Below are positions 1 to 54,886 of a stretch of DNA of 54,886 bases, one piece after another (positions within the stretch are counted from its first letter, which is position 1; the number at the start of each line of letters is the position of its first letter). The stretch spans positions 1 through 54,886 of the forward strand of contig CACOIV010000009.1 of assembly GCA_902627335.1 (NCBI GenBank), written 5' to 3'. The position numbers were made by a program, and so were the translations under genes. The stretch is from an uncultured Prochlorococcus sp. (GTDB lineage Bacteria > Cyanobacteriota > Cyanobacteriia > PCC-6307 > Cyanobiaceae). Below the pieces are notes generated by a model, which was not told the DNA's origin, ran no database searches, and worked only from the letters and a program-made list of their open reading frames with translations.

Positions 1-2
1 CA

Positions 3-1328
3 TTAATTATGGATATGAGATTTAGTAAAAATCAAATTCTTAAAATTTATTTAAATAAAATATACCTTGGTTCTGGAGCTAACGGTATTAATGAAGCAGC
101 AAAAATCTATTTTGGCAAATTCATTCATGAACTAACGTTATCTGAGGTTGCTTTATTAGCTGGATTAACTCCAGCCCCATCAATTTATTCTCCTTACAAA
201 AATTATGATTTAGCTATTCAAAATAGAAATAAAGTTTTAAATTCTTTATATAAAAATGGGTTCATAAATAAAATAGAACTTTATGAATCAACAAAAGAGA
301 ATATAAAATTAAATCAAAAATCTGGAAAAATAAGTCTTGAAGATGACAAGTTATTGATTAATTTCATACTTAAGGAGGCTATTAAAAAAATTAAAATAAA
401 TTATAATCTTAAACTTGATGATTATATTGTTATTCAATCAAGCCTATTTATGCAATGGCAGAAAGAAGCACAAAAACTAGCCTCTAATATTAAGCCAAAA
501 GATATTGAAGTAGCATTAATTTCAATTGAATCAAATAGTGGATTAATAAGAGCATTTGTTAGTGGGAAAAGTCCACTAATTAATGAATTTAATAGAGTAA
601 TGGATGCAGTAAGGCCTTTAGGGTCTACATTTAAAATTATTCCATATATTGGTATCCTTTCTATTGGTAAAAACTTAAATGATTATTATTATGATGAACA
701 AACATGTTGGGATGGGTATTGTCCAAGAAATTTTTCGCATAAATATAGAGGAAAAATCTCATTAATTGATTCATTTAAATATTCTTCAAATATTGTTCCA
801 ATAAAAATATCAACAGAAATAGGACTAAAAAATATAATAACCTTAGCTAATCTATTTGGATTAGGTTTCAAACAAAAATTTAATGAGATTTGGCCTTTAG
901 CTATAGGAGCATATGGAGATAGTCTTTTGAATATAAGTAATGCATATTCTGCTATTAATAATGATGGGAAAATAATTAAACCAGAAATAATTGAAAAAAT
1001 TAAATTTAATAACGAAAAAATTATTTGGTTAAATAAACCTATTGAAAAAAGAATTATGAGTAAAAAAGTTATTAATAATATTAATAAATTACTTGAAAAA
1101 TCAGTAACAGAGGGTACTGGAATGGCAGCTGCAATAAATGGCGAAAGAGTATTTGGTAAAACAGGAACCTCTGATAATTACAGAGACTTATGGTTTATAG
1201 GCTCTATCAAAAATACCACTACAGGTATTTGGATTGGATTTGATGATAATAGAAAAACTATTTTATCTAGTGGAGATGCAGCAAGATTTTGGAAAATATA
1301 TAAACTAAAATCATTACTAAATAAATAA
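3..1328 (+). CDS. Class A penicillin-binding protein, 5' end outside window
   Basis: Peptidoglycan synthase at the cytoplasmic membrane, with a glycosyltransferase (GT51) and a transpeptidase domain. The frame is open to the window edge, so the N-terminus and first GT51 motifs are missing. What remains of GT51 is the stretch ILKIYLNKIYLGSGANGI. Counting from the Met at position 9, the transpeptidase triad is complete: STFK at 206-209 (nucleophile Ser206), SSN at 259-261, and KTG at 384-386. The C-terminus ends shortly after the KTG motif, with no long tail. It converges on rsmB with a 1-base gap. Whether it is a PBP1A or PBP1B type cannot be told from this part. Confidence 0.9.
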   Translation, partial: LIMDMRFSKNQILKIYLNKIYLGSGANGINEAAKIYFGKFIHELTLSEVALLAGLTPAPSIYSPYKNYDLAIQNRNKVLNSLYKNGFINKIELYESTKENIKLNQKSGKISLEDDKLLINFILKEAIKKIKINYNLKLDDYIVIQSSLFMQWQKEAQKLASNIKPKDIEVALISIESNSGLIRAFVSGKSPLINEFNRVMDAVRPLGSTFKIIPYIGILSIGKNLNDYYYDEQTCWDGYCPRNFSHKYRGKISLIDSFKYSSNIVPIKISTEIGLKNIITLANLFGLGFKQKFNEIWPLAIGAYGDSLLNISNAYSAINNDGKIIKPEIIEKIKFNNEKIIWLNKPIEKRIMSKKVINNINKLLEKSVTEGTGMAAAINGERVFGKTGTSDNYRDLWFIGSIKNTTTGIWIGFDDNRKTILSSGDAARFWKIYKLKSLLNK

Positions 1329-1329
1329 A

Positions 1330-2646
1330 TTATTTTTTATTCATAATTACAGCTGCATAAAATCCATCACCATTATTTTTAAAACCTGGAAGTATTTGTT
1401 TTTCACTGATTAAATGCATATCACTATTTTTTGTTAAAAAACTATTTATTAATAAATTATTCTCCCTTGGGCATATTGTGCATGTCGAATAAACTAAGAG
1501 ACCATTATTTTTTAAAAAAGATTTACTACTTTCAAGTAATTTTATTTGCATCTCAACTAATTCATCAATTTTCTTGTTACTTAAAGACCATCTTGCATCT
1601 GGATTTCTTGATAATGTTCCTATACCTGAGCAAGGAGCGTCTAAAAGAACTTTATCAAAATAATTCAAGAAATCTGGCTTTAATTGTAATAATTCATTTG
1701 TATCAGCTACAAAAGTTTTAACACATTTAATTTTAAGTCTTTTTAAGTTATCTTTTAATAAATCTAATCTTAATTTTGATCTATCAATAGCCCATATTTC
1801 CCCATCATCTTTTATTAATTCTGCCAAATGTGTTGTTTTTGTTCCAGGAGCAGAGCATAAATCTAATATCTTATCGCCCTTTTTTGGATTTAATAATGGG
1901 GCAATCGATTGAGAAGATCTATCTTGAATTACCCACTTACCTTCAATAAAGCCAGGTAATTGTTTTATGGATCTTGCTTTACTTTTTAATTCAACACCAG
2001 TTTTAAGATTTTTGATTTCTATCGCAACTAAATTTGAATTTCCAAATTCTTCCATAACATCTTTCTTACTTGTTTTAAGGGTATTTATTCTCAAATCAAT
2101 TGAAGGTTTTTTATTAAAAGATTTAGCAATAATTTCCGCATTATTAATTCCCACCCAATCAATAATTTCTTGTACTAACCATTCAGGTAATGAATCTAAA
2201 TAAGCAATTCTTTCTATTTTATTATTTGGAATATTAGGATGATTTTTAGTTTCTATTTTCTTAATTGCATTTCTTAAGATTGCATTAACGACTCCAGATA
2301 ACTTATTTAAGTCAGACTTTTTAGCGGTCTCAACTGTAGTAGAAATAGAAGCAGAATAAGGAATCTTACTCATTTTTAGTAATTGGTACAAACCTATATG
2401 AAGTAACCAACGTAATTTTGGTGGCTGCTTTTTATGTGAAAATTTAGATGTATGGTCTATCCATAAATCAAGGTATTTCCTATACCTTATGCAACCAAAT
2501 GATAATTCAGTTATAAAAGCTATATCTAACGAATTAAATCTATAATCTGACAATACTTCATCTAAAGCACGATCAGAATATCTACCAGAACTTACCTTTA
2601 AAAGGACTTGCCATGATGCTTTCCTTTGCAAATATCCTTCAGTCAA
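1330..2646 (-). CDS. rsmB: 16S rRNA m5C967 methyltransferase RsmB/Sun
   Basis: SAM-dependent RNA cytosine-C5 methyltransferase. The N-terminal third is NusB-like. The SAM-binding loop is LDLCSAPGTKT around residue 264. The two cysteines typical of the family are in DAPCSG (Cys339) and STCTICPREN (Cys389), serving product release and catalysis. Its 438 residues match the family. It is convergent with the penicillin-binding protein gene. Confidence 0.93.
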   Translation of the reverse strand: MTEGYLQRKASWQVLLKVSSGRYSDRALDEVLSDYRFNSLDIAFITELSFGCIRYRKYLDLWIDHTSKFSHKKQPPKLRWLLHIGLYQLLKMSKIPYSASISTTVETAKKSDLNKLSGVVNAILRNAIKKIETKNHPNIPNNKIERIAYLDSLPEWLVQEIIDWVGINNAEIIAKSFNKKPSIDLRINTLKTSKKDVMEEFGNSNLVAIEIKNLKTGVELKSKARSIKQLPGFIEGKWVIQDRSSQSIAPLLNPKKGDKILDLCSAPGTKTTHLAELIKDDGEIWAIDRSKLRLDLLKDNLKRLKIKCVKTFVADTNELLQLKPDFLNYFDKVLLDAPCSGIGTLSRNPDARWSLSNKKIDELVEMQIKLLESSKSFLKNNGLLVYSTCTICPRENNLLINSFLTKNSDMHLISEKQILPGFKNNGDGFYAAVIMNKK

Positions 2647-2690
2647 ATATATATGAAAATTTATTATAAATATACTAGAAAAATTTTTAT

Positions 2691-2843
2691 CTAGACAATA
2701 TTTTTAACAGAAGAGTTAAACCAAAAAAAACCTAAAATAGATACAAGCGTTAAATTAAATCCAAGAAAAATATAGATATTTAAATTAGGAATATTTTCTT
2801 TAGTATGTTTTAAACTAGCAATTTTATCTTTAAAATTAAACAT
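2691..2843 (-). CDS. Small single-pass membrane protein, 50 aa
   Basis: An uninterrupted ATG-to-TAG frame of 51 codons. A charged N-terminus (MFNFKDKIASLKHTKEN) is followed by one hydrophobic segment at about residues 24-44 (IYIFLGFNLTLVSILGFFWF). Family unknown. It lies just downstream of the other small minus-strand gene (2856-3035), 12 bases away, so the two may be co-transcribed. The TM pattern and spacing support a real gene. Confidence 0.5.
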   Translation of the reverse strand: MFNFKDKIASLKHTKENIPNLNIYIFLGFNLTLVSILGFFWFNSSVKNIV

Positions 2844-2855
2844 GGATAAAAGACC

Positions 2856-3035
2856 TTAACAATATATACGGCAGCCGATATTTATATCACCGGAGTCAAG
2901 CAATCTACCTAGTTTAATTGCTAAAGCTTCCTCAACTCTAGAAAAATTAAATTGTTGTTTAGTTATCCAATCTAATTCAGAAGGAGTAATAATACCAGTT
3001 GAATTTATTTTTAAAAAAAGTAAACCTAGATTCAT
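2856..3035 (-). CDS. Small conserved-looking soluble protein, 59 aa
   Basis: ATG-to-TAA frame encoding a compact protein with balanced composition: a hydrophobic start (MNLGLLFLKINSTG), then an acidic and helical part (EEALAIKLGRLLDSGDINIGCRI). A helix followed by a two-cysteine tail (Cys55, Cys59) is visible. I do not recognise the family with certainty. It has the composition of the short picocyanobacterial hypotheticals rather than of random AT-rich sequence. It precedes the 50-aa membrane protein gene on the same strand. Confidence 0.6.
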   Translation of the reverse strand: MNLGLLFLKINSTGIITPSELDWITKQQFNFSRVEEALAIKLGRLLDSGDINIGCRIYC

Positions 3036-3140
3036 TTAATTGAAATATGTAATATTAAACTAACACCTTCCGTTACATTTTGTAATAATATAATAATCTT
3101 TTAATCTTTCATTTCTGAGAATAAATAATCTTGATTTTAA

Positions 3141-4628
3141 TCAGAGATTTTTAAGAAAATCTGCTCCTATTGCTAAATGATTATTTAATTTTGAGGTTTC
3201 CATTTTATCCAAATTTCTGGTTAACATCGCCAAACGATATTGCTTTCTAAAGTAACTTTCATGATCATGAATAAATTTCCAAAAAAGTGCATCCCAGATA
3301 ACACACCATTGATCTGATTTATAATCTGACATTTTCTTAATGTAGTTTGAACTTGATATATATGGTTTTGTGGAAAATATTCCTCCATCACCGAATTGAC
3401 TCATACCATAAACATTTGGAACCATTACCCAATCGTATGCATCTACAAACATTTCCATAAACCATTTATAAACCTCATCAGGATGAATTCTACAAAGCAA
3501 CATAAAATTACCTAATATCATTAACCTTTCAATATGATGACAATAACCATATTTAAGTATATTTCTTATAACATGATCTATTGGTTCTATCCCAGTAGAG
3601 GCATTATAAAAAGATTTAGGAATTTGTTTTTTTGGAAAATTCCAAAAATTTTTTGTTCTCATTTTATTTCCATATTTTTTATAGGTAAGGCAAATAAATT
3701 CTCGCCATCCAATAATCTGTCTTATAAATCCTTCAAGAGAATTAAGTGGAATATTATTTTTCTCCGCATACAGAAGTGCCTTATCAATTACATCTTTTGG
3801 GGTAAGCAAACCCGTATTGAGAAGAGGTGATAATAAACTATGCCATAAGAAGCTATCATTTTTTGTAATTGCATCTTCATAATCACCAAATAAATTAAAT
3901 CGGCTTTCAAAAAAATCACTCAACCAATCCTTTGCCTCTTTAAAATTTGTAGGATAAAAGAAAAATTCACTAGTTCCTAAGTATTCACTTTCACTTTGAA
4001 GTATTTTCTTTTCCACCTCAATCACAATTTTATTTTTTTGTATATTTTTTAAATCTGGAATTTTTTGATTCTTGGGTAACTTTTTTCTATTTAATTCATC
4101 AAAACTCCATTTACCGCCTATTGGTGAACCATTAGAATCAACTAAAATTTTTAAATCTTTTCTTTGATTCTCATAGAATCTGGCCATTAAAGGTTTTTTA
4201 TTATTTGCTTCGAATTTATTTTTTAATACATCTTTTGTAAGGAACATTGGTGAATTTAAAATATTCACTTTAATTTGATTTTTTTTAAAAAAATTATTTA
4301 ATCTTCTTAAAATTAAGTAATCATGAGGTTCTATAATATTCACATTATCATAATTTTCTACTCGATATTTTGAAAGATAATCTGAAGTATCAAAATTTTT
4401 CTCATTAAATCCATAAATAACTTTAAAACCAGATTTCTCCAAATATTTCCTATAGGAATACATTGCCGAACGTAAAAAAATAATTTTATTTATGTGGTTG
4501 GTATATTTGTATTTTTTATCATTTCCAAAAAATAATGAGTCTTCCAACATTAAGATTTCACATTTAAATTCTAAAATCGGATTTACCTCAAAAAGTTGAT
4601 TAGGGAAGATTATTGAAATTTGCTTCAT
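3141..4628 (-). CDS. Photolyase/cryptochrome-related protein (FeS-BCP/PhrB type) lacking Fe-S cysteines
   Basis: Member of the deoxyribodipyrimidine photolyase-related family, the bacterial (6-4) photolyase/CryB type, expected to bind FAD and repair UV lesions or sense light. Family signatures: [11 protein letters not shown] at 171-181, [11 protein letters not shown] at 301-311, [14 protein letters not shown] at 362-375, and [13 protein letters not shown] at 404-416. Known family members carry a [4Fe-4S] cluster on four cysteines, three of them just after the MSDY motif. Here MSDY (433-436) runs directly into [14 protein letters not shown] with a shortened loop and a single cysteine, so the cluster site looks lost. 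The start overlaps the upstream DUF2256 stop as ATGA, so the two are probably translationally coupled. Confidence 0.85.
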
Positions 4629-4756
4629 GCTTTTGATTTCCTATTTCTACATCTTTTGGAGCAGTAAATTACTTCGTCCCAACATAAAGACCATTTTTTT
4701 CTCCAATCAAATTTACGTTGACATACTGGACAAATTTTTTGAGGTAGATTTTTCAA
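4625..4756 (-). CDS. DUF2256 zinc-ribbon-like protein, TTG start
   Basis: A 43-residue cysteine-rich protein. The four cysteines form two pairs, CPVC at 9-12 and YCSKRC at 31-36, flanking the conserved WRKKW...CWDEV core, the hallmark of DUF2256. No ATG or GTG is available in frame before a stop, so TTG at 4756 is the likely start, 1 base after the TIGR03643 stop. The stop overlaps the photolyase ATG (ATGA). Function unknown; a metal-binding or redox role is only inferred from the cysteines. DUF2256 often sits next to photolyase-type genes, as here. Confidence 0.8.
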
Positions 4757-4757
4757 A

Positions 4758-4994
4758 CTAGATAGATCTTTTATGAGTAGATTTAAAACGATCCGAGGAT
4801 TTTAATTCCATATGTTTTGTTTTCCTTCCTGATACTCTCTTTCTCCATACCTTAAAAGATTTTTCTTTAAGATTTTTTCTCATTAATTCAATAGCCTCTT
4901 TCTCTTTTAAGCCGAATTGAAATTCTATTGCCTCAAAAGGTGTTCGATCCTCCCAACACATTTCGATAATTCTATCGATCTCTCGAATATCCAT
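4758..4994 (-). CDS. TIGR03643 family protein, 78 aa
   Basis: Small basic protein whose N-terminus matches the TIGR03643 family pattern: an acidic start ([20 protein letters not shown]), then [13 protein letters not shown] and [16 protein letters not shown]. Reads as a helix-turn-helix-like domain followed by a basic tail rich in Lys/Arg, which could contact nucleic acid; that is inference. It lies 2 bases downstream of the DCC-family gene and 1 base upstream of DUF2256, within the photolyase group. Confidence 0.8.
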
Positions 4995-4996
4995 GG

Positions 4997-5395
4997 TTAG
5001 ATCACCTCTTTACATTTTGAATCACATAAAATTTCTAAAGCATTTCTACCTGTAATCTTTAACCTATATTTTGCCCAGATACCATAAAAAATTTTTAAAA
5101 AATTTGAAATAATCGGAATCTTTATTGGAAAATATACCCACCCAAGACCAACCAGTTGATAAGCATATGCTAAGACATCCAGTCCTTGAATTAAGTTTCC
5201 ATCATGCAAAATGCCATGTAGATTTGACATGGCTTTTTCATAAGATATATTCTGGTAATTTGTTGGATCATAATCATCACTATTGATATCTACGAATTTA
5301 ATATTTCCAAATATGTCTCTTCCTTTTAAAAAATCGGTTTCCCTGTTGCATAGAGGACAACCCCCATCGTATAAAAAAGTGAGTTTATTTTGCAT
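4997..5395 (-). CDS. DCC-family thiol-disulfide oxidoreductase (DUF393)
   Basis: Thioredoxin-like protein of the DCC family. The name-giving motif is at residues 9-16 (YDGGCPLC), with the redox CxxC at Cys13/Cys16. The length of 132 aa is normal. A hydrophobic stretch around 85-112 suggests a membrane-near C-terminus. First gene of the minus-strand group that continues with TIGR03643, DUF2256 and the photolyase-like gene at 1-2 base spacing. That points to one operon combining a redox enzyme with a light-dependent flavoprotein. Confidence 0.87.
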   Translation of the reverse strand: MQNKLTFLYDGGCPLCNRETDFLKGRDIFGNIKFVDINSDDYDPTNYQNISYEKAMSNLHGILHDGNLIQGLDVLAYAYQLVGLGWVYFPIKIPIISNFLKIFYGIWAKYRLKITGRNALEILCDSKCKEVI

Positions 5396-5431
5396 GCTTT
5401 TTATAATTAATATAAAAACTTAATCTTTCAA

Positions 5432-5615
5432 ATGTGGCAAGATAGATAAAAACTTTGTAATTTTTTCTAGAAGTACATATTGTTTTGAGTATGAGAATGA
5501 GAAGCTTTATAAAGCCTTAATAATTGCACACACAAATCTAAATGAATTTGATTTATTTTATAAATACCAACCATTGATTAAGGGATACGTCAATGGTTCA
5601 AGTTTATTCATCTAA
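5432..5615 (+). pseudogene. Possible frameshifted remnant of a small gene
   Basis: From 5424 to 5612 one frame stays open for 63 codons, which is long for sequence this AT-rich, but has no ATG, GTG or TTG near its 5' end. An ATG at 5432 in another frame reads MWQDR and stops. A one-base shift after that would join it to the long frame (KNFVIFSRSTYCFEYENEK...). This looks like a small gene with a recent frameshift. Its 3' end overlaps the convergent gene at 5604-5807. It could still be chance. Confidence 0.3.
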
Positions 5616-5807
5616 AAGATGAACACCCTCTCCAACATCAGATTTAAAATCGCAATATTTTTCAAAAACTATTCCAACTTTTCTCATTGTTTCCCCTAAT
5701 TCATCATTAAATTTTTCCCATTCTTCAGTTCCCTTTTCAGGCAATGTCCATCCTTGGGTTTCAACCATGCTAGTTATGACCGTATAGTCCCACTCGATGT
5801 ATGCCAT
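5604..5807 (-). CDS. Hypothetical acidic protein, 67 aa
   Basis: Start ATG with sequence MAYIEWDYTVITSMVETQGW, then a strongly acidic helical part (EKGTEEWEKFNDELGETMRK) and an acidic C-terminus (SDVGEGVHLLDE). No signal peptide or membrane segment. The tryptophan-rich, balanced composition is that of a real soluble protein. Family not recognised. Stands alone between the DCC group and trmH. Confidence 0.65.
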   Translation of the reverse strand: MAYIEWDYTVITSMVETQGWTLPEKGTEEWEKFNDELGETMRKVGIVFEKYCDFKSDVGEGVHLLDE

Positions 5808-5980
5808 AAAAATTCAATTATTACTCTTTTATTATAATTTATCTTTTTATTTTCAAAATAATAATCTCTTATAAAAACAATAAAAAATTAATTAATTGAA
5901 ATTAAAATATAAGCCAGCTATATTTAAGAGGATTAGTCTCTAAGAACTTATAGTAGATTATTGCTATTAATTTATTTGAT

Positions 5981-6637
5981 GTGGTATTGCCTCGAAGATT
6001 CAAAAGAATAAAAAGCGTTTTAAATAGAAGGATACAAGATCTAACAGTATTAGTTGAGGGAGTTAATAAACCTCACAATCTATCTGCAATTTTAAGAACA
6101 TGCGATGCCGCTGGTGTTTTTGAGGCGAATTTTATATCTAACAAGAATGAGGTTAAAACTTTTAACAGTACTGCTCAAGGTAGCCAAAAGTGGGTAAAAC
6201 TAAAAAATCACTCTTCATCAATTGATGCTGCAAAAAAACTTAAAAAAAAAGGATTTAAATTATTTGGAACAACTTTAAATAAAAAATCTATTGATTATAG
6301 AAAATTAGATTTCACGCAAAATACTTGTTTTATTCTTGGGGCAGAAAAATGGGGGCTAAGTGAAGCCTTAATTGCAGAGGTTGATGAATGTATCTATATA
6401 CCTATGTACGGGATGGTTCAATCTTTAAATGTATCTGTAGCAGCTTCAATTTTGCTTTTTGAAGCCATACGTCAAAGAGACCGATTAGATTTACTTCCTA
6501 AAAATGGTGAAGGAATTGATCAACAAAAATATCAAAAAACATTATTTGAATGGGCATATCCTGAAATCAAAGATTCTTATAAAGAAAATAATTATGAATA
6601 TCCTGAAATTGATGAAAATGGAGAAATTTGTAAATAA
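5981..6637 (+). CDS. trmH: tRNA Gm18 2'-O-methyltransferase TrmH
   Basis: SPOUT (SpoU) methyltransferase that methylates the ribose of G18 in the tRNA D-loop. Motif 1 is in LVEGVNKPHNLSAILRTCDA (about residues 24-43), with the conserved Asn and Arg. Motif 2 is ILGAEKWGLSEALI, and motif 3 is MVQSLNVSVAASI, forming the knot that binds SAM. GTG at 5981 gives an N-terminus (MVLPRRFKRI) that aligns with TrmH starts; the next in-frame TTG is two codons on. No ATG is available in this frame nearby. Convergent with the permease gene. Confidence 0.92.
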   Translation: MVLPRRFKRIKSVLNRRIQDLTVLVEGVNKPHNLSAILRTCDAAGVFEANFISNKNEVKTFNSTAQGSQKWVKLKNHSSSIDAAKKLKKKGFKLFGTTLNKKSIDYRKLDFTQNTCFILGAEKWGLSEALIAEVDECIYIPMYGMVQSLNVSVAASILLFEAIRQRDRLDLLPKNGEGIDQQKYQKTLFEWAYPEIKDSYKENNYEYPEIDENGEICK

Positions 6638-6639
6638 TT

Positions 6640-7497
6640 TTACCCTAACTGATCTTCAATGCCTTCTCCTATAAAAGACAGTGCTAAAACAAGAAAAAAC
6701 ATTGCTAATCCAGGGAATAAAGCAGTCCACCATATACCAGTTGGCAAAGCTGCGATCGCTAAATTAAGATCACTTCCCCATTCAGGTATATCTGCAGGGA
6801 CACCTAACCCTAAGAATCCCAAACTACCCAAAACTAGTACAGCATCTGCTGCATTTAGAGTCAAAAGTATTGGTAGTGGTGTAATTATATTTGGGACAAT
6901 ATACTTTCTTATTACCCTAAAATTACTAGCACCGGAAATTTGTGCTGCCTGAACATAATCAGAAGATTTAATTGAAATTGTCTGATTTCTAATAAGCCTA
7001 AAATATTGTGGAGAATAAACAATACATAGAGCAAAGGCTGCATTTATTATTCCTTTACCAAAAACAAAAGCAATAACAACAGAGAGTAAGATGACTGGTA
7101 TTGAAAAAATAGTATCCATTATCAACGATAATGATCTATCAAAAAAACCTCCGAAATATCCACTTACTAAACCCAAAGGTAAACCTAATCCAATTGCGAA
7201 AATTAAAGATAAAAATACGATTTCAATAGCAATATTTGAACCTTGTAAAGTTCTTAAGCACACATCTCTTCCTAATCGATCAGTGCCACATAAATGATTT
7301 GATGAAGGTGGTTCATATATTTCATTGTTAAAAGATATAGAAAAATCAATAATATTATTTAGCTCTAATATTTTGAATAATATAGCTATGAAAAGGTATA
7401 AAAATAAAATAATAAATCCAGTTTTTCTTATATTCTCAGAAATATTATTAAATGAATTTATTTGAATCAAATTTAATTTAAAGCTTAATAATCTCAA
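6640..7497 (-). CDS. ABC transporter permease, OppC/DppC family
   Basis: Inner-membrane permease of the peptide/nickel ABC importer family. An N-terminal TM at about 28-47 is followed by a periplasmic part with CGTDRLGRDVCLR, the OppC/DppC signature, then five more hydrophobic segments. The EAA loop that docks to the ATPase is YVQAAQISGASNFRVIRKYI. No substrate-binding protein, second permease or ATPase is adjacent, so partners must be encoded elsewhere. Substrate cannot be read from the sequence. lepA lies upstream on the same strand with a 53-base gap. Confidence 0.88.
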   Translation of the reverse strand: MRLLSFKLNLIQINSFNNISENIRKTGFIILFLYLFIAILFKILELNNIIDFSISFNNEIYEPPSSNHLCGTDRLGRDVCLRTLQGSNIAIEIVFLSLIFAIGLGLPLGLVSGYFGGFFDRSLSLIMDTIFSIPVILLSVVIAFVFGKGIINAAFALCIVYSPQYFRLIRNQTISIKSSDYVQAAQISGASNFRVIRKYIVPNIITPLPILLTLNAADAVLVLGSLGFLGLGVPADIPEWGSDLNLAIAALPTGIWWTALFPGLAMFFLVLALSFIGEGIEDQLG

Positions 7498-7550
7498 TAT
7501 AACTTTAGATTGAAATCACAAAAAGAGCTATCTTCTTATATTGAAATTTA

Positions 7551-9359
7551 TTATTGGTTAAGTTTCAATACTGCCATAAATGCTTCTTGAGGAACATCCA
7601 CTTTACCCATAGCTTTCATTCTTTTTTTACCTTTAGCCTGCTTTTTAAGAAGTTTCTTTTTCCTTGAAATATCCCCTCCATAACATTTAGATAGAACATC
7701 TTTTCTAAGAGCGCTAATACTTTCACTTGCGATAACTCTACTTCCTATTGATGCTTGTATTGGAATCTTGAATTGTTGTTTAGGAATAAGATCTTTTAAT
7801 TTTTCAACTAATCCTCTTCCAATCCCATAAGCTTTATCTTTATGAACAATTGATGTTAAAGGATCAGCTTTTTCAGAATTTATAAGGACATCTAATCTTA
7901 CTAAATCATTTTTTCTATAACCTATAAGATGATATTCCATCGAAGCATAACCTTGGGTTCTACTTTTCATTTGATCAAAAAAATCTGTAACTACTTCTGC
8001 TAAGGGTATTTCATAGATCAAAGTTACTCTATCTGTTGTAATGTATTTCATATCCACAAAAACTCCTCTTCTTTCTTGGCATAACCCCATTAAAGTCCCA
8101 TTAAATTCATTAGGAGCATAAATTTCCATTTTTACATAAGGCTCTTCTATAGAATCTCTTAATTGCGGATCAGGAATTGTTGAGGGATTATCAATAAAAA
8201 TATTTTCACCATCATTAAGATTTACTTTATAAATAACTGATGGAGCAGTAACAATTAAATCTAGATCGTATTCTCTTTCTAATCTCTCTTGAACAATTTC
8301 CATATGTAAAAGTCCTAAGAATCCACATCTAAAGCCAAATCCCATCGCGCTGCTTGTCTCAGGTTCATATTTCAATGCGGCATCAGATAGTTGTAGTTTT
8401 TCTAAAGACTCTCTTAAATCAGGATACTGATCGGCATCAGTAGGAAATAGGCCACAGAAAACCATCGGATTCGCTTCTTTGTAACCAGGTAAGGCTTCTT
8501 TAGCTGGTGCATTGAAAAGAGTAATAGTATCTCCAACTCTTGCATCAGCTACTGATTTAATTGATGCAGCTAGATAACCAACTTCTCCAGCATGCAAATC
8601 ATTAACTTTTTGTTGATCAGGGGCCATTATTCCAATTTCATCTAATTCATAAAATTTATTACTTGCCATCAATAAAATTTTATCTTTGGATCTTATTGAT
8701 CCAGATACAATTCTAAAGTAAACGACAACACCTCTATATGGATCATAATAGGAATCGAAAATAAGGGCTTTAGTAGGCATATTTATAGTATCTTTTGGGG
8801 CAGGAATATCATTTACGATTGCCTCTAAAATATCCTCAATACCCTCTCCTGTTTTAGCTGAGCAATGAATAGCATTTGATGTATCTAAACCAATTATTGC
8901 TTCAATTTCTTTTTTTATTTTTTCAGGATCCGCCCCTGGCAAATCAACTTTATTTAATACAGGAATAATTTCTAAATTATTTTCTATAGCTAAATAAACA
9001 TTAGCTAAGGTTTGAGCTTCAACTCCTTGACTAGCATCTACTACCAACAATGCACCTTCGCAGGCTTGCAGCGACCTACTTACCTCATAAGAAAAATCTA
9101 CATGCCCAGGTGTATCTATTAAATTCAAAACATATTCATCTTTATTTTTTGCTTTATATTTCATTCTTGCAGCTTGTAATTTTATAGTTATACCCCTTTC
9201 TCTCTCGAGGTCCATGCTATCAAGAAATTGATCTTGCATATCTCTTTTTGATACGGTGCCTGTATCTTGCAATAACCTATCTGCGAGGGTAGATTTACCA
9301 TGATCAATATGAGCAATTATACAGAAATTTCTTAACTTTGAAACAGTAATATCTGTCAT
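7551..9359 (-). CDS. lepA: Elongation factor 4 (LepA)
   Basis: Ribosome-associated translational GTPase. G1 is AHIDHGKST (residues about 15-23), the switch-I region RERGITIK, G3 DTPGH and G4 NKVDLPGAD. The unique LepA C-terminal domain is present, ending in [19 protein letters not shown]. 602 aa is the family length. It heads a unit with the permease downstream; mqo lies 48 bases upstream on the same strand. Confidence 0.96.
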
Positions 9360-9407
9360 ACAATTGATTAAATAACATACCTATAAATAAATACTAGCTA
9401 ATTAAAA

Positions 9408-10895
9408 TTATTGGTGGAATCCTAAAATGTCATTATTCCTTCTTTTTATAATTTCTAAATCATTTGAGTTTAATAATGAATTATTCAGTGGAATTAATTT
9501 ATTGATCTTTTCATCTAAAGCTGCTTTATTTTCTTTATAAAAAATTGATTTTTTTAAAACTTTTAACATAATATTTACTGCAGTACTGGCGCCTGGAGAT
9601 GCTCCCAACAAAGCGAATAGGGATCCATCATAAGAATTAACGATTTCAGTACCAAATTTCAAAGCACCGCCGCTTTTCGTTTTTTTAATTATTTGAACTC
9701 TCTGACCTGCATTTTTCAAATACCAATCATCCTTAAAAGCAGATGGCATGATTTCTTGAAGATCCTTAATCCTTGATGAATGATTTTTAGTAGACTGTAG
9801 AGCAAGATATTTTATTAATTCAAAATTTTTTAATCCAACGTCAAAAATAGGTAAAAGATTATCTTTTTGGAATGAATCAAAAAGATCAAAATATGATCCT
9901 TTTTTTAAAAACTTTGTTGTAAAACCTGCAAAAGGCCCAAATAAAAGATATTTTTTCCCATCAATCCATCTAGAATCTAGATGAGGAACAGACATTGGAG
10001 GTGAACCAATAGGTGCTTTACTATACACTTTTGCATGATGTTTTAAATTTAATTCTTGATTTTCGGAAATTAGCCATTTTCCACTGACGGGAAATCCACC
10101 ATAATTTTTACTTTCAGGAATATTAGATTTTTGAAGAAGATTAATTGTTTTCCCACCAGCTCCAATAAATACAAAATTCGCTTTTAAAATTTTTTTATTA
10201 CCATCTTTATTAACAAATAGTTCCCACTTATGATTTTTAATTCTTTTTAAATCTAATAAATTTGTGTTAAAACTAATCTCAACATTTGATTTTGTTGAAA
10301 GATACTTAAAATATTCTCTTGCCAAAGCTTCAAAATTTATATCTGTTCCTCTTTTTATTCTGGTTGCGGCAATTTTTTGCTTCTTATCCCTATCCTTTAT
10401 TATCAAAGGCGACCAATTAGAAATCTCCTCAGATGAAGTAGTAAATTCCATATCTTTGAATTCTCGGCATTTTTTCATCAATTCATATCTTTTTTTAAGA
10501 AACGCTACATCTTCGACGTTATTGACAAAACTTATATGAGGAACAAAAGTTAAAAATTTTTTTATGTTTATTTGATCTCTCTCATATAGGTAAGCCCATA
10601 TATTTAATGATTCTTCAAAATAATTATTTATTAAAAGAGCTTTTTTTATATCAATTAGATTGTTCTCATCTAAAGGTGTATAGTTTAATTCGCAATTAGC
10701 AGCATGACCAGTACCAGCATTATTAAATGCGCCAGTACTTTCTTGCGCTGATGTTGATAACTTCTCAATAACTAAAATATTGATTTCTGGAAAAACTTCA
10801 CTAATTAATAATGCTAATGTGGCGCTCATTATGCCTGCACCAATTAAAACTGCATCATATTCACTATTAAGAGAAAAATTTTTTTCAGTAATCAT
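9408..10895 (-). CDS. mqo: Malate:quinone oxidoreductase
   Basis: FAD-dependent peripheral membrane enzyme that oxidises malate to oxaloacetate and reduces quinone. The N-terminal Rossmann motif is [13 protein letters not shown], followed by the family signature [20 protein letters not shown]. Further on are [15 protein letters not shown] and the C-terminal [18 protein letters not shown]. 495 aa is normal. It is transcribed divergently from the Nfu-type gene across 67 bases, which must carry both promoters. Confidence 0.95.
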
Positions 10896-10962
10896 TGTAA
10901 AAAATTTTTTTTTGCAAAAAATGATATTATTTTCTAGTCTAACTATAAGTCAATTAAAAATT

Positions 10963-11208
10963 ATGAGTACTGAGACTCTTGCACTAACAAATGAAAATGT
11001 TGAAAAGGTTCTTGATGAACTTAGACCATTTTTAATTTCTGATGGCGGCAACGTTGAAATTGCAGAAATTGATGGTCCAATTGTAAAGGTTAGGCTTCAG
11101 GGAGCATGTGGAAGTTGTCCCAGTAGCACTATGACTTTAAAAATGGGAATTGAGAGAAAATTAAAAGAAATGATTCCTGAGATAAGTGAAGTCGTTCAAG
11201 TTTTATAG
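10963..11208 (+). CDS. NifU C-terminal-domain Fe-S scaffold (Nfu type)
   Basis: 81-residue protein consisting only of the NifU C-terminal domain, which assembles or carries Fe-S clusters. Diagnostic motif [18 protein letters not shown] with Cys49 and Cys52 (CxxC). The ATG at 10963 is chosen because longer in-frame readings run back into mqo. In cyanobacteria this small Nfu protein is the main scaffold for photosystem I Fe-S centres; that role is from family knowledge. Confidence 0.93.
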
Positions 11209-11223
11209 CATTTCCTGAATAAA

Positions 11224-11481
11224 TTAATTGCTCTCTAATTCTTTTGCAAGTGCAGTTTTATAATCTAAACAATCTACAGGTAGGCCTTGACCAATTGAGA
11301 TAAGAAGCGGAGCTAAAATACCAATAGTAAAAACTAAATTAGCTTGATTGACTCCATTCTGACCAAGAATATAAGTTATTAAATATATAACTGATAAATA
11401 AGCATGAAGAGAAATGAATTCTTTGGTTTTCAAAGCTGGCCACCTTAATGTGTTACCTAAAAAATATAGAAAACCAGTCAT
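11224..11481 (-). CDS. Hypothetical two-helix membrane protein, 85 aa
   Basis: Hydrophobic segments at about 25-43 (HAYLSVIYLITYILGQ) and 48-67 (ANLVFTIGILAPLLISIGQ) with a short acidic tail (LAKELESN). The N-terminus MTGFLYFLGNTLRWPALKTK carries positive charges on the likely cytoplasmic side. Family not recognised. Convergent with the Nfu-type gene. Confidence 0.65.
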   Translation of the reverse strand: MTGFLYFLGNTLRWPALKTKEFISLHAYLSVIYLITYILGQNGVNQANLVFTIGILAPLLISIGQGLPVDCLDYKTALAKELESN

Positions 11482-11640
11482 ATCTGATAAAGTTTAATTT
11501 GTTTACTAAATTAAAGATTAATACCTAAACACGTTAAATTTTTACAAAATTTACTTTAAATAACATATTAATTAAAAAATAAATTTCCTATCAAAATAAT
11601 TTTTTATAGACTTTTTTTTAAAATTAGTTTTATAATAATT

Positions 11641-11729
11641 ATGTAGCGTTGCTACTATTCGTTCACTCCAAAAGGAGCGCAGTCCGAGCTATACCATGGA
11701 ACGGGGGATAGCCGTGTTGTTATCGAATT
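11641..11729 (+). promoter_or_regulatory. Structured, G+C-richer leader upstream of DUF4278
   Basis: In a region of about 20% G+C, this block is about half G+C. It contains three clear stem-loops: GTAGC/GCTAC (11643-11655), CTCC-AAAA-GGAG (11666-11677) and GCTAT/ATAGC (11688-11712) enclosing ACCATGGAACGGGGG. No Shine-Dalgarno is seen just before the ATG at 11730; the only AAAGGAG lies inside the second hairpin. Reads as a structured 5' UTR or a small RNA. I cannot match it to a named RNA family with certainty. Confidence 0.5.
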
Positions 11730-11903
11730 ATGACTACACTTATTTACCGAGGAAAAACCTACGAACAAAACAACAAACCATCATCTAAGGAAGTTGTTGA
11801 GCTCACCTATAGAAGAAACATTTACAAAAAAAGACAATTAAATGTTTCATCTAATAATGAGAAAATTGATTTCAATTACAGAGGTGTAAATTACCAAAAG
11901 TAA
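11730..11903 (+). CDS. DUF4278 protein, 57 aa
   Basis: Two copies of the YRG motif that defines DUF4278: LIYRGKTYE at the N-terminus and FNYRGVNYQ at the C-terminus, with LTYRRNIYK between them as a degenerate third. Small, basic, soluble. Function unknown. It is preceded by a structured leader and followed 15 bases later by a strong terminator, so it appears to be a monocistronic, separately regulated unit. Confidence 0.85.
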   Translation: MTTLIYRGKTYEQNNKPSSKEVVELTYRRNIYKKRQLNVSSNNEKIDFNYRGVNYQK

Positions 11904-11918
11904 TTGATTATAAAATTC

Positions 11919-11944
11919 CTCCCCCTTTTAGGGGGTTTTTTTTT
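11919..11944 (+). terminator. Rho-independent terminator after DUF4278
   Basis: CCCCC (11921-11925), loop TTTTA, GGGGG (11931-11935), then a run of nine T from 11936. The stem is extended by flanking CCT. Ends the DUF4278 transcript and insulates the ArsM-like gene. Confidence 0.85.
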
Positions 11945-11972
11945 AGCTATATTAAGATAAACAATTTAAAAG

Positions 11973-12761
11973 ATGGCAAATAGTTGTTGCGGTAATTCTG
12001 AATCTGAAAATATTCAATTCAATCATAAAGAAGCGATACAAAATAGATACGGTTCTGCTGCGATAGAGAAAGAAAGTTGTTTATGTACGCCAGTTTCATT
12101 TAATCCAAAATATCTAGATGCAATTCCTCGAGAAGTAATTGAAAGAGATTATGGTTGTGGCGATCCAACAAAATATGTCAAGCAAAATGATGTAGTCTTA
12201 GACCTTGGGAGCGGTAGTGGAAAAAATGCATTCATTTGTGCCCAAATAGTTGGGAGAAATGGAAAAATTATAGGGGTAGATCAAAACAAAGACATGCTAA
12301 AACTTTCAAGAGATTCAATAGAATATGTCGCAAATAATATAGGTTATAAAAATACTCAATTTATTGAGGGATCTATTGAAAAACTTGATGAATTAAATAA
12401 TGAAAATCAACCCACTATTAAATCTTCATCCGTTGATATTATTTTAAGCAATTGCGTTTTAAATTTAGTTAATCCAGAATCAAGAAAGTCATTATTAAAA
12501 AATATCAAAAGAGTCCTTAAAGCGAATGGGAGAATTGCAATCAGCGATATTATTTCTAATAAAAAAGTGCCATTAAGTTTACAAAATGATCCGGATTTAT
12601 GGAGCGGATGCATTAGTGGAGCCTGGTATGAACCAGAATTCATTAGTGATTTTAAAGAGATTGGATTTAAAAATCTTAAATTTGCTGAAAGAAGTTCTGA
12701 ACCATGGAAAATAGTTGAAGATATAGAATTTAGAACAGTAACATTGGTTGGAAATATATAA
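11973..12761 (+). CDS. arsM: ArsM-like SAM-dependent methyltransferase
   Basis: Arsenite methyltransferase-type protein. The SAM motif is VVLDLGSGSG at about 74-83. The three cysteines that bind As(III) in characterised ArsM proteins have matching positions: YGCGDP (Cys62), LSNCVLNL (Cys161) and DLWSGCISGAW (Cys213). Additional cysteine pairs are at 5-6 and 36/38. 262 aa is somewhat shorter than many ArsM proteins because the C-terminal domain is reduced. It would methylate arsenite in the cytosol. A PLP enzyme follows after 9 bases in the same direction. Confidence 0.78.
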   Translation: MANSCCGNSESENIQFNHKEAIQNRYGSAAIEKESCLCTPVSFNPKYLDAIPREVIERDYGCGDPTKYVKQNDVVLDLGSGSGKNAFICAQIVGRNGKIIGVDQNKDMLKLSRDSIEYVANNIGYKNTQFIEGSIEKLDELNNENQPTIKSSSVDIILSNCVLNLVNPESRKSLLKNIKRVLKANGRIAISDIISNKKVPLSLQNDPDLWSGCISGAWYEPEFISDFKEIGFKNLKFAERSSEPWKIVEDIEFRTVTLVGNI

Positions 12762-12770
12762 ATAATATAA

Positions 12771-13946
12771 ATGACCACCAATTTAAGATCATTAATACCA
12801 AGTTTAAAAGATAAAATTTATTTTAATTATGGTGGACAAGGTCCCCTACCTACCCCCTCTCTGAAAAAAATAATAGATAGTTGGGAAAAATTACAAGAGA
12901 TTGGTCCCTTTACTAATGATGTTTGGCCATATATAAATAATGAGGTCATATTAACCAAGAGATTAATAGCAAAATCAATGGGAGTAAAAATCAAAAATAT
13001 AGCTTTGTCAGAAAACATTTCCTCCGGAATGGTGTTACCTTTGTGGGGCATAGATTTTATAGAGGGAGATGAAATATTAATAAGTGATTGCGAACATCCT
13101 GGAATTGTTGCAGCCAGTAGAGAATTATGTCAAAGATTTAAATTAAAATTAAATATTTTTCCAATTCAAAAAATAAGTAATATAAATGACAAACTAGTTA
13201 TTCATGAGGTAAAAAAATACCTAACTAAAAATACAAAAATATTTATCATCTCGCATGTGCTTTGGAATTTCGGATATGAGGTACCTTTAAAAGAATTAAA
13301 GTATGAATTAGAAAAAGTTAACAAAAATTCCTATTTAATAGTTGATGGAGCTCAAAGTTTTGGACATATAGAAATTGAGGAGAAAGTTAGATATTCTGAT
13401 CTTTATGCAATTACTTCCCATAAGTGGGCGTGCGGTCCAGAAGGGTTAGGTGCTTTTTACGTTTCAGATAGATTTATTGGCAGAACAAGACCCACCATAA
13501 TTGGATGGAAGTCCCTAAAAAAAGAGCAAGGTATTTATGAACCATCTGATAATCTTTTACATGAAGATGCAAGAAAATTTGAGATTGCTACTTCTTGTAT
13601 ACCTTTGTTAGCGGGCTTAAGAGAATCATTATCTTTGTTTGAAAATGATATCCCAAGTAATAAAAAAAATAAAATTATTTCAGATATGAGTAATAAATTA
13701 TGGTTTGAATTAAATCAATTTAAAGATATTGAATTAGCCCTTAAAAGCCCTCTTAAAAATGGGATCGTAAGCTTTAACATAAAAAGAGTTATTGACAAAA
13801 ATCGATTTGTTAAAAAATTAGGTCTTAAAAAAATTTGGATAAGAGTTATCGAAGACCCAAAATGGTTTCGGGTTTGTATTCACCAAATAACACAAGAAGA
13901 TGAAATTGATTTATTTTTAAATGAATTAAAATTATTAATGAAATAA
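12771..13946 (+). CDS. Aminotransferase class V PLP enzyme, cysteine/cystine C-S lyase-like
   Basis: Fold-type I PLP enzyme of the cysteine desulfurase superfamily. The PLP aspartate region is LIVDGAQSFGH and the Schiff-base lysine lies in ITSHKWACGPEGLG. The N-terminus IYFNYGGQGPLP resembles the cyanobacterial cystine lyase (C-DES) branch rather than IscS, as the C-terminal active-site cysteine loop of IscS is not visible. Probably operonic with the ArsM-like gene. A sulfur-mobilising or cystine-cleaving role is inference from the subfamily. Confidence 0.8.
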   Translation: MTTNLRSLIPSLKDKIYFNYGGQGPLPTPSLKKIIDSWEKLQEIGPFTNDVWPYINNEVILTKRLIAKSMGVKIKNIALSENISSGMVLPLWGIDFIEGDEILISDCEHPGIVAASRELCQRFKLKLNIFPIQKISNINDKLVIHEVKKYLTKNTKIFIISHVLWNFGYEVPLKELKYELEKVNKNSYLIVDGAQSFGHIEIEEKVRYSDLYAITSHKWACGPEGLGAFYVSDRFIGRTRPTIIGWKSLKKEQGIYEPSDNLLHEDARKFEIATSCIPLLAGLRESLSLFENDIPSNKKNKIISDMSNKLWFELNQFKDIELALKSPLKNGIVSFNIKRVIDKNRFVKKLGLKKIWIRVIEDPKWFRVCIHQITQEDEIDLFLNELKLLMK

Positions 13947-13950
13947 AATT

Positions 13951-14655
13951 TTACCAAGGAATTTCTTTTCCATCCCAGGCAATAAATTTGCCTGAGTCTG
14001 TTGGCTTTTGGTGTCGTAAAATATCAATCATGTAATTTGATGTATCTTGTGGGGAGAATAATTTATCTTTTGGAACAAACTTATGAAACGGTTTTGATAA
14101 ATTTGTATTTACCGTTCCAGGATGTAAAAGAGTAATAATAGCTTTCGGATATTTTCGTGCCCATTCAATACTTAATGACTTAAATAATTGATTTTGAGCA
14201 GATTTTGCCGCTCGATAAGAATACCATCCTCCAGTTTTATTATCAGAAATACTTCCAACTCTTGCGCTAATAGATGCAAAATTAAACTCTAATTCCTTAT
14301 TAATAAATTCTTCAATAGTTTTAGCTAATAATATAGGAGCAAATGCATTTATAGAAAAACTCTCACTCAAATTTTCCCTATTAATATGTTGCAATCTTTT
14401 CTCAGGATTAAGCTTTTCGCTATGTAATCTTCCTGTGGCATTAAATACAATTCTTAAATTTAATTTAGATTTACTAAGTTTTTCTTTGAAATCTTTTAAA
14501 GAATTTTCATTCTCAATATCTAGCTCCCAAAAATTTTTAAATACATTTTTTCTCCCACATAATACAACCTCTAGATTATTCTCTTTGGAAGCCAAATCTT
14601 CTGCTATTTGTTTCCCAATTCCACCTGCTCCTACTACTAAAGCTAAACCTTCCAT
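13951..14655 (-). CDS. Short-chain dehydrogenase/reductase
   Basis: SDR-family oxidoreductase of 234 aa. The nucleotide-binding motif is VVGAGGIGKQIAEDLA at residues 7-22. The catalytic YxxxK is in SYRAAKSAQNQL, preceded by the serine stretch NFASISARVGSISD. The branch resembles the C-factor (CsgA)-like SDRs, with no known substrate in cyanobacteria. Convergent with the C-S lyase gene (4-base gap). Confidence 0.88.
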   Translation of the reverse strand: MEGLALVVGAGGIGKQIAEDLASKENNLEVVLCGRKNVFKNFWELDIENENSLKDFKEKLSKSKLNLRIVFNATGRLHSEKLNPEKRLQHINRENLSESFSINAFAPILLAKTIEEFINKELEFNFASISARVGSISDNKTGGWYSYRAAKSAQNQLFKSLSIEWARKYPKAIITLLHPGTVNTNLSKPFHKFVPKDKLFSPQDTSNYMIDILRHQKPTDSGKFIAWDGKEIPW

Positions 14656-14726
14656 ACTTACAAAATATTGTTTATTTATTTTTAGTCGATATTTTGCAAA
14701 TTCGCGTTTTTAGAGTATAAATTTGA

Positions 14727-16262
14727 TTAATCAGAGGAATTTAATTTATCAAAAAGAATTTTCTCAGCTATTTTTTTATCATCAAAATCTATAATTTTAT
14801 CTTTTAATATTTGATAATCTTCATGCCCCTTACCTGCTATCAAAATAATATCATCCTTATCTGCAAAATTAATGGCTTTTTTAATCGCTTTATATCTGTC
14901 AATATCAATACTTATTTTATTTCTATTTGTTATTCCTGATAAAATATCCTCAATAATTTTCTGTGGATTTTCTGTTCTTGGATTATCTGATGTAATTAAA
15001 ACATAATCTGAAAATTTTTCTGCAATTTCACCCATAATTGACCTTTTCTTAGTATCTCTATCTCCTCCACACCCAAAGATTGTCACCAACCTTTTGCCTT
15101 TAGAAAAATCCCTTAAAGTCTGAAGAACATTTTTTAATCCATCTGGAGTATGAGCATAATCAATAAATACTTCTGGCAAAAAATTAGGGTTATTATTTGC
15201 GATTATTTTTATTTTTTCCAGTCTTCCTGGAACTCCTGGAAAATCTCTAATTTTATTACTAATATCTTTAAGATTAAATCCAAGTTTATAAAGAGTGGCA
15301 ATTACTTGGAGGGAATTCATTAAATTGAATTCTCCTACTAAAGGGATAAAAAGTTCTATCGCTTCAGTTGGTGTGTGGAACAAACAATAAGATCCATTTA
15401 TAGTACATTTCTTTTTTGATACGTAAAAATAATTTGTTGATTTTAATTTATTATTTTTATCACTTATTGAAATCAATGAGGAACTAGATTTAAGTTTTTC
15501 AAATAATTTCATACCCCAATCATTATCCGCATTAATAATGGAAAAGGAATTATCTTTAGAAAGATATGGTAACTTGAATAGTTCCATTTTAGTCTCAAAA
15601 TATTTTTTCATATTTTTGTGATAGTCAAGATGATCTTGAGATAAATTAGAAAATATAGTAGCGTCAAATTCACATCCTGATATTCTTTTCTGAGCAATCG
15701 CATGTGAACTAACTTCCATTATTGCGAATTCTGCATCAGCTTTCAGCGCTTTTTGTAATTTAGGTTGCAATTTATCCGCGAAATCAGTGGTGTGGGATGC
15801 ACACTCAGAGAAGCCAGGCCACCTATTGAATAAAGTTCCAAATAAAGCGACCTTTCTCCCTAATTTTTTTAAAAGATACTCCAATAAAAAAGCTATTGTA
15901 GTTTTACCATTAGTCCCAGTAACGCCTATAAGTTTTAGTTTTCTTGAGGGCCTTCCATAAAACTCAGAGATTATTTGACCATAAATATAATCAAGTGGCT
16001 CCTTAAGAACTAATACTTTTTTATTATTTATTTTTCCTATTTTCTGTTCTAAATTCGCACTTATTATTGCTGCCTCTGCTCCGTTGTTAATAGCATCTTG
16101 CCAATATACCCCTCCATCAACATTTATACCAGGCAAACCCAAAAACAATGAACCTTTATCTACATCTATAGAATTAAAACTTATATTTTTAATCTCTGGA
16201 TCTACTAATAAAACTGAAGGTACTATATTGACCTTTTTAAGTAATTTATGCAGAGTAATCAT
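14727..16262 (-). CDS. murE: UDP-MurNAc-tripeptide synthetase MurE
   Basis: Cytosolic Mur ligase that adds the third amino acid of the peptidoglycan stem. The ATP loop is VTGTNGKTT (residues 114-122). DNPR at 426-429 is the signature selecting meso-diaminopimelate over lysine. 511 aa is the family length. The glutaredoxin-like gene lies 5 bases upstream, in the order yidD, glutaredoxin-like, murE. Confidence 0.96.
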   Translation of the reverse strand: MITLHKLLKKVNIVPSVLLVDPEIKNISFNSIDVDKGSLFLGLPGINVDGGVYWQDAINNGAEAAIISANLEQKIGKINNKKVLVLKEPLDYIYGQIISEFYGRPSRKLKLIGVTGTNGKTTIAFLLEYLLKKLGRKVALFGTLFNRWPGFSECASHTTDFADKLQPKLQKALKADAEFAIMEVSSHAIAQKRISGCEFDATIFSNLSQDHLDYHKNMKKYFETKMELFKLPYLSKDNSFSIINADNDWGMKLFEKLKSSSSLISISDKNNKLKSTNYFYVSKKKCTINGSYCLFHTPTEAIELFIPLVGEFNLMNSLQVIATLYKLGFNLKDISNKIRDFPGVPGRLEKIKIIANNNPNFLPEVFIDYAHTPDGLKNVLQTLRDFSKGKRLVTIFGCGGDRDTKKRSIMGEIAEKFSDYVLITSDNPRTENPQKIIEDILSGITNRNKISIDIDRYKAIKKAINFADKDDIILIAGKGHEDYQILKDKIIDFDDKKIAEKILFDKLNSSD

Positions 16263-16267
16263 TAAAT

Positions 16268-16576
16268 CTATTTACTTGCTTTTAATAAAATAAGATTAAT
16301 ATTATTTTTCAGCCAATTATCTAGTTGCAAACCTTTTAATCTTGGAGATACTCTTGGTAATTCAAAAATTTCTTTCGATTCATTTAATTGCAAGCCAAGC
16401 ACTGGGACTTGATGATCATATTTCTTAAAATCATTCTTATATAAATCGAACCTATCAATATCAATTTCAAATATTTCTAACTTAGGATTAAAATTATTAA
16501 TATTTATTTTATTCAAATCATTTTTTAATTTATCGCAAATACAACAACCTTTTCTTGTGTAAATAAATAGAACCAT
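16268..16576 (-). CDS. Glutaredoxin-like protein (DUF836 type)
   Basis: Small thioredoxin-fold protein of 102 aa. ATG at 16576 gives MVLFIYTRKGCCICDKL, the canonical beta-strand-CxxC start, with the redox cysteines in GCCICDK. An earlier ATG would add 13 residues that overlap the 3' end of yidD and is less likely. The cis-proline strand is HQVPVLGL. Lies between yidD and murE on one strand. Confidence 0.82.
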   Translation of the reverse strand: MVLFIYTRKGCCICDKLKNDLNKININNFNPKLEIFEIDIDRFDLYKNDFKKYDHQVPVLGLQLNESKEIFELPRVSPRLKGLQLDNWLKNNINLILLKASK

Positions 16577-16589
16577 TTTTTTTAATTCT

Positions 16590-16826
16590 TTAATCAGGAA
16601 CAGGATCACATCCACATGGAGTTAGAGGATGACATTTACTTATTCTTTTTATTGTTAACCATCCACCTTTCCAAGGACCATGTTTTGTTATTGCCTCATA
16701 TCCATAAGAACTGCAAGAAGGAATAAATCTACATCTTGGAGGGAAAAATGGTGAAATAAATTTCCTATAAAATGTTATTAGAAAAAGTAGTATCGCACTA
16801 ATTATATTATTAATGATTTTAATCAC
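16590..16826 (-). CDS. yidD: Membrane protein insertion efficiency factor YidD
   Basis: 78-residue YidD. An amphipathic N-terminus is followed by the conserved core [16 protein letters not shown] and [18 protein letters not shown]. The tail CGCDPVPD matches the family ending. It helps YidC-dependent insertion of inner membrane proteins. rpsD is divergent upstream. Confidence 0.95.
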
Positions 16827-16913
16827 AGTAATGATGTAAAATGAAAGTTCCAGCGATATTAATGATAATCAATTTATCAATTTTTTATTGCAAATTTCAA
16901 CTTATTTTAAATT

Positions 16914-17522
16914 ATGTCAAGATACCGCGGCCCAAGATTAAGGGTTACGCGTCGCTTGGGAGAACTACCAGGTCTCACCAGGAAGGCTTCAAAAAAGTCT
17001 AATCCTCCAGGTCAGCACGGCCAAGCCCGTCGCAAGCGATCAGAATATGCAATTCGTCTAGAAGAAAAACAAAAACTTAGATTTAACTATGGTGTTTCCG
17101 AAAGACAATTAGTGCGTTACGTAAAAAAAGCAAGAGCGCAAGAAGGCTCAACTGGTACCAACTTACTTAGACTTCTTGAAAACAGATTAGATAATGTCTG
17201 TTTTAGATTAGGATTTGGTCCGACGATACCTGGATCAAGACAACTAGTTAATCACGGGCATGTTACCGTTAATGGTAAAGTTTTAGATATAGCTGGTTAT
17301 CAATGTAAAACTGGCGATGTTATCAGTATTAGAGAAAATAAGGCTAGTAAAAAACTTGTAGAGGGCAACATAGAATTTCCTGGACTAGCTAATGTGCCGC
17401 CGCATATAGATCTAGACAAGCCAAAACTAACAGGAAAAATAAATGGCAAATGTGACCGAGAATGGGTTGCACTTGAAATTAATGAACTGTTAGTGGTGGA
17501 ATATTATTCAAGGAAAGTTTAA
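16914..17522 (+). CDS. rpsD: 30S ribosomal protein S4
   Basis: 202-residue S4, a primary assembly protein of the small subunit. Basic N-terminus [21 protein letters not shown]4 RNA-binding domain in [16 protein letters not shown] and [17 protein letters not shown]. Higher G+C and different codon use than its neighbours, as expected of a highly expressed gene. Has its own terminator. Confidence 0.98.
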
Positions 17523-17533
17523 TTGGATGTACG

Positions 17534-17560
17534 AACCCTCACAAAAAGTGAGGGTTTTTA
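17534..17560 (+). terminator. Rho-independent terminator after rpsD
   Basis: Stem AACCCTCAC (17534-17542), loop AAAAA, GTGAGGGTT (17548-17556), then T-rich sequence. A perfect 9-base-pair stem placed 12 bases after the rpsD stop. Confidence 0.9.
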
Positions 17561-17572
17561 TTATTTTTTTAA

Positions 17573-18736
17573 ATGAGCAATAATCAAAAGAAAAAAAACA
17601 AAATAGGTTTAAAAACAATTGCTATTCATCATGGTGAATCTTTCTCTGATGAAACTGGATGTGTAATGCCTCCTATTTTTGCCACATCAACATTTGAACA
17701 TGGTAATAGAGCTAATTTTGATTACACAAGGTCAGGTAATCCAAATTTTTCCATATTAGAAAACGTTTTAAAGGGAATAGAAAATTCAAATTATTGCACC
17801 GTTTTTAGTTCTGGAATTAGCGCTGTAACAGCGATAGTATCTAGCCTTAAAAGTGGAGATATAATTCTATGTGAATCAAATTTATATGGATGTACAATAA
17901 GAATGTTTGAAAAAATATTCAAAAAATTTGGTATTCAAACTTCTTATTTTGACTTTACAAACAAAGAATATATTCAGCAAATTTCTAAAGTTAAACCCTC
18001 ATTAATTTGGCTAGAAAGTCCAACTAATCCTTTATTGAAGATATTAAATCTTAAAGAAATTTGTAGTGAAGCTAATTCAAGAAAAATCCCTGTTGTAGTT
18101 GATAATACTTTCTGTACTGCAGTAATCCAAAGGCCTTTAGAACTTGGCGCAACTCTATCATTAATTAGTACAACTAAATTTATTAATGGGCATAGTGACG
18201 CACTTGGCGGAGCAGTTATTACTAATGATGAGTCATGGAATAACAAAATGATTTTTTCTCAAAAGTCTCTAGGTTTGAATCCGTCCCCATTTGATTGCTG
18301 GCTTATAACAAGGGGTTTAAAAACTCTCCCATTAAGAATTGCAGAACAAACTAAAAATGCACACTTTATTGCTAACGAATTAAATTCGCATAAATTAATT
18401 GATCAACTCATATATCCTTTTAATAAAAATCATCCCCAATTAGAATTAGCAAAATCTCAAATGAAAATTGGAGGTTCAATGATTACTTTGAAATTAAAAT
18501 TAAATAAAAATGATACCTTTGATTTTTGTAAAAAATTAAAATATTTTACTTTAGCGGAGAGCCTTGGAGGGGTCGAAAGTCTTATCTGTCACCCGACAAC
18601 GATGTCTCATGCATCGGTTGATAAAGAAGTTAAAAATACTATGGGGATTAATGACTCTTTAGTGAGACTTTCAATTGGATGTGAGGATGGCAAAGATCTA
18701 TTATCAGATCTTTTATTGGCTTTAGATAGTTTCTAA
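17573..18736 (+). CDS. Trans-sulfuration PLP enzyme (MetB/MetC family)
   Basis: Cys/Met metabolism PLP enzyme of normal bacterial size (387 aa). N-terminal IHHGESFSDETGCVMPPIFA and YTRSGNPNFSILE are diagnostic. The Schiff-base lysine is in ISTTKFINGHSDALGG. Family members include cystathionine gamma-synthase, gamma-lyase and beta-lyase, and motifs alone do not decide between them. First gene of a plus-strand group with a fungal-type cystathionine gamma-synthase (3-base gap) and cysK. Confidence 0.85.
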   Translation: MSNNQKKKNKIGLKTIAIHHGESFSDETGCVMPPIFATSTFEHGNRANFDYTRSGNPNFSILENVLKGIENSNYCTVFSSGISAVTAIVSSLKSGDIILCESNLYGCTIRMFEKIFKKFGIQTSYFDFTNKEYIQQISKVKPSLIWLESPTNPLLKILNLKEICSEANSRKIPVVVDNTFCTAVIQRPLELGATLSLISTTKFINGHSDALGGAVITNDESWNNKMIFSQKSLGLNPSPFDCWLITRGLKTLPLRIAEQTKNAHFIANELNSHKLIDQLIYPFNKNHPQLELAKSQMKIGGSMITLKLKLNKNDTFDFCKKLKYFTLAESLGGVESLICHPTTMSHASVDKEVKNTMGINDSLVRLSIGCEDGKDLLSDLLLALDSF

Positions 18737-18739
18737 ATT

Positions 18740-20206
18740 GTGAAAGATTTACTTAAACATCCAATATGGGAAAGTTCAGAATTAGGAAAGCCTTTACCAG
18801 ATAGTATTCATGCTGTTTCAGTGGCACTCCCAACATGGAAAGATATAATCAATTACGAAGAAAAAATACCCGAGTGTATAAATTCATTAAGATCAATTTA
18901 TCCACGATTTGGGTTAAATCCACTCTTAAAGAAGTTATCAAATCAATTATTACATGAAAATTCATTGAATAATCATGATGCTTGGCCTTATCCAAATAAA
19001 TATTTCGCTATAAAAGCAAAAAAATATTGTGATAAATATACAAACTGCAAAAATTCTTTTATAAAAATGAAGGGATCCCTACACTTTTTAATAACCACAG
19101 AAGCAGCGTCTAACTATGCTAGTACTTTTTGGCAGCATACCGGTCTCGGAGCTTCATCTCGTCAAGCAGCTATTGATTTAAATTTAGAATTATTACCAGA
19201 AAAAAATCTTGTAAATGAATGCAAATGTAAATTAATTGAAAGGATTTCAAGCTCTATAAATACTGATCCGCATTTAATTTATTTAACATCTTCCGGAATG
19301 TCAGCATTTCATACAGCTCTCGAAACTATATATAAGATTTTCCCTAAGAGACCGACTTTGCAGATCGGATTCCCATATGTTGATGTACTTAAACTTCCAA
19401 AAAATATTTTTTATGGTGCTCATTTAATTACTGAAGAAAGCACAAAAGATATTGGACTTGAAATTAAAAAAATAAACCCTTCTGCATTAATTATAGAGCT
19501 TCCTAGTAATCCACTTCTGAAATGCACAAATATTAAAAAAATTGCAAAAATAGCTAAGGATTTAAATATTCCTGTGATAACAGATGACACGATTGGGTCA
19601 AACATAAATATAAATTCTTTAGAAGTATCTGATATGGTTTTTACTTCATTGACTAAGATTTTTTCTGGAAGTGGTGATATTCTTGCAGGATCCCTAGTTT
19701 TAAACCCAAAAAGTAAATGGCTCGATAAGTTTAAAAAAGTTTTGGATAATATATGTTTACCAGAATTATCTGTTAATGATTTAATTTCATTAGAAAAGGC
19801 CAGTAGAGATGTTGAACAAAGAGTTTCATTACAAAATTTTAATTGCCTGGAATTAAAAAAAAGATTAGAAAATCATTACGCAATTAAAAAGGTTTACCAT
19901 CCAGAAAACTGTAATAATTTTAATTCAATAATGAAAGTCAATGGGGGCTATGGGTGTTTACTTTCTTTTGAATTAAAAGATGGTCTTGAAAAAACCATTA
20001 GATTTTATAACTCTTTACAAATATCAAAAGGTCCAAGTCTTGGAACACAATTTACAATTGTATGTCCTTATGTCCAATTAGCACATTACAACGAGCTTGA
20101 TTGGGCAGAAAAGTTTGGAGTTCCACCATATCTAATAAGAGTATCGGTTGGCTGTGAGGATATAAAACTTTTATGGGATAAGTTTGTTAGAGCTCTTGAA
20201 TGTTAA
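18740..20206 (+). CDS. Cystathionine gamma-synthase of fungal (Str2/Met7-like) type
   Basis: 488-residue PLP enzyme with a roughly 110-residue N-terminal extension not found in bacterial MetB. That extension carries HAVSVALPTWKDIINYEE and YPRFGLN, which I recognise from fungal cystathionine gamma-synthases. The PLP lysine region is FTSLTKIFSGSGDILAGS, replacing the bacterial TKFxxGHSD pattern. The C-terminus IRVSVGCED is the usual family ending. It starts with GTG 3 bases after the preceding gene. Expected to join O-activated homoserine and cysteine. Confidence 0.8.
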   Translation: MKDLLKHPIWESSELGKPLPDSIHAVSVALPTWKDIINYEEKIPECINSLRSIYPRFGLNPLLKKLSNQLLHENSLNNHDAWPYPNKYFAIKAKKYCDKYTNCKNSFIKMKGSLHFLITTEAASNYASTFWQHTGLGASSRQAAIDLNLELLPEKNLVNECKCKLIERISSSINTDPHLIYLTSSGMSAFHTALETIYKIFPKRPTLQIGFPYVDVLKLPKNIFYGAHLITEESTKDIGLEIKKINPSALIIELPSNPLLKCTNIKKIAKIAKDLNIPVITDDTIGSNININSLEVSDMVFTSLTKIFSGSGDILAGSLVLNPKSKWLDKFKKVLDNICLPELSVNDLISLEKASRDVEQRVSLQNFNCLELKKRLENHYAIKKVYHPENCNNFNSIMKVNGGYGCLLSFELKDGLEKTIRFYNSLQISKGPSLGTQFTIVCPYVQLAHYNELDWAEKFGVPPYLIRVSVGCEDIKLLWDKFVRALEC

Positions 20207-20291
20207 AAATTTATAGATCTGACTGTAAAGAAATTTATATACTATTTTTGGGATAAGTAGTTAGTATGAAAATACATTAAATTAATAAATA

Positions 20292-21278
20292 ATGTCAAAA
20301 ATCTACGAAGACAACAGTTTTGCAATTGGAAATACTCCTCTAGTAAAACTTAAATCAGTAACAAAAGATGCTAAAGCAACAGTGCTAGCCAAGATTGAAG
20401 GAAGAAATCCTGCTTATAGTGTCAAATGTCGTATCGGTGCAAATATGATATGGGATGCTGAAAAAAGCGGAAAACTAACAAAAGATAAAATTATTATTGA
20501 ACCAACGTCTGGAAATACTGGAATTGCTCTTGCTTTCACAGCATCTGCAAGAGGTTATAAATTAATTCTTACAATGCCAGAATCAATGTCTATAGAAAGA
20601 CGGAGAGTAATGGCTGTGCTTGGTGCAGAGATAGTTCTTACTGAAGCATCAAAAGGTATGCCAGGAGCTATAGCTAAAGCAAAAGAAATTGCTGAAAGTA
20701 ACCCTTCCAAATATTTTATGCCTGGCCAATTTGATAATCCAGCAAATCCAGAAATTCACTTTAAAACAACTGGCCCAGAGATTTGGGACGATTGTGACGG
20801 AGAAATCGATGTTTTAGTCGCTGGAGTAGGAACAGGCGGAACCATTACAGGAGTTTCAAGATATATTAAAAATGAAAAAGGTAAAAACATCACCTCTGTT
20901 GCTGTTGAGCCCTCCCATAGTCCTGTAATCACACAAACTCTTAATGGAGAGGAAGTAAAGTCTGGCCCTCACAAAATACAAGGGATAGGAGCAGGATTTA
21001 TCCCTAAAAATCTCGATTTATCTATTGTGGATAAAGTTGAACAAGTTACGAATGATGAATCAATTGATATGGCTTTAAGACTTGCTAAAGAAGAAGGTTT
21101 ATTAGTTGGGATTTCATGCGGCGCGGCAGCAGTAGCAGCAATTCGACTTGCAGAGCAAGATGAATATGCTGGTAAAACAATAGTTGTTGTTCTACCAGAT
21201 TTAGCCGAGAGATATTTATCCTCAGTTATGTTCACTGAAGTTCCAACTGGTATTATCCAAGAACCAGTTAAGTCCTAA
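20292..21278 (+). CDS. cysK: Cysteine synthase (O-acetylserine sulfhydrylase)
   Basis: PLP fold-type II enzyme of 328 aa. The Schiff-base lysine is in [16 protein letters not shown]. Substrate loop [13 protein letters not shown] and the phosphate-binding [12 protein letters not shown] are intact. Makes cysteine from O-acetylserine and sulfide. The 85-base gap to the preceding gene suggests its own promoter or a loose operon. Its 3' end overlaps queA by 11 bases tail-to-tail. Confidence 0.95.
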
Positions 21279-22401
21279 ATTTAGAATCATCCAATAAAGC
21301 ATCTGGGCATATAAACATTGCATCACCATAAGAGAAAAATCTAAATTTTTCTCTTATGGCTTTTTTATATAAATCTAGTAATCTCTCCCTTCCAATCATT
21401 GCACTAACTAAAAGCAATAAGGAACTTCTTGGTAGATGAAAATTTGTAAGCAATCCATCAACAACTTGAAATTTAAAACCTGGCTTTATAACTAAATCAA
21501 CACTTTTATTTATGGGGCGGATTTGTTTCGCAATATGGCAATAACAACTTTCAAGAGCTCTAACACTCGTTGTTCCAATTGCTATAACCTTTTTACCTTT
21601 TTTTTTAGCGGATTTTATCTCCTCAATTACATCTAGGGAGACATTGACAAATTCTTTATGAAGTTTTAAATCCTTTAGATTTTCTTGATCAATGGGTTTA
21701 AAAGTTCCATATCCAACATGCAATGTTATGGGCAAAATTTTTATACCTTTATTTTTTATAGCTTTGATTATTTTTTTACTTAAATGCAGGCCTGCCGTTG
21801 GTGCTGCAACTGCTCCTGGATTTTTAGCATATTGAGTTTGATATAAGCTTTCATGAGACACTGATTTATCTATTTTTTTTATGTAGGGAGGCAATGGAAC
21901 TTCTCCATGAATATCGAGCAATTTATTCATCGATTGAAGATTATTATATTCCTCAGGAAATTTTATAAACCTTCCTCCAGTATTTTTATCAATACCAATT
22001 ATTTCAAGTTGAATATCATTACTATAGTTAGAATTTAATTTTAAGAAACAACCTTTTTTTAATTTTTTTGCTGGTTTTGCTAAACACAACCAAATTGATT
22101 CTTTTACAGGCTCTAGCACCAACCCTTCAACTAAAGAAGAATTCTCTAACAAAAAAGATAATCTTGCTTTCATAACTTTTGTGTCATTAATTATTATTAA
22201 ATCTCCTTTGTTTAACTCATCCACAAGATGGCTAGTTAATTGATTAGTAGATGAGCTATCTTCTGAAAGAATATCTCTTACTATCATCATCCTAGATGTA
22301 TGTCTTACTTTTTTAGGTTCGTAAGCGATCAATGAGGGATCAAGTTCATAATCATATGAACATAATTGATTATCTATTTCTTTCTTGTTTTTTAAATTCA
22401 A
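21268..22401 (-). CDS. queA: tRNA preQ1(34) ribosyltransferase-isomerase QueA
   Basis: SAM-dependent enzyme making epoxyqueuosine in the wobble base of tRNAs. Family motifs: [34 protein letters not shown]-like [11 protein letters not shown] and TSVRALES, with the C-terminal [10 protein letters not shown]. 377 aa is within family range. The E2 gene lies 5 bases upstream on the same strand. Confidence 0.96.
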
Positions 22402-22406
22402 AAAAA

Positions 22407-23765
22407 TTATGTAACTAATTCATCTGGAGAATTTTCAATCAAATCAGCTAACTCCTTAAGAAAAGCTGCACCATCAGCTCCATATATAACGCGATGATCT
22501 GCAGTAAGGTTCACTTGCATAACTTTTTCAACAGAGATTGAACCATTATCATTAGCAACTACCGTAGGTTTAGAAGCTGCTATTGCGAGTATTGCGCCGG
22601 TTCCAGGAGGAAGTATTGCATCAAATCTATCTACTCCAAACATTCCTAAATTTGATAATGTAAATGTTCCCGTTGAGTACTCGTCTGGATCAAGTTGCTT
22701 AGATCTAGATCTTTTAACAAGATCTTTCCATTCTCTTGATAATTCAAATAAATCTGTTTTACTAGGATCTTTTAATACAGGAGTAATTAAACCCCCATCC
22801 TCCATCGCTACAGCTATGGCTATATTTATGGAATCAGGATATTTAATACCATTCTCTGAGAAAGAAGCGTTTACCTGAGGATGATTATTAAGAGTTTTAG
22901 CTACTGCTTTGGCTAAAATAGCAGTCATTGTAACTCCATTTTGTTTAACTTTTTTATAAAAGTTATCTAAATTCTGTGTTTTTATAGAATACCCAACTCT
23001 AAAACATGGGACACCTAAACTTGACTCCATATTTTTATTTACAGCTTTTTGCAAAGTATTAAATTGCACAGTTTCACCCGGTTTACCAAAACTATTACCT
23101 ATCTCCTTAGTTATACTTTTTGCCACCTGATTATTTATAATTCCTGCAGAATAATCACCTTCGCCAATCCAAGGAACTGCAGTGGGTTGGCCTTTTGCTT
23201 TCAGTACATCCTCTGCTTGTATTCTCCCATGAGGTCCTGAACCTCTAACTTTTGTTAAATCGACTCCATTTTGTGCAGCTAATTTTTTTGCTTTTGGAGA
23301 TGCAATTACTCTTGAAGAACTATTTGCTGTAGAGGCATCTATTTGTGATTCATTTTTAATTATTTTCTCTTCAACCTTATTATTCTTTGGTTCTTCTCGT
23401 TTTGCAGTTTTAACAGACTTTACTGATACTTCTTCACTCTTATTCTCTAATTGGATGTCTTTTTTATTTTCATCTGATTGAATTTTTACTGTTTTATTAT
23501 TTTTTTGTACAGAAAGTATTTCATCTTCGGTTTCGACAATTATACCTATAGTCTCCCCAACAGGAGCTGTACTTCCTGCAGGCATTAATACTGCTGCTAA
23601 ATAACCATCTTGAAAAGATTCAACATCCATATCAGCTTTATCTGATTCAACGACTAATACAGATTCACCTCTCTCAACTTTATCTCCTGGATTTTTTAAC
23701 CACTCTACTATTTTTCCCTCAGTCATTGTAGAACTAAGAGCTGGCATAAAAATTTCGTGAGACAT
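22407..23765 (-). CDS. pdhC: Pyruvate dehydrogenase E2 (dihydrolipoamide acetyltransferase)
   Basis: Core subunit of the pyruvate dehydrogenase complex. One lipoyl domain with attachment Lys43 in VVESDKADMDVES. A charged linker of about 80-160, rich in Glu/Lys. The peripheral subunit-binding domain is ASPKAKKLAAQNGVDLTKVRG. The catalytic acyltransferase motif is DHRVIYGADG (His424, Asp428). The 452-aa length with a single lipoyl domain is typical of cyanobacteria. Confidence 0.95.
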   Translation of the reverse strand: MSHEIFMPALSSTMTEGKIVEWLKNPGDKVERGESVLVVESDKADMDVESFQDGYLAAVLMPAGSTAPVGETIGIIVETEDEILSVQKNNKTVKIQSDENKKDIQLENKSEEVSVKSVKTAKREEPKNNKVEEKIIKNESQIDASTANSSSRVIASPKAKKLAAQNGVDLTKVRGSGPHGRIQAEDVLKAKGQPTAVPWIGEGDYSAGIINNQVAKSITKEIGNSFGKPGETVQFNTLQKAVNKNMESSLGVPCFRVGYSIKTQNLDNFYKKVKQNGVTMTAILAKAVAKTLNNHPQVNASFSENGIKYPDSINIAIAVAMEDGGLITPVLKDPSKTDLFELSREWKDLVKRSRSKQLDPDEYSTGTFTLSNLGMFGVDRFDAILPPGTGAILAIAASKPTVVANDNGSISVEKVMQVNLTADHRVIYGADGAAFLKELADLIENSPDELVT

Positions 23766-23997
23766 AAAAAATTAATAATAGCAAGTAGTTTGATAGCTTA
23801 ACCAAGAAAGTCTCTATAATTTTCCACCTGGGAAGCTTTTAAAACCATTAACTTTATTATACGAAAACATGTAAATAAGGGAACTATAGAAAAAAAAGAA
23901 TTTAATAATTACTTAATTGAATAAAAGATTTTTTAGCAAAATTTTTGAATAATTATCGAAACCTTTTATTATTTTCTTATAGGATAAAAAATAATAC

Positions 23998-24183
23998 TTA
24001 CCCTAATGTTTCATACAACAATATCGTCTCAATTTTAATTATGTCGCTTTCGGTCAGTGTATAGTTATCTAGTTTCCATTCAACATACTTTATACAACTT
24101 TCAAGAGAGGGTGCTTCATTCCTTTGTTTAATCCATTCCCTTATCCAATCCGATAAAGCAAATGTAATTTTAGTTGTAAGCAT
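23998..24183 (-). CDS. Hypothetical protein, 61 aa
   Basis: Soluble, tryptophan-containing: MLTTKITFALSDWIREWIKQ, then an acidic helix around residues 24-37 and ESDIIKIETILLYETLG. Family not recognised. Lies 12 bases downstream of ylqD on the same strand, so probably co-transcribed. The 230 bases between it and the pdhC start hold nothing I can identify. Confidence 0.6.
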   Translation of the reverse strand: MLTTKITFALSDWIREWIKQRNEAPSLESCIKYVEWKLDNYTLTESDIIKIETILLYETLG

Positions 24184-24195
24184 ATAATTGAATTT

Positions 24196-24645
24196 TTAAA
24201 GATTTTCTATCGATTGTATTATTCCATCTTTAACAGTTATTGAGACTTGCATCTTCTTAATTAGATCATCCCCAACAGAAACTTCGCAAAAACTATCAAC
24301 TTGTCCTTGTTCAACAATATCATCTAACTTTAATTCACGTACTTGATTTTGCTGCTGAAGTAAGTTTCTTTTTTGTTCTTCTAATTCATTCCTTTTACCT
24401 GCAACTTGTTGCTGTATTTGTCCTACTTGTTCTTGAACTCGTGGGTCTAAGGGATTTATAGATTGAGATCTTATATTACTCACAACCTGCTGCCCCTCTT
24501 GTTCTAGTTGAGATAATTGTTGATCAGTTCCAGATATAGCTTTACTTAATTCATTTTCAGCATCCTCTTTCCAGGTAGATGTTACTACTGCTTTTATAGA
24601 GATTGAACGTTTAATAGTGAGAGTTTCTTTCTGAGTCATAAACAA
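24196..24645 (-). CDS. YlqD family protein
   Basis: 149-residue protein with the YlqD layout. The N-terminus KETLTIKRSISIKAVVTSTW is followed by a central Gln/Glu-rich coiled coil (about residues 40-100, with QLEQEGQQVVSNI and RNLLQQQNQ). The C-terminal beta part is DSFCEVSVGDDLIKKMQVSI. Function unknown in any organism. The start could be the Met at 3 rather than 1. Confidence 0.8.
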   Translation of the reverse strand: MFMTQKETLTIKRSISIKAVVTSTWKEDAENELSKAISGTDQQLSQLEQEGQQVVSNIRSQSINPLDPRVQEQVGQIQQQVAGKRNELEEQKRNLLQQQNQVRELKLDDIVEQGQVDSFCEVSVGDDLIKKMQVSITVKDGIIQSIENL

Positions 24646-24676
24646 TAAAGATTTACTTTTATATATTAATTAGTTA

Positions 24677-26623
24677 TTAAATAATAATTTCACCTTTAAT
24701 TTGTTTTTTATACATTTCTTTTATTTCAAGATCATATTTTTTTTCTATCTTTTTTCTTTTTTGCTTAAGGGTTTGTGTTAATAAATTATTTTCTAAAGAA
24801 AATGGCTCTACAAATATTAAGTCAATTATTTGTTCTTCTAACCTTGAACCAGATCTATTTTTTAATAAAGAATTTATTTCTGACTTAAAGTATTTTTTAA
24901 TTTCAAAATTCTGATTTATTTGTTTGAGATTTTTTTCAGAAAATTTATTCTCTATGAATTCAAGATTTGGCACTATTAATGCAGAAAGATTTTTTTGATC
25001 TTGTCCTAGAAGCTGTACCTGAGAAATTAGATTAGAACTCAAGATTTCTATTTCTAAAGGATTAGGCTCAATATTTTCTCCACTTGAGAGAACTATCGTA
25101 TCTTTAGCTCTTCCAGTGATTACCAGAGAACCATTTGGAATTAAGAATCCTAGATCTCCTGTATCAAACCATCCTTCAATGGATAAGACATCTAAAGAGG
25201 CTTGCATATCATCAAGATAGCCTTCAAAAACTTGGGGACCCCTAACGAAAATTCTGCCGATTTCTCTATAGTTTAATATTGAATTATTTTCATCAATAAT
25301 TTTCACTTCTGTAAAAGGTAAAGGCTGTCCTGAACTCCCCCTAACATTACATGAAGTTCTTCGGCATGTTAATACTGGACTAGTTTCAGTTAATCCATAC
25401 CCTACCAAAACATTAATGCCTAATGCCTCAAAAAAAAGATCCACATGGCAAGGCAAAGCACCTCCTCCATTAATTGGGAATTTAAGATTCTTTCCACAAA
25501 GTTGCTTTAAAATACTCGGCCACAATAGCAATGATGCAAACTGATGAAATGGGAAACTTTTTATTACTAAAAATAATGAAATTAACTTTGATATTAAACT
25601 TGTTTCATAAAGATCAATATTTCTTATCTTTCTTAAATTTTTTTTATAAGTAGAACTATTTCTAAGGAATAATTTAATCATATTTTTTTTGAATTTGGGC
25701 ATTTTTTTAAGAGCACTAAAAAAGCCATCATAAATAGCTTCCCAAAGTCTTGGAACAGTAGCCATTACCGATGGTCTTACTTGCTTGATATCATCCTTCA
25801 AAAATTTTGGAATGGTATAAAACTGTGAGCATCCGCACGAAAAGAAAAAATACTCTGCACTACGCTCATATGAATGCCATATAGGAAGAACACTTAGTAC
25901 AGAAGTCCCTGGTTTAGGATCTGCAATGCAAGCTAAATTAGTTATCTGATGCAAGAAATTAGCATGCGATAAAGGTACCCCTTTAGGTTTACCTGTAGTG
26001 CCTGAAGTATAAAGAATAGTAGCTATATCATCTGCACTGCATTTATCAATAAGTTCTTCGTACCGCTCCGAGGTATTTTTATCCCCAATTTCTAAAAATG
26101 TATTCCACCCTAAAAAATCTCCAAAAGATTCATCTTCTAACACTATTAAAAATTTTAAGTTTTCTACAATTTGATTTTTGATAGATAATTTCTCCCAAAC
26201 TGATCTAGATTGAATTATCAAACCCACTGATTTTGAATGCTGAATAATATATTCAATCTCTATGGCAGGAGAATTACAACCTCTTACAGCATTAATAGCA
26301 CCTATTCTCATAATCGCTTGATCTGCAATTAACCATCTTGGAGAATTTTCAGAGATGAGAGCTACAACCTCTCCTCTTTGTAAACCAAGATTAAAAAAAC
26401 CTTTAGATGCTTTTGTTATTTTTTTGTTTAATTGACTGTAATTAAATTCCTCTTTATTCTTTCCTCTTAAATTTTTAACAGCTAAAACATTTCCATTTTT
26501 GTGATTTAAATATTCCCACATTTGATCTACATGATCAAGCTTCTTTATAAAATCTCTACTTTGCATAAAGGAATCATCTTTACTTTGTACATTATTGGCA
26601 GAGAAATATGCTAGATCTTTCAT
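24677..26623 (-). CDS. Long-chain acyl-CoA/acyl-ACP synthetase
   Basis: AMP-forming fatty acid ligase of 648 aa. P-loop-like motif TILYTSGTTGKPKGVP, adenylate motif LVGYGLTETSP, and the hinge region WFDTGDLGFL with GRAKDTIVLSSGENI. In cyanobacteria the enzyme activates recycled or exogenous fatty acids to acyl-ACP; that specificity is family knowledge, not visible here. The start lies about 40 bases from the lipB stop on the same strand. Confidence 0.92.
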   Translation of the reverse strand: MKDLAYFSANNVQSKDDSFMQSRDFIKKLDHVDQMWEYLNHKNGNVLAVKNLRGKNKEEFNYSQLNKKITKASKGFFNLGLQRGEVVALISENSPRWLIADQAIMRIGAINAVRGCNSPAIEIEYIIQHSKSVGLIIQSRSVWEKLSIKNQIVENLKFLIVLEDESFGDFLGWNTFLEIGDKNTSERYEELIDKCSADDIATILYTSGTTGKPKGVPLSHANFLHQITNLACIADPKPGTSVLSVLPIWHSYERSAEYFFFSCGCSQFYTIPKFLKDDIKQVRPSVMATVPRLWEAIYDGFFSALKKMPKFKKNMIKLFLRNSSTYKKNLRKIRNIDLYETSLISKLISLFLVIKSFPFHQFASLLLWPSILKQLCGKNLKFPINGGGALPCHVDLFFEALGINVLVGYGLTETSPVLTCRRTSCNVRGSSGQPLPFTEVKIIDENNSILNYREIGRIFVRGPQVFEGYLDDMQASLDVLSIEGWFDTGDLGFLIPNGSLVITGRAKDTIVLSSGENIEPNPLEIEILSSNLISQVQLLGQDQKNLSALIVPNLEFIENKFSEKNLKQINQNFEIKKYFKSEINSLLKNRSGSRLEEQIIDLIFVEPFSLENNLLTQTLKQKRKKIEKKYDLEIKEMYKKQIKGEIII

Positions 26624-26662
26624 ATCTATAATTAAAAACAGTGGTGAAAATTATTAATAAAT

Positions 26663-27313
26663 TTATTCTGATACAAAATTTAAATTAAACTCTGACTCAA
26701 TAAATTTTTTAACAATCCTTTTTACATCAAAAGTTTCTAAATTTGGATGAAACTCGGAAACTTTCGTCATAAGGCAACCCTCTATTCCACAAGGAACAAT
26801 CTTATTAAAATTACTTAAATCACAATCTATATTTAAAGCAAAGCCATGAATTGTTACCCATCTCTTACAACCAATTCCTATTGAGGCTATTTTTTTATCA
26901 TCACACCAGACACCTGTATACCCTCTTTTAGTAGAGCCTTTTATTTCAAAATAATTAAGAGTATTAATAATTATTTGTTCAATTTTTCTTAAAAACCAAT
27001 TAAGGTCTTTTTTATAATTCTTAAGATTAAATACTAAATATACAACTATTTGGCCAGGCATATGACAAGTAACCTCCCCTCCTCTATTTACCTTATAAAG
27101 ATTAAATTTATTTTGATTAAAAGAAAATAAAATATTTTTGTAATTACCCCCTCTACCAATTGTGTAACAAAGTTGATGTTCTCCTATCCAAACTAAATCA
27201 TGAGATAAATCACCCTGAATAATAGACTTTTGATAATACTCTTGCATTTTTAAAACCTCATTAAAATATGAAATTTTATTAGGTTGTTTAAGTATTGATG
27301 TTCTATCAATCAT
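26663..27313 (-). CDS. lipB: Octanoyltransferase LipB
   Basis: Transfers octanoyl from ACP to lipoyl domains, such as the one in the E2 encoded 3 kb away. Signature [16 protein letters not shown] and the catalytic cysteine in VPCGIEGC, with lysine in [12 protein letters not shown]. 216 aa is normal. The start is separated from the divergent hpf ATG by only 41 bases. Confidence 0.93.
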
Positions 27314-27354
27314 ATTTATGTAGATTAAAAAAGAAGCAGAAACTATTATTGATT

Positions 27355-27939
27355 ATGAAAATTCTAATTCATAGTAAAAATCTTGAACTTACAGAACCTT
27401 TAAAAGAATACACAAAATCCAAGATTTCAAAAGCAACTCATCATTATAAGGATATCGTTAAAGAAGCAGATATTCATCTATCAGTAGAAAAAAATCCTAG
27501 AGTTTCCTGTCAAAACGCTGAAGTAACAATTTTTGCTAATGGAATAATTATAAGAGCCGAAGAAAAGTCAGATAATCTTTATTCTAGTATAGATCTTGTA
27601 GCTAATAAACTTTGTAGACAACTAAGAAAATTTAAAGAGAGACAGAGCATCTCAATTCATAACCACAAAAACAACCAAAAAATATCTGATTTTGAAAAGA
27701 ACCATTATCCAAAATTAGAAGAAAAAGATTTTTTAAAGGATGGTATCAAAGGGGATTTACCTGATCCCTTTATCAAAAATAAGTATTTTGAGATGAGTCC
27801 AATTTCAATAAATGAAGCTAGAAAACAACTTGATTTAATAGATCATGATTTTTACTTTTTCAGAAATATAGAAAATAATGATCTGCAAGTGATTTACAAA
27901 AGAAACCATGGAGGCTATGGATTAATCCAATCAAAATAA
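27355..27939 (+). CDS. hpf: Long-form ribosome hibernation promoting factor (HPF/LrtA)
   Basis: 194 aa from the ATG at 27355; earlier in-frame codons would run into lipB and are not used. The N-terminal domain (1-95) is the HPF/YfiA fold, with MKILIHSKNLELTEPLKEY. A linker precedes the C-terminal dimerisation domain (FEMSPISINEARKQLDLIDH, FYFFRNIENNDLQVIYKRN) that drives 100S ribosome formation in long HPFs. Cyanobacterial homologues (LrtA) are light-repressed. Confidence 0.93.
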   Translation: MKILIHSKNLELTEPLKEYTKSKISKATHHYKDIVKEADIHLSVEKNPRVSCQNAEVTIFANGIIIRAEEKSDNLYSSIDLVANKLCRQLRKFKERQSISIHNHKNNQKISDFEKNHYPKLEEKDFLKDGIKGDLPDPFIKNKYFEMSPISINEARKQLDLIDHDFYFFRNIENNDLQVIYKRNHGGYGLIQSK

Positions 27940-27946
27940 ATTTAAT

Positions 27947-28609
27947 ATGTCAGAAAGTGATTATGAACTTAATGAAGTAATTCATGCAACTTTATTAAAT
28001 CCTTATTTATCAAAAGAAATATTTAAGATAAATTGTGAATTAATAACAAAATACAATATAAGAAATATTTCCACTTCTTTATATTTTTTAAAATACCTAA
28101 AGGATTCAATTAATTATAAAGATTGTAAAATAAATGCCTTGATTTCATATCCTCTTGCAGATATACCCTCAAAATTCCTCTCTGAACTAATCAATTATGC
28201 TAAAGAATTTGGTGCAAATAGAATTGAATTTTTACCAAGATTTTTTTACCTATCAGATTCTAAAGAGGAGGATTTTGCTAGAGAGATTGAAATATTAATC
28301 CAGTCTGGCCTACCTATATCTTTGATTTTTAATTACCATAGATTAGATAAAGAAGTTTTATATAAAGCCATAAATATATCTCTTGAGATGGGTATTTTAG
28401 ACTTTCAATTTGGTGATGGATTTGGACCTTATATGAACAAAAATGATATTAATCAAATAATAAAATTAATAGGAGATAAAAGTAAATTGAAAATTTCAGG
28501 TGGTATAAAAAATTTAGATCAAGTTATTGAAATTCTTAATTATGGAGCAAGTTCAATTGGAACATCAGACTTTCATATTATTTTCAAAGATTTAAAATTA
28601 CTTAAATGA
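27947..28609 (+). CDS. DeoC-like protein without the Schiff-base lysine
   Basis: TIM-barrel protein of 220 aa matching deoxyribose-phosphate aldolase in overall plan: VIHATLLNP near the start, RIEFLPRFF in the middle, LKISGGIKNLDQVI and ASSIGTSDF at the end. The catalytic segment DFVKTSTG of DeoC reads DFQFGDGF at 152-159, so Phe155 replaces the Schiff-base lysine. The Asp102 equivalent is Glu94; Lys201 is kept as Lys182. It probably has a different activity. It overlaps recO by 4 bases (ATGA). Confidence 0.75.
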   Translation: MSESDYELNEVIHATLLNPYLSKEIFKINCELITKYNIRNISTSLYFLKYLKDSINYKDCKINALISYPLADIPSKFLSELINYAKEFGANRIEFLPRFFYLSDSKEEDFAREIEILIQSGLPISLIFNYHRLDKEVLYKAINISLEMGILDFQFGDGFGPYMNKNDINQIIKLIGDKSKLKISGGIKNLDQVIEILNYGASSIGTSDFHIIFKDLKLLK

Positions 28610-29385
28610 ATTCTCATAATAAATTAAGAGGTTTATGCATAAAATCAACCCCACTTGGTGAGAATGATCGCTTAATTACAGTACTTTCTGATGAACAAGG
28701 GATTATAAGATTAGCAGCACCTGGTGCAAGAAAACCCAAAAGTAGTCTTTCTAGTGCAACTCCTTTGACACTTTTAGATTTTCAAATTGTTGGAAGAAAA
28801 AGTCTCAAAAAAGTGAGCCAACTAAAAATTATAAAGAGTTACAGTAAGGTCGGTTCAAGCATAGAATGTCTGGCTGCAGCTCAAGCTATAACAGAATTGA
28901 CATATCTACTTATAGGTAGCAGTGATACTCAAAGTAATTACTTATCTACAGTTCTTTTTCACTTAGAAAGAATAAGCGAATTTAAATTTTGTGATCAGAA
29001 TGAATATATACTCTTGGCAATAAGTATACAATCTTTAATTCATCTTCTCGCTATTGGAGGTTTGAGTTTACCACTTCATTATTGCTGTAAAACTGGAAAA
29101 CAAATTAACCCACCTATTGGGAATTGGGAATGGAGTTGTTACTTTATACCAAATGAGGGATTTTCCATAATAGAAGACAATAGGAGTCTCCTTAAAATGA
29201 ACGCCTCCGAAATTGCATTAATGCAAAGGTTATTCTTTCCAGAATTACCAATTAAGAAAGATGGAGAACTATTAGGCCCAGAAAAAGTATGGTTAAGAAT
29301 CCTAAAAGTAGTAAGTAATTGGATACCTGCTCAATTAGGAAAAGAATTATCCTCTTTAAAAATTTTAAGAGAATTTTATGAATAA
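28606..29385 (+). CDS. recO: DNA repair protein RecO
   Basis: 259-residue RecO, which loads RecA at gaps with RecR. N-terminal OB-fold with GLCIKSTPLGENDRLITVL and IIRLAAPGARKPKS, followed by a helical domain. A partial cysteine set (CCKTGKQ) appears where some RecO proteins carry a zinc finger. Start overlaps the DeoC-like stop, so translation is probably coupled. Confidence 0.93.
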   Translation: MNSHNKLRGLCIKSTPLGENDRLITVLSDEQGIIRLAAPGARKPKSSLSSATPLTLLDFQIVGRKSLKKVSQLKIIKSYSKVGSSIECLAAAQAITELTYLLIGSSDTQSNYLSTVLFHLERISEFKFCDQNEYILLAISIQSLIHLLAIGGLSLPLHYCCKTGKQINPPIGNWEWSCYFIPNEGFSIIEDNRSLLKMNASEIALMQRLFFPELPIKKDGELLGPEKVWLRILKVVSNWIPAQLGKELSSLKILREFYE

Positions 29386-29461
29386 AATTTAAATATTATT
29401 TTTTTGCAATTTTAAATTTATCTCTTTTGCTATTAATTTAATATGTAGTATAAAGAATTCT

Positions 29462-30616
29462 GTGGTTCATATAGCTTGGTTAGGTAAGAAATCACCATTT
29501 TGCGGCAATGTTAGCTATGGCAAAACAACAACAGAGCATTTAAGAAAAAGAGGATATAAAGTAAGCTTTATTCATTTTGATAATCCAAATAATAAAGAAG
29601 AATCAGAAGATCTATTTTTAGCTAATGATCCAGAAGTAAGTCTTCCTTATCTTATAAAATCACAAGTTTATACTATACCTTCACCCAGAGCAGAAAAAAA
29701 ACTAAAAAATTCTCTAAAAAAACTTAACCCCGATATTGTGCATGCAAGTTTAACTTTGTCACCTCTAGATTTCAGATTACCTGAAATTTGCCAACAAATG
29801 AAAGTACCATTGATTGCAACTTTTCATCCTGCATTCGATTCAAAAATTAGAAATTTAACAGCAAGCACACAACAATTAACTTACCAACTTTATGCTCCAT
29901 CATTAAATAAATATGATAAAATTATTGTCTTTTCATCATTACAGAGAGATGTATTAGAAAAACTTGGTATTAATAAAAGTAAACAAGTCATAATACCCAA
30001 TGGGGTTGATCATAATATTTGGAAACCAGCATTATCTTTCAACCAAAAATATTTATTAATTAAAAAAAAACTAGGTGATTATAGAATTTTTTTATATATG
30101 GGAAGAATTGTTAACGAAAAAAATATTGAAGCTCTTCTAAGAGCTTGGCGCCAAATAAAGAAAAAAAATTGCAAACTCTTGATCGTTGGTGATGGTCCAA
30201 TGAAGCCTATACTTGAAAATAATTTTTCTGATAAGAAAAATAATGATTTGATTTGGTGGGGAGAAGAATCTGATCTTGAAAAAAGAGTTGCAATTATGCA
30301 AATTGCAGAGGCATTTTTTCTACCAAGCTTAGTTGAAGGATTATCTTTATCTCTTTTAGAAGCTATGTCTACAGGAACAGCTTGTATAGCCTCTGATGCA
30401 GGAGCTGATGGTGAAGTATTAGAAAATGGAGCGGGGATTGTAATTTCAACTGATAATGTTACAACTCAATTAAAAACTATAATTCCAATTCTAATTGACA
30501 ACCCCAATCTATTAAAAACACTTGGTGAGAGGAGTCGAAAGAGGATTTTAGAAAAATATTCTATAGAGAAAAATATTAACTCTATAGAAAAAATTTATAA
30601 GGAAATGTATAAATAA
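29462..30616 (+). CDS. Glycosyltransferase family 4, possibly DgdA-type galactolipid synthase
   Basis: GT-B glycosyltransferase of 384 aa. The C-terminal nucleotide-sugar site is LLIVGDGPM, FFLPSLVEGLSLSLLEAMSTG (split over about residues 283-303) and the EX7E helix. The N-terminus VHIAWLGKKSPFCGNVSYG is like cyanobacterial proteins I recall as digalactosyldiacylglycerol synthases (DgdA/Ycf82); the match is from memory. Starts at GTG 29462. Convergent with proC. Confidence 0.75.
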   Translation: MVHIAWLGKKSPFCGNVSYGKTTTEHLRKRGYKVSFIHFDNPNNKEESEDLFLANDPEVSLPYLIKSQVYTIPSPRAEKKLKNSLKKLNPDIVHASLTLSPLDFRLPEICQQMKVPLIATFHPAFDSKIRNLTASTQQLTYQLYAPSLNKYDKIIVFSSLQRDVLEKLGINKSKQVIIPNGVDHNIWKPALSFNQKYLLIKKKLGDYRIFLYMGRIVNEKNIEALLRAWRQIKKKNCKLLIVGDGPMKPILENNFSDKKNNDLIWWGEESDLEKRVAIMQIAEAFFLPSLVEGLSLSLLEAMSTGTACIASDAGADGEVLENGAGIVISTDNVTTQLKTIIPILIDNPNLLKTLGERSRKRILEKYSIEKNINSIEKIYKEMYK

Positions 30617-30621
30617 TAAGA

Positions 30622-31434
30622 TTAGCTAAATTCTTTACTTTTTTTAGTAGCAGCAATTATTGCCTCTATAAGAGCAGATCTTAAACTTTTCTCCTCTAAA
30701 ACTCTTAATGCGGAGATTGTCGTACCGCCCGGTGAAGTTACCATATTTTTTAAATCGGATGTAGTAATTTTTGAGTCTTTTAACAACAATATTGTCCCTA
30801 GAATCATATCTAAGACAAGTTCCTCTGATAATTTTTTTGAAAGACCTCCATTTAATCCTCCATCACTTAAGGCCTCAACTATTAATGCAATAATTGCAGG
30901 AGAAGATGAAGTTAATGCTAAGAAAATATCAAGATATTCTTCAGAAAATTCAAAGACCTTACTTGAATTTTTAAAAAAGTTTTTAACAAAGTTTTTTTCA
31001 TCCTCATTAATTCTATCCCCCCAAGAAATAGCAGTTAATCCATTTCTTATCGTAATTGGAATATTTGTAACAGCCCTAACACATTTATGGTTAGGGAATT
31101 TTTTTTCTAATTTACTGATAGAAATCCCTGCGAGAATAGACACAAGAATATTATCTGCATTTTTTTTAGTATTAATTTCTTCAATATTCTCTAGTTGTTG
31201 AGGCTTAATAGAAAGTAATTTAGTGGGGCAATTCCATACTAAATGTGATTTGTCAGACGATACTGGAAAAATATCAATATTATGTTTGTAAAACTTTTTT
31301 ATATTTTCAAAACTTTTTTGAGAATTTACTAAGCATATTACTTCATTTGATTTTATTAATTTCTGATCGAGTATAGGAGTAATTATTGCTTTAGCAATAT
31401 TTCCAAATCCTATTACACCTAGCTTATATGACAC
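30622..31434 (-). CDS. proC: Pyrroline-5-carboxylate reductase
   Basis: Last step of proline synthesis. N-terminal NADPH motif GVIGFGNIAKAI; C-terminal signature TTSDLKNMVTSPGGTTISAL. 270 aa is normal. It lies 3 bases downstream of sepF, the last gene of the minus-strand run that starts with der. Confidence 0.95.
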   Translation of the reverse strand: MSYKLGVIGFGNIAKAIITPILDQKLIKSNEVICLVNSQKSFENIKKFYKHNIDIFPVSSDKSHLVWNCPTKLLSIKPQQLENIEEINTKKNADNILVSILAGISISKLEKKFPNHKCVRAVTNIPITIRNGLTAISWGDRINEDEKNFVKNFFKNSSKVFEFSEEYLDIFLALTSSSPAIIALIVEALSDGGLNGGLSKKLSEELVLDMILGTILLLKDSKITTSDLKNMVTSPGGTTISALRVLEEKSLRSALIEAIIAATKKSKEFS

Positions 31435-31437
31435 CTT

Positions 31438-32004
31438 TTATGAATAAGCTGATAATTTAGATTCGCCCCAGGCAGGTTCAGGGGCAGAGTTGGTTTCTAA
31501 ATCTGATTCATAACTTGATTGAATTTTTTTAGAGGGCGAAGCCTCTTCTTGAAAAGAGCTTGTGACACTTACACAACTTGGTGCAAATAAAAATATACTT
31601 TCCCCTATTCTTTCTTGATGTCCATCAATTGCATAAGTTCCTCCTGCTACAAAATCAACAGCTCTTTGCGCCTGATCAGGATCCATCATTGTAAGATTTA
31701 GAATTATAGTTTTTCTCTCTCGCAATGCCTGAATAGCTTGAGGCATTTCATCAAAACTTCTTGGTTCAATGAGGTTAACCTCAGAAGATGTACTTGAAAT
31801 ACCTGGCATTCCAACAACCTTTGATGATTTATTCATAAATTCAAAAGGATTTGAATTTGAAAGAGACCTCAAATTTTTATTATTTTGTTTGGATAAATTC
31901 TGAGAATTAAATTCATCTTCAGAGACATAATCTAGTTCATCAAAATCATCATCCAAATAGTCATCGCCTGCTACAACTGCTTTTAATCTAGAAATAAGTG
32001 ACAC
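31438..32004 (-). CDS. sepF: Cell division protein SepF
   Basis: FtsZ-binding protein. An N-terminal amphipathic anchor ([11 protein letters not shown]) is followed by an acidic linker around residues 14-40. The conserved SepF core is [15 protein letters not shown] and [16 protein letters not shown]-terminal low-complexity tail follows. The cyanobacterial form is also called Cdv2. 145 bases separate it from pipY upstream, so a separate promoter is likely. Confidence 0.94.
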
Positions 32005-32149
32005 CTTTAGATCCTCTCTGAATTTTGAAAGTTAAAACAAACTAGGTAATTTTATTCAATTAAGAAATCTACCTATACTTAAATAACGTTAGTTATGATT
32101 TATCGCAAGTTAAATACTAATAAATTTACTTAATATTACTAATTAAAAA

Positions 32150-32788
32150 CTAAATAATTCTGTCTCCAAATATTAATGAACCTAATCTTATCCATGTCGA
32201 ACCTGCTTCAACAGCTTCTTTCCAATCTTGGGACATGCCCATGGAACATTCTGTTAATAAAAGGGAATCTGCTAAAGATCTACATTTCTTAAAAAGATTG
32301 AGATTATCTTTTGAACTAAGTCCTTTAGGATTCATAGTCATTAAACCAATTAATTGTATTCCTTTAATTAATTTGATTTCATCAAAATTACTTACTAAAT
32401 CTTCTCTATACATTCCTCCTTTATCTGGATCATCTGACAATTTAATTTGAATCATTATTTTTGGAGTTTTATTAAGTTCAATAGCAACTTTAGATATTTT
32501 TTGCAATTTTTTTAAAGAGTCTACAGAGTGTATATAATCAAAATTTTTTACTATTTTTGTAATCTTATTACTTTGTATTTTTCCAATAAAATGCCATTTT
32601 AATTTTTGATAGCTTATTAGATCATGCTGCTTTATTTGGGCTTCTTGAACCTTACTTTCCCCAAAATGTTGCTGCCCTAAATCATAAAGACTTTGTATAT
32701 TTTTTGAATTTGTATACTTACTTACAGCCAGTAAATTAACATTTTCAGGTAACTGTTTTTTTAGTGTTAAATAATTTAAATTTTTCAA
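32150..32788 (-). CDS. pipY: PLP homeostasis protein PipY (YggS/PLPBP family)
   Basis: Single-domain PLP-binding protein. PLP-lysine region in NLLAVSKYTNSKNI; the C-terminal STWIRLGSLIFG is the family ending. GESKVQEA and WHFIGKIQSNK are conserved YggS motifs. 212 aa. It follows pipX at a 4-base gap, the pairing for which the cyanobacterial gene is named. It may link PLP homeostasis to the PipX/PII system. Confidence 0.93.
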   Translation of the reverse strand: MKNLNYLTLKKQLPENVNLLAVSKYTNSKNIQSLYDLGQQHFGESKVQEAQIKQHDLISYQKLKWHFIGKIQSNKITKIVKNFDYIHSVDSLKKLQKISKVAIELNKTPKIMIQIKLSDDPDKGGMYREDLVSNFDEIKLIKGIQLIGLMTMNPKGLSSKDNLNLFKKCRSLADSLLLTECSMGMSQDWKEAVEAGSTWIRLGSLIFGDRII

Positions 32789-32792
32789 ATAA

Positions 32793-33059
32793 CTATATAA
32801 AAGTTTGTTTAAATAAATTTTCCCATTTGGGCAAATCTTCAGAAGATTGCCTTCTGGCTTTTTGTAAATTTATTTCTGCTTGATTTCTTGCATCTAAATA
32901 AGGAATTACTTCAAATAAAATTTCTCGCTCTTTAATAGTTACTAAAAAAAACATTTTCTGTGCATATAGTGTCGCATACAAATCTTTATCCTCATTAGCA
33001 GGAGAGACTTGATATAGCATTCCAAATGTCGGGTGATTTAGATAGCGCTCTGAACTCAA
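32793..33059 (-). CDS. pipX: PipX, coactivator of NtcA
   Basis: 88-residue Tudor-like protein. The N-terminus RYLNHPTFGMLYQVSP and YATLYAQKMFFLVT are typical PipX. In cyanobacteria PipX binds PII (GlnB) when nitrogen is plentiful and NtcA when it is scarce. Its own gene forms a tight pair with pipY. 15 bases separate it from the ecfT stop upstream. Confidence 0.94.
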   Translation of the reverse strand: MSSERYLNHPTFGMLYQVSPANEDKDLYATLYAQKMFFLVTIKEREILFEVIPYLDARNQAEINLQKARRQSSEDLPKWENLFKQTFI

Positions 33060-33074
33060 TTTTAAAAATGTTAT

Positions 33075-33989
33075 TTATAGAGAACCATACTGTTTTCTGA
33101 GATAAATTGCTATGTAAATGAACAATATAGATAAGAAATTTAGGAATATAGTAAAGATTCTTGGTTTCTCTAGAGGTCTAAATCTATTAATTTTTATTTG
33201 CAAGTCACCCTTTGAAAGAAGAGATTCGGCTCCCTGATCAACTCTTAACAAAATATTTAAAAAAATTCTTTCAATAATACTCAAAAGAACTTTAAATGAA
33301 TTTTTTAAACCTAACTTTCTATAGTTAATAGATCTCACTGAAACTGATTTTATGATATTTTGAAATTCTTCTTGAACTAAAGGGATAAATCGCAAAGCTA
33401 ATAGCAGTTGAAATAACCATTTTTCAATTGGGATTTTGAATCTCCTTAAAGGATTTAAAAACCAACTTAATGCCCATACTATATCTTCTTTTAATGTAGT
33501 CAAAAGAACTAAATTAACGCTTTGTACAACTGTAAAAATAAGAGTTGAAGTTTTGATACCTAATTCAATTGCTCTTCTCGAAATGCTGTAAGGACCGATA
33601 CTTAAAAAACCAAATTTTTTAAGAGATATCTCAAAGACATTCCAATTTGAATCATTTGTAAGATTTATAGCTAATTCATTTGGATCTCTAATTAAAATAT
33701 CTAAATTAGAAATATTTGATGTCGCAAAGATAGATAATATTCCTATAAAAAGTGCAAGAAAAAGCAAAATAGTAATAGATCTAATCCAAATCCTAAAAGG
33801 CAATAAACTTATAAATGTAATTAGCAGCAAAACTGATGCTAAGCTAATTCTCCAAATTGGTCCAGACCAAATTGGACTAATAAGAAAGATTGAAAGAATA
33901 ATCAACTTTAATCTACTATCAATTTTTTTTAACCAACTTTTATTACCATCAACATATTGCCCTAAAGATAATTCAGTAATGAAATTCAT
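33075..33989 (-). CDS. ECF transporter T component (CbiQ/EcfT family)
   Basis: Membrane protein of 304 aa with about six hydrophobic segments. The cytoplasmic coupling region carries the two Ala-Arg-Gly-like motifs of EcfT in degenerate form ([14 protein letters not shown] and RGAESL-like [10 protein letters not shown]). The ATPases and S component are not in the window. It overlaps der by 4 bases (ATGA). Substrate unknown. Confidence 0.85.
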
Positions 33990-35362
33990 AATGTACCATC
34001 AATTAAACTAATTCCTTTCTTTGTGATTTCTCGATCTAATGTTCTTTGCTGTTTACCTCTCCAAATTAAAATTATAGGAGTACCTTCAAACCCTAAATTA
34101 ATTCTGAATTGCTTTTCAATATATCTTCTATAAGTACTACCAAATAACTTAGGATCATTTACAAAAAGTGTAAAAGTAGGAGGTTTATTCCTTACTTGAG
34201 TTCCATAATATATCCTACCTTGTTTGCCACTCCTTTTTGTAGGAGGATTTTTCCAACTAATTGCTTCCTTTATAACTTCATTTACAACTGAAGTTGTTAC
34301 CCTTCTTCTATGCTGATCAACAGCACTTAGAGCAAGTCCAAATAAATCCTTAACTCTTTTTCCCGTTAAAGCAGATATGAAAGTCATTTTTGACCAATGC
34401 AAAAAATAAAGTTTTGATCTGAATTCTTTTTCGACATCATAAATTGTAGAGCTATCTTTTGAAATAAGGTCCCATTTATTAACTACTATGAGACATGCTC
34501 TGCCTTGTTCTTCGATTCTTCCTGCTAAGCGTTGATCTTGCTCAGTTACTCCATCAACGGCATCTAGCACTAAAAGGCAAATATCACTTCGATCGATTGA
34601 TTTAAAAGATCTATTTATGCCAAAAAACTCTGGGCCATATTTAACATTTTTTTTTCTTCTAATACCAGCTGTATCAACTATTTTCCATATATTATTACCT
34701 TCTTCAATTATGCTATCAATTGAATCTGTAGTTGTACCACTTATTTCACTTACAATTGCTCTTTGATTGCCACTCATTACATTTAGCAGACTTGATTTTC
34801 CAACATTTGGTCTACCAATAATTGAAACACAGATATTATCTTTTTCATCAAGGATATTTTTTTCAGGCAATTCATTAAGAACTAAATCCAGTAGATCTCC
34901 AGTACCTGATCCATGAATTGCAGAAACTGGATAAGGTTCTCCCAATCCTAATTTCCAGAATTCAGAAGCCATCGACGCCCCTAGGATTGGAGACTCGCAT
35001 TTATTAACTACAATTATTGTCTTATGTTTCCCTCCTCTTAACCATTTTGCAATTGAAAGATCGCCATCAGTAAGTCCTTGCACACCATCAACAATAAATA
35101 AAGCTAGACTAGCTTCCTCTAAAGCGAGTAAAGTTTGCGTTCTAATGTCTGGCAAAAATTCACTATCATCATCAAAAACTAGACCACCAGTATCAATAAC
35201 TTGGAATTCCCTTCCCCCCCACTCAGCGACATGATAACTTCGATCTCTTGTAACGCCTGGTGTATCATATACTATCGCCATGTTACTTTGGCACAACCTA
35301 TTAACCAAAGTAGATTTACCAACATTTGGACGCCCAATAATTGCTATTGAAGGGAGAGACAA
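33986..35362 (-). CDS. der: GTPase Der (EngA)
   Basis: Double GTPase for 50S ribosome assembly. First G domain: [16 protein letters not shown] and DTPGVTRDR; second: [22 protein letters not shown] and DTAGIRRK. The C-terminal KH-like domain has [20 protein letters not shown]. 458 aa is normal. Overlaps the downstream ecfT gene. Confidence 0.96.
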
Positions 35363-35501
35363 AATAAATTTATCCTTTAGTCGTGTTACTTATACAACTA
35401 TACATTTTTTGATGTTTTCTAACTTTCTAAAAATATTAATAATCAAAAACATTAATAAAATAATTATCAAAATACTTTTTAAAGCATTCCCTTCTAAAGT
35501 T

Positions 35502-36251
35502 TTACATTCTTATCAAAAGCAATGAAAAATATGGTAATTCATCAGAATCATTTTTAGAGGCTTTATCAATCAATTGATTTTCCATACCTAAATTTACTGC
35601 TAAAACAGCTTTATCTAAAATATTATTCGCCTTCAAAACCTTTTTGACACTTTTCCATCTTTGACCAACTTTCATAATTGCCAAAACGGAATTTTTCTTA
35701 TCTTTTATTGAATTAATTAAATCATCAAAATTATCGGGGCATTCTAATATTTCCAAAGTTTCTCCTTGATTAATCAGTTGAAAATTGCCTAGTGCCGCCG
35801 CTAATGAAACTGATGAAATTCCAGGAATTAAATTTATTTTTACTTGTGGATAATTTTCTTTTATCTCATTTATTATGTAAGAGGAACTTGCAAAAATAGA
35901 AGTATCTCCCAAGCACAGCAGTACAACTTTTTTATATCTAGAAATATTTTCAACAATTATTTCCGCTGCTTTTTTCCATATTTCTTGAGGATTATGATCT
36001 TTTCTTCCCATAGGGAAGATAATGGGTATTTTCTTTTTAAACCTTAAATATTTTTTTACTATTTTCAGTGAAAAACTTTCTTTATCAAATCCAGATACTG
36101 GGTAAAAAATAACTTTTGATTTTCTAATAGCCTTTATTGCTGCCAAAGTTAAATAATTTGGATCTCCTGGACCAACACCAACGACGGTTAAAAGTGCATT
36201 ATTTTTCTTAGAAAAAAAATTTTTTTTAAAAAATATATTTATCTTTTTCAT
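35502..36251 (-). CDS. cobI: Precorrin-2 C20-methyltransferase CobI/CbiL
   Basis: Corrin-ring methyltransferase of vitamin B12 synthesis. SAM-binding VVGVGPGDPNYLTLAAIKAI at the N-terminus, then LCLGDTSIFASSSYII and NLIPGISSVSLAAAL. 249 aa fits CobI. In picocyanobacteria B12-type synthesis yields pseudocobalamin. The 27 bases to the MiaE-like gene allow co-transcription. Confidence 0.92.
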   Translation of the reverse strand: MKKINIFFKKNFFSKKNNALLTVVGVGPGDPNYLTLAAIKAIRKSKVIFYPVSGFDKESFSLKIVKKYLRFKKKIPIIFPMGRKDHNPQEIWKKAAEIIVENISRYKKVVLLCLGDTSIFASSSYIINEIKENYPQVKINLIPGISSVSLAAALGNFQLINQGETLEILECPDNFDDLINSIKDKKNSVLAIMKVGQRWKSVKKVLKANNILDKAVLAVNLGMENQLIDKASKNDSDELPYFSLLLIRM

Positions 36252-36278
36252 AATTAATTTACTTTAGTCTTACATTTA

Positions 36279-36887
36279 CTAACTATGTATTCTTGGCATT
36301 GAAAATGTGCTAGAAAGTATTTCTTCCTCTTTTTTTAGTAGTTGATCTAATCTTTTAAAAGTTTCTTCTTTATCAAATTTGCTTTGTGCGAGTTTCCAAT
36401 ATACTCCAAAATGTCTAGCTTCACTCTCAACTAAAGATTGATAAAGATCTCTAGTTGCGCTTTCTTTTGAATTCAATGCAAGAATGCTTAATCTCTCATG
36501 ACTTCTTGCTTCAATTATTCCCGCTATCAAAAAGCTATCAAGCATTCTTAAAGGTTCTTCTTTCCTAATATTTTTTGCAAGTTCAGCACCATAAGGAGGA
36601 GGTTTTAAAGCTTTCAATGAAATTCCTCTTTCTTTAAGGAAAGACAACATTTTTTCGAAATGTTCTAGCTCTTCTCTGGCAATTGGACTTAAGACTTCAG
36701 AAAGATTTGGCTCTGTGGGATATCTAAACATTAATTGTATTGCCACACCTGCAGCTTTTTTTTCACAATGCGCATGATCAATAAGTATTTCAATAGGATT
36801 TTCAATAGCCATTTTTATCCATTTATCTGAGGAAATCACACTTAAATACTTGATATGAAATGATGGCCTTTTAATATCAATTATCAC
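36279..36887 (-). CDS. miaE: tRNA hydroxylase, MiaE-like diiron protein
   Basis: Ferritin-like helical bundle that hydroxylates ms2i6A37 in tRNA in the characterised members. Diiron ligands lie in IDHAHCEKKAAGVAIQLMFR and EELEHFEKML, then EARSHERLSIL and ESEARHFGVYW. 202 aa. It is 2 bases downstream of aroQ, so one operon is likely. Confidence 0.9.
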   Translation of the reverse strand: MIIDIKRPSFHIKYLSVISSDKWIKMAIENPIEILIDHAHCEKKAAGVAIQLMFRYPTEPNLSEVLSPIAREELEHFEKMLSFLKERGISLKALKPPPYGAELAKNIRKEEPLRMLDSFLIAGIIEARSHERLSILALNSKESATRDLYQSLVESEARHFGVYWKLAQSKFDKEETFKRLDQLLKKEEEILSSTFSMPRIHS

Positions 36888-36889
36888 AA

Positions 36890-37327
36890 TTAGTTATCTC
36901 TTAAATGATTAATAATTGCATCCAAGGCCAAAAAATAACTATTAATGCCAAAACCACTTATTATTCCGAGGGCTTTATCAGTCAGATATGACTCTTTTCT
37001 AAAATCTTCCCTCTTAAAAATATTAGATATATGAAGCTCAATGAATGGAATATTTGATCCTACTAATGCGTCTCGAATAGAAATTGACGTATGAGTAAAA
37101 GCTCCAGCATTAATTAATATTCCTTTTACTTTTTTTATGGAGCTCTGAATCTTATCAACAATCTCTCCTTCATGATTACTTTGAAAGCATTCCAAATTTA
37201 TCTTATTTTTATCAGCAACATCTAATAATTCAGATTCAACTTGGCTTAATGTTTTTGAGCCATATATTTCTGGTTCTCTTGTCCCTAATAGATTCAAATT
37301 AGGACCATTTATTAATAAAATATCCAT
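36890..37327 (-). CDS. aroQ: Type II 3-dehydroquinate dehydratase
   Basis: Shikimate-pathway enzyme of 145 aa forming dodecamers. Conserved active-site segments: [20 protein letters not shown] (with Tyr19-type base), [30 protein letters not shown] and [14 protein letters not shown]. First gene of the aroQ-miaE-cobI group. Confidence 0.95.
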
Positions 37328-37428
37328 TCTTAGAATGCCTATCTTTTCAAATCGTATCTATAAAAAAAGAAAAAAACCAAAACATTTGTGCACAAAGTGA
37401 CCATTAACTGATAAATTTTTAATTGTGG

Positions 37429-37510
37429 GGGTCGGTGCCCGAGTGGTTAAAGGGGGCGGACTGTAAATCCGCTGGCTCTGCCTACGTTGGTTCAAATCCA
37501 ACCCGGCCCA
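37429..37510 (+). tRNA. trnY: tRNA-Tyr (GTA)
   Basis: Cloverleaf read by hand. Acceptor GGGTCGG pairs with CCGGCCC (one G-U). The anticodon stem GCGGA/TCCGC encloses loop CTGTAAA, giving anticodon GTA. The long variable arm is that of a class II tRNA. T arm GTTGG-TTCAAAT-CCAAC. CCA is not encoded. Ten bases before tRNA-Thr. Confidence 0.97.
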
Positions 37511-37520
37511 CTTATATTTA

Positions 37521-37592
37521 GCCCTTGTAGCTCAGCGGTAGAGCACACCCTTGGTAAGGGTGAGGTCTCGGGTTCAAGTCCCGACGAGGGCA
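37521..37592 (+). tRNA. trnT: tRNA-Thr (GGT)
   Basis: 72-base class I tRNA. Acceptor GCCCTTG pairs with CGAGGGC (one G-U). The anticodon stem CACCC/GGGTG encloses TTGGTAA, giving anticodon GGT. T arm CGGGT-TCAAGTC-CCG-type. CCA is not encoded. A degenerate copy of its 3' part lies 109 bases downstream. Confidence 0.97.
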
Positions 37593-37701
37593 TATCCCAA
37601 AAAGCAGCTTCTACAAGGCTTAACAAGAAATTCAAAAGTTGTTAAAGTACAAGTTAATACTAAATGATAATTAATTAGTACGATTAAGATTATTTCGGTC
37701 T

Positions 37702-37746
37702 TCCTTAGTAAAAGTGAGGTTTTGGGTTCAATTCACGAAGATAGCT
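37702..37746 (+). repeat. Decayed copy of the tRNA-Thr 3' part (candidate att relic)
   Basis: Aligned without gaps to 37548-37592 of tRNA-Thr, 33 of 45 positions match, including GTGAGGT and GGGTTCAA. Most differences are G or C in the gene and A or T in the copy, as expected of decay in an AT-biased genome. A 3' tRNA fragment next to the intact gene is typical of integrated elements that use tRNA attachment sites. No integrase is visible nearby. Confidence 0.7.
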
Positions 37747-37823
37747 CTTTCCTAGATATGAATAGATTAAGGGATCATCATTTAGCTCAAAATTAGATAT
37801 ATTGATTAGAGTTGTCCATAATT

Positions 37824-38000
37824 ATGCCTCTATCTCCATATAGGATGCACAGAATTTATATTGCAGCGACTATGAATTATGGTCTAGGTTCCGATAACCC
37901 TGAAGAGATAGCCTATTACAACAGAATCAAAAAACAGATGGAGGATATGGAAAATGATTCAGTAAAAAAAGGTATACCCCTAAAATGGCATGTCCCTTAA
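37824..38000 (+). CDS. Hypothetical protein, 58 aa
   Basis: ATG at 37824 is preferred over an in-frame TTG four codons earlier. Starts MPLSPYRMHRIYIAATMNYG, then a charged helix (EEIAYYNRIKKQMEDMENDS) and KKGIPLKWHVP. Soluble. Family not recognised. First gene after the tRNA-Thr scar. Confidence 0.6.
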   Translation: MPLSPYRMHRIYIAATMNYGLGSDNPEEIAYYNRIKKQMEDMENDSVKKGIPLKWHVP

Positions 38001-38011
38001 AGTATAGATAA

Positions 38012-38107
38012 ATGAATTTAAATACTTTTTTATTAATTGATGGAAGTCTTATGCTTATTGGTCTTCCTTTATTAATGATTCTTAAAGGCAAAAAGAAAAC
38101 TCTCTAA
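38012..38107 (+). CDS. Micro-protein, single TM, 31 aa
   Basis: ATG-to-TAA frame: MNLNTFLLIDGSLMLIGLPL, a hydrophobic helix, then the basic tail KGKKKTL. The positive C-terminus after a TM helix fits a small membrane peptide. It follows the 58-aa gene by 11 bases. Convergent with DUF3764, 1 base apart. No known homologue recognised. Confidence 0.4.
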   Translation: MNLNTFLLIDGSLMLIGLPLLMILKGKKKTL

Positions 38108-38108
38108 T

Positions 38109-38414
38109 TTAATCGCAACAATTATCCTTCGTTAATGAAGCAGTCCAAGAAGATTCATTCATCGTTGAAAGGTCAACTCTGTGAGTTGCCATCCAATCAC
38201 CATTAGCTTCAACAAACTTTTGTACATTACCTTCTGGAGCCTGATGAATAACAATAACCTTTTGAGGATTATCCTTGCTTACACCTCTATAAAGTGGCTT
38301 GATATCAAATTCTGCATGTCTTTTTTCTGCCTCTTCACTTTCAAATATTGCAACCCACTCATTGAAAGTACTTTCAATTTTAAAAGTGAAAACTGAGGTA
38401 ACGGTGCAAGACAT
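38109..38414 (-). CDS. DUF3764 family protein
   Basis: 101-aa protein with DUF3764 features: TFNEWVAIFESEEAEKRHAE, DIKPLYRGVSKDNP, VIVIHQAPEGNVQKFVEA and GDWMATHRV. Predicted small alpha/beta (dimeric barrel-like) fold, function unknown. Its ATG follows directly on a T-run of a hairpin, leaving little room for a free ribosome site (see terminator entry). Confidence 0.8.
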   Translation of the reverse strand: MSCTVTSVFTFKIESTFNEWVAIFESEEAEKRHAEFDIKPLYRGVSKDNPQKVIVIHQAPEGNVQKFVEANGDWMATHRVDLSTMNESSWTASLTKDNCCD

Positions 38415-38439
38415 AAAAAAAAGGAGCTATATGCTCCTT
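38414..38439 (-). terminator. Hairpin with T-run between DUF3303 and DUF3764 genes
   Basis: On the minus strand: AAGGAGC, loop ATATA, GCTCCTT, then eight T running straight into the DUF3764 ATG. It is a normal terminator for the DUF3303 gene. The same hairpin holds the only Shine-Dalgarno-like AAGGAG in front of DUF3764, so it could also gate translation of that gene. Confidence 0.6.
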
Positions 38440-38467
38440 ATTTTATATAGGGTGTCAATGAAACAAA

Positions 38468-38788
38468 TTACCCCATTTCTATAGCTTCATCAGCAACTTG
38501 CTTATTTCTTTTAATTACCTCTTCATCATTTAAAACAGCTGTTATATTCCATTCAACACCAAATTTTGCTCTCCAGATACCAAAATGTTTTGATATTGCT
38601 AAATGATTATCTGCCTTGAAGATCACAAAAACCTCACCTGTCTCAGGTGCATGGAATCTACTTATTAATTCAAATCCATCAAAGTTATCTTTAGGAGCTC
38701 CAGAAGCAATATATTTTTCAAACACTTTATAACCCTCAGACTGAGAAATCCCATCAGGAATTAATCCATGCACATGATAATAAGCCAT
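38468..38788 (-). CDS. DUF3303 family protein
   Basis: 106-aa protein beginning MAYYHVHGLIPDG, with RFHAPETGEVFVIFKADNH and GIWRAKFGVEWNITAVLNDEE, typical of DUF3303. Soluble, dimeric-barrel-like; function unknown. Paired with DUF3764, which has the same kind of small fold. The 260 bases upstream hold nothing recognisable. Confidence 0.8.
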   Translation of the reverse strand: MAYYHVHGLIPDGISQSEGYKVFEKYIASGAPKDNFDGFELISRFHAPETGEVFVIFKADNHLAISKHFGIWRAKFGVEWNITAVLNDEEVIKRNKQVADEAIEMG

Positions 38789-39052
38789 TAAAAAAAAATG
38801 ATAATTAAGTAATTAATTTAAAAAGATTAATTCTAGAAGTGTTTAAAATATCTCTAAATTAAAATTTTATAGATGTCAATTTTCAAATATATTAGTCTCA
38901 AATTACCGCACTCTTCTGGAATGATTTGAGAGTATCTTGAAGATTAATAAAAAACGATAATAATCAAAATTTAAAATTAATAGAATTTTGTTTCTTTTGA
39001 TGCAAATAAATTTTTAAATTAGGTTATTATTCGTTTAATTAAACATTTAAAA

Positions 39053-39208
39053 ATGAATTCTGCTTTAACAAAAGTTTCAAATTTAAAAATTAGTAGATCA
39101 TCTAAAGTTGCTATTACAATTGCTTCATCAAGTTTCTTCATATATGCACTAGGGCAAGCACCTATCTTTAAAAATATTTTAGCAGGAGCATTTTCTTGTT
39201 CAGGATAA
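39053..39208 (+). CDS. Small membrane or exported peptide, 51 aa
   Basis: Basic N-terminus (MNSALTKVSNLKISRSSK), then a long hydrophobic stretch (VAITIASSSFFIYALG) and a small-residue tail ending FSCSG. A T-run hairpin follows at about 39240-39266 on the plus strand, supporting this strand over the overlapping minus-strand frame. Family unknown. Confidence 0.45.
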   Translation: MNSALTKVSNLKISRSSKVAITIASSSFFIYALGQAPIFKNILAGAFSCSG

Positions 39209-39239
39209 TTTAAAATCTTAAAGGTTGACACCTTATCAA

Positions 39240-39266
39240 AAAAGAGGGAGTATATCCCCTTTTTTT
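39240..39266 (+). terminator. Rho-independent terminator-like hairpin
   Basis: AAAGAGGG (39241-39248), loop of eight bases, CCC (39257-39259) followed by a T-run that also pairs with the A-run. Moderately strong; lies about 30 bases after the 51-aa gene. A shorter AAGGT-TGAC-ACCTT hairpin (39221-39234) lies between. Confidence 0.5.
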
Positions 39267-39373
39267 ATTAATAGAAAGAGGATATCAATAAACCAAATAT
39301 AAAGATTATTTATCAAAAAATATTTGATTAATTTATATTTTTTGCTTTGATGTAAGTAGAGTTTTTTCTTATT

Positions 39374-39502
39374 ATGCAAATTTCATTTTTTGCAAAATTA
39401 ATGTTCTTTTTAGCTCTATACTGTATTTCTGATCTTTCAATTAAAAATAATATTTTAAGAAAAGCCGTAAGAAGAGCTAATAGAGCTAAACCAATTAATT
39501 AA
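39374..39502 (+). CDS. Small membrane protein, 42 aa
   Basis: MQISFFAKLMFFLALYCISD is a hydrophobic or signal-like N-terminus, followed by a strongly basic tail (RKAVRRANRAKPIN). One TM segment with positive C-terminus. Family not recognised. Convergent with the 46-aa gene at 39528-39668. Confidence 0.5.
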   Translation: MQISFFAKLMFFLALYCISDLSIKNNILRKAVRRANRAKPIN

Positions 39503-39527
39503 AAAAATTAAAGGATTAGATTGATTA

Positions 39528-39668
39528 CTAATCGCAATAAACTGAACAATGCTTACTAGTTGGATGATCCTTACATTCATTCTTCCAATAATCAAATTTA
39601 TCTTTTTTTACAAAATCAATGTCTCTAAAGTTTTTTTTGAGTATTGTAAATTGATTAAATAATTTCAT
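39528..39668 (-). CDS. Small cysteine-containing protein, 46 aa
   Basis: Soluble protein ending YWKNECKDHPTSKHCSVYCD, with three cysteines (about 32, 41, 45) and a histidine pattern that could bind a metal or form a disulfide. A clear Shine-Dalgarno GGAGG lies 9 bases before the ATG. The motif looks like a short family of picocyanobacterial hypotheticals. Function unknown. Confidence 0.65.
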   Translation of the reverse strand: MKLFNQFTILKKNFRDIDFVKKDKFDYWKNECKDHPTSKHCSVYCD

Positions 39669-39868
39669 TTAAACCTCCAAACTTTATAACTATATTTTCC
39701 TAAATATTAATTGAAATTTATAGGGGGGTTAGAGGAATAATAAGGTACGGGAAAAGGAACATTTTTTTTTTAACATATTCTTAAAGCTGACCTAGAGTGA
39801 AAATAGATTAGTCGAGATAATTATAGAAATTCGACTTTTCTACCTATGAATCTTACTCCTTTTAAGAT

Positions 39869-40051
39869 ATGACTTACTACATTTGCTACGACAAAGAGGG
39901 TAAAACAATTGCTCGATGTCAGACCATTCAAGATATTGAAAATCTAAAAAAAATGGGAAGGCCTATTACAGATATAAGGCAAATGAAAGAAGAAGAATCC
40001 GTTGTTTGCTCTTTGACAGGTAGCCCTTCCGATTACAATATGGATTATTAA
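39869..40051 (+). CDS. Hypothetical protein, 60 aa
   Basis: MTYYICYDKEGKTIARCQTI followed by EDIENLKKMGRP-like QDIENLKKMGRPITDIRQMK and an acidic C-terminus with a second cysteine pair region (SVVCSLTGSPSDYNMDY). Reads as a soluble alpha/beta mini-domain. Function unknown. The 200 bases upstream contain an inverted repeat GTCGA/TCGAC near 39815. Confidence 0.6.
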   Translation: MTYYICYDKEGKTIARCQTIQDIENLKKMGRPITDIRQMKEEESVVCSLTGSPSDYNMDY

Positions 40052-40175
40052 AATAATCTTCAAATGATATCTACAAGACCTTTAAATTTTTGCGAAACTA
40101 CAATATTTTGCTTACATTTAAATTAATATATGAAAATTAAGAAATTTGATTGAATATGTCTGGTCAGTGAATATT

Positions 40176-40253
40176 ATGGTTTTAATTCTTCTTCTTGGAG
40201 TGGGTTGGGGACTATATTTAATTTTTACGTATGATAAAAAAACTACTATATAA
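40176..40253 (+). CDS. Micro-protein, single TM, 25 aa
   Basis: MVLILLLGVGWGLYLIFTYD then KKTTI. One TM with a basic C-terminus, like other tiny membrane proteins here. Alternative in-frame starts: GTG at 40167 (28 aa) and TTG at 40146 (35 aa). Too short to place in a family. Confidence 0.35.
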   Translation: MVLILLLGVGWGLYLIFTYDKKTTI

Positions 40254-40910
<657 letters not shown>

Positions 40911-40946
40911 TTTAATTCCTATAGTTAAAGAAATTAAATATATTTA

Positions 40947-41207
40947 TTAGTCTTCATTTATTAATTCATCTATTTCATCTGCAATTATTTCCCTAATCTC
41001 CTCTACGGTGTGCCTAGCATCATATTTCTCAAAAATATATATACCAGCTGCAAATCTTAAGTTAGTTTCACTTAAATCAAGACCTAATTTCTTTAGAAAT
41101 AATTTGCATTCCTTAAAAGATGGTTTTTTTTCTTTGATAAATAAATTAAATTTATTACGTATTTCTTTAGTCCATTGATGATCAAGATTAGGCTTATTAT
41201 CATCCAT
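40947..41207 (-). CDS. Hypothetical acidic protein, 86 aa
   Basis: Soluble and helical: LDHQWTKEIRNKFNLFIKEK, KLFLKKLGLDLSETNLRFAA, and the very acidic end EEIREIIADEIDELINED. No cysteine motif beyond one Cys. Family not recognised. Four bases separate its start from the stop of the 40-aa gene upstream, so the two form a probable operon, convergent with psaC. Confidence 0.65.
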   Translation of the reverse strand: MDDNKPNLDHQWTKEIRNKFNLFIKEKKPSFKECKLFLKKLGLDLSETNLRFAAGIYIFEKYDARHTVEEIREIIADEIDELINED

Positions 41208-41211
41208 TGCT

Positions 41212-41334
41212 TCAAGAAGGCAACTGATTAGAAATTGGAATAACTCCTATTTTACCTAATTTTGCGAAAGTAATTATTGATTCCATATATGTGGCGAAAA
41301 GGGCAAGCAATAAAAATGCAATTAATTTAATCAT
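41212..41334 (-). CDS. Small membrane protein, 40 aa
   Basis: MIKLIAFLLLALFATYMESI is one hydrophobic helix or signal sequence, followed by ITFAKLGKIGVIPISNQLPS. Family unknown. Directly upstream of the acidic 86-aa gene on the same strand. Confidence 0.5.
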   Translation of the reverse strand: MIKLIAFLLLALFATYMESIITFAKLGKIGVIPISNQLPS

Positions 41335-41481
41335 TTAGAAAATTAATATATATACTTATAAAAACGAATTAAACAACTACGTCAAGAAAACAAATATTAC
41401 TTTTAAAAGTTAAAAAGATAGAAAAAAGGCACGTCATTTGTATTCTCAGATAGTTTGGTCTAAAAAGTAAATCAGCATAAA

Positions 41482-41660
41482 CACGGATTTACTTATATTT
41501 CTATCCTGAGGTAAATTCAACATGTTGAGTTGGAGGCAATCTTCAAAATGATTGAAAGTCCGCCTGAAATTTAGTGTTTTCCCGAGATTGGGATTATCAC
41601 GATAAATCTAGTTCATCAAAAAGTCTGATAAGACTTCGCTCTATAATTACCAGCGACATC
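41482..41660 (+). pseudogene. Probable alpha/beta-hydrolase remnant, shifted in several places
   Basis: Pieces of the N-terminal third of an epoxide-hydrolase-like alpha/beta hydrolase can be read in order but in different frames: HGF at 41482, YPE near 41502, SWRQ at 41528, RDWDYHDKSSSSKS at 41583, then SDKTSLYNY at 41624 and ITSDI. Intact relatives read HGFPE, W-SWR, DLRGY-SDKP and a following Tyr/Ser in the same order and spacing. Several stops and shifts prevent translation. 41335-41481 and 41661-41781 hold nothing else I can name. Confidence 0.4.
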
Positions 41661-41781
41661 AGGAGCAAGAATTATCGTATTGTATCCCTGAATCCTCTCA
41701 GTTAAATATTATGATTAAATAGTATTTAATCTGCGAATAAATAGCTTTAACTAGCAAGTTATAATTTAAATTGATTCCAAG

Positions 41782-41812
41782 AAAGAGAACTGTTTTATCA
41801 GTTCTCTTTTTT
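41782..41812 (+). terminator. Strong Rho-independent terminator without an intact gene
   Basis: Perfect 11-base-pair stem AAAGAGAACTG (41782-41792) / CAGTTCTCTTT (41799-41809), loop TTTTAT, then a T-run. No intact plus-strand gene ends nearby; psaC is 870 bases upstream. It fits the decayed hydrolase, or an unannotated RNA. Confidence 0.8.
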
Positions 41813-41923
41813 AATATATAAACTCATAAAATTTATAAACTTTTAAGATATTTATAATTTAAGAGATTTCTTTTAATAGGTAATATTTCGAGATATAACT
41901 ATAAAAAATAAGCTTTTTTTAGT

Positions 41924-42049
41924 TTATCCATCTAATCTATCTGCATAATCTCTTAAAATCTCGGCCATTTTATGTGGGGGGATATCTGTCTGATATTCCC
42001 TACACAAATCAAAGAATTTATCTAGAAAATCTTTTGTTTTAGATGTCAT
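41924..42049 (-). CDS. Small hypothetical protein, 41 aa
   Basis: MTSKTKDFLDKFFDLCREYQ then TDIPPHKMAEILRDYADRLD. Two short amphipathic helices, soluble and acidic. Balanced composition and an intact ATG-to-TAA frame argue for a real gene of the picocyanobacterial short-protein type. The 207 bases upstream hold only a 22-codon frame that I do not trust. Confidence 0.55.
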   Translation of the reverse strand: MTSKTKDFLDKFFDLCREYQTDIPPHKMAEILRDYADRLDG

Positions 42050-42256
42050 AAATTTTTAATATCAAACATAATTCTTAGGTTAGCTATTAAAATGAAGGAT
42101 TCAAATAATGAACTTAGAATTTATAAAATTGAATTCTACACATTAAAACTTTCTTCATAATCTAGAAGCATAATTTCCTGAATCTATTTTCAATTAACTC
42201 TAAAAAATTTAATACCTTCAATTTACTTTTATATTAAATTCATTTGCTAAAAGGGG

Positions 42257-42604
42257 TTATTTTATAGCTTGCTTTTTACCGCAAATCTTCCCTATAAAAA
42301 ACATTAGACATCCTAAAAGCAAAAATAAGAAGATATTTAAAATAAATTTAATATAAAAACCATCTTGAAAAATAAAAAAAAGTTTTGAGATCCAAGAACT
42401 AAAAGAAGTTAAAGATCCAGAAAATCCAAAACCAATTAATAACTTTATATTTTTAGAAACTTTTAATTCACTTAAAAAACCTAAAATGAAACAGCCTAAT
42501 ATATTAACTATAAAAATATCATCTATTTTCCAACTAGATATAGCTCCAAAAACAGCTCCACATGAAATCATTGAATATTTATTTTTTAATATTTTTATAA
42601 ACAT
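42257..42604 (-). CDS. crcB: Fluoride channel CrcB/FluC, subunit 1
   Basis: 115-residue four-TM protein of the CrcB/FluC family, which exports fluoride as a dual-topology dimer. Motifs VNILGCFILGFLSE and GFSGSLTSFSSWISK are diagnostic. A second, different CrcB gene ends immediately upstream with no gap. Two-gene operons like this usually make heterodimers with the two chains in opposite orientations. Confidence 0.9.
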   Translation of the reverse strand: MFIKILKNKYSMISCGAVFGAISSWKIDDIFIVNILGCFILGFLSELKVSKNIKLLIGFGFSGSLTSFSSWISKLFFIFQDGFYIKFILNIFLFLLLGCLMFFIGKICGKKQAIK

Positions 42605-42988
42605 TTAATTAGAAATTATAAGGTAACCAAAATTAAAAAATAATATCCCTAACACTATTGAGAAGATTATAAGTAAAGTGGACCTTTTCAAATTATTATT
42701 TAATATCAACATGTAAAAATCACTTATAAATGTAGAAAAAGAACTTAAACTTCCAGTGAAAAAAAATAAAAATAAAAATATTAATTCCTCTTCAATTTTC
42801 AAATTAGTTTTAATAAAAAATGGAAATAACAAACCCAAGATAAATGAACTAAATAAATTAATAGTTAATAATCTATACTCCCTATATTTAAGAATTTCTA
42901 ATTTTCGAAGAAAAAAGTATCTTATATTAGCCCCAATGATTGCTCCTAAAGCAATTAAAAAGATTTTTAATAATTGGATAATATCCAT
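42605..42988 (-). CDS. crcB: Fluoride channel CrcB/FluC, subunit 2
   Basis: 127-residue paralogue with GAIIGANIRYFF, LTINLFSSFILGLLFP and FTGSLSSFSTFISD. It precedes subunit 1 directly, the stop abutting the next start. No fluoride riboswitch is visible in the 14 bases upstream; the next gene (43003-43224) may be in the same transcript. Confidence 0.9.
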   Translation of the reverse strand: MDIIQLLKIFLIALGAIIGANIRYFFLRKLEILKYREYRLLTINLFSSFILGLLFPFFIKTNLKIEEELIFLFLFFFTGSLSSFSTFISDFYMLILNNNLKRSTLLIIFSIVLGILFFNFGYLIISN

Positions 42989-43002
42989 TTAATTAAAATA
43001 AC

Positions 43003-43224
43003 TTACTTTTTGGGTGAGCCGCCTCTTCCAGTTATTACTTTAATTATTTGTTGAATAAGATTTGATTTATTTCTTTTATGGCTAGTATTCTTTGATAAAT
43101 GAGATAAATCTCTATAAAATCTCCTTGTAACTTCATCTTCTTCTTCTGAAGGCCATAACAAATTTGACCCCTCCTCAAATTCTTCAAAATATCTATTTTT
43201 TGATTTCTTATTCATTTTTTTCAA
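43003..43224 (-). CDS. Hypothetical basic protein, 73 aa
   Basis: Very charged: KKSKNRYFEEFEEGSNLLWP, then SEEEDEVTRRFYRDLSHLSK and a basic end (IQQIIKVITGRGGSPKK). Soluble. The start overlaps the 127-aa gene by 17 bases (or 8 if the Met at 43215 is used). Family not recognised. Lies 14 bases upstream of the crcB pair. Confidence 0.55.
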   Translation of the reverse strand: MKKMNKKSKNRYFEEFEEGSNLLWPSEEEDEVTRRFYRDLSHLSKNTSHKRNKSNLIQQIIKVITGRGGSPKK

Positions 43225-43591
43225 AAAGTTCTAAAAATTCATTTGTTTTCATATGATGAAAGCTTTTTTCTTTTATTGAATTGATTGCTTTTTCATAATA
43301 TCTATATCTCTTTTGATAATCACATAATAATATAATTACTCGCCAACGTTTCATATAAAATCTTCTCTCAATTTCATCTATCTTAAAATCTTCTGTTTGA
43401 GATCTATATTTATTATTCATATATTTTTTTTCTATCCACTCGAAAAGATCTTTTGCTTTTCCTTTAATTTTTCCATTTAGTATCCAATTTTTAATATAAA
43501 TATCATCTCCTTCTTCAAGGATGAAACATTTTTCTGCTGAAGGCAAAGTTAAGTCATGAAATCTTTCAACAAAGTCTTCTATAAGTTTCAT
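43208..43591 (-). CDS. Hypothetical protein, 127 aa
   Basis: Soluble, aromatic and charged. It has MKLIEDFVERFHDLTLPSAE, then a central helix (DLFEWIEKKYMNNKYRSQ) and a Tyr-rich part (LCDYQKRYRYYEKAINSI). No known motif. Overlaps the 73-aa gene, so the two are probably co-expressed and may act together. Confidence 0.6.
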   Translation of the reverse strand: MKLIEDFVERFHDLTLPSAEKCFILEEGDDIYIKNWILNGKIKGKAKDLFEWIEKKYMNNKYRSQTEDFKIDEIERRFYMKRWRVIILLCDYQKRYRYYEKAINSIKEKSFHHMKTNEFLELFEKNE

Positions 43592-43668
43592 AAAAATTCT
43601 TTTTATAAATATTTTAAATGAATTGAATTACTTATTTAATTAATTCATAAGTTTAATCATCTTATGAA

Positions 43669-44034
43669 CTATTGCGAATAGATAATTAATACATCATTAA
43701 AAGGCAAAGAAGTATTAATACTTTTTCCTATCTCGTACCATTTTTTTAGTTCGCCTTCAGACAATTTATAAAATCTTTTTGAATATGATGTATTTAAAAT
43801 TGAAGGTTCAACTCCAAAAATATCCCTAATATCACTGGGTTGATAAATTTCATCCAAATTACATTTATTCCATAATAATTGTTCTTTATTTGCTAATTTT
43901 TTATATATTATTTCTGGAATTATAACTTCCTCTGTCCAATCAGTTTCATATTTTTTTTTATCTTTAATAAGATCTTTCGCTTGCCTAGAATCTATCTGAA
44001 TCAAAAAATTCCTTAAATTTTTACTATCCATCAA
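43669..44034 (-). CDS. Hypothetical protein, 121 aa
   Basis: Soluble protein with EVIIPEIIYKKLANKEQLLW and a second half around PSILNTSYSKRFYKLSEGEL that ends INTSLPFNDVLIIYSQ. The start may be the second of two adjacent Met codons. No family recognised. Stands 8 bases downstream of the 34-aa membrane protein gene on the same strand. Confidence 0.6.
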   Translation of the reverse strand: MMDSKNLRNFLIQIDSRQAKDLIKDKKKYETDWTEEVIIPEIIYKKLANKEQLLWNKCNLDEIYQPSDIRDIFGVEPSILNTSYSKRFYKLSEGELKKWYEIGKSINTSLPFNDVLIIYSQ

Positions 44035-44042
44035 ATGACAAA

Positions 44043-44147
44043 TTAATCATTTTTCAAGCTTACACCTAATCTAAGAGCTAAAGTACCTGCAAAAATTACA
44101 ATAAGTAATCCAAAAGCCATTAATATTAGTTGCTGTGAAGTTTCCAT
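44043..44147 (-). CDS. Micro-protein, single TM, 34 aa
   Basis: METSQQLILMAFGLLIVIFA and GTLALRLGVSLKND: one TM helix with a short basic/acidic end. Resembles the size and layout of small photosystem or cytochrome b6f subunits, but I cannot match it to any. The 155 bases between it and the divergent GT2 gene carry both promoters. Confidence 0.5.
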   Translation of the reverse strand: METSQQLILMAFGLLIVIFAGTLALRLGVSLKND

Positions 44148-44302
44148 AATTTATAATAGTTATAGCTTATAAATATAACGTAATTTTATTATTTATTCAG
44201 TATATTTTGTAAAAAAAGTAATATTGTTGCGGGTTAAATATTCAGTATTAACTTCTATTCGCATAAAAATTGATATATTAAAGCACATTAGGCAAATATT
44301 TA

Positions 44303-45487
44303 ATGCAAATAATTCTTCTTTTATCACTTTTATCATTAATTTTTATATTGGGTTCTATAAGTTTAGAAATCTATATGTTTAATAATGCTCCTTTCTTAAA
44401 AAATCAAGAATTTAAAAAACCGCTAGATACGAGCATCTCAATTATTATTCCAGCATTTAATGAAGAGAAAAATATCATTAGATGTCTAAAAGCTTTATCT
44501 TCAATAAAAAAACCATGTACAAAAATGGAGGTAATAGTAGTTGATGATTTAAGCGATGACAATACCATTTCAAGAGCTGAAAACTTTAAAGAAGATTTTA
44601 AAAAGAATTCAATTGGGATGAAAGTTATTTCTGCAGGTCAAAGACCTAAAGATAAAAATTGGGTAGGGAAAAATTGGGCATGCTACATAGGCACAAAAAA
44701 TATAGATTCAGAATGGTTATTATTTCTAGATGCAGACGTTGAAGTTAGCGAAAAATGTATTTTTAATGCTTTATCAAAATCTCAAAAAGATAATATTGAT
44801 TTACTATCATTAGCACCAAAGGTTAATTGCAATTGCCTTGCAGAATGGATTGTCCAACCCATAATGACAAGTTTACTTATAATTGGATTTCCTATTTCAA
44901 ATACTAATAATCCTAAAAGTTCAACTGCATTTGCAGCTGGACCTTTTATGCTTTTTAAAGCAAATTCTTATTTTAAAATTGGAGGTCATGAAGGAACATT
45001 TAATAAGGTAGTTGAAGATTTAGCTTTAGCAGAAAAAATAAAAGGCAGCAAATTAAAATTAAATTTCTTGATTGCCATTAAAGATGTTTCATTAAATATG
45101 TATAGTGATCTAAGTGCATTAATTGAAGGTTGGAGTAAGAATTGGTTTTTAGGAGTAGATAAAAATATCTTTAAATCATTATCAGCTTCTACTTTTGTGT
45201 TGATATCAAATACTATTCCTTGGGTAATAATAATGTTTTGCACAACGTGTTATTTATTAAATGAAAGATCTTTGATCGTAAATATTACATTTCTTATATC
45301 AGCTTTAGCAATCGCTTCATATGGTATTAAAAGATATTGGTTAAGAATTAAATATAATATCCCAAATGATTTATGGTATCTAAATGGAATTGGAGGATTA
45401 ATAGTTACTTATATAAGTTTTATCTCAATTTATAAAACATTTACTGGTATTGGATGGACCTGGAAAGGTAGAAAATTAAATAAATAA
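44303..45487 (+). CDS. Membrane-anchored GT2 glycosyltransferase
   Basis: 394 aa. N-terminal TM anchor, then the GT-A domain: SIIIPAFNEEKN at 46-57, VVDDLSDDNT at 79-88, the metal-binding DAD at 143-145, and the VVEDLALAEKI motif. Three or four hydrophobic segments follow at the C-terminus. Layout resembles hopanoid/carotenoid glycosyltransferases such as HpnI and CrtQ types; the acceptor is unknown. Converges on the methyltransferase-dehydrogenase-oxidase cassette. Confidence 0.85.
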   Translation: MQIILLLSLLSLIFILGSISLEIYMFNNAPFLKNQEFKKPLDTSISIIIPAFNEEKNIIRCLKALSSIKKPCTKMEVIVVDDLSDDNTISRAENFKEDFKKNSIGMKVISAGQRPKDKNWVGKNWACYIGTKNIDSEWLLFLDADVEVSEKCIFNALSKSQKDNIDLLSLAPKVNCNCLAEWIVQPIMTSLLIIGFPISNTNNPKSSTAFAAGPFMLFKANSYFKIGGHEGTFNKVVEDLALAEKIKGSKLKLNFLIAIKDVSLNMYSDLSALIEGWSKNWFLGVDKNIFKSLSASTFVLISNTIPWVIIMFCTTCYLLNERSLIVNITFLISALAIASYGIKRYWLRIKYNIPNDLWYLNGIGGLIVTYISFISIYKTFTGIGWTWKGRKLNK

Positions 45488-45580
45488 TAAAAAAAATTTA
45501 AAATCATTATAAATAAAACATTTATTTTTAAAATTCCAATTAATTTTTCTGCTAGAAAATAAATAGAGTATAAATCATCT

Positions 45581-45754
45581 ATGAAATCAAAAAAATTGAA
45601 TTTAGAGTATGTTTCTCAAGAAAGAAAAGAATTATTTATTTATTTTTTTGCTAGTGCTGGTCTAATAGTATTTCTTGCTGAATTTTTTAATTATTTATAC
45701 CTTCATAATCCAAATTTTCATATGTTTGTTCAAAGTAAAGGAATTTTTCTTTAA
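45581..45754 (+). CDS. Small membrane protein, 57 aa
   Basis: A charged N-terminus (KSKKLNLEYVSQERKELF), one TM around 19-36 (IYFFASAGLIVFLAEFFN), then YLYLHNPNFHMFVQSKGIFL. The stop TAA overlaps the stop of the convergent flavoprotein gene at 45751-45754. Family unknown. Confidence 0.55.
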   Translation: MKSKKLNLEYVSQERKELFIYFFASAGLIVFLAEFFNYLYLHNPNFHMFVQSKGIFL

Positions 45755-46935
45755 GTTAAGGAATATCTGTTTAATTCCCAACAATTAATATCAAAGCTAG
45801 TTTCTTTTTTTAAAGCTTTTTCAGCTAGACATTGTCCAATAAGTGGAGCAAATTTAAAAGCCTGCCCAGATCCTCCCGAAAAAACAGTTATATTTGCTTT
45901 CGGTTTATCAAGGATAAAGTTTACATCTTTAGTCATAGTATAAGGACTTACAAAAATTTCATCACAAGAGATTACCCCATTCAGATTATTGAAAATAAAT
46001 TTATCTAACATATCTTTCAAAGGTCTTATGAATGGTTGATCCATAACTGAAGAGTCATTTCCTACTAGTTCATCTGGGGACCAATCAATACCAACTTTTA
46101 TTCTAGGTAAATTATTTTTATTTCTGCTCATAACAGGAAATCCGTAGTACAAACCACCATCTTCATTGCGGGCTTTTTGAAAACAAAACCATTGTGGGTA
46201 ATCATTTATGAAACTCTCCTCAACAATATAATGTCCCCAAACCATTGGCCAAATTTTGACATCTAATTTTAAACCTAAAGGTTCTAGCAAGCTATTCGAC
46301 CACATTCCAGATGCAACAATAAGCTCATCAAAAGCGACTTCAAAATTATTATTAATTAGCAGAGTTCTATTATTTTCATCAATCTTATTAATTTGACAAT
46401 TTTCAAAAATATTATTGCCATTATCTTTAATCGTTTTGATCCAGTATTTTATTGCAATTTCACTAAAAATAGCACCTGCACTAGGCTCAAAAAGGCCAAC
46501 AAAATCATCTTTCGCGTTTATTGGGAATCTCTTAGAAATCTCATCTGATTTTAAAAATTCGTATGGAATATTTTGTTCATCCATTACTTTTTGAGCGCCA
46601 GGTATTGATCCCTCTATTGTTTCTTCATTCCAAGACTCACCATAAAATAGTAAACCATGTTCCTTTCTCAAAGGATTTTCTGATTTTATTTCTTGTAAGG
46701 CCCAGAGCCTATTAGCTTCTTGAGCAAGTTTACATAGTACGGGATCCGAATACATTTCCCTATACATTCTTGACTCCCCATAACTACTTCCATCGATATG
46801 GGCAAGTTTTGAACTTTCAAAAACTGCAACATTTTTAAAGCCCATTTCACTAAGAGATGCTGCTGCACTTAATCCAGCCATACCTCCTCCCACAATTGCA
46901 ATATCAATATTTTTTGGAAGATCTAAACTTTGCAT
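45751..46935 (-). CDS. SolA/sarcosine-oxidase-like FAD amino acid oxidase
   Basis: FAD-dependent oxidoreductase of the DAO/MSOX family, 394 aa. Rossmann motif IAIVGGGMAGLSAAASL; flavin-loop GSSYGESRMYR at 49-59; C-terminal SGGSGQAFKFAPLIG at 353-367. In monomeric sarcosine oxidase a Cys in the CMYTMTPD segment binds FAD covalently; here that segment reads SPYTMTKD (Ser330), so FAD may be non-covalent. The family oxidises N-methyl or small secondary amino acids, releasing H2O2. Third gene of a TAATG-coupled cassette. Confidence 0.85.
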   Translation of the reverse strand: MQSLDLPKNIDIAIVGGGMAGLSAAASLSEMGFKNVAVFESSKLAHIDGSSYGESRMYREMYSDPVLCKLAQEANRLWALQEIKSENPLRKEHGLLFYGESWNEETIEGSIPGAQKVMDEQNIPYEFLKSDEISKRFPINAKDDFVGLFEPSAGAIFSEIAIKYWIKTIKDNGNNIFENCQINKIDENNRTLLINNNFEVAFDELIVASGMWSNSLLEPLGLKLDVKIWPMVWGHYIVEESFINDYPQWFCFQKARNEDGGLYYGFPVMSRNKNNLPRIKVGIDWSPDELVGNDSSVMDQPFIRPLKDMLDKFIFNNLNGVISCDEIFVSPYTMTKDVNFILDKPKANITVFSGGSGQAFKFAPLIGQCLAEKALKKETSFDINCWELNRYSLT

Positions 46936-47984
46936 TAAGCTAAAAAGGTCTTACCTATTATTGTATCTTGCTCATTTTGAATTAATTCTAAAGTTTCTTC
47001 AGTCGTTAAACCACTTTGAATCAGCGAAAGAAAAGCAAAACATTTATTTCTAACTGAATCTTTAACGAATTCATACACTTTTTCAGAAGTAGCTTTGCTC
47101 CACTCATGTGGCGCATACCTCTCTATGGAATCTCCAATTACTGCTCCAGCATTTACCAATGGATCAGGTATTATGGTTATTTTTGCCTCTTTTAATTTCT
47201 TTGGAATAATTTCATTTATAAAGGGCGCATTAGCTGCTGGGATGATCGCTTTTTTATCTAAAAGGAAAGATGCATTATAAGTATTTATAAGACCAGAAAT
47301 AGAGCAAGGGAAAAGCACATCAAATTTATTTTTATACCAATTAGCATCATCACCTAATGAAATCGTTCCTTCGATATTTGTCTTACTAACATCTTTATCA
47401 ACAACATAGGTTTTAAACCCTTTTCGAACTAATTCACTAGCTACTATTTTCCCAACAGCACCACATCCATGAACCAGTACCCCATTAGACAAATCAGAAG
47501 GGAAGCATTTATAAAAAGACTCAAATGCGCCAACTACACCTTTTGCTGTAGCAGTACTAGCATCAACTTCACTATTAACTGCAGCAAGTACATGGGGAGT
47601 TAACTTAAAAAGTTTATGCATATCCTTTTCAGTAGTATTCAAATCACAACCTGTAATCATTTTTCCATCTAAGTTTTCAAGTAAATTTGATGTTATAGAA
47701 ATTAATTTATCTTTTACTGAATGAATATTTGATGATCTTGCAACAATTTTGCCTCCAGAAAAACCCGTAGAATATAAATCATGTTTTACTTTCATTAAGT
47801 TTGCCAAACGAAAACCATCTCTAAGGCAATCAATATCAGTTTCGTATGAAAGTAATCTTAAACCTCCATTAGCTGGTTTACTATTTTCATTATTTTCAGC
47901 CACAATAAAAACAGATAAATCTTCACTGATATGTTCTGCTAGAACTCCTATTTCTCTCTTTTTTAAGGTTTGAAGATTAATCAT
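46935..47984 (-). CDS. Leucine/Val/Phe dehydrogenase-like amino acid dehydrogenase
   Basis: 349-residue ELFV-family enzyme of the leucine dehydrogenase branch. Substrate lysine in STGFSGGKIVAR (Lys79), catalytic Asp in GCDLNTT (Asp114), NAD motif VHGCGAVGK at 171-179, and PDPLVNAGAVIG, which matches PDYxxNAGG of leucine dehydrogenase. Interconverts an L-amino acid and its 2-oxo acid with ammonia. Middle gene of the cassette, sharing one base with each neighbour. Confidence 0.88.
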   Translation of the reverse strand: MINLQTLKKREIGVLAEHISEDLSVFIVAENNENSKPANGGLRLLSYETDIDCLRDGFRLANLMKVKHDLYSTGFSGGKIVARSSNIHSVKDKLISITSNLLENLDGKMITGCDLNTTEKDMHKLFKLTPHVLAAVNSEVDASTATAKGVVGAFESFYKCFPSDLSNGVLVHGCGAVGKIVASELVRKGFKTYVVDKDVSKTNIEGTISLGDDANWYKNKFDVLFPCSISGLINTYNASFLLDKKAIIPAANAPFINEIIPKKLKEAKITIIPDPLVNAGAVIGDSIERYAPHEWSKATSEKVYEFVKDSVRNKCFAFLSLIQSGLTTEETLELIQNEQDTIIGKTFLA

Positions 47985-49051
47985 TACACTTTCTCCATCA
48001 TTAAATGATGTTCAACATAATCCAGGCTCCAATTATTGGGATCTAACTTAATTCTCTTTTTAAGTCGTTCAAAAAGGATATCCACTGGATTCTCTTCTCT
48101 TGAAGAAATATCACTTAAGGCAGCAATAAAACTATGCCTACTCCAACTTCTTATCGTCTCCATTAAACCAGAAGCAAATTCGTCTAAATTATTATTTTTT
48201 TCCCATTCTTTTTTATATGGACAATCTACATAAACGGTTCTTTCTTCTATTAATCGTAGACCATTTTTATAACTTTCAGAGTTTTTATTATTAAGAGGAC
48301 TTAGAAATTCCTCAGGAGATTTATAAAAATTTTGTATAGTGCCTTTTTTATATTCTTCACGTGTTATGAGTCCCTCTTCTAATAATTCGTGCCATATATT
48401 ATGAATTTGATCATGCACATTTAGTGTCTTGCCTCCATTATTTCCTAAATATCTATTATGAGAGTCTCTTGATAAATTTACTGTAAGCAACTTTCCCCCA
48501 ACTTTTAATTCTTTACTGCGCATAAATAAAATTTGATTCCAATCTAAAAGAGCCTGCTTTTGGAAGTCTTCAAAAGCCTCTTTATTACCTGAAGCTAAAA
48601 CATGAGTATGATTATGCAAACTATCAACTTTTATATTAAGCCAATGCATTGCTGTAGCTGAAAATCCAAAATCAAGAAATTCCGAAGGCACTAATTGGTC
48701 ATAAAAGCTTCCGCCACAAAGGAAAGAGGAGTAATTTTGATAAGAATTTGAATGAACTGAAATATTGTTCATTAAGGTTTTATTATCATTAGAAAACAAG
48801 TCATTTCCAATTAGAGAGACATAAGCCTCAGGATTAGAGATTTTGACTTTTTTAATTAACTTACTCCAGAATTCAATAGCTGTTCCACCATCAGCAGCTC
48901 CGAAATCCATCATCAGAATATTTTTAGAATTAATCCCAGCTATGCAATCTAAACCCCAATCAGTTGCCAGATCTATACATAACTTAGCCCCAGCAGTTTG
49001 CTCACTGTAGCCTTTTGTCATTGAGATAACCATCAAATATAAAGGAAACAT
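47984..49051 (-). CDS. SABATH-family carboxyl methyltransferase
   Basis: SAM-dependent methyltransferase of the SABATH (plant salicylate/indole-acetate carboxyl methyltransferase) family, 355 aa. SAM site MDFGAADGGTA at 48-58; GNDLFSND at 82-89 matches the family LPxNDFN motif; GGSFYDQLVP at 113-122 matches PGSFYxRLFP; FSATAMHWLN at 130-139 matches SSYSLHWLS. Expected to make a methyl ester of a small acid. The start could be Met7 or Met11 (49021) rather than 49051. First gene of the cassette. Confidence 0.85.
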   Translation of the reverse strand: MFPLYLMVISMTKGYSEQTAGAKLCIDLATDWGLDCIAGINSKNILMMDFGAADGGTAIEFWSKLIKKVKISNPEAYVSLIGNDLFSNDNKTLMNNISVHSNSYQNYSSFLCGGSFYDQLVPSEFLDFGFSATAMHWLNIKVDSLHNHTHVLASGNKEAFEDFQKQALLDWNQILFMRSKELKVGGKLLTVNLSRDSHNRYLGNNGGKTLNVHDQIHNIWHELLEEGLITREEYKKGTIQNFYKSPEEFLSPLNNKNSESYKNGLRLIEERTVYVDCPYKKEWEKNNNLDEFASGLMETIRSWSRHSFIAALSDISSREENPVDILFERLKKRIKLDPNNWSLDYVEHHLMMEKV

Positions 49052-49244
49052 TAAGAACTAAATCATGCTACAAAAGAATTTTCCTTTTTGGGTAATCAAT
49101 TTTCTGATTGATCTAAAAAGCACATCGCAATAAATCAATTAGCTCATAAGAATTTGAATTCACTAATTCTATGTTGAAAGTTAGAGCATAAAAATACTTT
49201 TCATTAAAGAAAAAAGGATTTAAATTAAAAGAAAGCTTATTTTC

Positions 49245-49457
49245 ATGCCAAAGATTTTTAAAAAGAATAAATTTGCACTAATAGCTGCAAATATTTTTTT
49301 AATTACTATATGGGTTACGTTATCAAAACAGATAATTGATCTATTTATTACTGATAGTTCTCCATTTTATATATATAAATTAGGAGATTTGATAAGATTT
49401 ATTCCTCCTTTATGGGTTACATATTATTTATGGATTGTCAGAAAAGGTTTTAAATAA
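49245..49457 (+). CDS. Small two-TM membrane protein, 70 aa
   Basis: Basic start (MPKIFKKNKF), TM at about 11-29 (ALIAANIFLITIWVTLS), a polar turn, then a second hydrophobic stretch (FIPPLWVTYYLWIVRKGF). Family not recognised. Divergent from the SABATH gene across 193 bases without other features. Confidence 0.6.
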   Translation: MPKIFKKNKFALIAANIFLITIWVTLSKQIIDLFITDSSPFYIYKLGDLIRFIPPLWVTYYLWIVRKGFK

Positions 49458-49509
49458 AAATTGATCATATTGCTGAAAAGATTTAAGCAAAATATTATCT
49501 TATTTAAAT

Positions 49510-49716
49510 CTATATTCCTTGAAGAACAGGTGTAAGAATACCTCCATCAAAATCATCATCATCGTCATTACTATCTTCAGAAAAAATAATTTGACCAACT
49601 TCTAGACCACAATATAAGCAAAAGATCCATATAAACATATCTCCCCCTGTAAGACCTAAAGTCCAACTAATAATTAAACCTATAAGTAAGCCAATACCAA
49701 CGATTAATATTTGCAC
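49510..49716 (-). CDS. Small membrane protein with acidic tail, 68 aa
   Basis: Two hydrophobic stretches (MQILIVGIGLLIGLIISWTL and MFIWIFCLYCGLEVGQIIF). The second half carries SEDSNDDDDDFDGG, an unusually acidic run. Function unknown. The Asp-rich segment could bind calcium or metal; that is only a guess. Confidence 0.6.
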   Translation of the reverse strand: MQILIVGIGLLIGLIISWTLGLTGGDMFIWIFCLYCGLEVGQIIFSEDSNDDDDDFDGGILTPVLQGI

Positions 49717-49817
49717 TAATAAAAAAATTTTGTTTAATCTAGCTAACTACTCTCTTTTCAGGAGTACTTTTCTTATCCTTTCAATGTGTAATTTGATTTA
49801 ATCTACTAGATAAATAT

Positions 49818-50072
49818 TTATCTCTTAGTAAATAAAAAATTTAAAGAAACTCCAAATAATACTAATAAAGATGAACCTCCTACAAAAATGAGCAAATCAA
49901 AAATAGATTTATCACTATTAATTTTTAAAAAGGTCAACAAAAATATTAATGTTGGCAACAATAAAATCAATTTAGGAATCAAATCCTCATTCCACTTCTT
50001 TAAATCCATTTGATTCTCATCTTCTTTTAACTTAAGCAAAGTTTCTTCCAAAGATTCTTTTTTCTCAGACAT
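49818..50072 (-). CDS. Membrane protein, 84 aa
   Basis: Charged, helical N-terminal third (MSEKKESLEETLLKLKEDEN) followed by two TM segments (LIPKLILLLPTLIFLLTFL and LLIFVGGSSLLVLFGVSLNF). No family recognised. Lies 18 bases downstream of the 87-aa gene on the same strand. Confidence 0.6.
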   Translation of the reverse strand: MSEKKESLEETLLKLKEDENQMDLKKWNEDLIPKLILLLPTLIFLLTFLKINSDKSIFDLLIFVGGSSLLVLFGVSLNFLFTKR

Positions 50073-50090
50073 ATTTTTATTAATAATTTT

Positions 50091-50354
50091 TTAAATTAGA
50101 TTTGCTAATACAAGTAAAGATTCTAATCCTTTAAGTTTTTTTTGGGCTCTTATAATCATTCCTCTTGATTCTGGCACGCAATCTGCATGTAATGATTGGG
50201 CCTCTGAAAATTCACTTTTAGTAAGTTGAACACATTTTTCTAATCTTTCAATAATATTTCCTCTTAAGTTTTCAGTCCTAACAAAAAGATCTTTTTCAAC
50301 AATAGTAGAAAGTATATAGGTGACTGCTTCATGTTGTAGATTTTTTAATTCCAT
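50091..50354 (-). CDS. Hypothetical helical protein, 87 aa
   Basis: Soluble, all-helical pattern: MELKNLQHEAVTYILSTIVE, RGNIIERLEKCVQLTKSEFS, and RAQKKLKGLESLLVLANLI. Two cysteines (41 and 59). Family not recognised. Forms a probable pair with the 84-aa membrane protein. Confidence 0.6.
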   Translation of the reverse strand: MELKNLQHEAVTYILSTIVEKDLFVRTENLRGNIIERLEKCVQLTKSEFSEAQSLHADCVPESRGMIIRAQKKLKGLESLLVLANLI

Positions 50355-50456
50355 TTTGAATAAGGGGAGATACTTATATTAAGACTTTAATTAGATATAA
50401 ATACCGATGCTTTATTCTTAGCATTTTGGCAGATTAAATTTAGATCAAAAATATAA

Positions 50457-50624
50457 ATGAATTTAATCGCAGGGTTTCAATTTATTCTAATTTTGTTTAC
50501 TTTTGGAATTATTAATTATTTTTTAATGCTTAGGAGATATGAGAAAGATATTAAAAAAAATAAGAACCTTCAAATAAAAAAGATTGCACAACTTTATCCA
50601 AAAGGTACTTTTATAAGCACATAA
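50457..50624 (+). CDS. Small membrane protein, 55 aa
   Basis: MNLIAGFQFILILFTFGIIN is one TM, continuing into a Lys-rich cytoplasmic tail (YEKDIKKNKNLQIKKIAQLY). Stop TAA is 5 bases before the convergent stop of the 50-aa gene. Family unknown. Confidence 0.55.
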   Translation: MNLIAGFQFILILFTFGIINYFLMLRRYEKDIKKNKNLQIKKIAQLYPKGTFIST

Positions 50625-50628
50625 AAAA

Positions 50629-50781
50629 CTAAGATTTCTCTGCAGGTATTTCCATCTCGCTTTGAATAATCAATTCCTCTGCGGAAGAAAATTCTTCATC
50701 TGAAATAAGACCCTTTTTCTTTAAAAAAGATAGTCTTTTTATCCCCGCTTCAATTGTTATACCTTTTTTTTCTTTTTTCAT
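50629..50781 (-). CDS. Small SHOCT-like protein, 50 aa
   Basis: Soluble, charged: MKKEKKGITIEAGIKRLSFL, then LISDEEFSSAEELIIQSEME. The pattern of a helix, a turn with LISDEEF, and a second helix resembles SHOCT-type short domains found at protein ends, here on its own. Function unknown. Confidence 0.55.
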   Translation of the reverse strand: MKKEKKGITIEAGIKRLSFLKKKGLISDEEFSSAEELIIQSEMEIPAEKS

Positions 50782-51006
50782 TTTTAAATTCAATTAGTTG
50801 ACAATAAAAAAACTTGTTTTTTTTGTCAAGAAAATATGTACAAAAAACAATCCGATTTTATCTTTTTCATTATTTAAAGCAGATATTTTTCAATTTAATA
50901 CGATTAATTTCAATAGATAATTATAATCATCAATTTTTAACAAGTTAATAATTTATACTTTTCAAAAGAAAAATGATTTATACTCAAACAAGTAAATTTC
51001 TTTGTT

Positions 51007-51123
51007 ATGGGTTTAATACCATTTAAATCAACTGATAAAAAAGGGAAAGCCAGTGGGAAAAGTTTATTCGCTCTTGCAATTTTTCTTTTTGCAGTAACGG
51101 GTTGGGCTTTAATATTCAAATAA
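51007..51123 (+). CDS. Micro-protein, single TM, 38 aa
   Basis: A basic lead (MGLIPFKSTDKKGKASGK) and one C-terminal TM helix (SLFALAIFLFAVTGWALIFK). Tail-anchored layout. Chosen over an overlapping 60-codon minus-strand frame because of its organised topology. Confidence 0.5.
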   Translation: MGLIPFKSTDKKGKASGKSLFALAIFLFAVTGWALIFK

Positions 51124-51280
51124 AATATAAATACATATTTCCAAAAAATATCTATTTTATTAATTTAATTTCAGTAAAAAATTTTCTTTAATTTTAGTTT
51201 TGGTTATTTTTAAATAATTACTTAAATAAAATTCATCTTATTAATAAACGTTTTTAAAACAAAATTTTTAAGATAATTAC

Positions 51281-51628
51281 ATGAATCCATTAAATAAAAA
51301 TCAAATTTTAGCTGCATCATCTGGATTAGTAGCTTCATTATTAAACTTTCTTCCTGGATTGGGAACTGGTTATATTTATCAGAGAAGGTGGCGCCCCTAT
51401 TTTTTGACCCTAGGAGCTGTTGCAATTTGGTTCGCATTAGGTATATTTATGCAGAATGGCAATGAGCCAACAAATATTGAACAATTAATTGGGATTCTTG
51501 GATTACTTTTTATATCATTAGTTACGGTTGTTGAAAGTTATTTAGCACATAAAAAATCTATAAATTTAATTGAAGAGATAACTTCAAAAAGTTCAACTGA
51601 GAAACCTAAAAGATGGTTCCAGAGATAA
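51281..51628 (+). CDS. Conserved-type membrane protein, 115 aa
   Basis: Starts MNPLNKNQILAASSGLVASL, followed by LNFLPGLGTGYIYQRRWRPY, a motif of small TM2-like proteins: hydrophobic, Gly-rich, with a basic turn. Two further TM segments (TLGAVAIWFALGIFM and GILGLLFISLVTVVESYL) and a basic tail. Function unknown. Confidence 0.7.
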   Translation: MNPLNKNQILAASSGLVASLLNFLPGLGTGYIYQRRWRPYFLTLGAVAIWFALGIFMQNGNEPTNIEQLIGILGLLFISLVTVVESYLAHKKSINLIEEITSKSSTEKPKRWFQR

Positions 51629-51659
51629 TTTCCTAAAGAATCTATTTTGAAGGGAAATA

Positions 51660-51824
51660 TTATTGTTTCTTTAATTTTTGACTTCTACTATCAATAATAA
51701 TTGATCTTAATCCGAACATTAAGACAGTTATCGAAAGCACTGGAATAACTACAAGAATAAAATCCGTATTCATTACGCTTCCTTGGCCATAAAGAATATG
51801 CATCAAATATGAAATTGTAGACAT
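51660..51824 (-). CDS. Small single-TM protein, 54 aa (or 37)
   Basis: From ATG at 51824 the frame reads MSTISYLMHILYGQGSVMNT, then DFILVVIPVLSITVLMFGLR (TM) and a basic tail (DSRSQKLKKQ). The internal Met at 51773 would give 37 aa that contain the TM; the choice is open. About 280 bases upstream (51825-52107) hold only AT-rich sequence with one untrusted 26-codon frame. Confidence 0.45.
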   Translation of the reverse strand: MSTISYLMHILYGQGSVMNTDFILVVIPVLSITVLMFGLRSIIIDSRSQKLKKQ

Positions 51825-52107
51825 ATAAAAAATGTATCTAACTTCATATTTAGCAATCTTTTAATTCTTATGGAAGGTTTTTTCTTTATTCCTTATATTT
51901 ATTTTCTTTTTATTCTAAAATCTGACATAAATCATAAAAAAGATAATTAATTTCCCATCGTTAATAAATTTATTAACTATGGAGCAATCTAATGTTGATT
52001 AATACCACCAATTAAAAGTTATTGTTACAGAGGTTAATTAAACATAATTTTAAAAAGGATTTTTAGAAAACTATTTATTAGTCCTAATTAAAAAATTTTA
52101 ATCTTAT

Positions 52108-52311
52108 TTAATTAGCGTTATTTATTTCTTCAATTTCATTGATTAATCTCTCTTTTAATTTCAAGGAAATTAGTCCCTCCTTATAGCAATCATTTACATC
52201 ATCAATTGGAGAAGTTTTTTTATCATGTTTTTCAATCCAACCTTTAGTGCATTCTTTACAGGCCAAATCATTAAGTTCCTTTGACTTAGCAATTAGATTT
52301 AAATTCTTCAT
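52108..52311 (-). CDS. Hypothetical protein, 67 aa
   Basis: Soluble with LACKECTKGWIEKHDKKTS and three cysteines (about 18, 21 and 42) that could form a small metal site (CKEC). The remainder is a charged helix (GLISLKLKERLINEIEEINN). Family not recognised. Confidence 0.6.
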   Translation of the reverse strand: MKNLNLIAKSKELNDLACKECTKGWIEKHDKKTSPIDDVNDCYKEGLISLKLKERLINEIEEINNAN

Positions 52312-52341
52312 CTTAAAATTTTCCTTATTTATTTAATTATT

Positions 52342-52671
52342 TTAGTAAAAGAATTTAATCTCTTTTTCCTTTAATCCATCCCAACCTGCCTCGATTAATA
52401 AATTATTCAAGGTTTCCTTATCAAAATGTTTAGAACCTGTCTTAACGCATCTATTTCTCATGGATTTTGTTACACCACTTCTTTTCCTCTTATTTTCAAC
52501 ATCCATTATTTTTTTATAAAGTTCCAACATTTTTGTTGGAATAGGTGAGCCATCTAAATCTATACCTTTAGAAATTGCTTCATCAACGGCTTTCATTCCT
52601 AGATTATCCATTTTTTTAAAGAATACATTTTTATAATACTTCAAATGAGATTCTGTCAAATTCTTCAACAA
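52342..52671 (-). CDS. Hypothetical basic protein, 109 aa
   Basis: Soluble, rich in Lys and Arg; a basic centre (VENKRKRSGVTKSMRNRCVK) and GSKHFDKETLNNLLIEAGWD. The basic core with the KRSGVTKSMRNRC stretch suggests nucleic-acid contact, by composition only. The bcp gene lies 10 bases upstream on the same strand, so they may be one unit. Confidence 0.65.
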   Translation of the reverse strand: MLKNLTESHLKYYKNVFFKKMDNLGMKAVDEAISKGIDLDGSPIPTKMLELYKKIMDVENKRKRSGVTKSMRNRCVKTGSKHFDKETLNNLLIEAGWDGLKEKEIKFFY

Positions 52672-52681
52672 TAATATTTTC

Positions 52682-53131
52682 TTATTGATTTTGTAATTCT
52701 TTTAAAACTCTAATAGCTTCTTTTATGTGAGCAGGTCCATTTAATAAATCTCTATAAATATGTCTTACATAACCCAATCGATCAATAACATAAGTAACTC
52801 TTCCATCAAGAAGACCTAAAACTTTTGGTACTCCAAATATTTTTCTAAGCGAGTCATCAGTATCGCAAAGAAGAGGATATTGAAGTTTATTTTTGTTTGC
52901 GAAGGCAAGATGGCTAGCAGTATTGCCATTGCTCACTCCCCAAACTTCAGCACCCAAAACCTTAAAAAGATCATATTTGTCTCTGAAGCCACACACCTCG
53001 ATAGTACATCCAGGAGTATCATCTTTTGGGTAGAAAAATAAAACTAAAGGTGATTTTAAATTCTTATTAGTTCTTTGGATTCCATTCTGATCAGGTAATA
53101 GAAATTCAGGAACTTTGTCTCCTATATTCAA
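52682..53131 (-). CDS. bcp: Peroxiredoxin, BCP/PrxQ type
   Basis: Thiol peroxidase of 149 aa. Peroxidatic Cys42 and resolving Cys47 in YPKDDTPGCTIEVCGF, the C-x4-C spacing of atypical two-cysteine BCP/PrxQ. N-terminal IGDKVPEFLLPDQNG. Detoxifies peroxides with electrons from thioredoxin. Of interest beside an H2O2-producing oxidase in the window, although the two are 6 kb apart and not linked. Confidence 0.95.
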   Translation of the reverse strand: MNIGDKVPEFLLPDQNGIQRTNKNLKSPLVLFFYPKDDTPGCTIEVCGFRDKYDLFKVLGAEVWGVSNGNTASHLAFANKNKLQYPLLCDTDDSLRKIFGVPKVLGLLDGRVTYVIDRLGYVRHIYRDLLNGPAHIKEAIRVLKELQNQ

Positions 53132-53235
53132 GATAATTATGTAAAAATATATCTTAAGAAAATATCTATTCTTTTAGTGACTTTAAAGTAAAATATGGTA
53201 CAAATTATTTTTTATCAAGTAAAAAATTTAATTAT

Positions 53236-53469
53236 CTAGTAATCTACCCTTTGATTAGGAGTAAATACAGAGCAATATTTCTTAACTATAATTTTCTTTT
53301 CAATTTCTTTATTGGATTTTAACTTTAGTTTTTCAATAGCATCTGCAGCGTTAATTTCATTTAATCTATATCTAGCACAGGTGTCTAAAACCTTAAACAT
53401 CTTCGTTGTCACTGCATATAAAGGATTTAAATTTATGAAAAGTAAATTTAAAAAAATGAATAATTTCAT
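53236..53469 (-). CDS. Exported hypothetical protein, 77 aa
   Basis: Clear Sec signal peptide (MKLFIFLNLLFINLNPLYAV) with an expected cleavage after YAV/TTK. The mature part has two cysteines (Cys31, Cys66), which could form a disulfide, and a Lys-rich middle (KLKLKSNKEIEKKIIVKK). Family not recognised. Confidence 0.65.
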   Translation of the reverse strand: MKLFIFLNLLFINLNPLYAVTTKMFKVLDTCARYRLNEINAADAIEKLKLKSNKEIEKKIIVKKYCSVFTPNQRVDY

Positions 53470-53660
53470 TATTTAATTAATTTGTAAATTGAATATTTTT
53501 ATTCTTAGATAAAGGATCTAAATTAATAATCTAACAAAATTAAAAAAAATTGAAGTCTTGAAATATCTTTAAAATAATGGAAATTTTACATACAACACTT
53601 ACTTTATTAACTTATTTTTGATTTATTCTAAAATTAATAATAATTGGACATTTAACTATT

Positions 53661-53801
53661 TTGAAAAAAATTATTCAAACTCACAAAAGATTAATTTCCT
53701 GGTACCAAAAAAAATTAAGATTAAGTGATTACGCCTTGCTATGGTTTGTTTTCTTTAAGGGATTTTTTCTAGCGATAATAATTAATTATATTTTGTTTTA
53801 A
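53661..53801 (+). CDS. Small membrane protein, TTG start, 46 aa
   Basis: TTG at 53661 gives MKKIIQTHKRLISWYQKKLR, then LSDYALLWFVFFKGFFLAII (TM) and a short end. The WYQKKLRLSDYALLW stretch has the look of a conserved small picocyanobacterial family. No ATG in frame. Family function unknown. Confidence 0.55.
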   Translation: MKKIIQTHKRLISWYQKKLRLSDYALLWFVFFKGFFLAIIINYILF

Positions 53802-53895
53802 AGAATATATTTAGACATTTACATATATAGTCAAAATTAATTATGTGAATTTTATAAATAAAATTTATATAATCTAATTAGTTGCTTTGTTTGTC

Positions 53896-54210
53896 ATGAA
53901 TATTTTTGGAGTAGGTTTGCCTGAAGTCACTGTAATACTTGTTTTAGCTTTATTAATTTTTGGACCAAAAAAATTACCTGAATTAGGAAAGCAATTAGGA
54001 AAAACATTAAAAAGTCTTAAAACAGCTTCAAATGAATTCCAAAACGAAATTAATCAAGTTATGAATGAATCTAATGAACAATCTTTAAATGAATTAAGTA
54101 ATATAGAAGATTCAAAAAATATCAACGATATTGATATATCTTCAGATGAATTTAATAATGATAATGTTTTAGAAAATAATAAAGATAATAATGAATCTCT
54201 GAATAATTAA
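53896..54210 (+). CDS. tatA: TatA/TatE-type protein translocase subunit
   Basis: 104 aa from ATG 53896; an in-frame TTG three codons earlier is less likely. Short N-terminal TM (LPEVTVILVLALLIFGPKKL) with the FGPKKLPELGKQLGK hinge and amphipathic helix of TatA/B. The C-terminal half is acidic, rich in Asn/Asp/Glu, without a known role. Part of the twin-arginine export system that moves folded proteins. Confidence 0.93.
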   Translation: MNIFGVGLPEVTVILVLALLIFGPKKLPELGKQLGKTLKSLKTASNEFQNEINQVMNESNEQSLNELSNIEDSKNINDIDISSDEFNNDNVLENNKDNNESLNN

Positions 54211-54301
54211 ATTAAAAAATATAATTAAGTGACAAAAGATGGAATTCTTCTCCGTTTTTATTCAATAAAACTTTATAATTTTCATTAAATTAACTTTTAA
54301 T

Positions 54302-54427
54302 ATGGACGCACAAGCTATAGGAGACTATTTTTCAACACTTAGTTATCATGCTCCAGTCATGATAATAACAACAACAGTTTTCTTCTTTATAAGAAGGAAG
54401 TTTATTATGGATGGTAAGCAGCAGTAA
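54302..54427 (+). CDS. Small membrane protein, 41 aa
   Basis: MDAQAIGDYFSTLSYHAPVM then IITTTVFFFIRRKFIMDGKQ: one hydrophobic helix with a basic flank. Family unknown. The next gene starts 9 bases later in the same direction, so they may be co-transcribed. Confidence 0.5.
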   Translation: MDAQAIGDYFSTLSYHAPVMIITTTVFFFIRRKFIMDGKQQ

Positions 54428-54436
54428 ATTACCTTT

Positions 54437-54832
54437 ATGATTAAAAGGCCAATTACTCCAGTTTATGAGTTTGAAGAAGCGTTAAAAAAAGCTGAATTAT
54501 CTGAAAAAGATTATGAATTAATAGAATATATTCGTTATACAAGTGTATTCACTCAGCCTAGTTTAACCAAAGACCTAAAAATTCCTACAAAGCCTCCTAT
54601 TCTTACTAAAATTTGTGAAATTTGCAGAAAAATTGGAACCTTTATGCCTGAACATTTTGCAAAAGTTCTAAGTTGGTCTATCCAAATTAGCGAGCATAAT
54701 ACTAGGTGGGATGGACATTTAATTTGCGCTGAAGCTTACACAACAGATAATATTCCTCTTAGCCCGTCATCAGGGACATGCCTGTTTGATGTTCTTGTTG
54801 TACATAAAGAATTATTTATAGGTTTTGATTAA
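54437..54832 (+). CDS. Hypothetical protein, 131 aa
   Basis: Soluble. N-terminal acidic region (YEFEEALKKAELSEKDYELI), a central cysteine-containing segment (PILTKICEICRKIGTFMPE, Cys62 and Cys65 as CxxC) and a C-terminal beta-rich part (WDGHLICAEAYTTDNIPLSP). A CxxC could bind metal or be redox-active. Family not recognised. Confidence 0.7.
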   Translation: MIKRPITPVYEFEEALKKAELSEKDYELIEYIRYTSVFTQPSLTKDLKIPTKPPILTKICEICRKIGTFMPEHFAKVLSWSIQISEHNTRWDGHLICAEAYTTDNIPLSPSSGTCLFDVLVVHKELFIGFD

Positions 54833-54886
54833 AACATTTCTTTAAAGAAAATAATAAATAAAATCAAGTTAAGAGATTATTGCGAA

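Follow-up and report, generated by a model that had tools for sequence, protein, structure and literature searches.

Three adjoining genes in the genome of an uncultured Prochlorococcus, joined in Synechococcus by a gene for a betaine/carnitine/choline transporter (BCCT), probably serve marine picocyanobacteria as an operon for making homarine (N-methylpicolinate), an osmolyte of the pyridine betaine type. With a shade less assurance the genes can also be assigned to steps, whereby homarine would be made by an ELFV-family lysine 2-dehydrogenase, an oxidase that resembles NikD but lacks covalent flavin, and a SABATH enzyme that N-methylates picolinate; this pathway would be close to universal in marine Synechococcus and would persist in Prochlorococcus from iron-limited waters replete in nitrogen. 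The gene families, strict linkage, conserved junctions, BCCT partner and residue patterns described below are observed directly; from these we infer every substrate, the order of the reactions and the product.

Organization of the cassette

The window, that is the whole stretch of DNA that was analysed, is 54,886 nucleotides long, and the features of the cassette are as follows.

47984..49051, minus strand: MT, a SABATH-family SAM-dependent methyltransferase, proposed picolinate N-methyltransferase (PF03492, 4.3e-25, 89 bits)
46935..47984, minus strand: DH, Glu/Leu/Phe/Val dehydrogenase family, proposed L-lysine 2-dehydrogenase (PF00208/PF02812)
45751..46935, minus strand: OX, an MSOX/NikD-family FAD oxidase, proposed piperideine-2-carboxylate oxidase (DAO, 4.8e-36)
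47982..47986, minus strand: MT/DH stop/start overlap TAATG, seen in the sequence and kept in relatives
46933..46937, minus strand: DH/OX stop/start overlap TAATG, seen in the sequence and in relatives with a close junction

An earlier note on this DNA had described three minus-strand genes overlapping as TAATG at 47984 and at 46935, and both the open reading frames and the letters at the junctions (gtgTAATGatt between MT and DH, gctTAATGcaa between DH and OX) confirm this. In the eight Prochlorococcus relatives compared, MT and DH meet without exception at TAATG or TGATG, while DH and OX either overlap or are separated by a gap of a few bases. The genes also abut or overlap at both junctions (TAATG, TGATG or ATGA) in the nine Synechococcus loci examined. 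Since they are conserved across the Prochlorococcus relatives, the tight junctions, that of MT/DH foremost, are not due to chance. The annotated start of MT at 49051 is probably too early, and the true start would be at 49033 or 49021, because homology in several relatives begins at residue 5 of the window protein and the Met codons held in common are residues 7 and 11. The source of the window is a Prochlorococcus near the HNLC2 population genome, with whose record its MT shares 98% identity.

A glycosyltransferase and small proteins that flank the cassette (window 44303-45487 and 43208-44034) recur nearby in other Prochlorococcus in varying order, so that the cassette occupies one variable region of the genus. 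Elsewhere in the window, positions 11973-12761 resemble an arsenite methyltransferase gene and are followed by an aminotransferase-like gene (both labelled by eye).

Distribution and linkage

A search for the three genes as neighbours in other genomes had been set beforehand as a test that could refute their joint action, and no refutation resulted: the MT profile matches 53 of 300 Cyanobiaceae genomes, a search of the same 300 with OX returned the identical 53, and MT, DH and OX are neighbours by their coordinates in every one of these carriers. The idea that the three genes act together is thus upheld by their shared presence and absence and constant adjacency, and that of an amino-acid-derived substrate stands by family inference. 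The DH search found the 53 genomes and one more (G179), where a DH relative from another genus of Cyanobiaceae (L139 7549-8673) is 48% identical and has the same pocket residues (see below); no MT, OX or BCCT gene was found near it.

Nearly all of the sampled marine Synechococcus carry the cassette, together with a few Prochlorococcus. In the latter genus MT was detected in 10 of 151 genomes, with DH adjoining in all ten, together with OX or at least its beginning, and the cassette is absent from genomes taken to be those of MED4, MIT9301, MIT9312, AS9601 and SS120. The wider sample of the phylum gave a single match to the MT profile outside Cyanobiaceae, to one fragment (E 3e-4), and a phage search with MT gave no match. 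Frameshifts split MT in two genomes, G381 (L072) and G384 (L073), the second of which is presumably CC9902, with DH, OX and BCCT intact in both. These may be natural knockouts or sequencing errors; if they are real, both strains would be expected to be without homarine. OX is frameshifted near residue 54 in another genome (G260, L067 5963-7148).

Further afield, a plasmid of Rhizobium sp. CB3171 (L130 9250-14363) encodes a full-length MT homologue (31% identical) in transposon-rich DNA. A different FAD-binding oxidoreductase follows the homologue, and before it come an EamA-like transporter and a radical-SAM-like protein (labelled by eye). This locus was rejected as a second cassette, as its FAD enzyme matches OX at no better than E 0.008 over short pieces and DH is absent.

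A BCCT transporter gene as fourth member

In all 50 carriers outside Prochlorococcus the gene directly downstream of OX encodes a BCCT transporter. The match is strong (about 430 bits), and the gene is next after OX in Synechococcus loci L059-L068 and also in the two loci with a split MT. Across the 300 genomes, BCCT scored above the Pfam cut-off in 51, these being the 50 carriers and one Prochlorococcus carrier (G022) in which the gene sits elsewhere, not beside the cassette; none of the cassette-less genomes among the 300 had a BCCT above that cut-off. Two genomes of the same Synechococcus genus, both near-complete, have neither MT nor BCCT. Searches of the Prochlorococcus carriers G041, G092 and G113 found no BCCT gene, nor was one found in the window's own genome, which is 86% complete. 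The lack of an adjoining BCCT gene beside the Prochlorococcus cassettes counts against the homarine reading.

The dehydrogenase

DH was correctly placed by the earlier note at family level, as were MT and OX (ELFV_dehydrog 53 bits, SABATH 89 bits, DAO 125 bits). Both of its domains (PF02812 and PF00208) are present, K67, K79 and D114 (the catalytic Lys/Lys/Asp) are invariant, and the dinucleotide motif GCGAVG is kept. In GdhA and leucine dehydrogenase two pocket positions accommodate the side chain of the substrate, there being a lysine for the carboxylate of glutamate and hydrophobic residues for leucine. Alignment with leucine dehydrogenase (1leh) and E. coli GdhA puts an invariant Asn39 of DH at the position of GdhA K92 and LeuDH L40, and an invariant Asp285 at that of GdhA S380 and LeuDH V294, so the hydrophobic pocket of leucine dehydrogenase (L40, V294) is not kept. 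A polar, acidic pocket of this kind would suit a cationic side chain, and lysine is preferred to leucine as the likely substrate because of Asn39 and Asp285. Leucine as the substrate thus found no support, and leucine catabolism was rejected as the best reading, both on these pocket residues and on the partner genes.

The oxidase

OX is closest to nikkomycin NikD among solved structures. A profile of 12 OX proteins searched against the PDB scored best with NikD (150 bits), ahead of MSOX (131) and N-methyltryptophan oxidase (111), so that SolA/MSOX enzymes, to which the earlier note had likened OX, gave way to NikD as the nearest for the OX family. Most Synechococcus OX proteins share 32-33% of their residues with NikD and about 25% with MSOX, whereas those of Prochlorococcus are equally distant from the two. 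NikD converts piperideine-2-carboxylate to picolinate. Its residues R50, R53, E101, Y258 and K358 are all invariant in OX, where R56, R59, Y264 and K361 include the active-site Arg pair and Lys of MSOX and NikD, and where E108 corresponds to NikD E101, a position at which MSOX has Ala102. The alignment is gapped around NikD D276 and MSOX K265/H269. OX has no counterpart of the cysteine to which FAD is covalently bound (C315 in MSOX, C321 in NikD): S330 stands in the MSOX column and F or V in the NikD column. An invariant Gln358 replaces NikD Trp355. Both replacements, Ser330 for the flavin Cys and Gln358 for the Trp, count against the homarine reading, and since the covalent-flavin Cys is missing the chemistry or electron acceptor of OX may differ from that of NikD.

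The methyltransferase

The score of MT against PF03492 (89 bits) lies well above the curated cut-off of 29.8, and its nearest solved relatives are a bacterial fatty-acid O-methyltransferase and SABATH enzymes of plants, among which are N-methyltransferases from the caffeine pathway. In alignments with 1m6e and 3b5i, an HWL/MWL block places an invariant W137 at the position of Trp151 in SAMT, which lines the carboxylate site of the substrate. The Pfam and PDB alignments begin near residue 41 of MT, leaving the substrate-binding Gln25 region of SAMT outside them. SABATH enzymes methylate carboxyls and ring nitrogens. The caffeine-pathway enzymes, of the same family as MT, methylate a heteroaromatic ring nitrogen, but unlike MT they are plant enzymes and act on purines. 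The family is best known for carboxyl methyltransferases, and we know of no SABATH picolinate N-methyltransferase; both points count against the homarine reading. An AlphaFold model of MT and a structure prediction for OX, each built on an eight-row Prochlorococcus alignment, were poor (pLDDT 49 and 55, respectively) and were set aside, so the pocket claims come from the alignments. Transcripts of a Synechococcus 'SAM dependent carboxyl methyltransferase' (annotated crtF) rise under iron limitation (PMC9723758), and this gene is possibly the MT of the cassette.

Proposed pathway

In the proposed route, DH would oxidatively deaminate L-lysine at C2 to give 2-oxo-6-aminohexanoate, which would cyclise spontaneously to piperideine-2-carboxylate. 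OX would then take this compound to picolinate in a four-electron oxidation, with two H2O2 formed if the acceptor is O2, and MT would carry out the SAM-dependent N-methylation of the ring nitrogen of picolinate, yielding homarine. In Synechococcus, the BCCT protein would serve in retrieval or uptake of the betaine.

The same passage from lysine through piperideine-2-carboxylate to picolinate occurs in the nikkomycin picolinate module (NikC and NikD), in which the lysine 2-aminotransferase NikC deaminates, NikD oxidises, and picolinate is built into the antibiotic. The cassette differs from it in having an ELFV dehydrogenase in place of the aminotransferase, no Cys for covalent FAD, and a picolinate that would be methylated. 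Glycine betaine synthesis in marine Synechococcus (GSMT/SDMT with ProVWX) is likewise a SAM-dependent route to a betaine osmolyte with linked uptake in marine cells, but it uses another methyltransferase family, starts from glycine rather than lysine and leads to another product.

One of the searched genomes, which we take to be that of Synechococcus WH7803, has the intact four-gene operon. Homarine has been measured in both axenic Synechococcus strains tested, at up to 18 mM in WH8102 and about 0.2 mM in WH7803 (corrected values; PMC8269262, PMC10134881). The roughly 100-fold lower content of WH7803 than of WH8102, despite its operon, counts against the homarine reading. WH8102 lies outside the searched genome set and very probably carries the operon: its BetT gene SYNW0229 is within the predicted operon SYNW0229-0233 (PMC2874817), the gene number and neighbours of which fit the order BCCT-OX-DH-MT-Ham1.

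Alternative readings

The cluster itself has been reported before, among ecologically distributed gene clusters. It is very probably the same as leuDH-soxA-CK_00001744, which Prochlorococcus carries in iron-limited HNLC waters and most Synechococcus have as well, and for which nitrogen acquisition by release of ammonium from branched-chain amino acids was proposed (PMC10119275). A described pathway with this set of genes was not found among open-licence full texts, so the earlier statement to that effect stands to that extent, although the cluster was known. The published interpretation used neither the methyltransferase family nor the BCCT partner, unlike the homarine reading. We consider it quite improbable that DH serves to release ammonium by deaminating amino acids, branched-chain or other, with MT and OX as accessories, even though DH carries the family label of leucine dehydrogenase, as the hydrophobic pocket is lost, N39 and D285 are invariant, and the strictly linked methyltransferase and betaine transporter are left unexplained. 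The HNLC pattern fits a nitrogenous osmolyte equally well, since the glycine-betaine cluster of Synechococcus is likewise HNLC-enriched (PMC10119275).

The operon might instead work in the catabolic direction, with BCCT importing a methylated amine or betaine, OX oxidising an amino acid that is cyclic or N-methylated and DH deaminating the product. Demethylation is common among MSOX-family enzymes and BCCT proteins are importers, yet the first gene of the operon encodes a SAM-consuming methyltransferase, axenic cells on inorganic medium accumulate homarine, and, as noted above, searches of several Prochlorococcus carriers and of the incomplete window genome found no BCCT gene, all of which makes this direction very improbable. 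A different methylated product, such as a betaine distinct from homarine or an ester formed by methylating a 2-oxo or pyridine carboxylate, is also unlikely: SABATH enzymes mostly esterify carboxyls and the substrate of DH is itself inferred, but an ester has no need of a betaine transporter, and a NikD-like OX together with an acidic DH pocket fit the route from lysine to picolinate. The methyl ester and the catabolic route offered by the earlier note are accordingly less likely than an N-methylated betaine, which is favoured because of the BCCT gene in the Synechococcus operon and the homarine of axenic Synechococcus.

Significance for picocyanobacteria

A literature search among open-licence full texts found no published genes for homarine biosynthesis, and in 2021 genetic information on the synthesis was stated to be lacking (PMC8269247). 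Homarine catabolism was published in 2026, going by a citation in PMC13390433. In ocean particles homarine ranks with the more abundant nitrogenous metabolites, and a dedicated bacterial pathway exists for its breakdown. On the homarine reading, MIT9515, MIT9215, MIT9201, MIT9401, CC9605, CC9311 and RCC307 are predicted to be makers, and MED4, MIT9301, AS9601, MIT9312 and SS120 non-makers, probably joined by CC9902 provided that its frameshift is genuine. The records name MIT9201 and MIT9401, and the other genomes are taken to be those of the strains listed. If the reading is true, one operon would identify the homarine makers among picocyanobacteria, the pair annotated as 'leucine dehydrogenase / sarcosine oxidase' would become part of osmolyte synthesis, and homarine production would be mappable in metagenomes and metatranscriptomes.
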